From the NCBI GenBank assembly GCA_030064935.1, contig JASJEA010000019.1, forward strand, positions 1 through 44,523: a stretch of DNA of 44,523 nt. Direction: 5' to 3'. This DNA is from Crocosphaera sp. Lineage in GTDB: Bacteria; Cyanobacteriota; Cyanobacteriia; Cyanobacteriales; Microcystaceae. Each line of letters opens with the position of its first letter. Position 1 is the stretch's first letter. This document shows positions 1 to 44,523 of this stretch, one piece after another. The translations under genes and the position numbers were made by a program. Under the pieces are notes generated by a model. That model did no database searches. It was not told the DNA's origin and worked only from the letters and a program-made list of their open reading frames with translations.

Positions 1-120
1 GCATCTCATCAGAAACGCCCCCTAGCTATTTATGCTGAAGGTATCAAGTGGTTGAATCTGGCCGTGGATATGCTTGAAGGGAAGGTTAAAGACTTTCATG
101 GCATTCCTGTTAATCTTTAA
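1..120 (+). CDS. C-terminal end of an unidentified protein (5' cut by window edge)
   Basis: Frame 1 is open from the first base to a TAA at 118-120 and gives 39 residues ending in HGIPVNL. The peptide is mixed polar and hydrophobic with no membrane segment or motif I recognise. Codon use looks coding and the frame has no stop, so it is probably the tail of a real gene entering from the left. No function can be given. Confidence 0.5.
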   Translation, partial: ASHQKRPLAIYAEGIKWLNLAVDMLEGKVKDFHGIPVNL

Positions 121-130
121 GAGAATATTG

Positions 131-190
131 ACATAAGTCCCTACCTAAAAATACTAGAAAAAGATCAACATTTTAGGTAGGAATTAATGT
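131..190. repeat. Imperfect inverted repeat after the partial gene
   Basis: An 11-bp perfect arm, CCTACCTAAAA (140-150), pairs with TTTTAGGTAGG (171-181) across a 20-nt loop. Imperfect pairing continues outward to 131 and 190. It sits between the end of the first gene and the convergent spoIID-like gene. No long T-run follows on either strand, so it may be a terminator-like hairpin or a short palindromic repeat. Confidence 0.5.
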
Positions 191-221
191 TAACTGTGAG
201 CCCTTGGCAGTTAAATTTTAT

Positions 222-1835
222 CTAATCCATTTCTCTCCAGAAAACAATAGAATTATCTAAGGGAATAATTTGGGTTCCAGGATAATAAAAAGAGAGTATT
301 TTTTCAGCACTCCAGCCTAAATTAGCTAAGTTATAAGACCCAAATTGACTCATGCCAACACCATGACCAAAACCACCGCCAATAAAAGCATATCCCGTTA
401 ATACTTTCTGACTATTGTAGATAGGTTGAAGATAAAACAGTGTACTTCTTGGGGGACCTAATGCACTACGAACTTCATTCTTTTGTAACTCAATAATTCC
501 TTTATCTGTTGTTACTTTCATGGTTAAAATACGTCCAGAGTCAGACCTTTCTGTGACTTCCATTGACTTAATCGCTTTGATGTTCGACAAAGGATGTTTA
601 CGTCTTTCTAAATACTTGTTTAAATCCTTAGTTAAGCTGACTAAACTCGCTTGCTTGTTCCAACGAAAAACACTTCTCCCTGTTTCATTAAAGCCATTTC
701 TTAAGCCTATAAAATTACGAAATGCTTGTTCATCTGCTAAAGATTTTTGAGAAAGATCCCAGAGATTTTTAGGTGAGTCAATAACTGCTTTTAGATAAGG
801 TCTTTCTTCTCCATTCCAAGCATCACTAAAACTGGCAGTAACGCCCCCTGTTGTTGAAGAATAAAGGGCATCAACTAATTCATTGTTATAGGTTAAAACT
901 AATCCTTTTGTTGCTGCGATCGCTTGATCGGCTTTGGGACTGGTAGAACTTAATCCATAGTATACTTGACAATGAGTGGTGGCACAAAGTTCGTAATTAT
1001 CTGCTTTAAATCGTCTTAAATTTCGTAACGCATAGGTACGAGCGATAATGGTTTGTGCTTTGGCTGCATTTTTGGGTGCATTGGGTCCTATTTCATGAGG
1101 AACCACACCTCGTAAATAGGTTTCTAAAGGAACATCATTAACTAAAGTATAGGTTCCGTAAGCATTGGGTTGTAACTTTAAACTTCCTCCATAACGTCGT
1201 GTTTTTTGTTTGGAATGACTCACTTGAATAGGATTTTTTCCTGGAATAATCTCTAAATAATCACTCTTATATTGTTTCCCGGCAATGGTAAATGTTGCTT
1301 GAGATTTACTGTTTAAAATAGCAGATTCCAAATAAGCATCATTATAGCCTTTTGTTTTAATATTTTGTAATAACCAACGTCTTAATAACGGCGTTTCATA
1401 AACATCTCTTTTAGCCCAAACCTGCCATCTTCCAGGTTGTGTTACTTCTGTTTTTATGCCTTTTTCTCGCCACTGGTTGGCACTATCTTCTGCTGTTTCA
1501 AAAGTGGCGTGATCGCTTAAAACAATATATTCTTTTAATAAAGACTCAGGCAAGGACTGCTCAACAATATTGAGAGTCAGTTTAGTTGTGGTTAAGGTTT
1601 GGGTTTGTCCTTGGGTATCTTGAAACTTAATCGTTAGGATATCCCCGTTGGTTGCAGCAATGGATAATTTCTCTGCTTCTGTTTCCCCAAATCTTTGTAC
1701 AATACCCACCTCGATGTCAATATCTCTAGCACTACTAGGCAAACCTAAAATTCCCCCCCAGAGAAGAGGAAGGGAAAACAGGGTCATGAATATATGTTTA
1801 CCCCTAATGGGTTGAGTTGTCTTCGTCATAGCCAT
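222..1835 (-). CDS. SpoIID/LytB domain protein (amidase enhancer-like, exported)
   Basis: 537 aa. The N-terminus has a hydrophobic stretch at about residues 15-32 followed by PSSA, which looks like a signal peptide or anchor. The SpoIID/LytB domain runs from about residue 220 to 515, with PHEIG at about 246-250 (E248 matches the catalytic Glu region of the family), CATTHC at 284-289, and the C-terminal GGGFGHGVGMSQFG signature. In Bacillus, SpoIID is a lytic transglycosylase that cleaves denuded glycan. Cyanobacterial members are widespread in non-sporulating species and presumably act on peptidoglycan; that role is inferred. Two possible starts lie 6 bases apart (codons 1 and 3). The gene stands alone. 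Confidence 0.88.
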   Translation of the reverse strand: MAMTKTTQPIRGKHIFMTLFSLPLLWGGILGLPSSARDIDIEVGIVQRFGETEAEKLSIAATNGDILTIKFQDTQGQTQTLTTTKLTLNIVEQSLPESLLKEYIVLSDHATFETAEDSANQWREKGIKTEVTQPGRWQVWAKRDVYETPLLRRWLLQNIKTKGYNDAYLESAILNSKSQATFTIAGKQYKSDYLEIIPGKNPIQVSHSKQKTRRYGGSLKLQPNAYGTYTLVNDVPLETYLRGVVPHEIGPNAPKNAAKAQTIIARTYALRNLRRFKADNYELCATTHCQVYYGLSSTSPKADQAIAATKGLVLTYNNELVDALYSSTTGGVTASFSDAWNGEERPYLKAVIDSPKNLWDLSQKSLADEQAFRNFIGLRNGFNETGRSVFRWNKQASLVSLTKDLNKYLERRKHPLSNIKAIKSMEVTERSDSGRILTMKVTTDKGIIELQKNEVRSALGPPRSTLFYLQPIYNSQKVLTGYAFIGGGFGHGVGMSQFGSYNLANLGWSAEKILSFYYPGTQIIPLDNSIVFWREMD

Positions 1836-1989
1836 ATCATTACATCGTTTTTCGCATTATAGACCCCATAACCCTCAAAGGGGTGATATTTCAGTCTTTT
1901 GATTTTGTCCTATGTTTGCGCTCAATAGTTCCCCGATGGCAGTTCTCCATAGCGGAAATCTGGGCTCCAGAATTCGATTAATTGCTCAA

Positions 1990-2865
1990 TTATGACTTTT
2001 GTAAAGGAAAATTCAACTGTTCCCGTTGTTGTAAATATAAGTTAGCAACTTCTCGCGCTAAATTACGAATACGACCAATATAACGGGTTCTTTCTGCCAC
2101 GGCAATCACTCCTCTTGCGTCTAACAAATTGAAGGAATGAGAACATTTTAAAACATAATCTAACCCAGGAAAAACCAAGCCTCGATTAATTAATTGTCTT
2201 GCTTCTTGTTCATATAAAGTAAATAATTTAAACAATAAATCTGGATCAGATGCTTCAAAATTATACGTACATTGTTCCACCTCACTTTGTAAAAAAATAT
2301 CCCCATAATTTATCTGATCGTTCCACTGAATTTTGGTGATTGCTTCCACCTCTTGTAAATACATGGCTAACCGTTCTAAACCATAAGTAATCTCAATGGA
2401 AACAGGATAACAATCAATTCCTCCACATTGCTGAAAATAAGTAAACTGTGTGATTTCCATACCATCTAACCATACTTCCCAACCCACACCCCAGGCCCCC
2501 AAGGTAGGAGATTCCCAGTTATCTTCTACAAAGCGAATATCATGATCTTCTGGTTTAATTCCTAATACTCTTAATGACTCTAAATAAATTTCTTGAATAT
2601 TGTCAGGAGACGGTTTAATTAATACTTGATATTGAAAATAATGCTGAAATCGGTTAGGATTTTCCCCATAACGGCCATCCGTAGGACGACGACAGGGTTC
2701 GACATAGGCAACGGACCAGGGTTCAGGTCCGATAGCCCTGAGAAAGGTATGGGGACTCATTGTTCCTGCCCCTTTTTCAGTATCATAAGGCTGGACGATT
2801 AAACAACCACGATCGCCCCAAAATTCGTTAAGTTTGGCAATAATTTCCTGAAAATTAATTGACAC
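1990..2865 (-). CDS. glyQ: Glycyl-tRNA synthetase alpha subunit
   Basis: 291 aa, normal length for the alpha chain of the bacterial alpha2-beta2 GlyRS (class II). It charges tRNA-Gly together with GlyS, which is not in this window. Strongly conserved blocks are visible: the N-terminal [14 protein letters not shown], then [18 protein letters not shown], then [17 protein letters not shown], which forms the aminoacylation core. It is transcribed divergently from the cyclase-like receptor at 3089, and a TATAAT-like -10 on the minus strand lies about 45 bases upstream. Confidence 0.97.
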
Positions 2866-2910
2866 TTTTTGTTAACTTCCCTAAGTTATTTATTCTTTTT
2901 GGTTCCGCCC

Positions 2911-2939
2911 ATTATACTAAAATAATGTCATTTTTTCTA
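2911..2939 (-). promoter_or_regulatory. Possible -10/-35 for glyQ
   Basis: On the minus strand TATAAT occupies 2916-2911, and TAGAAA sits 17 bases upstream at 2939-2934. The -10 is perfect but the -35 is poor, so this is a weak prediction. Confidence 0.35.
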
Positions 2940-3088
2940 GTTGATTCTATATTTTTTAAAGAACATTGTAAATTTCCTTATTTTTACCTTCACCCCGCTA
3001 AACATAAAGTTTGACCAAAATTTTAAGCCCCTTAACTGATATTTAAGTTAACCTAGGGGAAAGAAATAATAATGAAGCATCAAATTTG

Positions 3089-5227
3089 ATGAATTTTTTT
3101 AGTCGATTAAGTATCCAATCAAAAATAATGTTAATGCTACTAGCTGTTAGCATTGCCTCTATTTTAGTCATTAGTTATGTTGGTTACACCAGTGGAAAGG
3201 AAGCGATACTAGAGAATATTTATTATCAAATTACTGAGTTAAGAAATTCTCGTTCTCGGCAAATTCAATCTTACTTTAATTATGTTCAAAATCAAGCAAT
3301 TACTTTGGCTGAAGATCCCACAGTTATCGAAGCAATGGAGTCATTTAACCAAAGTTTTAATCAATTAGAAAATGAAGATATTTCTTCTAAAATGGTTTCT
3401 GAAATTTGGTATTTTTATCAACAAGAATTTATTCCGCGGTTGCAAAGGAATGTAGATGGAAATCCTGCGGTATTAAGTTATTTTCCTAAAAAAATAATTT
3501 CTCGTTATTTACAATATCATTATTTAGTTAAAAATCCCTATCCTCTTGAGAAAAAAAATAGTCTAGATATGGCCAATGATGGAAGTGAATACAGTAAAAT
3601 ACATCAAAAATTCCATGATTTTTTTCGATCAATTACCACTCGTTTTGACTATAAAAACTTAGTGTTAGTTGATAGTGAAACAGGAAATATTGTTTATAGT
3701 GTTCATAAAGATACGAGTTTTGCCACCAGCTTACAAGATGGACCTTATGCTTATAGTGGGGCAGCAAATTTATTTGAAAGATTGCAAAATAATCGTGAAA
3801 GAGGAGCCTTTGAGGTTATCGATTTTACTAATTTTAGACCTAGTTATGGTCAACCTATTGCTTTTATTGGTAGTCCTATTTTTAAAGGTTCAAATTTAAT
3901 TGGAATTCTCTTACTTCAGTTACCAGTTGATGAAATTAATCGCATTATGACAGGAAATTTTCAATGGGAACAGGATGGCTTAGGTAAAACAGGAGAAACC
4001 ATTTTAGTGGGCTCAGATTATTTAATGCGCTCTCAATCTCGCTTTTTAGTAGAAAATCCTGATAGTTATTTTAAAGAACTAGAAAAACAAAGAATACCTA
4101 ATAAAATAATTGAAAGAATTAAAGCTAATAATAGTCCTATTTTATTACAAGAAATTAGAACAAACTCTATTGAAAAAGCTATTGAAGGAGAGGAAGGATT
4201 AGGAATTTTAAATGACTATCGTGGAGTTTCTTCTCTAGTTGCTTACGCCCCTGTAAAATTAGCAGATAGTTTAGATTGGATAATTCTCTCCAAAATTTAT
4301 GTCAATGAAGCCTTTGAACCTATACAAATTTTTGGCAAAAGAGTATTAGTTACCACTGCAATTTTAGTGCCTATTGTAACTATTTTATCCTTATTTCTTT
4401 CCCGTCGTTTAGTGATGCCAATTTATCGGCTTATTTCAGGGGCAAAAAAAATTACATCTGGACAAAGTAATGTGGTAGTAACGGTTCCTTCTGAGGATGA
4501 ATTTTGTCAACTTGCCAGTGCTTTTAATAAAATGGCTAGAACTATTGATGAAGAAAAAGAAGCCCTAGAAAAACAAATTAGGAATAACGATGCACTGCTT
4601 TTAAAAACCCTTCCTGCCCCCATTGTCAAACGATTAAAACAAGGAGAAGAAGACATTGCTGATAAATTTCCTCACGTCACTGTATTGTCAGCTAATATTG
4701 TTGGTTTTGATGAAGAATGTGATCATCTAAGTGCGCAAGAAGCAGTAGGACTTTTAAATGATATTGTTAGTGCCTTTGATGATGCTGCCCAACGTCATGA
4801 CGTAGAAAAAATTAGTACCGTTGGTACTTCTTATTTGGCGGCAAGTGGCTTATTTGTGCCACGACTTGATCGAGACAAAGCGGTGATCGAAGTCGGATTA
4901 GAAATGCTGAGAATTGTGCGAGCTTTTAGTCAAGAAAAACACCTCAAATTTGAGATTCGTATTGGTGTTTATTCGGGAGAAGTGATAGGCGGATTATTAG
5001 GCAAAACCAAATTCATTTATAATTTATTGGGGAACACCGCCAAAATTGCTAGATTTTTAATGATTGTTAATTCTGTAGAAGGTCAACCAAATTCAATTTT
5101 AATAAGTCAAAATTTATACGAACCCTTGCAGGAATTTTATAAATTTTCTAAGATGGGGGAAATAGAAATTCCTGGGCGGGGGAAAACAGCAGTTTGGTTA
5201 TTAAAAGATGGTAGCCATAAGAGATAA
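3089..5227 (+). CDS. Membrane sensor with HAMP and a degenerate class III cyclase domain
   Basis: 712 aa from the ATG at 3089 (a TTG lies just upstream in frame). Order: short cytoplasmic N-terminus, TM1 at about 15-35, a large extracytoplasmic sensor region (about 36-415, Cache-like by layout), TM2 at about 420-438, HAMP to about 490, a coiled linker, and an adenylate/guanylate cyclase-fold domain at about 530-712. The fold signature is clear, but every key catalytic position is altered. The first metal Asp is N536 (SANIVGF instead of ADIVGF) and the second is T580 (VGTSY instead of IGDAY). The base-recognition Asp is N645. The transition-state Asn and Arg are K652 and F656. It is therefore probably a non-catalytic, nucleotide-binding or regulatory output domain. 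No operon partner is certain; a MacB-type permease follows after 77 bases. Confidence 0.85.
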   Translation: MNFFSRLSIQSKIMLMLLAVSIASILVISYVGYTSGKEAILENIYYQITELRNSRSRQIQSYFNYVQNQAITLAEDPTVIEAMESFNQSFNQLENEDISSKMVSEIWYFYQQEFIPRLQRNVDGNPAVLSYFPKKIISRYLQYHYLVKNPYPLEKKNSLDMANDGSEYSKIHQKFHDFFRSITTRFDYKNLVLVDSETGNIVYSVHKDTSFATSLQDGPYAYSGAANLFERLQNNRERGAFEVIDFTNFRPSYGQPIAFIGSPIFKGSNLIGILLLQLPVDEINRIMTGNFQWEQDGLGKTGETILVGSDYLMRSQSRFLVENPDSYFKELEKQRIPNKIIERIKANNSPILLQEIRTNSIEKAIEGEEGLGILNDYRGVSSLVAYAPVKLADSLDWIILSKIYVNEAFEPIQIFGKRVLVTTAILVPIVTILSLFLSRRLVMPIYRLISGAKKITSGQSNVVVTVPSEDEFCQLASAFNKMARTIDEEKEALEKQIRNNDALLLKTLPAPIVKRLKQGEEDIADKFPHVTVLSANIVGFDEECDHLSAQEAVGLLNDIVSAFDDAAQRHDVEKISTVGTSYLAASGLFVPRLDRDKAVIEVGLEMLRIVRAFSQEKHLKFEIRIGVYSGEVIGGLLGKTKFIYNLLGNTAKIARFLMIVNSVEGQPNSILISQNLYEPLQEFYKFSKMGEIEIPGRGKTAVWLLKDGSHKR

Positions 5228-5304
5228 ATGCTACAAACTAAGAGCAAGATAGCTAAATTTTTGCTAAATTAGAGAAAATATCTTTCTTTTACTTAACCAA
5301 TTTT

Positions 5305-6522
5305 ATGAAGTTTTTAGACAGTGTTAAAATGGCAACATCTATGCTGAGTGCCAATAAATTACGCACTAGCTTAACCATGTTAGGTATGATTATTGGTAAT
5401 GCTTCAGTGGTGGCCATTATTGGTATTGGTCAAGGGGCGGAAAATTTAGCGACTCAACAATTAAAAGAGTTGGGGCCGAATGTACTTTTTATTGTTCCTG
5501 GAACTCGCCAAGCCCGACGTGCTACCTTGGATTTACCAAAAACATTAGTCTGGGAAGATGCTCAAGCTATTGCCCAACAAGTCCCCAGTGTCAAAGCAGT
5601 TGCCCCTGAAAGAAATAAACGAGAATTAATTTCTTATAAAAGTGAAAATATCAACACTTTATTAATCGGAACCACCCCATACTATCCAAAAATTAGAAAT
5701 TTTCCCATTCAACAGGGACGATTCCTTAATGTAATTGATATCAAGAAAAACAGCCGAGTTGCTGTCATTGGTCAAGACATAGTTAAGCAATTATTTGGCA
5801 TCAAGAATCCCATTGGTGAATCAATTAGAATTAAAAATGTATCTTTTGAAATTGTAGGAGTGATGGCAGAAAAGGGCTCTTTAATTGGAACCAATTTAGA
5901 TGATACTGTGTTTATTCCCTTAACAACAATGACCCATCAAATTGTTGGTAAAACTTCTCCTTATGGGACAGAAGTTAGTTGGATTAATGTAGAAGCAAAA
6001 AATGGAGAAAGTGTTAGGGCTGCTAAATTTCAAATCGAAAATTTATTAAGACTAAGACATAAAATAACCAATGAGGATGATTTCGGTGTAGAAACCTCAA
6101 AACAAATGTTAGATATTGTGGGTAGTATTTCGACTGGATTAACGGTAATGTTAACTTTTCTGGCCGGAATTTCTCTTATTGTTGGTGGGATTGGGGTGAT
6201 GAATATTATGTTTTTTTCTGTAAGTGAACGTACCTCAGAAATTGGACTGAGAAAAGCTTTGGGGGCAACAGGAAATGATATCTTAGTACAGTTCTTAATT
6301 GAAGCAGTTCTTATGGCAATTTCTGGGGGGATCATTGGTGTTTTAACTGGGGTAAGTTTGGTGATATTGGTAGGAATAATTTCTCCTTTATCTGCTTCTA
6401 TTTCTGCTGTGCCTATTATTATTTCTTTAACAGTTTCCACCGCTATTGGACTAGGTTTCGGTGTGATTCCAGCCCAAAAAGCTGCTCAACTTGATCCTAT
6501 TGTTGCTTTGAGAAGTTCCTAA
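5305..6522 (+). CDS. MacB/FtsX-type ABC transporter permease
   Basis: 405 aa. N-terminal helix (about 15-45, containing LRTSLTMLGMIIG, the usual MacB_PCD start), a periplasmic core of about 230 residues, then three FtsX-type helices from about 275 to the end. The conserved SERTSEIGLRKALGA loop follows helix 2, and the C-terminus ends PAQKAAQLDPIVALR. These are hallmarks of MacB-family permeases that couple an ATPase to a periplasmic adaptor for export or mechanotransmission. No ATPase or adaptor gene is adjacent here, so its partners are encoded elsewhere and its substrate is unknown. Confidence 0.9.
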   Translation: MKFLDSVKMATSMLSANKLRTSLTMLGMIIGNASVVAIIGIGQGAENLATQQLKELGPNVLFIVPGTRQARRATLDLPKTLVWEDAQAIAQQVPSVKAVAPERNKRELISYKSENINTLLIGTTPYYPKIRNFPIQQGRFLNVIDIKKNSRVAVIGQDIVKQLFGIKNPIGESIRIKNVSFEIVGVMAEKGSLIGTNLDDTVFIPLTTMTHQIVGKTSPYGTEVSWINVEAKNGESVRAAKFQIENLLRLRHKITNEDDFGVETSKQMLDIVGSISTGLTVMLTFLAGISLIVGGIGVMNIMFFSVSERTSEIGLRKALGATGNDILVQFLIEAVLMAISGGIIGVLTGVSLVILVGIISPLSASISAVPIIISLTVSTAIGLGFGVIPAQKAAQLDPIVALRSS

Positions 6523-6576
6523 TCGGGTTTCAGTGGTGGGAAAATAGAGAGGATTTGACAGTGTTGAATTCCTACT

Positions 6577-6685
6577 AACCTGAGTTCGATATAGAGCAAT
6601 TTGGAGACAACCTACCAAAATCAGCAGTCTCAAACCCTCATTGTCTCGTTTAAAAAAGAATAACCCCAAACTCCTAACTCCTAAC
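6577..6685 (+). repeat. Dispersed repeat, copy 1 (109 bp)
   Basis: This 109-base segment starts AACCTGAGTTCGAT and ends in CTCCTAAC. It matches 44271-44379 at 103 of 109 positions with no gaps (my hand count) and lies in the same orientation. A 14-base start of the same element recurs at 44447-44460. It lies in the 305-base gap between the permease and smpB. The segment has no coding potential that I can see. A pyrimidine-rich run (about 6719-6755) follows. Confidence 0.85.
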
Positions 6686-6827
6686 TCACGTTACTAGGTT
6701 AAGTTGTTATATTCTTTCTCCCCCTGCCTCCTCTGCTTCCCCTGCTCCCTATGCCTTCTTAAGATGATTATCTACTTTCTGAAGCGGATTTGGTATTAGT
6801 TCCCAAAGATGATATACTAGATAGGCT

Positions 6828-7295
6828 ATGGGAAATCAAGATAAACCGGTCAAGACTATTACTGATAATCGTAAGGCTCGCTTCGCCTATGAAATTTTGG
6901 AAACCTATGAAGCGGGTATTGAACTGGTGGGAACAGAAGTTAAGTCTCTTCGCGCCGGTAGGGTTAACTTGGCTGATGGTTACGCCTTTATTAAAAATGG
7001 GGAGGCATGGTTAACTAACGTCCATATTTCCCCCTATCAAGGCAGTAGTCAGTATTTTAACCATGAACCAAAACGGACTCGTAAATTATTGCTACATCGC
7101 AAGGAAATCAGCCAGTTAATCGGTAAAATCGAGCAAAAAGGTCTTACTTTAGTCCCTTTAAAACTCTATTTTAAAGGAAGTTTGGTTAAAGTGAGCTTAG
7201 GCCTGGGAAGAGGGAAGAAACTTCACGATAAACGGGCAACAGAGAAAGAACGTCAAGATAAACGGGAAATGTCACGGGCGATGAAGCGTTACTAA
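6828..7295 (+). CDS. smpB: SsrA (tmRNA)-binding protein SmpB
   Basis: 155 aa, usual length. SmpB binds tmRNA and brings it to stalled ribosomes for trans-translation. Family blocks are visible: NRKARFAYEILETYEAGIEL near the start, GTEVKSLRAGRVNL, HISPYQ, KRTRKLLLHR, and the basic C-terminal tail with GRGKKLHDKR, which enters the ribosomal mRNA channel. Its last 24 bases overlap the 3' end of the convergent TrpD-like gene. The start ATG at 6828 has no strong Shine-Dalgarno. Confidence 0.97.
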   Translation: MGNQDKPVKTITDNRKARFAYEILETYEAGIELVGTEVKSLRAGRVNLADGYAFIKNGEAWLTNVHISPYQGSSQYFNHEPKRTRKLLLHRKEISQLIGKIEQKGLTLVPLKLYFKGSLVKVSLGLGRGKKLHDKRATEKERQDKREMSRAMKRY

Positions 7296-8339
7296 GGAAG
7301 AAATTTCTTGCAACTTCTCCCTCACTTGCCCCTCTTTCAAGAGGCTTTGAGCTTGTCTAAACCCTGAAGGAATATCTTGACATACACCACAACGCCAGAG
7401 ATAGAAACCTCCATTATAAAGAGCTAAGGACATCAAATCGTTGTCTTCCCCTTGTAATACTTGCTGCATTTGTTCGAGAAGTTGGGAAGTAGAAGTCAAA
7501 TCAATATCCCTACCTTTGAACTGATAATCATGGGGATGAAGGTATAATCTTTGCCATTGGGGATCACCATCAGGATCATTGAGCCCAATAATGGCAGTGC
7601 GACTTTGAGGAAGATCGCAACTACCTTCTAACCCCTTGATAATGGTAAAGTGATTTAAGTTTCTCAAGTTCAGGGTTTCTCGAAAGAGATTTTCTGTGGG
7701 GGGATGAACAAATCCAGCAACCAGATGAACTTGATGGGTTGAACAGGGAGACCAAATTAATTCTAAGGAAGCAAGAGGAGGGCGTTTACCAATTTGTTCG
7801 CGATAAGTTACTAATTGATGAGCTTGAGGAAAATGGTTCGTTAAATAGATAAAGGTTAATCCAGTTTTTGCCAATATTTCTTGACTACTATGCAGAGAAA
7901 TATTACTAAAGTCCACCCCTAAACCTTGCCAAAGGCTAATTAAAGGAACCCCATATTTAGTCGGCATGGTTTCCCCTCCATGTAAGACTACAGGAACACC
8001 GGTGGTGGCTAAAATAAGGGCTGTTAGTAGAGTAACAGGGGCAATACGAGCTCGTCCATCATAGGGAGTGCCTAACACAGTAACAGGATAGTCAAAGGGA
8101 AGGTTATCTATATCCAGTTTAGGACCGAGTTCGGTGTAAGTATCCAGCATTCCTGCTAATTCTTCAGGCGTGGGGCGTTTAATACGATGTACCATCAAAA
8201 ATGCGCCGATTTGAGCAGGAGTCGCTTCTGCTAATAACATCATTTTCATGGCATCGGCTGCTTCGCTTCGGGTTAAATCTTTTTTTGTATGGACACCACT
8301 ACCAATTTTTTTTAAATATTCCCTAAAGATGGTACTCAT
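7272..8339 (-). CDS. Anthranilate phosphoribosyltransferase-like protein (TrpD paralogue)
   Basis: 355 aa, with the glycosyltransferase family 3 fold: an N-terminal helical domain with LTRSEAADAMKMMLLAEATPAQIGAFLM and a C-terminal phosphoribosyl-binding domain. The TrpD phosphate-binding glycine motif (GTGGDG type) is replaced by LGTPYDGRARIAP, and the KHGNR anthranilate/PRPP segment reads LHGGETMPTKYGV. This looks like the cyanobacterial TrpD2-type paralogue rather than the tryptophan enzyme, so the substrate is unknown. It overlaps smpB by 24 bases tail to tail, and no trp gene is nearby. Confidence 0.85.
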   Translation of the reverse strand: MSTIFREYLKKIGSGVHTKKDLTRSEAADAMKMMLLAEATPAQIGAFLMVHRIKRPTPEELAGMLDTYTELGPKLDIDNLPFDYPVTVLGTPYDGRARIAPVTLLTALILATTGVPVVLHGGETMPTKYGVPLISLWQGLGVDFSNISLHSSQEILAKTGLTFIYLTNHFPQAHQLVTYREQIGKRPPLASLELIWSPCSTHQVHLVAGFVHPPTENLFRETLNLRNLNHFTIIKGLEGSCDLPQSRTAIIGLNDPDGDPQWQRLYLHPHDYQFKGRDIDLTSTSQLLEQMQQVLQGEDNDLMSLALYNGGFYLWRCGVCQDIPSGFRQAQSLLKEGQVREKLQEISSLVTLHRP

Positions 8340-8836
8340 AAAAAACCTCGTTTTATTGTATTGATTAAGCCGAAGAAGGCTAAACTTTTTCTTTAACCCT
8401 TGGATAAATTAGATTTCACTATCTTCTATAGGAATCAGGTTTCGGTTGTGAGAAAACCAGAAGCAGTATTGAACACTATTATCTCCTATATATGTTCTCA
8501 TTTCTCACACATCATTACTGATTGCTATATCTAAAGCATTAATAACAATATATTGTTCTTCGGTCGCTTCTAGTATTAATAACTGTTATGGTTTTCTTGA
8601 ATTATGCTCGATTGAATCTCCTTTGGTAATTGACAACATTAAGATTAATTAAAATCAAACAAGCAAAAAGGTGCTAGAATCTCCTTCAAACCCCCTATAA
8701 AAAAGCATTACAGCCTTGTTTGCCTTATGTAACATTATTTAAGCAAACACTCAATCAATGCAACAATTTTGAGACAATCAAAAACAGCTTATCAGCGTGT
8801 CATTATCACGTTTTATTTATACACTAGGAGAACTCT
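8340..8836. other. Divergent intergenic region upstream of chlB
   Basis: 497 bases with no convincing gene. It must hold promoters for the TrpD-like gene (leftward) and chlB (rightward). A TGCTAGAAT extended -10-like box is at 8672-8680, without a good -35. A Shine-Dalgarno AGGAGAA at 8826-8832 precedes the chlB ATG at 8837. I found no clear regulator dyad. Confidence 0.4.
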
Positions 8837-10363
8837 ATGAAACTAGCTTATTGGATGTATGCCGGACCTGCACATATTGGCACCCTACGCATTGCCAGTT
8901 CCTTTAAAAATGTCCATGCTATCATGCACGCACCCTTGGGAGATGATTATTTTAACGTCATGCGATCGATGTTAGAACGAGAAAGAAACTTCACCCCCGT
9001 CACTGCAAGTATTGTCGATCGCAATGTTTTAGCACGGGGTTCTCAAGAAAAAGTGGTTAATAATATTGTTCGTAAAGATGGGGAAGAAAACCCTGATTTA
9101 ATAGTTTTAACTCCTACTTGTACTTCTAGTATTCTACAGGAAGATTTAGGTAATTTTGTCGAACGGGCCCAAATGGATGCTAAAGGTGATGTTTTGTTAG
9201 CAGATGTTAACCATTATCGTTACAATGAGTTACAGGCTGCTGATAGAACTCTCCATCAAATTGTTAAATTTTATCTAGAAAAAGCGAAAAAGAAAAACGA
9301 ATTGCCTCAAGGAAAAACGGAAACTCCTTCGGTTAATATTATTGGTATTTCTACCCTAGGATTTCATAATCAACATGACTGTCGAGAGTTGAAGCAATTG
9401 ATGAAAGATTTGGGAATTGAAGTCAACGAAGTGATTCCTGATGGTGCTTCGGTTCACAATTTAAAGAACTTACCCAAAGCTTGGTTTAATTTAGTTCCTT
9501 ACCGAGAATTAGGGTTAGCAACTGCACAATATTTACAAGAAGAATTTAATCTTCCTTATGTGGATATTACCCCAATGGGTGTAGTAGAAACGGCGCGCTG
9601 CATTCGCAAAATTCAACAAGTTCTTAATCAACAAGGTATTAATGTTGATTATGAAGATTATATCAACGAACAAACCTTATATGTGTCTCAAGCTGCTTGG
9701 TTTTCTCGCTCTATCGACTGTCAAAATTTAACAGGTAAAAAAGCGGTTGTTTTTGGAGATAATACCCATGCTGCTGCTCTGACTAAAATCTTAGCACGGG
9801 AGATGGGAATTCATGTGGTTTTAGCAGGAACTTATTGTAAATATGATGCAGAATGGTTCAAAGAACAAGTGAGCGAATATTGTGATCAAGTATTAATTAG
9901 TGATGATAATGGAGAGATCGGTGATGCGATCGCCCGTATCGAGCCCTCTGCTATTTTTGGGACACAAATGGAACGTCATGTGGGTAAAAGATTGGACATT
10001 CCTTGTGGAGTTATTGCGGCACCGATTCACATTCAAAATTTCCCCATTGGTTATAAACCTTTCTGTGGTTATGAAGGTACAAATCAAATTGCAGATTTAG
10101 TCTATAATTCCTTTACTTTGGGAATGGAAGATCATCTTCTAGAAATTTTTGGTGGTCATGATACTAAAGAAGTAATTACCAAAGGACTTTCGGCTGATTC
10201 TGATTTGAATTGGAACAAAGAAGCGCAAGCCGAATTGAATAAGGTTCCCGGTTTTGTTCGGGGTAAAGTGAAGCGAAATACGGAAAAATTTGCCCGTGAA
10301 AGGGGATTTTCTGAGATTACTTTAGAAGTCATGTATGCAGCAAAAGAAGCAGTGGGTGCATAG
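8837..10363 (+). CDS. chlB: Light-independent protochlorophyllide reductase subunit B
   Basis: 508 aa, full length. ChlB pairs with ChlN to form the catalytic component of the dark-operative, nitrogenase-like reductase, which receives electrons from ChlL. The N-terminal [18 protein letters not shown] is typical, and Asp36 (in PLGDDYFN) is the unusual aspartate ligand to the NB 4Fe-4S cluster known from BchB structures. The C-terminal small domain has the helical [21 protein letters not shown] segment shared with BchB/ChlB. A strong Shine-Dalgarno precedes the ATG. chlL and chlN are not in the window. The enzyme allows chlorophyll synthesis in darkness but is oxygen sensitive. Confidence 0.98.
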
Positions 10364-10870
10364 TTAATGTCGGGTGGGCATTGCCCACCTGACAATTTTA
10401 TTAGTATTGAGAAATGAGCAACGAAGAACACTTTTGTTGTTGCCCTGAAGACTTAAAGCTTCTTCCAAATTGCTGAGAGTATTAAGAATAGAATCATGAT
10501 TTGTCTTTGGTTTTTGTTCATAAATAGCTAAGGCTTGTTTATAAGAAGATATGGCTTCGTCATATCTTCCTAAAAAATGGTAAACTCTCCCTAAATTGTT
10601 AAGAGCCATGCCAGTTTTAGGATGGTTTTCTCCTAATTTACTTCTTCTAATGGTCAAAATTTCTTGCGCTAAAGGAAGGGCTTCATCATATTTCTCTTCT
10701 ATAAATAACTTTAGTGCTTGCATCTCTAAGATATCATCTTTTGATAAATTTTTTATTGAGGATACTGGAGATATTGTCTGTGCAAAAGATGGGGTTGTAA
10801 ATTCAGACTTGAAGCCCCAGATTCCCATAACTGTTGCCAAAATTATCCCTACCCTAAGTAAGTTTTTCAC
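10364..10870 (-). CDS. Small exported TPR-repeat protein
   Basis: 168 aa. The N-terminus (about 1-30) is a signal peptide: KNLLRVG, a hydrophobic core, then SFAQT. Two to three kinesin-light-chain-type tetratricopeptide repeats follow, with KYDEALPLAQEILTIRRSKLG and RYDEAISSYKQALAIYEQ as clear units, so it is probably a periplasmic scaffold. The last eight or so residues (RWAMPTRH) come from the palindromic repeat at 10369-10393, so the native C-terminus may have been changed by insertion of that repeat. No partner can be named. Confidence 0.75.
   Translation of the reverse strand: MKNLLRVGIILATVMGIWGFKSEFTTPSFAQTISPVSSIKNLSKDDILEMQALKLFIEEKYDEALPLAQEILTIRRSKLGENHPKTGMALNNLGRVYHFLGRYDEAISSYKQALAIYEQKPKTNHDSILNTLSNLEEALSLQGNNKSVLRCSFLNTNKIVRWAMPTRH
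10369..10393. repeat. Short palindromic repeat or hairpin after chlB
   Basis: GTCGGGTGGGCA (10369-10380), one base, then TGCCCACCTGAC: a 12-bp stem with a single G-T wobble. GGTGGGCA/TGCCCACC palindromes like this are, to my knowledge, a common dispersed repeat in cyanobacteria. It can act as a terminator for chlB, and on the minus strand it supplies the last codons of the TPR gene. Confidence 0.7.
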
Positions 10871-11073
10871 AAAAGTTGCCTCTTTGATTATTTTCCATAA
10901 TTTGGCCTTCTAGCTTAATTTACAAAGCAACTGATTTATAAGTGTGATAATACTTAACTCTAAGATAGTTCTTTTTTGCTGAGAGGTTATAAACACCCTT
11001 AGAGAAAATTTTAGATATTGCAATAATTTCAAATGCAGCATATCCATTCTACGAGAATAAGTCATCTAAATTA

Positions 11074-11102
11074 AAAAACAGAGACGTTTGCTTAAACGTC
11101 TC
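11074..11102 (-). terminator. Rho-independent terminator of queF
   Basis: GAGACGTTT (11081-11089) pairs with AAACGTCTC (11094-11102) around a 4-nt loop. Read on the minus strand, the stem is followed by TGTTTTTT, which makes a classic intrinsic terminator 36 bases after the queF stop codon. Confidence 0.85.
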
Positions 11103-11137
11103 CATAAAATTTCTGTATTGAAGATAAAAAGGAAACA

Positions 11138-11542
11138 CTAATTATCTTTTTTATGATGTACTTCAATCACAGTATGAACATTACCTCTGGGTTTAAAATC
11201 ACCTTTTAAGGTTGCTTCTAAGGGATCACAAGCTGCTACAAAATCATCTAAAATTTGGTTAACAGATTCCTCATGAGAAATATAAAGATCGCGGTAACGA
11301 TTAATATACAATTTAAGTGCTTTTAACTCTACCACTTTCTCATTGGGAACATAAGTTAATTCCAAGGTTGCAAAGTCAGGATAACCAGAAAAAGGACATT
11401 TACAAGTAAACTCAGGTAAGGTAACATTTATAGTATAATAACGCCCAATACGAGGGTTAGGAAAAGTAATTAATTCTCCTTCTTTAATCTCTCTTTCTCC
11501 GTATTTCAGGGTTGTAGAATCAGTATCAGAAGTTTGAGTCAT
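11138..11542 (-). CDS. queF: NADPH-dependent preQ0 reductase (7-cyano-7-deazaguanine reductase)
   Basis: 134 aa, the short unimodular (YkvM-type) QueF of the tunnelling fold. It reduces the nitrile of preQ0 to the aminomethyl group of preQ1 in queuosine biosynthesis. The nucleophilic Cys is in CKCPFSGYPDFAT (the CP cysteine), and the following Asp is the general acid. The family block ELKALKLYINRYRD is present, then HEESVNQI. A 56-base gap separates it from the histidine kinase upstream, so the two may be co-transcribed. I saw no preQ1 riboswitch in that gap. A good terminator follows. Confidence 0.97.
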   Translation of the reverse strand: MTQTSDTDSTTLKYGEREIKEGELITFPNPRIGRYYTINVTLPEFTCKCPFSGYPDFATLELTYVPNEKVVELKALKLYINRYRDLYISHEESVNQILDDFVAACDPLEATLKGDFKPRGNVHTVIEVHHKKDN

Positions 11543-11598
11543 CGCTAAAAGTTTAATTCATTTATTATTTTAAATATAACAGCTTTTCCCATTAATCA

Positions 11599-12891
11599 TC
11601 AATCAACAACTAGCCAAATAATAAACCTTGTTCCTTGATTATTATCTAAATCAATAGGGCTCGATAATTCAATTATTCCCCCCATTTGTTGAATTAAATC
11701 CTTAACAATAGCTAACCCTAAACCACTGCCTGAAATTTCACCTTTTGCTTGAATTCCTCGATAATGTCGCTCAAAAATATGATCTTGATCTTGAATAGGA
11801 ATTCCATAACCAGTATCTTCAATTAAAATCCCTTGATACTTTTTCTCCTCAATTACCCTAGATAATCCCAGTTTAATCATTACCTTACCAAACTCAGGAG
11901 TATATTTAATACTGTTATCAATTAAATTACTAAAAACTTCCCTTAAAGCTGATACATTGCCTAAAATGGGGGCTAAATTATCAGGTACATCCACTTCTAA
12001 AAAAATGTTTTTAATCTGGGCAATAGACTCCGCAGATATAACCACATTTTCTAAAATATCCCAAATGTAAACTGGCGTTAAATCTAAATGATTTGAAGGA
12101 GGCAAACAAGGGGATAAACTATCATTAATCGCCACCGAATCAGAGTTTAAGGTAATAATCTCTCCATCATCTACCATCGTTTTTTGATTGTTTTCAAAAT
12201 CTTTAATTAATTCTTGTAAATGTTCCCCTTCTCTTACTATACTATCAACAATTGAACGGCTTTTATCATCAGAAACTAAATGCTTCATTAATAACTTTCC
12301 AAATACCTTTAAAGCAGTTAAAGGGTTCCGCAATTGATGAAACAAATCGTCAAGGCGATCGCTTTGTTGTTGTTGTTGCAATTGTTGCTGTTGCTGTTGG
12401 TTTTCATACCATGTCTGACGCTTATCCAATAAACGTGCAATAGCTAAAGTTTCCGCTATTTTCTCAATTTGACCAAATTCCTCCCTTTTCCAAGGATAAT
12501 CCTGTCTCAGAGTTACCAACAGTCCTAAAACGACCTCCTGATAGATTAAAGGTAAAACTAACTGATAGGGTTGGCCATCGCTGCGTTCATTTCCTGGGAT
12601 AATTAAAGAGCTATGGAGACGGGTGGGTAATGACTGAGGCCAGTCTGACATCATTAACCCCTGTGTTTTTTCCTTAAACTCCATTTCTTCTGTCCGAGAG
12701 GTTCTCATACTCTCCCCTACAGGATACACCACCACAGGCATCAAATTCACAGGTTGACCATCCTCTTCCGATGTCAAATAAACCGCACTCCAATCAGCTT
12801 GCAGGGTTTTTGCTAAAAGCATCACTTGGGATTGACATAAAGCGATAAAATCTTCACTGGCATGGGGAAGGGTGGTTGTGGCAGAAAACAT
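11599..12891 (-). CDS. Cytosolic GAF-domain sensor histidine kinase
   Basis: 430 aa with no membrane segment. A GAF-like domain (about 10-155) precedes a glutamine-rich linker (about 165-176, nearly all Gln). The dimerisation/phosphoacceptor helix holds H185 in FHQLRNPLTALK. The ATPase domain has the N box (FSNLIDNSIKYTPE), G1 (EDTGYGIP), F and G2 (GSGLGLAIVKD) boxes. All catalytic motifs are intact, so it should be active. No response regulator gene is adjacent, so its partner is unknown. The signal sensed by the GAF domain cannot be read from sequence. Confidence 0.93.
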   Translation of the reverse strand: MFSATTTLPHASEDFIALCQSQVMLLAKTLQADWSAVYLTSEEDGQPVNLMPVVVYPVGESMRTSRTEEMEFKEKTQGLMMSDWPQSLPTRLHSSLIIPGNERSDGQPYQLVLPLIYQEVVLGLLVTLRQDYPWKREEFGQIEKIAETLAIARLLDKRQTWYENQQQQQQLQQQQQSDRLDDLFHQLRNPLTALKVFGKLLMKHLVSDDKSRSIVDSIVREGEHLQELIKDFENNQKTMVDDGEIITLNSDSVAINDSLSPCLPPSNHLDLTPVYIWDILENVVISAESIAQIKNIFLEVDVPDNLAPILGNVSALREVFSNLIDNSIKYTPEFGKVMIKLGLSRVIEEKKYQGILIEDTGYGIPIQDQDHIFERHYRGIQAKGEISGSGLGLAIVKDLIQQMGGIIELSSPIDLDNNQGTRFIIWLVVD

Positions 12892-13042
12892 AAGAAAAAA
12901 GGAACTTTATATTAACTTTTGTAACAAAATATTAACTATTGTTGCAAACATTGTTGAGAGACTTCCGAAATTTAAACATTAAAAGTGCTTCTAGTCGTGC
13001 GTAAGCCTAATTATGAGAATTAAAAAATTATGTAAGCAATAC

Positions 13043-13071
13043 TTGATTTTTAGAAGTAGAACGGATATAAT
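13043..13071 (+). promoter_or_regulatory. Sigma70-type promoter of the DUF3155 gene
   Basis: TTGATT (13043-13048), a spacer of exactly 17 bases, then a perfect TATAAT (13066-13071). It lies about 58 bases upstream of the TTG start at 13129, in a correctly oriented gap between divergent genes. Confidence 0.7.
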
Positions 13072-13128
13072 GACCTCGGATTTTGTAACTATGACTACAG
13101 CATCTAGTCGAAACAGGAGGTAAAAAGG

Positions 13129-13452
13129 TTGGCAAGAAAGCGCAAACGGAAGAGTCGTCGTCGCCAGGAAGGCCGAAAAATTCTCGAGCTTGTACCCCAG
13201 TATAATATCGAAAGCGGCGAAGATAAACCAGTTACCGCCGCCAGGAAGTATATTCATCAGATTGGGATACAACCTCCGGCCTTACTAATTGTAAGACGAA
13301 ACGAGCACACCACAGATAGATATTTTTGGGCGGAGAAAGGTTTATTTGGTGCTCAATACGTTGAGGAAAACCACTTTCTCTTTCCCAGTCTTAAGGAATT
13401 CCAGCCACAAATTCAGAAAACACCAACTAAGACTCCTGCAGCCGCTGGATAA
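13129..13452 (+). CDS. DUF3155-type conserved cyanobacterial basic protein (TTG start)
   Basis: 107 aa. The first 17 residues are almost all basic (MARKRKRKSRRR), followed by a compact domain with PPALLIVRRNEHTTDRYFWAEKG and a flexible Ala/Thr/Pro tail. It matches my memory of the cyanobacterial DUF3155 family, whose function is unknown; the basic head suggests nucleic-acid or ribosome contact (inference). The start is TTG at 13129, fixed by AGGAGG at 13115-13120 with an 8-base spacing; no ATG is available. It has its own promoter and terminator, so it is a monocistronic, probably well-expressed gene. Confidence 0.85.
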   Translation: MARKRKRKSRRRQEGRKILELVPQYNIESGEDKPVTAARKYIHQIGIQPPALLIVRRNEHTTDRYFWAEKGLFGAQYVEENHFLFPSLKEFQPQIQKTPTKTPAAAG

Positions 13453-13478
13453 GAACCACTGAAAACAAAACCGAACAT

Positions 13479-13505
13479 CCCCCCACTGCAAATCGGGGGG
13501 TTTTT
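13479..13505 (+). terminator. Rho-independent terminator of the DUF3155 gene
   Basis: CCCCCC (13479-13484) pairs with GGGGGG (13495-13500) over a 10-base loop, directly followed by TTTTT, 26 bases after the stop codon. Confidence 0.85.
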
Positions 13506-13525
13506 ATTCGCTCAATTATTATATC

Positions 13526-14053
13526 CTAATTGGGCGGTTTTAGGGCAAGGGCTTGTTTTATTTGGATCACTTCGTCTCTATGAGCGGTTAAAGTCAGGAG
13601 ACTTCCTTGCTGTAATCCTTTTTCTGTGAGACTTTCGAGAGATAAAGAAATCTTTTCAACTCGTCGAGCTTTTTGCCAATAAAATATTCCCGCCAGAGGA
13701 GCTAAAATTGCCAAACCCAAAAATAGGGAGGTTAAGGGGGGATAGATAAAAGATAAAACTAACCCAAAACATAACAACCCAAACCCGGCTAAAATGCTTA
13801 AAAAAATCGCTAAAAACCAACTGGGGCGAACCATACCTTCAAAGGTTAGGGTATTGTTCTCTGTCCCAATCAGATTATAAGCTCGTTGTGTAAAATAAGT
13901 TTTTAGTTCCTCTAATAGAGGGGTTATGGAGACTGGGGAGATTAACTTAACCTGTTCAGTGCGATCTTTAACGGAGGCCCGAATAAAGAAAAACAACCCC
14001 ACCATTAACAAAAGTGTGAGGAAAAACGTTGAGATTAAAATAGGTGTATTCAT
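13526..14053 (-). CDS. CCB2/CCB4-like cofactor assembly protein for cytochrome b6
   Basis: 175 aa from the ATG at 14053 (an earlier in-frame ATG at 14074 adds seven residues). An N-terminal TM helix (about 3-23), a soluble segment with PLLEELKTYFTQRAYNLIG, then a paired hydrophobic hairpin (about 80-125), then a cytosolic tail EKISLSLESLTEKG. This layout and wording match the PF11152 family (complex C subunit B, CCB2/CCB4), which helps attach haem c-i to cytochrome b6. The assignment rests on memory of the family. It overlaps no neighbour and runs towards the DUF3155 terminator. Confidence 0.65.
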   Translation of the reverse strand: MNTPILISTFFLTLLLMVGLFFFIRASVKDRTEQVKLISPVSITPLLEELKTYFTQRAYNLIGTENNTLTFEGMVRPSWFLAIFLSILAGFGLLCFGLVLSFIYPPLTSLFLGLAILAPLAGIFYWQKARRVEKISLSLESLTEKGLQQGSLLTLTAHRDEVIQIKQALALKPPN

Positions 14054-14095
14054 AAGCAGTATTCTTAATTGCAAAATCAGGTATTATTATGTATT

Positions 14096-14890
14096 TTATA
14101 ATTTTTTAACCCAGTATTGAAAACTAATCCATTGATTTCCAGCACTGTTGTTAGGTTTAACATTCACTATTTCTGTGTTTTCAAGTTCTTGTATCAGTTT
14201 AATGACTTCTTCTTTCTTAGTTCCATACATTTCCATAGAGATTCGTTTAGACCAATCTTGACCATATCTAATTTTCCTGTATAAGTTTAATAAACTCCAA
14301 GGAATCATTGACTTGACGACTTTTATCGCTGATGGGACTATACCAGATTTTTCCTTAGTTTGAGTTTGATTAGTGGCTAATTTTCGTTCACTAGGTAGTT
14401 GAAATACGAGGATTCCTCCAGGAGATAAGATTCTGACAAATTCCTGAATATATTTCTGAGAATACATCGGTTTCATATGTTGAAGCGTAATATTTGAATA
14501 AATAAAATCAAAATGATTATCTTCAAACAATTTCAAATTATCTGTCTCATTCAAATAATATTGGCACTTGTGCTGATAACTATTATATTTGTTAGCTAAC
14601 TCTAACATCGAAGTAGAAATATCTACTCCATAAACTTGATCAAAATATGGAGCTAATGCTTGAGTTAACCTTCCTGCTCCACAGCCAAAATCAAGAGCTT
14701 TTTTGTTCGATAGGTCTATATCTGAGTCTTTAATAGAATTCAATAAACCTTCAATTTCTCTTTTACCCGTTTCAAAAAATTCATCAGATTTCCATTTATT
14801 TCCTTTTTTGTTATTGTCAGTAAGAATCGCCCAAAAAGGATCAAGCTGACCAAATTTATCCCAGTTGTATTTAAGTTGTTTAAGATCCAT
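14096..14890 (-). CDS. Class I SAM-dependent methyltransferase
   Basis: 264 aa. Motif I is LDFGCGAGRLTQALA (about residues 67-81), with the acidic residue of VYGVDIS after strand 2, then the SNITLQHMKP and LSPGGILVFQLP blocks of the Methyltransf_11/25 fold. The SAM pocket is complete. The acceptor is unknown; the C-terminal region (about 190-264) gives no clue. It lies 42 bases upstream of the CCB-like gene on the same strand. Confidence 0.85.
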   Translation of the reverse strand: MDLKQLKYNWDKFGQLDPFWAILTDNNKKGNKWKSDEFFETGKREIEGLLNSIKDSDIDLSNKKALDFGCGAGRLTQALAPYFDQVYGVDISTSMLELANKYNSYQHKCQYYLNETDNLKLFEDNHFDFIYSNITLQHMKPMYSQKYIQEFVRILSPGGILVFQLPSERKLATNQTQTKEKSGIVPSAIKVVKSMIPWSLLNLYRKIRYGQDWSKRISMEMYGTKKEEVIKLIQELENTEIVNVKPNNSAGNQWISFQYWVKKL

Positions 14891-14992
14891 ATTTTCAATA
14901 TTCCTCTCAATCTATATAGGCCCTATATGGTATAGGAGTGTATCATGAATCTGCAATATCCTATAACTTGAACACTGAAAAGTTCAATAACT

Positions 14993-15928
14993 ATGCCCTT
15001 TTTTATCCCAGATGACCAATTAAACTCTTTCGGAAACCAAGTTTTAGAAGCAACTTGGGCAAAATTTCCTCAATTAGCCCCCCATCAATGTGCCTTAACT
15101 TGGTTGGTTTATGATTCTCCTGTTGAGATTAAAACACAGACAATTCAGTTTCCCAGAGACTTTTGGCAATATGGAATCAAGGGGTTTAGTTATCGAGGGG
15201 ATGAACTTATTTATCCTGCGAGTGTGGTGAAATTGTTTTATTTAGTAGCCATTCATCAATGGTTGAATAGGGAAAGCTTTCCCCTCTCAACAGAATTAAA
15301 CCGTGCTATCACCGACATGATTGTTGACTCTAGTAATGATGCTACGAGTTTAGTTATGGATATGTTAACCAATACCACCAGTGGACCGGAATTAGCCCCT
15401 GATGCCTTAAAAATATGGCAACAGCAACGCAATGAAGTCAACCGTTATTTTCAAGGTTTTGGCTGGGAGGAATTTCAAGGGATTAACGTCAACCAGAAAA
15501 CCTGGTGTGATGGCTATTATGGGCGAGAAAAACAGTTTGTGGGGGAAAATGGGGAAAATCGTAACCGCCTCACTACAAACGCTGTTGCTCGCTTGTTTCA
15601 TAACATTGTTGCAGAAAGGGTGATTTCTGTGGAGCGATCGCAACAAATGATGAGTTTATTACAAAGGCAACTTCCGTCAACAGCAATAGACAGGGATGAA
15701 GAAAATCAAGTTACAGGATTTTTAGGGGAAAGTCTCCCTGAAAATGCCTTGTTATGGTCAAAGGCGGGGTGGACTTCCCAGGTGCGTCATGACGCAGCCT
15801 ATATGGAAATACCCAATTTTCCACCTTTTTTGTTAGTTGTCTTTACTGAAGGTAGAAAAAACAGTCAAAATAAACAGATTCTTCCTTTTATTTCCCAATT
15901 CATTGCTCAAAATTGGTTAGCTATTTGA
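14993..15928 (+). CDS. Class A beta-lactamase-fold serine hydrolase (cytosolic)
   Basis: 311 aa. S77-x-x-K80 in PASVVKLF matches the SxxK nucleophile motif. SSN (113-115) fits the SxN motif. The third triad, normally KTG, reads SKAGWTS, as in several beta-lactamase-related hydrolases. No signal peptide is seen (MPFFIPDDQLNSFG start), so it is unlikely to be a secreted antibiotic-resistance enzyme; a housekeeping hydrolase is more likely. Its last 8 bases overlap the end of the convergent DUF760 gene. Confidence 0.8.
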   Translation: MPFFIPDDQLNSFGNQVLEATWAKFPQLAPHQCALTWLVYDSPVEIKTQTIQFPRDFWQYGIKGFSYRGDELIYPASVVKLFYLVAIHQWLNRESFPLSTELNRAITDMIVDSSNDATSLVMDMLTNTTSGPELAPDALKIWQQQRNEVNRYFQGFGWEEFQGINVNQKTWCDGYYGREKQFVGENGENRNRLTTNAVARLFHNIVAERVISVERSQQMMSLLQRQLPSTAIDRDEENQVTGFLGESLPENALLWSKAGWTSQVRHDAAYMEIPNFPPFLLVVFTEGRKNSQNKQILPFISQFIAQNWLAI

Positions 15929-16247
15929 TATCATCTACATCAGACAGAGTTTCTTCTAAGTTTTTCCTTTGTTCCATTTGACTGAGAAAATAACCTGTCA
16001 TCATAGCAGAGGCAAGTAAGTTGGCTAAATTTTCTCTGTCAGTGGTCACTTGAATGTTAAAATCTTCAGAGGGTAGCATTCCCACCAATCCTTGTACATT
16101 CTGAGTGATGATTTGTTGAATTTCAGGACTGGCCGATTGGGCAATGCGAGAAAGGGTTTCAGGGCGTTGCTGTTGTAGGTATTGTATAAGGGCGTTTGTG
16201 TCTTGTTCTTCTGGTTCAGAAGCGAAAAAATCAAAATTGAATACCAT
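15921..16247 (-). CDS. DUF760 protein
   Basis: 108 aa, acidic and helical. It matches the DUF760 family: NALIQYLQQQRPETLSRIAQ, EIQQIITQNVQGLVGMLPSE and NLANLLASAMMTGYFLSQME. Members occur in cyanobacteria and plastids and their molecular role is not established. The 3' end overlaps the serine hydrolase gene by 8 bases. It lies downstream of scpB on the same strand after 83 bases. Confidence 0.88.
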   Translation of the reverse strand: MVFNFDFFASEPEEQDTNALIQYLQQQRPETLSRIAQSASPEIQQIITQNVQGLVGMLPSEDFNIQVTTDRENLANLLASAMMTGYFLSQMEQRKNLEETLSDVDDIK

Positions 16248-16330
16248 TAGAACTCCAAAGTTGGGGTTGACTTATGTTCTACTGTTATATACTTTCCACT
16301 ATAAACCCTACTGGGAAAAATCACTAAAAA

Positions 16331-16813
16331 TTAATCTGTAGATTGGGGAAACTGCTCAATTTCAAAATATTGGTGAAATTTTGTGGTAACTTCTAAAAGG
16401 TAGGAACGTCCAGTCTCTTGACGACGTTTACGGACAAAGCCTAATTCTACCAATTCTTGCACGTGCTGATAAGCGGTGCTTCCTCTCAACTCGATCAACT
16501 CAGTTTGTACAATGGGATTTTTCAAAGCAATGGCCGCAAGGGTTCTCAAACTCCCTTTGCCGAGTTCTGCGGGGATGATATCATCGGTGAGATCGTTGAA
16601 AACTGAGCGTAACTGTAGGCTGTATCCTGTTTCCGTTTCGACCACTTCTAAGGCACTATCTCGGTAGGCGTAGTCGGAAATTAATTCCATCATCGCCTCT
16701 TGTGCGCTATCTACTTCACAGTTAGCCCACTCAGCAATGTCTCCTAAGCTTAATGGTTGACCTTTTAGGTATAGGATTGCCTCAATTTTTGTTGCTAGTT
16801 TCGTCATAACCAA
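16331..16813 (-). CDS. scpB: Segregation and condensation protein B
   Basis: 160 aa. ScpB forms the kleisin-associated winged-helix dimer of the SMC-ScpA complex in chromosome segregation. Two winged-helix units are seen: KIEAILYLKGQPLSLGDIAEWA at the N-terminus and a second with RTLAAIALKNPIVQTELIELRG. The TAYQHVQELVELGFVRKR block closes the second. Length is normal for cyanobacteria. An upstream gene on the same strand ends 8 bases before its start, so the two are probably one operon. Confidence 0.93.
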   Translation of the reverse strand: MVMTKLATKIEAILYLKGQPLSLGDIAEWANCEVDSAQEAMMELISDYAYRDSALEVVETETGYSLQLRSVFNDLTDDIIPAELGKGSLRTLAAIALKNPIVQTELIELRGSTAYQHVQELVELGFVRKRRQETGRSYLLEVTTKFHQYFEIEQFPQSTD

Positions 16814-16821
16814 TGCTACCT

Positions 16822-17283
16822 CTAACTCAGAAAAATCTCAATTTCTTGGGGATTTAGGATAAGTTGTATCAAATGACCATATTCGATCGAATCAAGAGCA
16901 GGTGTTAGAATCTCTAAGGTTGAGTTATCTTGAAAGTGATCAGGTTTTGTTTCAGGATGGGGATAGTATACAAGTCCAGTGTATTCTCTGTCTTCATAAA
17001 TAACTTGACAGGGAGAAAAGGAAAAGGTTTCTGGGGGGGACTTCTCATTCCATTGTAAGTTCTCAAAGGTATATTTAGGATGATGCACTTTGAACTGGTA
17101 GGGACGAATATTAATGTTTAAAGTTCCTGGGAAAAAAGGAGATATATCCAGTCCTAATCTTTTAAAATGGGGGGTTTGCATCTCTATTGTTCCCCTAGGG
17201 TAAGGACTATTTTGAGCCATTCCTGATGCGACTCGATGGCCTTTCACGATTATTCCTTGGACTTTTCTTCTTTCATTAGACAT
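16822..17283 (-). CDS. Conserved protein, possible DUF120 (riboflavin kinase)-like fold
   Basis: 153 aa. I do not recognise a characterised family. The N-terminal half, with GIIVKGHRVASGMA, PYPRGTIEMQ and FFPGTLNINI, resembles the layout of archaeal CTP-dependent riboflavin kinases (DUF120), in which an early GxVxxG, a Gly-rich middle and PGTLN are conserved. This is a pattern resemblance only. The C-terminal part has GLVYYPHPETKPDHFQ. It is 8 bases upstream of scpB, so the two are likely co-transcribed. Confidence 0.55.
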   Translation of the reverse strand: MSNERRKVQGIIVKGHRVASGMAQNSPYPRGTIEMQTPHFKRLGLDISPFFPGTLNINIRPYQFKVHHPKYTFENLQWNEKSPPETFSFSPCQVIYEDREYTGLVYYPHPETKPDHFQDNSTLEILTPALDSIEYGHLIQLILNPQEIEIFLS

Positions 17284-17335
17284 TAACCTTTAAACTATCC
17301 TTATTGTACAAGTTTTCTGTAAAATTGTACTACAT

Positions 17336-17602
17336 TCATGGAAAAAATCGGTATGTTTTTCGTCTATGTAGTAGCCTAACAAAAGTAATCGTATCATCAT
17401 TAACTTTTATTCCTATACGATAGTCTCCTATCCTAATTCGATAAAAATTATCTTCTCCTTTGATTGTTTTAAGATTTTTAATTTCTCCTAAAATTTTAAT
17501 CTTTTCAATTTCTTCAATAACTTCCTTGATTTTAATGAGTATTTTTTTAGCTAAAATATTTTTTAAGTCTTTTTCAAAGCTTTTTCTAAACTTAGTCTTC
17601 AT
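17336..17602 (-). CDS. RelE/ParE-superfamily toxin
   Basis: 88 aa, basic. The ParE/RelE fold is indicated by the long N-terminal helix (SFEKDLKNI), then LKTIKGEDNFYRIRIGDYRIGI in the central sheet, and the C-terminal FVRLLHRRKTYRFFP strand with the basic cluster. RelE-type members cleave mRNA on ribosomes and ParE-type members poison gyrase; the sequence does not decide between them. The start overlaps the 3' end of the antitoxin gene by 11 bases, the usual translational coupling of type II pairs. Confidence 0.85.
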   Translation of the reverse strand: MKTKFRKSFEKDLKNILAKKILIKIKEVIEEIEKIKILGEIKNLKTIKGEDNFYRIRIGDYRIGIKVNDDTITFVRLLHRRKTYRFFP

Positions 17603-17807
17603 TGTTGTTATTAAGTAGCATGAAAATAGTTTCTCTGTTTACTAATTCTGTCTCTTCTCCCTCTTCAATCGCTTTTGTTAAAGCAATATCTTCTATTATT
17701 TCTGATAATAGCTCTGTGGACTCTTCTCGGTTTTCTTGAAAAAGTTCATAAATGGCTACTTTAAGAGTTTCTTTGAGTTGGTTTTGACCTAAGTAAATGT
17801 TAGACAT
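17592..17807 (-). CDS. Antitoxin of the RelE/ParE pair
   Basis: 71 aa, acidic (ELFQENREESTELLSEIIEDIAL), with a short helical start that could mediate dimerisation. No strong DNA-binding motif is visible, so autoregulation is possible but not shown. It is identified mainly by position: directly upstream of and overlapping the toxin gene, with complementary charge. Confidence 0.78.
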   Translation of the reverse strand: MSNIYLGQNQLKETLKVAIYELFQENREESTELLSEIIEDIALTKAIEEGEETELVNRETIFMLLNNNNED

Positions 17808-17896
17808 AATTATTTATTTTTTTAGGGTTCTTATTTTTTTCCTTTGCCGTGATCTTGATTGTATACAATCAAATTTTTATCATCTAGCCTACTCTA

Positions 17897-19371
17897 TTAA
17901 CGAGATGTTCCAATGTCTTTGATTAAACTTTTAATTTCAGAGTCAATATCATCTTTATTCATAAAAGATGCTAGACGTGAGCCATCGGTAGATTTTTTAA
18001 AGCGAACTCCATATTCTTTGCAAATTTTATCTAATAAAAGATCCCCCGGAATCATATCTAATTTACATCTTGACCAACTATCCTCTATATATTTTTCTTC
18101 TTTCTGGTAGATAGAAGATAAGTTTTGTTTATCTTCATTAAGTTCGTTAATAATTTTTTCTATTTCATCATTTATTTTTTGACTCATAGAATTTAAGTTT
18201 TCTTCTTCAGATAAATGATCAAACAGAGAAGATACATTTAGATAACTAGGTCTAGATATTTTTTTTTGTATTCTTTTTAAAATTGTCCACACCTTGAAGT
18301 TATCAGAATACTGTTCAATCAATTTTGTTATATCTTCTTCTGTTGGTAAAGACTGACTACAGTCTCTTTAATATTACTAAGGTCTTTTTCTCCTCCTCTT
18401 TTGACCTTTAATGACAAGATTCTTTGAGCTTCTTCTTCTCCTATTGGTTTACGCCGTTCCGTTAAATGAAGAACATTTAATTCGCATATTTTATATAAAA
18501 TATTTTTAGCATAGTTAGGTAGATAAGTTCCTTCTCCAGCAAAGGTATTCACCTTATTGCTTAAAGGTTCTTCTTTAATTTGTTTGATTTCTGTATCAAT
18601 ATTTTTTGCTAAAGTTTTAAGAGTATTAGAAAACTCTTCATAACTAGATGATTCTAAATACTTTTGCTCTAGTTCTGAATAATAATCAGGAAATAATTCT
18701 TTTAGAGATATCTCATTTCTGCTTAACATATAACCAAGAGTTATTTCCTTTTTTTGAGACTCCCAATCTCTTCTGCGCATACTCTGAGGTGTAGGTATTC
18801 TCAATCTCCCTTGTTCAGCTAAATTTATTAGTTGTTTAGAACATTCATCTTGATTTTGATAATTATTAAGATTCTCATAAAGTTCTAATGCTGTGTTTTC
18901 AGATAAAGTTAAGATATCAATTTTATTGCTTTCTCGATTAGCATTAGTATTATTGACTAAAAAAATATTTCTAATGAAGCTAAATTGTTTTGGCTCAAAA
19001 TTTATGCACAGAATAATTACAATTTATGTCATTGATTCAAGTCCATTCACTGCATTTTTCATTTGTGGAGCTTCTGAAATTATGTCACTAATCAATTGTT
19101 CCTTATTTTCTGTAGACAGTAGAAAAGAAAGACATATTTCGATTGTTTTTTGAGAATTTCTATTAAAAAAATCTATTTCTTCTCCTATTGGTGGTTGAAG
19201 ATTCAAAAATTCTTTATTTTTAATACATTGAAAAAAATAATTGATTGCTGAGAGTATATTAGATTTACCAGAATTATTTTGACCGATAAAAACATTAAAT
19301 TTTCCACATTTATCTATAGTTAAGCCTTCAATACTCTTGAAGTTTTTAATGGCTACAGAATTCAGCTTCAT
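17897..19371 (-). pseudogene. Decayed OLD-like AAA ATPase
   Basis: Three reading-frame pieces form one former gene. Piece A (19371-19024) begins KLNSVAIKNFKSI and has Walker A GQNNSGKS. It stops at TAA 19026-19024, but the same frame continues without interruption into piece B (down to 18328), which has the LTERRKPIGEEEAQRILSLK block. The continuation then moves to another frame at about 18350-18365 (SLPTEEDITKLIEQ), giving piece C, which ends at 17897. No Walker B is found, so a large internal deletion probably removed the ATPase core and any TOPRIM part; this is inference. The intact family includes OLD-type nucleases, some with roles in phage defence. It lies between the toxin-antitoxin pair and tRNA-Met. 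Confidence 0.75.
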
Positions 19372-19413
19372 GATTTGCCTGTGCTTGATGAGAGTGAGCA
19401 GGAATTTTTATTG

Positions 19414-19445
19414 GGCATTAAATTAACTAGGCATTAAATTAACTA
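19414..19445. repeat. Perfect 16-bp tandem duplication
   Basis: GGCATTAAATTAACTA occurs twice, back to back (19414-19429 and 19430-19445), in the gap upstream of the decayed ATPase. It looks like a local replication-slippage duplication. Confidence 0.9.
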
Positions 19446-19601
19446 ACTGAGATTTTGATGTTAATCTAACCAATTCCTAAATTATAGTTACTTTAACGTA
19501 CCTGTCAAATCCCATGCAATCATGTTATGCAACTACACTAGCATGAGCCATAAAGTTTGATCAAGAAATCGAAATCATCAACAACAACTAACATACTAAT
19601 A

Positions 19602-19675
19602 TGGCTCGGGGCAGATTTGAACTGCCGACCTTGGGCTTATGAGTCCCCTGCTCTAACCAACTGAGCTACCGAGCC
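19602..19675 (-). tRNA. tRNA-Met (CAU), probably elongator
   Basis: Cloverleaf on the minus strand: acceptor GGCTCGG/CCGAGCC, D arm GCTC/GAGC, anticodon loop CTCATAA with CAU, T arm GGCAG/CTGCC with TTCAAAT, discriminator A and no encoded CCA. The outer and inner pairs of the anticodon stem look mismatched (GGGGA against GCCCA). A tRNA-Ile2 with lysidine-modified CAU is possible, but the GGCTCGGTAGCTCAG body fits elongator Met. The 3' end faces the toxin-antitoxin/ATPase stretch. Confidence 0.93.
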
Positions 19676-19806
19676 TTGATTTTTGCACCTTTGCTATCAT
19701 AAACCAAAAATCAGGAAATGTCTACCTGATAAAAAAAATCAGAGAAGATACTTTCTCCTCTGATATTACTTATCCCATCGCTCGAATTCACAAACGAAAT
19801 GATAAG

Positions 19807-21873
19807 TTAGGGGCGGCTTCCAGGTAAGAAAGCCATGGGATTTTGTGCGCCTCTGCCACTGGGATGAATTTCATAGTGTAAATGGGGACCAGTGCTATAA
19901 CCTGTACTGCCCATTTCTGCGATTTGTTGACCCTGTTCCACCTTTTGACCTCGACGAACCAAAAGACGGCTATTGTGGGCGTATAAGGTAACGCTACCAT
20001 CAGGATGACGGACCTTAACCAAATTGCCATAACCGCCAGAATTCCATCCTGCGGTAATCACTTCGCCAGGAGCAGAAGCCATAATCGGGGTTCCCACAGG
20101 GGCTGCAATATCAATCCCCTTGTGCATTCTGCCCCAACGAGGACCAAACCCAGAGGTAAGCACCCCTTTACTGGGCCAAATATGTCCTGTGAACTTCATG
20201 GGCGCATTCGGCAGATAATTATCAGGATTGGAAACCCCTGGCAGATCCGGACCCACACTGGTTCCTACTGGAATCTCAAAAGCGTTGTTGTAAACTCCAG
20301 GGTTAGTGGGAGCAGCACCAATTAACTGAGGTTTGCTACTATTGAGCCGTTCTTCGATCGCCTGTTGAGGGGATTTAATCTCTTGGCGATCGCTACTCCA
20401 TTCAGGATTTAAAGTTTCTCCCACCACCGTTTTTTGAGACGAGCGGGGTTGGTTCAAAGAAACACTCTGGCTTGATTGACCATAATCTTGTTGCAAACTG
20501 ACAATATCGGCTTTCAGTTTCTCTTTATGAGATTCTTGAGCGGTAGATATTTCAAATTCTACCGATGGGGTTTCATTGGTAGCGACGAAACTGCGAGAAG
20601 ACTGATTGCTTCGAGACGGTAAGCTGTCAAATACAGAAGGTAGTTTCCTGGTTGGAGCAGTGGCAACCTTACCCTGCTGAGGAATCACCAAAGTTTGATT
20701 AACCTTAATCAGATTCGCATTGGTGATACCATTGGCACGAATTAACTCTTTAGTAGAAATGCCATGACGACGGGCAATACTATTAAGGGTATCTCCTGGA
20801 CGCACACGGTAGCTCTTCTGGGTTGCTTGAATCGCCGGTTGAGGAACCACTGAGCGAGGCTGTCTAAAGGAAGTTTGTTCAGGGATAGTGAAATTAACTC
20901 GTTGACCAACCTCTGCAATTTCCTCTTCAGGAGGCATAACGGCAAGGGGAATGGGTTGATTTTCCTCCTCTTTAGCTGTGACTTCTTCTTTGAGAGAAGG
21001 AACCACAGGCAAGGTACTGGTCTCTTTTTCCTCTAAAACCGATACCTTAACGGAAGTAGCTGTTTCTTTCTCTGAGGTAATGCTTACACCATCTTCTGGA
21101 CTTTCGGGGGCAAAAACCGGAAGTTCGATCGCTTGGGCTACTTCCACTTCTACTGGAGTGGACACCACTGACTCCTCTGTTTCCTCTTGGGTTTGGTTCA
21201 AAGGTTGACTAACATCTGAGACATTAGATACAGTCTTTGTCCGTTCTACGGGAGTTTTCCCTTCTTCAATTTTTAGTTCCGCTAAGCTATCTTGGAGACG
21301 TTTGCGGGTTTCTCTGAGGTGATCTAGGGATGTATTGACAGATTTCGTACCTAAACTCTTGTTTTTGGGGTTAGAGTCGGTGGAACTTTTAGGGGTAATT
21401 TTTTTGACTGCGTCTTTATCGTTAGCTGAAGGAATTTTCAGGCTTTGTCCTGGCTCTAGTTTGGCGGTAATAGCCAGATCGTTGATCGTAGCTATTGCTT
21501 CTGGTTCTATTTGGTAAGCTTTAGCCAATTGAGCGATGGTTTCTCCTGCTTTCACTTGATGCTTCAAGGCCAAAGGAGCTAGGGTACCTTTTTGGTTTTG
21601 AGCATTAGAAATATCAGGCAGACTGGGAATAGCTGTATTGGCTGTCACAGCATTGGCTGCTATGGCTGCTTTGTCCTGACTGAAGAGCATTCCTGTTGCT
21701 CCCATAGAAATTGCCAATCCAATCATCGCTGCTGAGCGACGAACACCACTTTTCTCACTTGAGGGTAGCTTAGTTTGATCTCCTTCTGAGGAAGACGAAC
21801 TTTCTGGTCTGGTATATTCCGCCAGACAAGAAGAAATTGCTGTTACTTCGTTGATTTTACCTTTCAAGGACAA
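19807..21873 (-). CDS. LysM and M23 peptidase cell-wall protein
   Basis: 688 aa. A hydrophobic stretch at about 48-63 after a 45-residue N-terminal region suggests an anchored or secreted protein. LysM 1 is at about 104-149, LysM 2 at about 355-400, with a long Ser/Pro/Glu-rich linker, and the M23 (lysostaphin-like) peptidase at about 565-680. Zinc and catalytic residues are present: H584, D588 and the HLH of PHLHYE (H664, H666). It is therefore probably an active endopeptidase binding glycan chains through LysM. A leader of nearly 400 bases lies upstream. Confidence 0.93.
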   Translation of the reverse strand: MSLKGKINEVTAISSCLAEYTRPESSSSSEGDQTKLPSSEKSGVRRSAAMIGLAISMGATGMLFSQDKAAIAANAVTANTAIPSLPDISNAQNQKGTLAPLALKHQVKAGETIAQLAKAYQIEPEAIATINDLAITAKLEPGQSLKIPSANDKDAVKKITPKSSTDSNPKNKSLGTKSVNTSLDHLRETRKRLQDSLAELKIEEGKTPVERTKTVSNVSDVSQPLNQTQEETEESVVSTPVEVEVAQAIELPVFAPESPEDGVSITSEKETATSVKVSVLEEKETSTLPVVPSLKEEVTAKEEENQPIPLAVMPPEEEIAEVGQRVNFTIPEQTSFRQPRSVVPQPAIQATQKSYRVRPGDTLNSIARRHGISTKELIRANGITNANLIKVNQTLVIPQQGKVATAPTRKLPSVFDSLPSRSNQSSRSFVATNETPSVEFEISTAQESHKEKLKADIVSLQQDYGQSSQSVSLNQPRSSQKTVVGETLNPEWSSDRQEIKSPQQAIEERLNSSKPQLIGAAPTNPGVYNNAFEIPVGTSVGPDLPGVSNPDNYLPNAPMKFTGHIWPSKGVLTSGFGPRWGRMHKGIDIAAPVGTPIMASAPGEVITAGWNSGGYGNLVKVRHPDGSVTLYAHNSRLLVRRGQKVEQGQQIAEMGSTGYSTGPHLHYEIHPSGRGAQNPMAFLPGSRP

Positions 21874-22256
21874 CCTCCTAGTGTGTGAACGAGCGATTTA
21901 GACTACCGAGAGTCTTTGGGATGATTTTTTACTGAAGTAGACCTATCAGAGATTAGTTGTAATTCAGATTACTGATTAAGTCAATATACTTATTGAATAT
22001 GTTATGAGAAATTAACTTGTTTTGCTTATTTTAAACAAGGGTAAATCGATTGTAATCTACTCAGTAATTCTTCATCTATCGTTACTAACCTTTGCATGAT
22101 GCGGTTTGGTTGACGGACTAATTCTTTAAAAGGTTTCATCCCTTGCTCAACGGTAGGGTTTCATCAACCTAGACGCACATCCTTAAGGATTTCTTTCTGG
22201 TAAGGGTGATTGCCTGCTCCTTAAGTGGGGCAAAAAGAAATGATAGAAATTTCTTA
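21874..22256 (-). promoter_or_regulatory. Long leader upstream of the LysM/M23 gene
   Basis: 383 bases on the minus strand between trmL and the peptidase. They contain two CTTAAGGA palindromes (near 22185 and 22222), a direct repeat of GGTTTCATC, and a possible 37-codon gene. ydaO-type c-di-AMP riboswitches are known before cell-wall peptidase genes, but I could not match that consensus here, so no riboswitch is called. It needs an Rfam covariance scan. Confidence 0.3.
22026..22139 (-). CDS. Possible 37-aa small protein in the LysM/M23 leader
   Basis: ATG at 22139-22137 to TAA at 22026. The product, starting MKPFKELVRQPNRIM, has amphipathic charge and ends SIYPCLK. It could be a helical peptide, and codon use looks coding. 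Against it: the AAGG purine run ends only one base before the ATG, which is too close for a normal Shine-Dalgarno, and I recognise no family. It could be a leader peptide or chance. Confidence 0.3.
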   Translation of the reverse strand: MKPFKELVRQPNRIMQRLVTIDEELLSRLQSIYPCLK

Positions 22257-22718
22257 TTAATGTAATTGGTCTAACTGTCTGAGGGCTTCAAATAAGCCAA
22301 TAGCTACACTTACAGATAGGTTTAGACTTCTGACTTCTGGGTGAGGCATGGGAATGTAGAGCATTTGATCACAAGTTGCCATAAAAGTAGGTGGTAGCCC
22401 TTCGGTTTCGCTACCAAAGACTAACCAGTCATCTGCTTGAAACTGACAATCTCCATAACAGGATTTTCCTCTAACACTAAATCCTAATAATCGACCGGGT
22501 TGTTGTTGTTGAAACTCCTGAAATTCCTTTAAACCCCCATGATAATGAAGGTTAACATGGGGCCAATAGTCCAGTCCGGCTCGCTTGAGATAGCGATCGC
22601 TCAATTCAAATCCCAACGGGCCAACTAGGTGCAGTTCTGTATTTGTAGCGGCGCAAGTTCGGGCAATATTACCGGTATTGGGGGGAATCTGCGGATTAAC
22701 TAAAACAACTCTGGGCAT
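22257..22718 (-). CDS. trmL: tRNA (cytidine/uridine-34-2'-O)-methyltransferase
   Basis: 153 aa, the compact SPOUT methyltransferase TrmL (YibK). It methylates the ribose of the wobble base in certain leucine tRNAs. Signature segments: VLVNPQIPPNTGNIARTCAA at the start, LVFGSETEGLP, and the C-terminal trefoil-knot segment MPHPEVRSLNLSVSVAIGLFE. Length is normal. It stands alone between gshA and the LysM gene. Confidence 0.95.
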   Translation of the reverse strand: MPRVVLVNPQIPPNTGNIARTCAATNTELHLVGPLGFELSDRYLKRAGLDYWPHVNLHYHGGLKEFQEFQQQQPGRLLGFSVRGKSCYGDCQFQADDWLVFGSETEGLPPTFMATCDQMLYIPMPHPEVRSLNLSVSVAIGLFEALRQLDQLH

Positions 22719-22836
22719 GATTATCTATAGTTTTTTTATTGATGGCTAAACAACTGTCAATGATTAGATTTGTTAAATAAATCTTTGATACTCATTGAAA
22801 AGATTTATCTATAAGTTTCTAAAATTTAATTTTTTT

Positions 22837-23982
22837 TTAAGCAACTAACAAGGCATCACAAAGTTTATCTTCTAAAGTTTTTTCTTGTTGCGCAACATTG
22901 ATAATTTCTTCTGTAACAATGGAGGGAACGCTTTGACCATTGTCATGTTTTGTTAACCATTGCTGGGCTAAGTTGCCCTCCCGCACAATCTTAGTGACAG
23001 GGGACAAAAAACAACTAAATCCATTCTCTTTTGCTATGGGCCATACTTGTTGATACAGTTCTTCTATCCAAGTTTTGGCAGTTATGGCCCGCCCATCTTG
23101 CCAATGATGTAATTGAGCATCTAAACTCTTTTTAGCCACAGCCCTCTCATTTTCATAGGTTATCTCTAGCAAGGTTTGAGGGGATAATTGACTATGGATT
23201 AGAGGATCAAGATTAGGATCACCCATTAGTTGCAGTAAACGAGATTCTAATAAAGCAATAACGGCTAATAAGGCAATGGGATCGATAATTAAATCACAGA
23301 TCCTTAATTCTAGGCGATTGAGATGATAGGGTCGATTATGACCATTAGGACGTACCGATGTCCAGAGATGACGGACATTTTGCATGGTTTTGAGTTCCAA
23401 CTGTTGTTTAGTCCACCGAATAAAATGGTCATGACTCTCAAAAAAAGGAACTTGTTGAGGAGTTTGGGGAAACAGTTGCCAACGGGTAGAATGATAACCC
23501 GTCGCTTTTCCATCAAGAAAAGGAGAGGATGCACTTAAGGCAAGATATAAGGGGGCTTCTACTCGCACCAGCCGACAAGCTCGCATTAATACTTCTGGAT
23601 CGCTGATACCAATATTAATATGAACGCTGGCAGTCACAACATTGGTGCCATAGGTGTTCTCAATATAGCTATGATAAGGATTCAGGGGATCAGAACGATA
23701 AAATTGTTGACTATTTCCTAGGGATAGGGTACTCCCTGGAATGATAGTATAGTTACCAGTTTGTTGTAAATATTGTCTTAAACTTTGTCTTGGACGCACT
23801 AAAGCACAGAGGAGACGCTCATAACAAGACATGGGGGCTGTTGTATATTCTACGTTGCGACTATCGGGTTCTCTTACAAACCCATTAAGATCCTTAGTAA
23901 TACGATCAGATAACCCCACAATTTTCCCTTGGGGTGTACCTGTGTACATTTCAACTTCAACGCCTTTACATAGTCGTGCCAT
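22837..23982 (-). CDS. gshA: Glutamate-cysteine ligase, cyanobacterial type
   Basis: 381 aa. It forms gamma-glutamylcysteine, the first step of glutathione synthesis. It belongs to the cyanobacterial gshA group, close to the GCS2/plant-like superfamily. Recognised segments: GVEVEMYTGTPQGKIVGLSD at the N-terminus, EPDSRNVEYTTAPM, SVHINIGISDPE, LYLALSASSPFLDG and HLNRLELRICDLI. All lie in the expected order and length. gshB is not in the window. The start at 23982 is the first ATG in frame. Confidence 0.95.
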   Translation of the reverse strand: MARLCKGVEVEMYTGTPQGKIVGLSDRITKDLNGFVREPDSRNVEYTTAPMSCYERLLCALVRPRQSLRQYLQQTGNYTIIPGSTLSLGNSQQFYRSDPLNPYHSYIENTYGTNVVTASVHINIGISDPEVLMRACRLVRVEAPLYLALSASSPFLDGKATGYHSTRWQLFPQTPQQVPFFESHDHFIRWTKQQLELKTMQNVRHLWTSVRPNGHNRPYHLNRLELRICDLIIDPIALLAVIALLESRLLQLMGDPNLDPLIHSQLSPQTLLEITYENERAVAKKSLDAQLHHWQDGRAITAKTWIEELYQQVWPIAKENGFSCFLSPVTKIVREGNLAQQWLTKHDNGQSVPSIVTEEIINVAQQEKTLEDKLCDALLVA

Positions 23983-24044
23983 AATGCCTCTGAATAGTCT
24001 TAGACCTTCTCGTTCATTTTATTATTATTGAGGCTAGGGGATAA

Positions 24045-24524
24045 ATGATCAATTATTTTTGTGTTTTCTTTGATTTTTGTTTAAACAGTTGGTTGTTTTC
24101 TCAGCCAGTTGCCAGCCATTCTTTTCATCATAAATATCTCAAAAGCTTTACCTCTTCATTGCTTGTTACTCAAAGGATCGAAAATAATATTGATCACAGT
24201 TATTTGATTCCTGGTTTATGGCGAGGTTTCCATGAATTCGATAATTTAACTGTTTACTATGCTTATCAAATTAGTAGTGATAATCGTTTTTGGGCAAGGC
24301 ATCGTGTTTATAAAAATGATGAAACGATTGAGGATATAACTTGGCAAGGTCAATGGGAATTTACTGATGGTACTTTAAAACTTAAAGGCATCAATTTAAA
24401 TAAGCAAAATGAGCAATTTAATATTGAATTTAAACTAGGAAATAGTTGGAAATTGGTTTATGAAACAGGTTCTTTGTCTCAACCTTACCAGATGATGATT
24501 TTAAATAAGATAGGTCAACCTTAA
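24045..24524 (+). CDS. Hypothetical small exported protein
   Basis: 159 aa. The N-terminus has a hydrophobic FCVFFDFCLNSWLFSQ stretch ahead of PVASHS, which could be a weak signal peptide. The rest alternates beta-strand-like segments (LWRGFHEFDNLTVYYAYQ, TWQGQWEFTDGTLKLKG, IEFKLGNSWKLVYETG), which suggests a small beta-barrel such as a lipocalin-like or THAP4-type fold. No family is recognised. Its stop lies one base from the end of the convergent glycosyltransferase. Confidence 0.6.
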   Translation: MINYFCVFFDFCLNSWLFSQPVASHSFHHKYLKSFTSSLLVTQRIENNIDHSYLIPGLWRGFHEFDNLTVYYAYQISSDNRFWARHRVYKNDETIEDITWQGQWEFTDGTLKLKGINLNKQNEQFNIEFKLGNSWKLVYETGSLSQPYQMMILNKIGQP

Positions 24525-24525
24525 A

Positions 24526-25731
24526 TTATCGATTACAAATCCACTCAATATGTTCAGATAATAACCTAGATAAATCATATCGTTCTTGAATAGTTTTCCT
24601 GGCTTTAACTCTTAATTCAGCCATTTGATCAGGATGATCTAAAACTTCTTCTATGCGTTCAACTATTCTATCAATGGCGAAGAAATCAACCAATAAACCA
24701 TTTACTCCATCTTCTATAACTTCCTCAACAGGAGGGGTTTTTGAGCCCAAAACTAAGCCCTCGGTAGACATCACCTCTAACATTGACCAAGACAGCACAA
24801 AAGGACGAGTTAAATAAACATGAACCGAAGAAGCTTGTATCACTTTTAAATATTGGTCATAAGGTAAAGAACCTGTAAAATGTAAGCGAGACAAATCATA
24901 ATCAAATGTCTCTAACATTAACTGCTTATAAGTCTTCCCATCAGGTAATTTGCGGCCATAAGCAACTCGATCGTCTCCCACAATTACCACATGACAATGA
25001 GGGCGTTTTTTTAATAAAATAGAAACCGCTTCCATAAACTGAGGAAACCCTCGATAAGGCTCCATTCCTCTAGCGACATAAGTGACAATTTCATCCACTT
25101 CTGATAGGTCAAGTTTATTATCTTTTAAAACCAATTTTGCCCCTGGTTTTGCTTGAAAATAGTTGGTGTCCACCCCATCATGACGTACGGTTATTTTAGA
25201 ATGAAATTCGGGGGGAAATTGTTCTCTTTGCCAATAGGTAGGGGACAAACCCCGATCACAACTATATAAATCGGTTAGGATGGGGGTGTTTTTAATACGA
25301 ATACGAGGTTCATCATCAACTGTTAAAGGTTCCTTGGGATCAAAGTCTGCATCAGTTCCGTGGGCGTGATAAAACCATTCAAAGAAACATAATAGTTCAG
25401 CTTTGGGAAAAATATCTTTAATAAATAGTGTGGGGCCCCATCCTGAATGACCATAAACTATATCGGGAATAAAACCTCGTTGTCTTAGTTGTTCAGCTAA
25501 ACGATAAACCGCTTGTCCTTGTAAAACTGCATTTTCTAAGGTTCTAACATAGTGATGGGTTTCGGGGCGGGCTTCTCTTGAGGGTGTATAGATACCTTTA
25601 AAAACTCCTGGAATATTTCCTTCTTTGCGCTTTGTGCCAAAGCAAACCTGATTGTTAGGATTTTTAGCCAAATGGGTTGCAACGTGGCGAAACTGTGCCG
25701 GAAAATTGGGATGTAAAAATAAAATTTTCAT
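24526..25731 (-). CDS. GT4-type glycosyltransferase
   Basis: 401 aa, GT-B fold. N-terminal Rossmann domain begins MKILFLHPNFPAQFRHVATH. The C-terminal nucleotide-sugar domain has YVARGMEPYRGFPQFMEA, then HVVIVGDDR, then SSVHVYLTRPFVLSWSMLEVMSTEGLVLGS, matching the EX7E region of GT4 enzymes. The sugar and acceptor are unknown. There is no Shine-Dalgarno, and the ATG follows the T-run of a strong terminator within a few bases, so expression probably depends on readthrough. Confidence 0.85.
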   Translation of the reverse strand: MKILFLHPNFPAQFRHVATHLAKNPNNQVCFGTKRKEGNIPGVFKGIYTPSREARPETHHYVRTLENAVLQGQAVYRLAEQLRQRGFIPDIVYGHSGWGPTLFIKDIFPKAELLCFFEWFYHAHGTDADFDPKEPLTVDDEPRIRIKNTPILTDLYSCDRGLSPTYWQREQFPPEFHSKITVRHDGVDTNYFQAKPGAKLVLKDNKLDLSEVDEIVTYVARGMEPYRGFPQFMEAVSILLKKRPHCHVVIVGDDRVAYGRKLPDGKTYKQLMLETFDYDLSRLHFTGSLPYDQYLKVIQASSVHVYLTRPFVLSWSMLEVMSTEGLVLGSKTPPVEEVIEDGVNGLLVDFFAIDRIVERIEEVLDHPDQMAELRVKARKTIQERYDLSRLLSEHIEWICNR

Positions 25732-25732
25732 G

Positions 25733-25766
25733 GATAAAAAATAGTCTAGAATTCGATTCTAGACTA
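25733..25766 (-). terminator. Strong intrinsic terminator between the low-complexity gene and the glycosyltransferase
   Basis: TAGTCTAGAAT (25742-25752) pairs perfectly with ATTCTAGACTA (25756-25766) across a TCG loop, an 11-bp stem. On the minus strand it is followed by a T-run. The glycosyltransferase ATG (25731) begins right after it. Confidence 0.85.
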
Positions 25767-25791
25767 CAACCAAAACGAAACTTAAACAAGA

Positions 25792-26265
25792 TTAACCCCG
25801 ACGAACTTTGACTTGAGAAGCCATATTTCTGAAGGTATTTAAACTAGGACCAGGACGACGACGGGGGGTAGGGAGCATAGAAAATTTAGTTGCAAATCCC
25901 ATGTCTTCGGACTCTTCCTTTTTAGGGGTTTGGTTGCTGGTGAGTGTAGAAGTCGTGGGAACAATTTCTGTTTTAGGAGCTTCTTGTTTGGCTTTCTTTT
26001 TGATAGACTTCTTCTTAGTTGGCTTTTTGGTTTCAGGTTCTGTAACAACTTCTGTAACAGCTTCTGTAACGGCTTCTGTAACGGCTTCTGCAACCTTTTC
26101 TGTAACAGCTTCCGTGACCTCAGCAGTGGCTTGAACCTCTTGGGTTACAACTGGTTCTGCTGGTTCTTCTTTCACCGCAGGTTTTGCCTCTGGAGTGCTT
26201 TGTGTCTCATCAAGTTCTAAGAAAAATTCTTTTTTCTTACCGCCACCTAACAATTTGTTCAGCAT
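25792..26265 (-). CDS. Low-complexity cyanobacterial protein with conserved C-terminal motif
   Basis: 157 aa. N-terminal MLNKLLGGGKKKEFFLELDE, a repetitive acidic middle built from VTEAVTEA units (DNA repeats of about 12 bases at 26041-26110), a lysine-rich block KKPTKKKSIKKKAK, and a C-terminal motif GFATKFSMLPTPRRRPGPSL. The C-terminal motif looks conserved in cyanobacteria, from memory. The protein is probably largely disordered. Function unknown. A structured hairpin lies in its 5' leader and a strong terminator follows. Confidence 0.75.
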   Translation of the reverse strand: MLNKLLGGGKKKEFFLELDETQSTPEAKPAVKEEPAEPVVTQEVQATAEVTEAVTEKVAEAVTEAVTEAVTEVVTEPETKKPTKKKSIKKKAKQEAPKTEIVPTTSTLTSNQTPKKEESEDMGFATKFSMLPTPRRRPGPSLNTFRNMASQVKVRRG

Positions 26266-26311
26266 TGTTTTTGATCTCCTAAAAAGTTTTCTAAAAGTTA
26301 ATTAACTCAGA

Positions 26312-26340
26312 CTGGTTTAATCCCTTAAGGGGGGTACCAG
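26312..26340 (-). promoter_or_regulatory. Hairpin in the 5' leader of the low-complexity gene
   Basis: CTGGT (26312-26316) pairs with ACCAG (26336-26340), enclosing the palindrome CCCTTAAGGG (26322-26331). It lies about 50 bases upstream of the start codon at 26265 and may be part of an untranslated leader. Confidence 0.4.
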
Positions 26341-26523
26341 CTTTTGCGACAGTTTCCTAGACCCAGTTCAACTCTATTGATGTAGGTTGATTGAGACCGC
26401 TTTTATCTTTCTCCTCTAACCATCAAGCCAGAAATAGTAACATTTTGCAATTTTTTTTTACAAAACTTAATAATTAATTTCATATTCGATACCATTTATA
26501 TGTGAAGTACCCCACCCTCTGGT

Positions 26524-26552
26524 CTGTAACAAGCAAGATAATCGTGTTACAG
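26524..26552. promoter_or_regulatory. Operator-like dyad upstream of the ABC ATPase gene
   Basis: CTGTAACA (26524-26531) and TGTTACAG (26545-26552) form a perfect 8-bp inverted repeat with a 13-base spacer. It does not fit NtcA (GTA-N8-TAC). A TATAGT-like -10 is 22 bases downstream. Confidence 0.4.
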
Positions 26553-26677
26553 TATCATAAAAATTGAACGAAAATATAGTCATATGCAGTCAAATCAAGA
26601 TAAATATCTTAAGTTGACTTGTACTCACTCAGTCAAGGATTCAGCATTCAAATGTAAACCCTATAGTGGATCTTAAC

Positions 26678-27919
26678 GTGGCAAAAGTTACTTTAAAGGA
26701 CATTAACAAAAGTTTTCCCGAACGAGGGGGAAAGTTGAAGGGAAATGAGGTCAAGGTATTAGAGGACATTGGCCTAGAAGTTAAGGACGGAGAATTTATG
26801 GTATTGGTGGGTCCTTCCGGTTGTGGGAAAAGTACCCTTTTACGTTTGATTGCCGGACTAGAAACCACTACATCAGGGGATATTTTAATAGGGGAAGAGA
26901 ATGTAACCTATTTACCCCCAAAAAAACGGGATATTGCTATGGTATTCCAAAATTATGCTCTTTATCCCCATCTTAATGTTTACGACAATATTGCCTTTGG
27001 TTTACGTCGTATGACGGCAGGGTTAAAAGCTTCTAAATCCTCAGTTTTACCTGCAGGATTAGAAAAGATGTTAATGAAAGTAACAGAAACATTACCCAAA
27101 GACTTTCATTATAATTCAGCTACAGAAACTCATATCAATCAAAAAGTACAAAAAGTAGCTGAATTACTACAATTAGAATTATTATTAAATCGCCTACCCA
27201 AAGACTTATCAGGAGGACAAAAACAACGGGTTGCTTTAGGAAGGGCGATCGCTAGAAATCCTCAAGTTTTTTTGATGGATGAACCCATGTCTAATTTGGA
27301 TGCTACCCTGAGGGCAGAAACCCGATCACAAATTGTACAATTACAGCGTCAACTGGGTATTACAACTATTTATGTCACCCATGATCAAGTAGAAGCAATG
27401 ACAATGGGTGAACGTATTGCTGTTATGAATAAAGGAAAAATTCAACAGGCTGCTTCTCCTTTAGAATTATATCATCACCCGGCTAATTGCTTTGTTGCTG
27501 GTTTTATTGGCACCCCACCAATGAACTTTTTTCCTGTACAAATTGATTATCCTTTACAAATTGTTCACCGTCAATTTAATTTTGTTATTCCTGATCATTG
27601 GAAGCATTATTTAAAAGAAAACAAGAAAAAAGCAGCTACTTTAGGGATTCGTCCTGAACATATTAGTATCGGAAATTATAGCAGAGAAAATTTACAAGTT
27701 AAAATCAACTTAATTGAAAATTTAGGTAACGAAATTTATCTATTTACAGAAACATTGGAAGAGAGTCCAAAGCAGGTTATTGTAAGGATTCAAGGAGAAA
27801 AAATATTTAAGATCGGGGAAAAAATATGGTTATCCTTCAATCAAGAAAAAATACATCTTTTTGATCGTGAAACTGAGCAATCTTTGCTGTCAAAAGTTAC
27901 ACATTTTTCCAGTGTATAA
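26678..27919 (+). CDS. UgpC/MalK-type sugar ABC transporter ATPase with an insertion
   Basis: 413 aa from the GTG at 26678 (giving MAKVTLKDI, the family start); an upstream in-frame GTG at 26666 is less likely. Walker A GPSGCGKST, signature LSGGQKQR, Walker B VFLMDEP, switch YVTHD, and a C-terminal regulatory domain with GIRPEHI. Between Walker A and the signature there is an extra segment (about 113-153: LKASKSS to SATETHINQ) beyond the usual family length. Permease and binding-protein genes are not adjacent, as is common for shared sugar-transporter ATPases. A dyad lies upstream. Confidence 0.92.
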   Translation: MAKVTLKDINKSFPERGGKLKGNEVKVLEDIGLEVKDGEFMVLVGPSGCGKSTLLRLIAGLETTTSGDILIGEENVTYLPPKKRDIAMVFQNYALYPHLNVYDNIAFGLRRMTAGLKASKSSVLPAGLEKMLMKVTETLPKDFHYNSATETHINQKVQKVAELLQLELLLNRLPKDLSGGQKQRVALGRAIARNPQVFLMDEPMSNLDATLRAETRSQIVQLQRQLGITTIYVTHDQVEAMTMGERIAVMNKGKIQQAASPLELYHHPANCFVAGFIGTPPMNFFPVQIDYPLQIVHRQFNFVIPDHWKHYLKENKKKAATLGIRPEHISIGNYSRENLQVKINLIENLGNEIYLFTETLEESPKQVIVRIQGEKIFKIGEKIWLSFNQEKIHLFDRETEQSLLSKVTHFSSV

Positions 27920-27940
27920 TCAAAAATATGTCAATTAAAT

Positions 27941-29140
27941 ATGATTAAATCAAAACCATTTAAAAAACTCACCATTAACTTACTTTTAGGATTAGGAGGG
28001 GCAGTTTTCGCTTTAGCAATTGGAGAAATTGCCTTAAGAATTATGGGCATTTCTTATCCTAGTTTTTATCAAGCCGATCCTCATCGAGGTCATGCTTTAA
28101 TTCCAGGAATATCAGGATGGTGGAAACATGAAGGTAAAGGATGGGTAGCGGTTAATAAAGATGGTTTGAGAGACAAAGATTATTCTAAACAAAAGGCAGA
28201 AAATACCTATAGAATTGCTGTCATTGGTGACTCATTTGCTGAGGCAATACAAGTTAATCAAGATGAAACTTTTTGGTCATTAATGGAACAGAAATTACCT
28301 CAGTGTGAAAGATTTAAAGGTCAAAATATTGAAGTAATTAACTTTGGGGTTGGTGACTATGGAACCGCACAAGAATATATGACTTTAAAACATCACGTTA
28401 GTGAATATTCTCCTGATTTAGTTTTATTAGCTGTTTTTACAGGAAATGATATCATTAACAATTCTAAAACCTTAAGTCCTGATGATAGATTTAGTCCATT
28501 TTTAATTAAAAAGGAAGGGAAATATGTTTTAGATTTGAGTTTTAAAGAGACAGATACTTATCAATGGCGTAATAGTAGTCCGAGAAAAATTGCTTTTTCC
28601 GTGATTAATAATTCTCATATTTTGCAATTACTCAATGAAACCAGAATTGCTATTAAAAAACGTCGTCAATTATTAGGGAATCAAAGTAAACCTGATAATC
28701 AAAATGTCGTTCAATATCTTGATTTTAAACCAGAACTTTATAACAATAATGATGAAAACTGGCAAGAAGCTTGGCAGATTACTGAAGAACTCATTAAATT
28801 GATTCAACAAGAAACAAAATCAATTAATTCTGAGTTATTAGTAGTAACATTAAGTAATCCTGCACAAGTTTATCCTGATCCTTTATTAAGAAAACAATAT
28901 TTTGAACAAGCAAATGTTAATGATTCTTTTTATCCTGAGAAAAGACTTGAGAGTTTAGGACAAAAGGAAGAGTTTAAAGTATTAACTTTAGCCCCCTCAT
29001 TTCAATCTTATGCTGATGAAAATAAAACCTTTTTACATGGTTTTGATAATACTAAAATGGGGAGTGGCCACTGGAATAAATCAGGTCATAAATTAGCAGG
29101 AGAGCTCATAACTGATAAAGTTTGTATCAGTGAAAATTAA
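27941..29140 (+). CDS. SGNH hydrolase-like membrane-anchored protein
   Basis: 399 aa. An N-terminal TM helix (about 10-32) precedes the SGNH domain. Block I is AVIGDSFAEAIQV (GDS nucleophile), block II Gly is in NFGVGDYG, block III is FTGNDI, and the catalytic His is in GHWNKSGHKLAG. This looks like an esterase or acetyl-transfer-type domain facing the periplasm. It follows the ABC ATPase by 21 bases and precedes the Uma2 gene by 35, so the three may form an operon. Substrate unknown. Confidence 0.83.
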   Translation: MIKSKPFKKLTINLLLGLGGAVFALAIGEIALRIMGISYPSFYQADPHRGHALIPGISGWWKHEGKGWVAVNKDGLRDKDYSKQKAENTYRIAVIGDSFAEAIQVNQDETFWSLMEQKLPQCERFKGQNIEVINFGVGDYGTAQEYMTLKHHVSEYSPDLVLLAVFTGNDIINNSKTLSPDDRFSPFLIKKEGKYVLDLSFKETDTYQWRNSSPRKIAFSVINNSHILQLLNETRIAIKKRRQLLGNQSKPDNQNVVQYLDFKPELYNNNDENWQEAWQITEELIKLIQQETKSINSELLVVTLSNPAQVYPDPLLRKQYFEQANVNDSFYPEKRLESLGQKEEFKVLTLAPSFQSYADENKTFLHGFDNTKMGSGHWNKSGHKLAGELITDKVCISEN

Positions 29141-29175
29141 CAAGAATTATTATATTATAATGACAAGGAAAAACA

Positions 29176-29892
29176 ATGATAGACTCATTATCTGTATCCA
29201 ACCAATCTAATATTATCTATCCCGACAGAGATGGAAACCCCATGTCAGATAATACAAAACAGTTTCGCTGGATAGTGGTTATCAAAGAAAATTTAGAATT
29301 ATTATTTGCTGATAATCCTAACATTTTTGTTGCTGGTGATTTACTTTGGTATCCCATCCAAGGAAATAATAAGACTCGTCAAGCACCAGATGTTATGATA
29401 GTTTTTGGAAGACCAAAAGGCGATCGAGGTTCCTATCAACAATGGTTAGAAGATAATGTTACCCCTCAAGTGGTTTTTGAGATTTTATCCCCAGGAAACC
29501 GTTTATTAGAAATGGCTAAAAAATTCAAATTCTATGAACATCATGGAGTAGAAGAATATTATATTTATGACCCTGATAAAATTGATTTACAAGGGTGGTT
29601 AAGGAATAATGGGGAATTAACTGTTATTGAAGAAATGAGTGCTTGGGTAAGTCCCAAACTACGAATAAAGTTTGAGTTGACTTCAGAAACATTAGAGATA
29701 TTTAGACCCGATGGAGATAAATTTTTAACCTTTGTTGAGTTAGGAAAATTGAGAGAAAATGAAACCAAAAGAGCAGATAATGAACAAAGAAGAGCAGATG
29801 AATTACAAGAAAAGTTAGAACAAGAACAAGAACAAAAAAAACGATTAGAAGATAAGTTAAGAGAGTTAGGTATTGATATTAATGAGATTTAA
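29176..29892 (+). CDS. Uma2-family (PD-(D/E)XK fold) protein with a coiled-coil tail
   Basis: 238 aa. The nuclease-fold core shows APDVMIVFGRPKGDRGSYQQW, then VVFEILSPGNR (acidic E) and YEHHGVEEYYIYDPDK. These are the usual Uma2 blocks with the D and E of the restriction-enzyme-like core. Residues about 190-238 form a charged coiled coil (KLRENETKRADNEQRRADEL). Uma2 genes are abundant and variable in cyanobacteria and their activity is unproven. A hairpin follows. Confidence 0.88.
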   Translation: MIDSLSVSNQSNIIYPDRDGNPMSDNTKQFRWIVVIKENLELLFADNPNIFVAGDLLWYPIQGNNKTRQAPDVMIVFGRPKGDRGSYQQWLEDNVTPQVVFEILSPGNRLLEMAKKFKFYEHHGVEEYYIYDPDKIDLQGWLRNNGELTVIEEMSAWVSPKLRIKFELTSETLEIFRPDGDKFLTFVELGKLRENETKRADNEQRRADELQEKLEQEQEQKKRLEDKLRELGIDINEI

Positions 29893-29938
29893 CAGACTAT
29901 TTTTTAGATAATTGTAGGGTTTATTAGTTTAGTATAAT

Positions 29939-29963
29939 GCACCAAAAAATATAATTTTGGTGC
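29939..29963. terminator. Stem-loop after the Uma2 gene
   Basis: GCACCAAAA (29939-29947) and TTTTGGTGC (29955-29963) form a perfect 9-bp stem with a 7-base loop, about 45 bases after the Uma2 stop. Only TTT follows, so it is a weak terminator or a short palindromic repeat. Confidence 0.5.
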
Positions 29964-30020
29964 TTTAGGGAATAAAAAATGGTACCTTTAAGAATGTTAT
30001 TTTACAGTACATTATTTTAG

Positions 30021-30476
30021 TTAAGGTTTGAGGTTTCCCCCTCGAATAATCCAACCTACAACACCACTAATAGTTGCTGTTATGGTAATAATTACGATTT
30101 GTCGCCAATTCTTTAATTCTCCTACTTTTTCTGCTAGATCAGGAATTTTTGTCATTGCGACTTCAATATTTTTCATGCGATCACTTACTCCATTTAGTTT
30201 AGTATCAAAAGTTTTTATTTCTCCTTTGATTTCTGTTTGTACTACTTCAATAATTTGACTTTTATGGTTAATTTCCTCCTTAAGTTCAGTTTGTTTTATT
30301 TCAAGAGTTTTAATTTCCTCTTTAAGTTCAGTGGTTTCTATTACAATGTCATTTAATCGATTATCAACCTTATTCAATTGATTTTCTAAAGCTTTTTGTC
30401 CTTGTTCCAATCGTTTAAAACTACCAGTAATCAAGTCTTCTAATCTTTTCAGATCGCTTTCTGTTACTTTTGCCAT
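30021..30476 (-). CDS. Coiled-coil protein with a C-terminal membrane anchor
   Basis: 151 aa from the ATG at 30476. This start (MAKVTESDLKRLEDLI) is preferred because AAAAAGAG lies upstream; a TTG nine codons earlier also keeps the frame. Residues about 10-115 are heptad-like with many K/E pairs (TTELKEEIKTLEIKQTELKEEI). Residues about 125-145 are a membrane helix (IVIITITATISGVVGWII), followed by RGGNLKP. It may be a small membrane-tethered coiled coil. Family role unknown. Confidence 0.7.
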   Translation of the reverse strand: MAKVTESDLKRLEDLITGSFKRLEQGQKALENQLNKVDNRLNDIVIETTELKEEIKTLEIKQTELKEEINHKSQIIEVVQTEIKGEIKTFDTKLNGVSDRMKNIEVAMTKIPDLAEKVGELKNWRQIVIITITATISGVVGWIIRGGNLKP

Positions 30477-30555
30477 CTCTTTTTTCCAAATCTGTGATTT
30501 CAAAAAGTATCATTCTCAATTAAATTATATCATACGCAAAAACATCCACTTGAAT

Positions 30556-30756
30556 TTATTTTATAGGTTTAGTTTCTCCTTGAAGCATTAAAACAACTTT
30601 TTCTGCTGTTTCACTAATAAAAATAATTTCTCCACACCGACTACAAACTTGTGCGGGAATATTCTCTACTAAAATCAGTTTTTACTCAATTTCAAAGGTT
30701 TCATTAACCAATTGAGATGTAAATTATTCTGATCCACAGTTATAATAGTTAAACAT
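30556..30756 (-). pseudogene. YgiT/MqsA-like zinc-finger antitoxin, broken
   Basis: On the minus strand the frame from ATG 30756 to TAA 30556 (67 codons) spells an almost intact YgiT-type zinc-finger protein: NYYNCGSE at the start, then LVNETFEIE, then LILVENIPAQVCSRCGEIIF. Two in-frame TAA stops (30726-30724 and 30684-30682) interrupt it, and the first Cys of the N-terminal CxxC reads Tyr. The second CxxC (CSRC) is intact. No partner toxin gene (DUF4258 or MqsR type) is visible next to it. Confidence 0.75.
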
Positions 30757-33679
<2,923 letters not shown>

Positions 33680-33708
33680 TGAGACTATTCCTTAATATTT
33701 AAAAGTCA

Positions 33709-33736
33709 GAGGCGCGAGGAATCGCGTCTCTTTTTT
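33709..33736 (+). terminator. Rho-independent terminator of apcE
   Basis: GAGGCGCGA (33709-33717) pairs with TCGCGTCTC (33722-33730), 9 bp with one wobble and a 4-base loop, followed by six T, 30 bases after the stop. Confidence 0.9.
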
Positions 33737-33830
33737 CAAAAAACTAACCCAAAAAAAAGAATTTCGCTAGAATTGAAGAACTTTGTTATCCGTGATACTG
33801 ATTAAGGCCATTCAAGGGCTAGAAGTGTTC

Positions 33831-35489
33831 ATGAGTCAACATCCTTCTGGGAGTGAGTACAGTTCAACCTGTTTATCTTGTTTACCTTACGGCGTTGGTC
33901 ATAATGGTGATGGGGTTTGTTTTTTAGTGCAACTCGGCCCCCATCGTATTTTGCTAGATTGTGGACTACGAGATATTAGTCCTCTGATTAATCAAGCTGA
34001 TTCCCCTGTTGATGCGGTATTCTGTAGTCATGCTCATGCTGATCACGCTAGGGGATTAAAGGAACTACATCAAATCTTTCCCACCCTTCCTATTTATGCC
34101 AGTCTGGTGACAAAACGACTGCTTCCTCTCAACTGGCCCAATACAGAGATAGCGAAAGTGGCTGACTTTTGTGAAGGGTTAGCTTGGGAAACCCCTTTTG
34201 AACTCTGTGAAGGGTTAACGGTGCAACTATTTCGAGCCGGTCATTTACCAGGAGCCGCTGTTATTCTCCTCAGTTATGTCACCCCTGAGCGTATCTATAA
34301 GGTATTGTACACAGGGGATTTTTCCCTCTCTAATTTACAATTAGTCGAAGGATTATCCGTTGAAGCCTTACGGGGTTTATCCCCTGATATTTTGATTATT
34401 GAAGGGAGTTATGGTACCACTCGTCATCCTCATCGTCGTCAACAAGAAAAACAATTAATGCAGCGTATTCATGAGACGTTGGCGGATGGTTATAGTGTGG
34501 TGCTACCCGTACCTATTGTGGGATTGGGCCAAGAAATTTTAAAATTGTTGCGCTCTCATCATCAATTTACAGGACGAGAGTTGGATATTTGGGTAGATGG
34601 TCAAGTTGCGAATACCTGCGATCGCTATTTAGATTTATTATCGGCATTCCCCTTATCGGTACAAAATTTTGCTAAACATCAACCTTTGTTTTGGGATGAG
34701 CGAATCTGTCCCCGTTTACGTCGTTTAACCCCTCAACAACGGGGTAAAATCGGACAATCCCCTTGTATTGTTTTAACGGATGATATCACCACTCTCTATG
34801 ATGAGGGCTATTTATTATCGGGATTATGGGTTATCTTAGTTCCAACGGGTGTCCATGAAGGACCAACTTTGGAGTCTTCTGAAATTATTGCCTTAAGGGA
34901 ACGTCTTCAGATTCATGTAGAATCTTATCTCTTGGCTGAACACAGTGATGGCCGTAATACCATTCAATTAATTCATAATTTACGACCGCAACATATTCTT
35001 TTTGTTCATGGTTCTCCTCTCAATTTAACGGATTTAACCGGCTTAGAAGAATTACAAAATCGTTATCAACTTCATTTACCGTCTGCGGGAAAATTAGTTG
35101 AACTGCCTATTGGTGATACGTTTATTCAACCGGCAGCCCCTTCTTCGGGCATTTATGAGGGAGAGTTAAATGATTTGGAAACTAACATGACTATTACGTT
35201 ACCTCATAGGATTATTGATGATCCTCACTGGCGTTATTTTGCTGATACCGGACTGATTGAAGCTCGTTGGCAAGGAGATGAGTTAGTCTTGCGAGGCATT
35301 CCCCAAAGGGAATTGATAACTCAAAGTAATACTGAGAAAGTGTTTAATGATTTAGACTGTTGTTTGACTTGTTCTCATTATCGAGGTCAACGGTGTTGGA
35401 ATTCTCAATCACCCCTTTATGGCTTTAAAGTGACACCAGAAGGGTATTGTCCAGTTTTTGAACCTTTACCTCCACAGGGGGAAGAATAA
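33831..35489 (+). CDS. MBL-fold (beta-CASP-like) hydrolase with a C-terminal Cys cluster
   Basis: 552 aa from the ATG at 33831, which gives MSQHPSGSEYSST and a normal start; a TTG at 33783 also keeps the frame. The metal site HAHADHARG (HxHxDH) sits near residue 65, with further ligands downstream (AGHLPGAA, YTGDFS, LAEHSDG, FVHGSP), as in beta-CASP nucleases of the RNase J/CPSF type. The C-terminus (about residues 505-545) has CCLTCSHYRGQRCW and GYCPVF, a compact set of cysteines that could bind zinc or an iron-sulphur cluster. Substrate unknown. Confidence 0.8.
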   Translation: MSQHPSGSEYSSTCLSCLPYGVGHNGDGVCFLVQLGPHRILLDCGLRDISPLINQADSPVDAVFCSHAHADHARGLKELHQIFPTLPIYASLVTKRLLPLNWPNTEIAKVADFCEGLAWETPFELCEGLTVQLFRAGHLPGAAVILLSYVTPERIYKVLYTGDFSLSNLQLVEGLSVEALRGLSPDILIIEGSYGTTRHPHRRQQEKQLMQRIHETLADGYSVVLPVPIVGLGQEILKLLRSHHQFTGRELDIWVDGQVANTCDRYLDLLSAFPLSVQNFAKHQPLFWDERICPRLRRLTPQQRGKIGQSPCIVLTDDITTLYDEGYLLSGLWVILVPTGVHEGPTLESSEIIALRERLQIHVESYLLAEHSDGRNTIQLIHNLRPQHILFVHGSPLNLTDLTGLEELQNRYQLHLPSAGKLVELPIGDTFIQPAAPSSGIYEGELNDLETNMTITLPHRIIDDPHWRYFADTGLIEARWQGDELVLRGIPQRELITQSNTEKVFNDLDCCLTCSHYRGQRCWNSQSPLYGFKVTPEGYCPVFEPLPPQGEE

Positions 35490-35591
35490 TTAACAATGAT
35501 TTTCCTCCTTGGCCAACAGTAAGAAACTACGTTGACAAATGGAAAAGACAAAAAGTTTGGTATAAATTAAATAAACGTCATACATTATAAG

Positions 35592-36884
35592 TTATTGTTG
35601 ATTTAACTCTGATAATCCTTGTAAAAAATCAATGAATTGTCTGGCCGTTCTCCCAGATCGCCCATTATGTTGAGTTGCCCATTGTTTTGCCCTAAATTCT
35701 AATTCATTTTTATCTATTTTTAAATTGATTCGTGACGCTAAATGATGGACAATACTGAGATAAGTATCTTGGTTTGCTGCTCCAAAGGTGAGGGTTAAAC
35801 CAAAGCGATCGCTAAAGGATAATTTTTCTTGTACCGTATCCCAATTATGAATTTCATCTGCATCTTTTGGCCGGGGTCGATCCTCGAAATATTCCCTAAT
35901 TAAATGTCGTCTATTAGAAGTGGCATAAACCACTACATTTTTAGGTTTTGCTGTTACATTTCCTTCTAAAACAACTTTAAGAGATTTAAACGCTTCATTA
36001 TCTTCTTCAAAGGATAAATCATCAACAAAAACAATAAACTTTTGAGAACTATCTCTCAATTTATCTACAATTATTGGCAAGTAAGATAACTGAGACTTAT
36101 TCACCTCAACCAATCTTAAACCTCTGGTATAATATTCATTTAATAACCCTTTAACCAATGAAGATTTACCTGTTCCTCGGCTTCCATATAACAAAATATT
36201 AAGGGCATTATAACCCGATAATAAAATTTCTGTATTCTTAATCAAGGTTTCTTTTTGACTTTCATAACCGACAATTTCAGTTAAAGTTATCGGATCGGGT
36301 TGACCAATACCCATTAATTGATTATCAAGCCATTTCAAAGCTTTATATTTAGCAAAAATTCCTGTTCCATATTGACGATAATGATTCCCTAATTCTTCTA
36401 AACAATTTTCCCAATTATCTTGTTGATGGAGAAAAATATGATTTTGCTTTTTATTTTTAAACTCTCCAATAAAAGGAGAAAAAGGAATATTAACAGCTTC
36501 TTCTACCCATTTACTAATAGTTTCAACAGAAAGCTTATATAAAATATTTATAATTTTTAAATCGTGTTTAGCTGCCTCAATTAAAGCTTGAGGTAACTCT
36601 TGTAAAGAAAGGTGTTGAACCTGCTGACTAAAAGGATTATCATCAACTAAAATTCTTTGAACTAAATAATCTTGCCAACTAATCCCTTGAAAGGCTAACA
36701 TTTTAAACCAATGACTATAAGCTTTTAAACAATTAATATCAATAGTTTCTTGATCTCGTAAATAAATGGAATCCAAAATTTTTAGAAATGCTATTCCAAT
36801 TTCGTCTTCAAAAATAGATTGATATAATAATAAAGACGCAATTTCTTGATGAATAATATGATAATAGTTTACGCTTTGATTCAT
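35592..36884 (-). CDS. DUF815-type AAA ATPase
   Basis: 430 aa from the ATG at 36884, chosen because the longer frame begins with a non-typical extension. The N-terminal half is helical and of unknown fold. The ATPase half has Walker A GSRGTGKSS, Walker B FIVFVDDLSF, sensor 1 YATSNRRH, and RSGRTARQFIDFL at the C-terminus. It matches the DUF815 family (AAA+ clade). The IREYFEDRP segment and FSDRFGLTLTF are typical. No substrate is known. It is divergent from desB. Confidence 0.85.
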   Translation of the reverse strand: MNQSVNYYHIIHQEIASLLLYQSIFEDEIGIAFLKILDSIYLRDQETIDINCLKAYSHWFKMLAFQGISWQDYLVQRILVDDNPFSQQVQHLSLQELPQALIEAAKHDLKIINILYKLSVETISKWVEEAVNIPFSPFIGEFKNKKQNHIFLHQQDNWENCLEELGNHYRQYGTGIFAKYKALKWLDNQLMGIGQPDPITLTEIVGYESQKETLIKNTEILLSGYNALNILLYGSRGTGKSSLVKGLLNEYYTRGLRLVEVNKSQLSYLPIIVDKLRDSSQKFIVFVDDLSFEEDNEAFKSLKVVLEGNVTAKPKNVVVYATSNRRHLIREYFEDRPRPKDADEIHNWDTVQEKLSFSDRFGLTLTFGAANQDTYLSIVHHLASRINLKIDKNELEFRAKQWATQHNGRSGRTARQFIDFLQGLSELNQQ

Positions 36885-37047
36885 AGATTTGAAAATGGTT
36901 AAAAGTCTGACTAAATATGTCTTAGGTGCCACACTCGCCAAAGAGAATGCTTGTGCAGGCCTTCAGTTGTAATCAATCTCTCCCTTAGGGAAATAGGGGC
37001 CTGTAAAACAAGAATTCCCTGATTTTGCCCTAGAAGAAACTAAAGAG

Positions 37048-37076
37048 TTTGAATTTGTCCTCTTCCTTAGTATAAT
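37048..37076 (+). promoter_or_regulatory. Sigma70-type promoter of desB
   Basis: TTTGAA (37048-37053), a 17-base spacer, then perfect TATAAT (37071-37076). The start codon is at 37143, leaving about 60 bases of leader. Confidence 0.65.
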
Positions 37077-37142
37077 GAGAAGATTAAGAAAAATTAAATT
37101 TTTTCCTCCACACTGCTATTTAATAAGGAGATACCACCGCGA

Positions 37143-38192
37143 ATGCAGCAACCAATGACTGTAATTAGGCCAGAACCCAAAGTTGTTGACCTTCCCTTTA
37201 GCTTACAAGATGTAAAAGCAGCAATTCCCCCCCATTGTTTTGAATCTTCTGTAATTAAGTCCCTTTCTTATTTTGTCTGGGATGTGTTTGTTGTCTCTGT
37301 CTTGTATGCGATCGCTCACTATTTAGATTCTTGGTTTTTTTGGCCTATCTTTTGGCTGATGCAAGGGACAATGTTTTGGGCTTTATTTGTGGTCGGCCAT
37401 GATTGTGGTCATGGATCATTTTCTCGCTACAAATGGTTAAATAATCTCATTGGCCATCTCTCTCATACCCCCATTTTAGTTCCTTTTCATGGTTGGCGAA
37501 TTAGTCATCGCACCCATCATAAAAATACAGGTAATATTGATACGGATGAAAGTTGGTATCCTATTGTCGAATCTAAATATAATCAGATGGGATGGTTAGA
37601 AAAATTTGCCCGTTTTAAACTGGTTTTGTTCCTCTATCCTATTTATTTATTTAAGCGTTCCCCAGGTCGAAAAGGGAGTCATTTTGATCCTAATAGTGAT
37701 CTGTTTCGTCCCTCTGAAAAATGGGATGTTCTCACCAGTACCATTTGCTGGAGTTTAATGGTGGGTTTATTAGGTTTTCTAACCTATCAATGGGGCTTTA
37801 TTTGGCTACTTAAATATTATTTAGGTCCCTATGTTGTCTTCGTGATGTGGTTAGATTTAGTCACCTTTTTACATCATACCGATCCTGACATTCCTTGGTA
37901 TCGTGGTAAGGATTGGTACTTCTTAAAAGGAGCTTTATCTACTGTTGATGTTGATTATGGGTTTATCAATAGCATCCATCATGATATTGGTACTCATGTT
38001 GCCCATCATATCTTTTTAACCATGCCTCACTACCACTTAAAAGAGGCAACAGAAGCCATTAAACCAGTGTTAGGAGATTATTATCGTAAGTCAGATTATT
38101 CTGTTTTAGAAGCCTTTATTCGGGGCTATAAAAATTGTCATGTGGTTTCCGATGAAGGTGGCAAAGTTTACTATGAACCCCGTGATTTGTAA
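37143..38192 (+). CDS. desB: Omega-3 (delta-15) acyl-lipid desaturase
   Basis: 349 aa, membrane di-iron desaturase. It adds the omega-3 double bond to glycerolipid fatty acids using ferredoxin. The three His boxes are HDCGH (86-90), HRTHH (122-126) and HVAHH (285-289). Side by side with remembered Synechocystis proteins it follows DesB (KYNQM, SPxRxGSHF, DWYFLKGALST) and not DesA. Hydrophobic helices lie at about 45-80 and 195-245. In other cyanobacteria desB is cold induced; only a sigma70-like promoter is visible here. Confidence 0.93.
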   Translation: MQQPMTVIRPEPKVVDLPFSLQDVKAAIPPHCFESSVIKSLSYFVWDVFVVSVLYAIAHYLDSWFFWPIFWLMQGTMFWALFVVGHDCGHGSFSRYKWLNNLIGHLSHTPILVPFHGWRISHRTHHKNTGNIDTDESWYPIVESKYNQMGWLEKFARFKLVLFLYPIYLFKRSPGRKGSHFDPNSDLFRPSEKWDVLTSTICWSLMVGLLGFLTYQWGFIWLLKYYLGPYVVFVMWLDLVTFLHHTDPDIPWYRGKDWYFLKGALSTVDVDYGFINSIHHDIGTHVAHHIFLTMPHYHLKEATEAIKPVLGDYYRKSDYSVLEAFIRGYKNCHVVSDEGGKVYYEPRDL

Positions 38193-38263
38193 TAATTCAA
38201 AACTAAATAGGTAATGGTTGTTAATTTATTTCTTCACCATTAGACTTGACAAAAAAGATTATC

Positions 38264-38309
38264 AGTCAATCAGAATGTAGAATTTATAATTCGCGCATTC
38301 TGATTGACT
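38264..38309. repeat. Inverted-repeat element, copy 1 (46 bp)
   Basis: AGTCAATCAGAATG (38264-38277) and CATTCTGATTGACT (38296-38309) form a perfect 14-bp inverted repeat. The right end overlaps the rlmB stop codon. A related 130-bp element at 42591-42720 shares the 22-base right end ATTCGCGCATTCTGATTGACTT. Confidence 0.8.
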
Positions 38310-39205
38310 TACTTGCTTCCTGATGAAATATAAACCTTTTCTGACCAACGCTGACGATAAATTTCATACAGGTTGATGGCAGCCGCTACTGAAGCATTTA
38401 AACTAGGGGTTTTACCTTCCAAGGGAATAGACACCAACTCATCGCAACAACGTTGTGTTAGTAAACTTAAACCACTGCCTTCAGAGCCAATTACTAAACC
38501 GATGGCACCCCGAAAGTTAAAATCGTTTAATCTCTTCCCTCCTTCTGCAACAGTTCCATAGATCCAAAACCCCTCTGTTTTGAGAGTTTCTAAGGCACGA
38601 CTTAAATTAACCACCCTCGCGACTGGAAAGGATTCTAAGGCCCCGGCCGCCACTTTGGTAACGGCAGAGGTTACACCGGCTGCCCGTCGTTGAGGTATGA
38701 TCAAACCCTGACATCCCATCGCTTCTGCTGTACGAATTATTGCCCCTAAGTTGTGGGGATCAGCAATACCATCGGCGATAACAATTACTGGTTCATCGCT
38801 TTTTGTCTTAGCTTGAGCAATTAAGTCTTTGAGTTCATGATAAGTATAAGGGGCAACCTGTGCCGCTATCCCTTGATGGTTAGCCCCGTTAGTGATCTGA
38901 GATAGTCTTTGCAAGGACACTTCATCAATGACAGTTCCTTTGGCTTTGGAGTCTTGGATTAAGTTATGAAAACGGGGATCGTAATGAAGTCGGTTGGTGA
39001 TCCAGATACGGTTGAGTTGACGCTCGTTTTCTAGGGCCGCTAAAACGGAATGACGACCATAAATTAGATCATCGTCGCTGGCCTTGGAGTCAGGCGATCC
39101 CTTGGGTTGGGGACGGGAGGAGGTGATAATTTTCTTCTCTGAAAACTTGGTTTTCCCTGACTGACGGCCACCAGGTCTAGGAATCGGTTTATTAGACATA
39201 ATCAT
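38309..39205 (-). CDS. rlmB: 23S rRNA (guanosine-2251-2'-O)-methyltransferase family (TrmH/SpoU)
   Basis: 298 aa. A basic, Gly/Pro-rich N-terminal extension (about 1-45) precedes the small substrate-binding domain ([27 protein letters not shown]) and the SPOUT catalytic domain with [32 protein letters not shown] and [14 protein letters not shown] (knot). The N-terminal extension is longer than in E. coli RlmB. The gene lies 14 bases downstream of mrnC, so the two are probably an operon. Its 3' end runs into the inverted-repeat element. Confidence 0.92.
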
Positions 39206-39219
39206 TTCAATAATAGGGT

Positions 39220-39633
39220 TTAGGCAATCAGGGCTTCAAGAAGTTCGTTTAAGCGGTTCGGATCGTGCAAGTATAAGTAACCAATTAGTGTTTCAAGGCT
39301 GGTTGCTTGCTGATATATGGCTGGCTTGAGACGACGAGGACAGGTGGTCACAGAATTTCTTCCCCGTCTGACCAGATCTTTTTCTGCCTCTGTGAGATAG
39401 GGGGTTATTTTCTGCAACGCTTTTGCTTGGCTTTCTGCCCTCACTTGAGCTACCACTTGATTATGATAGTCTGCAATTTTGCGCGGAGGCAATAGGTAAG
39501 CTGTCCTCACATACAGTTCATAAACAGCATCACCAATGTAGGCTAAAAAAGCGGGAGACAAACGGCCAATGGTAGCATAGTCTTTGCTTTCCATTAGTAA
39601 CTGAAAACTAACCCCAGGACGAAGCTGATTCAT
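39220..39633 (-). CDS. mrnC: Mini-ribonuclease 3
   Basis: 137 aa. It is an RNase III catalytic domain without the double-stranded RNA-binding domain; in Bacillus, Mini-III matures 23S rRNA. The catalytic acidic motif is in [14 protein letters not shown] (about residues 30-43), followed by the conserved VRRGRNS block and the second acidic site near [12 protein letters not shown]. It is followed at 14 bases by rlmB, a 23S methyltransferase, consistent with rRNA work. Confidence 0.92.
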
Positions 39634-39688
39634 CTGAGGTAATGACGAGAACTGATGAGAATCAATTTTGCCTTGACATACATCTTAG

Positions 39689-40063
39689 TTATTTTTTCTT
39701 GTTCTTGAGATTGGCGATCGCATCTTCGAGGGTGTTTTGTAGGGACAAGAATTTCTCCAAGCGGACCAACTTAACGGTTTGAGTGACTCTTGGGTTGGTG
39801 ACAACTTGTAAGCTACCGTTATCGGTTTGGGCTTTTTTGACTAACTGAACTAATGCCCCTAAACCTGAACTATCAATAAAGTCAATTTGAGAGAGGACTA
39901 GAATAATATCGGAAGGCCCCTCATCAATATGTTGCCCTACAACTTTGCGCAACACGGGTTCAGAAAAGGCATCTAGTAAGCCAGTTAATCGGAATATTTG
40001 GTAGTTACCTACAACTTCGCGAGTTCCCCTTAAACTCACGGTTAGGTTTAATTGCTCAGGAAT
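39689..40063 (-). CDS. STAS-domain anti-sigma factor antagonist, probable AUU start
   Basis: 124 aa from ATT at 40063; the conventional GTG at 40039 gives 116 aa. The STAS fold has the phosphorylatable Ser region DFIDSSGLGALVQLVKK. The start is chosen because AGGAGG lies 5 bases before ATT, while GTG has none. Reading from ATT gives IPEQLNLTVSLRG in frame. SpoIIAA-type proteins bind anti-sigma or switch kinases, but no kinase gene is adjacent. rimM lies upstream and mrnC downstream on the same strand. Confidence 0.85.
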   Translation of the reverse strand: MPEQLNLTVSLRGTREVVGNYQIFRLTGLLDAFSEPVLRKVVGQHIDEGPSDIILVLSQIDFIDSSGLGALVQLVKKAQTDNGSLQVVTNPRVTQTVKLVRLEKFLSLQNTLEDAIANLKNKKK

Positions 40064-40177
40064 GGCTTCCTCCTTTTTTTTATTTATCTGAGTTGGTCAA
40101 AACTGCATTATAACCCGTGTTCTTCCCTAATGCGCCTCTGAAATTCAAAAATAATCCTTAAACTTTCTTCTTGAGGC

Positions 40178-40741
40178 TTATTTTGCCAAGGCCAGTAATC
40201 CTTTGGGTGGGTTAATTTCTATTCGATTATTGTCTATATCTACCACCGGGACAATGTCATATACAAAAGGGATTAATACTTTTTTTCCCTTTTCTTCTCC
40301 TTGAATATTAGCTATTAATTTAATTTCTAATAAATCATGACCTGCAGTAAATAGATCGATCACGACTCCGATGAATTCTCCTGTTTTTTGATCATAAACT
40401 TCTAGGTTTATTAATTGGGAAACATGATATTCTTCTGATTCTAGTTGAGGTTTTTGGTCATCAATAACTAAAAGTTTATGTCCTCGTAAACTTTCTGCTT
40501 GATTTCTATTTTCTATACCTTTTAAACGAACAATATAGAGGTTTTTTCCTGTAACCGATTTGCCACTAATTAATTCAATAGGTTGGGGTTCTGATTGTTC
40601 AGAAGTTTGTAACCATCTTTGTCCTGGTATTTCAAATCTTTCTGGAAAATCTGTGCTTGATAAAACTTTTAGTTCTCCTTTTAATCCTCTTGGTGCCACA
40701 ATTGTTCCAATTTCTAACCAATTCTTTATGGTTGTTTCCAT
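40178..40741 (-). CDS. rimM: Ribosome maturation factor RimM
   Basis: 187 aa from the ATG at 40741; GTG at 40753 is possible. RimM binds ribosomal protein S19 and helps 30S head assembly. Its N-terminal barrel opens with WLEIGTIVAPRGLKGELKVLS, and a PRC-barrel follows (YHVSQLINLEVYDQ, then TAGHDLLEIKL and FVYDIVPVVDID). Length is normal for cyanobacteria. Confidence 0.95.
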   Translation of the reverse strand: METTIKNWLEIGTIVAPRGLKGELKVLSSTDFPERFEIPGQRWLQTSEQSEPQPIELISGKSVTGKNLYIVRLKGIENRNQAESLRGHKLLVIDDQKPQLESEEYHVSQLINLEVYDQKTGEFIGVVIDLFTAGHDLLEIKLIANIQGEEKGKKVLIPFVYDIVPVVDIDNNRIEINPPKGLLALAK

Positions 40742-40850
40742 GATGCTACTCACCCTAACTTGATCACCGTCTAGTAATTTAATTATAATCGGTTTCTTAT
40801 TCTATGTTAAAATAGAACAGAAGTTGGTTTAATTGAGTGTATCTAAATCA

Positions 40851-41648
40851 ATGATAATCTGGCAAGCAGATTTTTATAAATATTTACCAGAAAGTTCTTC
40901 TTGGCAACTAATCATTTGTGATAGTGATGGAACCATGATTAAGGAAGCAACTTGTCTACAAGCAGAGGTAAATCATCAATGGTTAAAACTCCAGTTAGAA
41001 GAAATAATTAAAGACTCTTCTCCTGATATTATCAAGGTTTTTCGGCCTCAATGTCTTAACTTATTTGAATTGGCAACAAAGACATTAAAGATTGACATTC
41101 AAGCGACGAGACGAACCCCTGAACTTAAAAATATTTTAATCAAAAAAGATCCAAATACTATCAAAATAGAACAACTTCCTCCACAACCTTTACCTGAGAA
41201 TTTATGGGGAGATAAGTGGCTTTTTGCTTCATTTAAAGCAGGGGATCTAGTTGATTATTTTAGCGATCGCCCAATTCCGATTAAAGACTTTCCTGAAGAT
41301 TTAAAACCCATTAATTTAGATATTTCATCTGCTGTTAATATTCCGGGGGTAGTCATTTATGGTGGCAGAAATTCTCTTTATTTAGTTCGGTGGTTGGCTG
41401 AAAATAAACCCATCTCTTTAAATTATATTCCCACAGAAGTTGGCAATTCTGGCGGATTAATTTTAGAATCGGGTTTAGTTGATCGTTGGGTTTTATTAAC
41501 CTTTGAAGATCAAGAAATGGCTAAATCTGCTCAGAAATATGAAGAGCAAAAAGAATTTAGTCAGGGACTTCATTTTTTACTCGTACAACCAGATGATTCA
41601 GGAATGACTCATACAGGTATTTGGTTACTAAAAAAAGAAACTATTTAA
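40851..41648 (+). CDS. Tab2/Atab2-family RNA-binding protein (DUF1092)
   Basis: 265 aa from the ATG at 40851; an upstream TTG (40833) is less likely. Atab2/Tab2 in plants and algae bind RNA and are needed for photosystem mRNA translation. Family blocks: IIWQADFYK at the start, VFRPQCLNLFELATK, GGLILESGLVDRWVLLTFED, and the C-terminal LHFLLVQPDDSGMTHTG. It is followed by the Ap4A phosphorylase gene at 10 bases, so the two are probably one transcript. Its cyanobacterial function is inferred from homologues. Confidence 0.88.
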   Translation: MIIWQADFYKYLPESSSWQLIICDSDGTMIKEATCLQAEVNHQWLKLQLEEIIKDSSPDIIKVFRPQCLNLFELATKTLKIDIQATRRTPELKNILIKKDPNTIKIEQLPPQPLPENLWGDKWLFASFKAGDLVDYFSDRPIPIKDFPEDLKPINLDISSAVNIPGVVIYGGRNSLYLVRWLAENKPISLNYIPTEVGNSGGLILESGLVDRWVLLTFEDQEMAKSAQKYEEQKEFSQGLHFLLVQPDDSGMTHTGIWLLKKETI

Positions 41649-41658
41649 GTAAATAATT

Positions 41659-42552
41659 ATGAATAAAATTGAGCAAATTTTATTAGAACCTAATAAATTG
41701 TGGAACAAAATAACAGAGAGAACTGAATATGCCTTAAGCTCTGAAGCTCTAAAACCTATTCCAACTAAATACGAATTGATAAAAGATGAAGAAATAAATT
41801 TTTTAGTAAGAATAGTTACTAATCTTAATCGTAAAGATAATGCTAAAAAACAACAAAAAAAATTAGGTAAAGATTTTAATCCTTTTTTACCTTATGAAAA
41901 AGATTTATTTGTAGCTGATATTTCAGATACTCATCTATGTTTATTAAATAAATTTAATGTTGTTGATCACCATCTATTGATTATTACTCGTGATTTTGAA
42001 GAACAAGAAACCTTGCTAAATCTAAATGACTTTGCTGCTTTGTGGGCTTGTTTATTACAAATAAATGGCTTAGGATTTTATAATAATGGTAAAATTGCTG
42101 GAGCAAGTCAAAGACATAAACATCTTCAATTAGTTCCTTTTCCTCTCCTTCCAGAAATAAGTAAAACTCCCGTTGATCATATTATCAAAAAAGTAAACTA
42201 TAAAAATAATATAGGTAAGCTTTCTTGTTTTAATTTTTCTCATGGTGTTTCTCAGCTAAACATACAAGATAATCAAAATATTTCAGAAGTTGCTCAACTA
42301 ATTTTAGACACTTATTATCATTTACTAAATAACTTAAAACTTTATGTTAAAGGACAAGAAAAACCAAAACCTTATAATCTTTTAGTTACTAGAGAATGGA
42401 TAATGATCATTCCTCGATCGAATTCTAAATATGAATCAATTTCTATTAACTCATTGGGTTTTGCTGGTGCATTATTGGTCAAAAATGAAAAACAACTAAA
42501 TCTATTAAAAGAAGTAAAACCCTTAAACATTCTACAACAAGTCGCTCAATAA
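41659..42552 (+). CDS. ATP adenylyltransferase (Ap4A phosphorylase type)
   Basis: 297 aa. HIT superfamily, Apa2/GalT-like branch: catalytic H153-x-H155-x-Q157 in GASQRHKHLQLVPF. N-terminal and C-terminal regions contain DHHLLIITRDFEEQ and YNLLVTREWIMIIPRS. The enzyme phosphorolyses diadenosine tetraphosphate into ADP and ATP. It is 10 bases behind the tab2-like gene. A 460-base gap with a repeat follows. Confidence 0.9.
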   Translation: MNKIEQILLEPNKLWNKITERTEYALSSEALKPIPTKYELIKDEEINFLVRIVTNLNRKDNAKKQQKKLGKDFNPFLPYEKDLFVADISDTHLCLLNKFNVVDHHLLIITRDFEEQETLLNLNDFAALWACLLQINGLGFYNNGKIAGASQRHKHLQLVPFPLLPEISKTPVDHIIKKVNYKNNIGKLSCFNFSHGVSQLNIQDNQNISEVAQLILDTYYHLLNNLKLYVKGQEKPKPYNLLVTREWIMIIPRSNSKYESISINSLGFAGALLVKNEKQLNLLKEVKPLNILQQVAQ

Positions 42553-42590
42553 ATAAGTTATGCTCCAAGAATTTTTGATTAATTAATAAT

Positions 42591-42720
42591 AGTCAATCAA
42601 AAAAATGTTAATAATGAGTTCTTTATTTTTAATGTTTTTATGACCGAAAAAAAGGGTTTCTCTCCTCCCTCTCAAGTTGGAGGTAATTCTAGATTCTAAA
42701 TTCGCGCATTCTGATTGACT
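42591..42720. repeat. Inverted-repeat element, copy 2 (130 bp, MITE-like)
   Basis: It starts AGTCAATCA (42591-42599) and ends TGATTGACT (42712-42720), 9-bp perfect terminal inverted repeats. The last 22 bases before the end match copy 1 (38289-38310). The interior does not encode a protein. No convincing target-site duplication is seen. Confidence 0.7.
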
Positions 42721-42890
42721 TTTACCAAGCCATTTTGAACTTAATTAAGCACCATTAATTCAGCATTATTACAAAATACTTAAAATACTATCCATTGATA
42801 CCGAAGACCCTAAAGCGAGGTTGTATCATGGAGTTATAGGGAACTTGGAGATAAATTTTTGCGTCTTCAGTGCTTAGTTTAAAATTTTAT

Positions 42891-42905
42891 GTTACAATTT
42901 GTAAC
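42891..42905. promoter_or_regulatory. Operator-like palindrome upstream of the small membrane-protein gene
   Basis: GTTACAA, one base, TTGTAAC: a perfect 7-bp dyad about 110 bases before the 43-aa gene. It may be a regulator site, but it matches no consensus I can name. Confidence 0.35.
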
Positions 42906-43014
42906 GTAAACGGAACCAAGACTAAAACAATGGGAAAAATAGGCTTATAGACGAAAATCGCACTTATCCTGAGAAACAAGAGGTTATTTTATTAAATTTT
43001 TGGGAGTTAAACCC

Positions 43015-43146
43015 ATGCAAAACTCATTAACAATCTTAAAGTATTTTTTAATCATTTTAGACTTTGTAGAATTTTTGGCTACACCCTTTGGACTAAGTGC
43101 GATGATTGTTTTGTTACTATGGAGTCGCTTTATCTTGGTGAGTTAG
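43015..43146 (+). CDS. Small membrane protein (43 aa), unidentified
   Basis: ATG 43015 to TAG 43146. A good Shine-Dalgarno, GGGAG (43002-43006), lies 8 bases upstream. The product starts MQNSLTILKYFLIIL, a first hydrophobic segment to residue 15. DFVEFLATPFGLSAMIVLLLW follows, a second segment ending in WSRFILVS. It is probably one long or two short membrane helices. The short length, good SD and high hydrophobicity suggest a small subunit or regulatory peptide. I do not recognise it as a known photosystem, NDH or cytochrome subunit. It is 254 bases before the MlaE-type permease, so co-transcription is unclear. Confidence 0.65.
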   Translation: MQNSLTILKYFLIILDFVEFLATPFGLSAMIVLLLWSRFILVS

Positions 43147-43400
43147 GTGAGTTAACTGTCTAACAATCACTTTTCATTAGTATTTCAGGATGTAGGTAAG
43201 GTTTTTGATTATCGATGAATCACAGCCTAAATGGTTTGTCTAAGTTGTTGCGCATCTCAATACAAGTTATCAACAGTTAGGGAGATAGCAGGGATCTGGA
43301 TAAATATAAACATTACTGCTTGTGTAAAGCGGGTAAAGAGAGAGTTACAGTGAGGGAGTGATAACATATAAGCAAAAAAACTTATAGGACATGAGGAGTA

Positions 43401-44192
43401 ATGGCAAACCCCACACATTCAAAAAGAGGACTTGGTATCTGGTTTGAGCGATTAATCGCAGCAATTCTTTTAGGGGGTCAAGTTTTCTTTCATCTTCTCA
43501 AAACTAGAATTCACCGACGAAACACCCTAGAACAAATGAGTGTTGTCGGTCCAGAATCATTGACTATCGCCTTAATTACAGCCGGTTTTGTGGGGATGGT
43601 GTTTACCATTCAAGTCGCTAGAGAATTTATTAGTTTTGGGGCAGCTTCAACTGTGGGAGGGGTTCTAGCCTTAGCCTTAACCAGAGAATTAGCCCCTGTT
43701 TTAACAGCCGTTGTCGTCGCAGGGAGAGTCGGCTCAGCCTTTGCTGCTGAAATCGGCACCATGAGAGTCACAGAACAAATTGATGCTCTTTATATGCTTA
43801 AAACAGATCCCATTGATTATCTGGTAGTGCCTAGGGTGTTAGCTTGTTGTTTGATGTTACCTGTGTTGAACATTTTATCCTTAATCACAGGAATGACTGG
43901 AGGATTATTAATTGCCAATGGATTGTATGAGATTTCTCCCCACGTTTTCTTAACCTCAGTGCGTAGTTTTTTGGAATTGTGGGATTTAGTAACTTCTATG
44001 ATCAAGTCCATCGCTTTTGGAGGGTTAATTGCGGTTATTGGTTGTAGTTGGGGTTTAACCACCAGTGGTGGTGCAAAAGGAGTGGGACAGTCTACGACAA
44101 CGGCAGTGGTAACTTCATTATTAGCGGTTTTTGTGATTAATTTCTTTTTGTCTTGGGTTATGTTTCAAGGAACGGGTTCAACATCTCTTTAA
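43401..44192 (+). CDS. MlaE-type lipid ABC transporter permease
   Basis: 263 aa, MlaE/YrbE family (TGD1-like), which moves lipids between envelope membranes with an MCE protein and an ATPase. Five to six hydrophobic segments surround the conserved MRVTEQIDALYMLKTDPIDYLVVPR block (residues about 120-145); a GLTTSGGAKGVGQSTT segment precedes the last helix. Start ATG 43401 with GAGGAG upstream. The MCE and ATPase partners are not in the window. Confidence 0.93.
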   Translation: MANPTHSKRGLGIWFERLIAAILLGGQVFFHLLKTRIHRRNTLEQMSVVGPESLTIALITAGFVGMVFTIQVAREFISFGAASTVGGVLALALTRELAPVLTAVVVAGRVGSAFAAEIGTMRVTEQIDALYMLKTDPIDYLVVPRVLACCLMLPVLNILSLITGMTGGLLIANGLYEISPHVFLTSVRSFLELWDLVTSMIKSIAFGGLIAVIGCSWGLTTSGGAKGVGQSTTTAVVTSLLAVFVINFFLSWVMFQGTGSTSL

Positions 44193-44208
44193 AAAAGTTA
44201 GAAGTTCC

Positions 44209-44235
44209 TAGGGGCTTAGTATTATTAAGTCCCTA
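44209..44235 (+). terminator. Hairpin after the mlaE-like gene
   Basis: TAGGGGCTTA (44209-44218) pairs with TAAGTCCCTA (44226-44235), 10 bp with one wobble and a 7-base loop. It lies 17 bases after the stop codon. No immediate T-run is present, but it is well placed to end the transcript. The 11-mer TAAGTCCCTAC also occurs in the inverted repeat near 133. Confidence 0.5.
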
Positions 44236-44270
44236 CAGAAGTTATTTTTATGTCAAGAATGAATTGTTTT

Positions 44271-44379
44271 AACCTGAGTTCGATATAGGGCAATTTGGAG
44301 ACAACTTACTAAAATCAGCAGTCTCAAACCCTCATTGTCTCCTTTAAAAAAGAATAACCCCGAACTCCGAACTCCTAAC
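44271..44379 (+). repeat. Dispersed repeat, copy 2 (109 bp)
   Basis: 109 bases with 103 matches to 6577-6685 and no gaps, same orientation. It is bounded by AACCTGAGTTCGAT on the left and CTCCTAAC on the right. Confidence 0.85.
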
Positions 44380-44388
44380 ATCGAAGAT

Positions 44389-44475
44389 TTATTTTTTTCG
44401 ATTCCGAGTAAAGAAACCTATTCCACCCAAAGTAACTAAACCAATAAACCTGAGTTCGATGTAAGCAGGAGCCAT
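44389..44475 (-). pseudogene. CTERM-like C-terminal fragment
   Basis: An ATG (44475) to TAA (44389) frame of 28 codons reads MAPAYIELRFIGL and ends GGIGFFTRNRKK. A hydrophobic run plus a basic tail like this resembles the sorting tail of PEP-CTERM proteins. The frame upstream has a stop, and repeat copy 3 (44447-44460) lies inside it, so it looks like debris of a former gene rather than a real one. Weak call. Confidence 0.3.
44447..44460 (+). repeat. Truncated third start of the dispersed repeat
   Basis: AACCTGAGTTCGAT matches the first 14 bases of the copies at 6577 and 44271 exactly and in the same orientation. The sequence then diverges. Confidence 0.6.
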
Positions 44476-44523
44476 AAATTCCTAAAAAATTAAGGATAAT
44501 CTTGAGAAAAATAAACACAGGAA

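Follow-up and report, generated by a model that had tools for sequence, protein, structure and literature searches.

A Crocosphaera dCache-HAMP receptor with a predicted dead class III cyclase domain belongs to a receptor family linked to MscS-type channels

Second-messenger domains can be kept as regulatory modules after losing their chemistry or binding, as in the degenerate GGDEF/EAL receptors LapD and PelD, and EAG-type channels carry a domain resembling a cyclic nucleotide-binding (CNB) domain but without such binding. Among the class III cyclases, the class IIIa adenylyl cyclases of cyanobacteria include the CyaG type, while catalytically incomplete halves exist in mammalian adenylyl cyclase and soluble guanylyl cyclase. 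CyaG is cited among the references of PMC4284465, and the bCNG channels are cited among those of PMC4560390 and PMC13312541. In Mycobacterium, cyclase-like genes lie near genes for CNB-domain proteins (PMC4886424, accessible part of the text). There, as in the system described here, a predicted cyclase-like protein is tied to CNB-domain proteins by gene context; unlike here, that part of PMC4886424 predicts the proteins to be cyclases with functional residues, and it makes no mention of an MscS channel.

The window, i.e., the whole stretch of 44,523 nucleotides of Crocosphaera sp. DNA that was analyzed, is contig C92 of assembly G000 (4.76 Mb, 319 contigs, 89% complete) and contains a receptor gene whose features are collected in Table 1. 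The preliminary description had claimed an intact frame of 712 codons ending in a recognizable class III cyclase fold, and both points were borne out: the frame is open for 712 codons plus a stop, and the profile of the class III nucleotidyl cyclase family (PF00211) matched the C-terminal domain significantly. The match of the sensor part to dCache_1 (E 7e-9, 36.1 bits) is below the Pfam cut-off of 45 bits, so this assignment leans also on the conservation across relatives. A protein 84% identical to the receptor is present in a Crocosphaera metagenome-assembled genome. The full-length similarity of the window protein to a family of channel-linked receptors spans the dCache, HAMP, and cyclase domains, and in a drawn tree it groups with that family on one branch. 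Mammalian transmembrane adenylyl cyclase C1/C2 and soluble guanylyl cyclase turned out to be among its best relatives of solved structure by sequence. An AlphaFold model of residues 490 to 712, built from three sequences, reached a mean pLDDT of 47.8, a low confidence, and no conclusion was based on it.

Table 1. Features of the receptor locus (positions in the window)
Feature	Positions	Strand	Basis or remark
glyQ, divergent neighbor	1990..2865	-	Arrangement common to seven same-genus orthologues and G048
Whole receptor gene, 712 aa	3089..5227	+	TTG at 3086 immediately 5' of ATG; open frame, 712-codon orthologues intact in six same-genus genomes
Extracytoplasmic dCache sensor, residues 41-410	3209..4318	+	Pfam match 185-400, alignment with relatives; wider borders are ours
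HAMP domain, residues 436-486	4394..4546	+	Pfam, E 2e-8
Signaling helix/cyclase linker, residues 489-524	4553..4660	+	Alignment with relatives; borders are ours
Predicted pseudo-cyclase domain, residues 525-706	4661..5206	+	Pfam Guanylate_cyc, E 3e-34 (3.4e-34); dN/dS 0.055
First metal Asp to N536	4694..4696	+	Alignment
Base-selecting Lys to S576	4814..4816	+	Alignment; sixth position, absent from the preliminary description
Second metal Asp to T580	4826..4828	+	Alignment; codon synonymously variable among orthologues
Base-selecting Asp to N645	5021..5023	+	Alignment
Transition-state Asn to K652	5042..5044	+	Alignment
Transition-state Arg to F656	5054..5056	+	Alignment; Tyr in one orthologue
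MacB/FtsX-type permease	5305..6522		77 bases downstream of receptor; ATPase match absent

The glyQ neighborhood served as a marker of orthology, and a functional link of glyQ to the receptor is probably lacking. The MacB/FtsX-type permease was rejected as a partner of the receptor, as it had no match in the stretches retrieved around the orthologues; other Crocosphaera genomes have a different downstream gene, a frame of about 430 aa that looks protease-like by eye. In genome G005 (locus L045, contig C35), a frame of 1,035 aa opens with the same dCache-HAMP sensor and continues, again by eye, with histidine-kinase-like and receiver-like sequence, and the sensor thus appears to be common to different outputs.

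We then aligned the cyclase domain with its relatives and with three other class III domains of the same genome. At residues 536, 576, 580, 645, 652, and 656, the window protein carries N, S, T, N, K, and F, versus D, K, D, D, N, and R in the intact relatives. Accordingly, the two metal-binding Asp residues of active class III cyclases (N536 and T580), their transition-state Asn and Arg (K652 and F656), and the base-selecting Lys/Asp pair of class IIIa, or CyaG type (S576 and N645), are all absent. Five of these substitutions had been named in the preliminary description and were all recovered in the alignment, with S576 added as the sixth. The catalytic motifs align with those of the relatives without gaps, and a clade-specific insertion of four residues directly follows residue 657. 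Arg655 adjoins the position of the transition-state Arg; a shifted reading of that residue is conceivable and would need a gap inside a helix. Judged by these residues, the cyclase domain of the receptor is predicted to be catalytically dead.

To describe the wider family, we searched 291 genomes of the order with a profile and retrieved 80 stretches from among the matches listed and the loci of the close orthologues. The resulting sample comprises 84 family members, including the window protein; all fractions given below describe this sample, and the matches left out include those in G201, G246, G302, G136, G135, G096, G169, and G240. In a phylum-wide sample, 18 of 292 genomes had a match at an E value of ≤1e-160, and 4 of these lay outside the order. 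An outgroup of 21 class IIIa cyclases was composed of 20 non-family matches from the order-wide search and one from locus L094. All 21 have the residues DKDDNR, as do two further frames outside the tree. The tree, of a quick kind, was computed from the HAMP-to-cyclase columns minus the six catalytic columns; it placed the 84 family members on one branch, separate from the 21 class IIIa cyclases, with an uncertain root position, since the test for monophyly of the outgroup returned False.

Within the family, the number of canonical residues kept varied over the entire range: six in 6 members, five in 21, four in 10, three in 9, two in 11, one in 7, and none in 20. Both metal Asp residues are kept in 26 of the 84 members, and both the Asn and the Arg are kept in only 9. 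By parsimony without regain, the D, K, D, D, N, and R positions were lost 9, 8, 8, 7, 13, and 16 times, respectively; with regain allowed, the changes numbered 9, 8, 8, 6, 11, and 7. These counts indicate a graded and recurrent loss, and, as far as residues can tell, catalysis has been lost gradually and repeatedly in the family and not in one event. The preliminary description had all positions changing together; this holds for the Crocosphaera clade, in which a single long branch carries all six losses, but not for the wider family with its stepwise, repeated loss. Two loci, L122 (G145) and L123 (G265), each contain three tandem family receptors (DKDDSR, DKDDTR, and DKDDSA) upstream of one channel gene; the transition-state Asn is absent in all three receptors, which possibly respond to different ligands and feed one channel. 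One Crocosphaera genome contains a second, more distant pair of a receptor and a channel (L151, G012:C76), with the receptor residues DKTEQG, a set that is not intact.

Close orthologues of the receptor were found in nine other genomes (seven of the same genus, G048, and G038), with 74 to 87% identity over the aligned parts; in G015 (79% complete), a receptor orthologue was looked for and not found. The set N, S, T, N, K followed by F occurs in eight of the nine genomes, and the same set with Y in place of F occurs in the ninth (G038). The recurrence of the substitutions in nine other genomes means that they are not a sequencing artifact of this contig. Orthologues with intact residues, which the preliminary description had regarded as evidence against its reading, are absent among the close orthologues and appear only in six relatives at about 34 to 42% identity.

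The dN/dS ratio, determined by the Nei-Gojobori method for 28 pairs of eight unbroken orthologues, was 0.055 for the cyclase domain, 0.114 for the dCache domain, and 0.094 for the whole gene; the mean dS was 0.84, and the ratios are therefore rough. In the same eight sequences, codons 576, 580, 645, and 656, four of the six with a substitution, vary only synonymously, the residue being fixed, and Lys652 is fixed in all eight. The low dN/dS, together with fixed residues encoded by varying codons, indicates that the predicted dead domain is being kept, and more strictly so than the sensor. The proposal that the domain has been under selection for a new role, for which the preliminary description had left nucleotide or partner binding open, and has not simply decayed is supported by both observations.

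Clustering of the open frames around the family genes revealed one other protein, present at 66 of the 80 loci. This protein is a channel of the MscS type that carries a CNB domain at its C terminus (MS_channel and cNMP_binding matches in all five channels scanned). Outside the Crocosphaera clade, the channel gene lies downstream on the same strand for 68 of 75 family genes; among the other seven, four are cut off by the end of their contig, the channel of another (L125) is on the opposite strand, and two are channel-less (L093 and L124). For the 69 linked genes, among them that of G038 from the Crocosphaera clade, the edges of the open frames are separated by a median of 42 bases. The distance does not exceed 300 bases for 59 of them, and the longest gaps (up to 4.9 kb) are those of tandem receptors sharing a channel. 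Linkage was found for 9/11, 6/7, 11/11, 8/9, 9/10, 20/21, and 5/6 of the genes with zero, one, two, three, four, five, and six canonical residues kept, respectively. Since the rate of linkage is not lower where catalytic residues have been lost, the pairing is indifferent to the catalytic state of the cyclase.

We also compared the evolutionary distances of receptor and channel domains (58 pairs). Those of the cyclase domain correlated with those of the channel pore (r, 0.90) and the CNB domain (r, 0.89) and less so with those of the receptor's own sensor (r, 0.71), a hint only, as shared descent and unequal rates confound these values. The partial correlation of the cyclase domain was higher with the pore (0.58) than with the CNB domain (0.48), and the CNB domain is thus not singled out as the contact.

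The partner channels share the MS_channel plus cNMP_binding architecture with the bCNG channels. They differ from the latter in that their genes accompany that of a receptor with a usually incomplete cyclase, and in that the phosphate-binding Arg of the CNB domain is missing from all 65 readable rows (Ser in 63, Ala in 2) of an alignment of 70 channel rows, 5 of them gapped, from 66 loci. The CNB Glu is kept in 56 of the 65 rows. The Arg is also absent from the five channels seen beside fully intact, six-residue cyclases, and its loss therefore either preceded the loss of catalysis or was independent of it.

Among five other CNB-MscS channels inspected in the genus, four keep the Arg and one (L205) is without it. 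In three same-genus genomes (L202 in G016, L203 in G014, and L204 in G012), the gene for a Cya2-like cyclase with the residues DEDGNR is followed by one for a protein of about 270 aa and then by one for a CNB-MscS channel; this channel has the motif PRTAS, which we take to be the canonical CNB motif. The middle protein carries the segment LLFLGSGSAFTVG and presumably has a metallo-beta-lactamase fold. In the window genome, the DEDGNR cyclase and the gene for the ~270-aa protein lie together on contig C37 (L207), and the PRTAS-type channel lies on contig C302 (L206). The guanylyl cyclase Cya2 has been described as having the same Glu/Gly pair as this cyclase (PMC4886424, accessible part of the text), and the row of three genes is a candidate cGMP-gated channel operon. 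By its residues, the genus looks to hold one chemically competent-looking module and one without key residues at both ends.

In the Crocosphaera clade, linkage to the channel is kept at only one of nine loci (that of G038, at 74% identity); no channel was found beside the window gene or beside its eight nearest relatives. An unlinked channel orthologue with 72 to 74% identity is nevertheless retained in seven of nine same-genus genomes and is present in pieces in an eighth (G017). The frame adjoining the channel in L208, L209, L210, L212, and L214, and one frame away from it in L211, we take to be pdxH. In the 89%-complete window genome, a search found no channel orthologue, and a query with pdxH, the usual channel neighbor, gave no match; contig C16 carries a conserved neighbor of the channel locus near its end, with no channel on the part searched. 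The absence of the channel from this assembly may reflect either an assembly gap or a real loss.

Of 50 genomes belonging to the taxonomic family, 16 have both genes, 1 has the receptor only (the window genome), 1 has the channel only (G015), and 32 have neither (Fisher's P value of 6e-11, uncorrected for kinship or linkage). Presence was scored at E values of ≤1e-70 for the receptor (4.5e-11 in the next best genome) and ≤1e-35 for the channel; in the genus, the latter cut-off sets the orthologues apart from other CNB-MscS channels (6e-28 or weaker). Where the genes are linked, co-occurrence amounts to one locus counted many times, and the informative unlinked cases, i.e., G048 and the genus, form one related group; in it, both genes are present in 8 of 10 genomes, including G017 with both in pieces. 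Together, gene linkage and co-occurrence provide good support for the MscS-type channel with a CNB domain as the partner of the receptor, and the partnership would hold in the window genome as well, although the channel was not found there.

The reading that we prefer, and regard as reasonably probable, is that a ligand-sensing pseudocyclase regulates an MscS-type channel with no second messenger in between, probably because the two proteins touch. The observations behind it are that key residues of the cyclase are lost, that purifying selection acts on the domain, that the channel is linked irrespective of the catalytic state, that both genes are retained after their separation, and that the CNB Arg is gone. 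The extracytoplasmic dCache domain would sense a ligand, and the signal would run via the second transmembrane helix, HAMP, and the linker helix to a non-catalytic dimer of the cyclase fold. The output would be a conformational change of this pseudo-cyclase dimer, not cAMP or cGMP, and this change would act on the MscS-superfamily channel, most likely by touching its C-terminal Arg-less CNB domain. The lack of cyclase activity, the dimerization, the direct contact, the direction of gating, and the partnership in the window genome are what we infer. The six members with intact residues suggest an ancestor able to make a cyclic nucleotide, and they themselves may synthesize cAMP. Since the five channels seen for the intact members are already without the Arg, direct coupling may have come first, freeing the cyclase to decay. 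More tentatively, and with some doubt on our side, these channels could be built from two former cyclic nucleotide domains, a dead cyclase gating the pore via an Arg-less CNB domain. The messenger would then have been replaced repeatedly and in parallel, and in Crocosphaera the change would be complete and the partnership kept with the genes apart.

Other explanations of the same observations were weighed against this one. The pseudo-cyclase could bind a nucleotide such as ATP or GTP without turning it over and thereby tune the signal of the receptor, a role compatible with the channel partnership. The fold and the glycine-rich pocket segments are kept (by eye in the alignment) and Lys652 is invariant, as such a nucleotide sensor would have it, but both metal Asp residues and both base-selecting residues are lost and the replacements across the family are unrelated and occur in many combinations, unlike one conserved new pocket; we regard this role as rather unlikely. 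That cyclic nucleotides from elsewhere still gate the channel, with the operon shared for a common purpose without contact between the proteins and the dead domain acting on another target, we hold to be unlikely. The CNB domain does match Pfam well in all five channels scanned and mostly keeps its Glu, yet the Arg is missing throughout, whereas it is kept in the channels beside the Cya2-like cyclases of three same-genus genomes.

It is quite improbable that the domain is the non-catalytic half of a heterodimer and modulates an active cyclase, as in mammalian C1/C2 or soluble guanylyl cyclase. The region around T580 (TVGTSYLAASGL) resembles the metal-less C2 halves of the mammalian enzymes in alignments; however, with both the C1-type metal Asp residues and the C2-type Asn and Arg missing, neither shared site would be complete. 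The three other class III domains of the window genome (one DEDGNR, Cya2-like; two DKDTNR) have intact metal and transition-state residues, with Thr or Gly at the base-selecting Asp, and none has the class IIIa set. The same types of cyclases occur in the same-genus genomes (residues read for a few), and G010, given as 100% complete, has only four PF00211 matches. A heterodimer with another cyclase was set aside, as the 89%-complete genome yielded no class IIIa partner. Neutral decay, in which the gene is a pseudogene with a frame open by chance, appears highly improbable. The receptor frame is broken in two of the nine other genomes, once near residue 78 in G038 and again in G017 (L155, contig C233), but the low dN/dS in the predicted dead domain and the fixed residues with variable codons speak against decay. 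In G017, the adjoining glyQ is split as well and the channel orthologue lies in pieces on three contigs, which suggests an assembly or sequencing error, the alternative being a real loss of both receptor and channel; the broken copy was therefore not taken as evidence of decay.

The receptor belongs with the CyaG-type cyclases to one subfamily by residue set, as exemplified by the class IIIa outgroup, but the window protein is without all six catalytic and specificity residues, has a dCache sensor, and has channel-linked relatives. The halves of the mammalian C1/C2 enzymes and of soluble guanylyl cyclase complement each other, while no complementing partner was found here. With LapD, PelD, and the EAG-type channels, the receptor-channel pair would share the principle of a second-messenger domain reused as a regulator; here, another enzyme family is involved, and degeneration has affected the maker-like as well as the reader-like domain, which are encoded by linked genes. 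The open-licence literature matches listed, judged by their titles and the opening of their abstracts, include none that deals with a channel-linked pseudo-cyclase family. Dead second-messenger regulators are thus already known in other families, and the channel-linked pseudo-cyclase variant appears to be new.

Pseudoenzymes are mostly encountered singly. Here, over 84 sequences, one gene pair spans the range from an intact to a fully dead cyclase, with the partner kept in most, and this series offers a comparative test of whether a signaling enzyme can become a pure allosteric switch. It also follows that cyclase counts based on PF00211 include proteins that are very probably unable to make a cyclic nucleotide. 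To our knowledge, little is known about the stimuli of cyanobacterial MscS-type channels beyond membrane tension; if the reading preferred here is true, it would name the input for a group of these channels.
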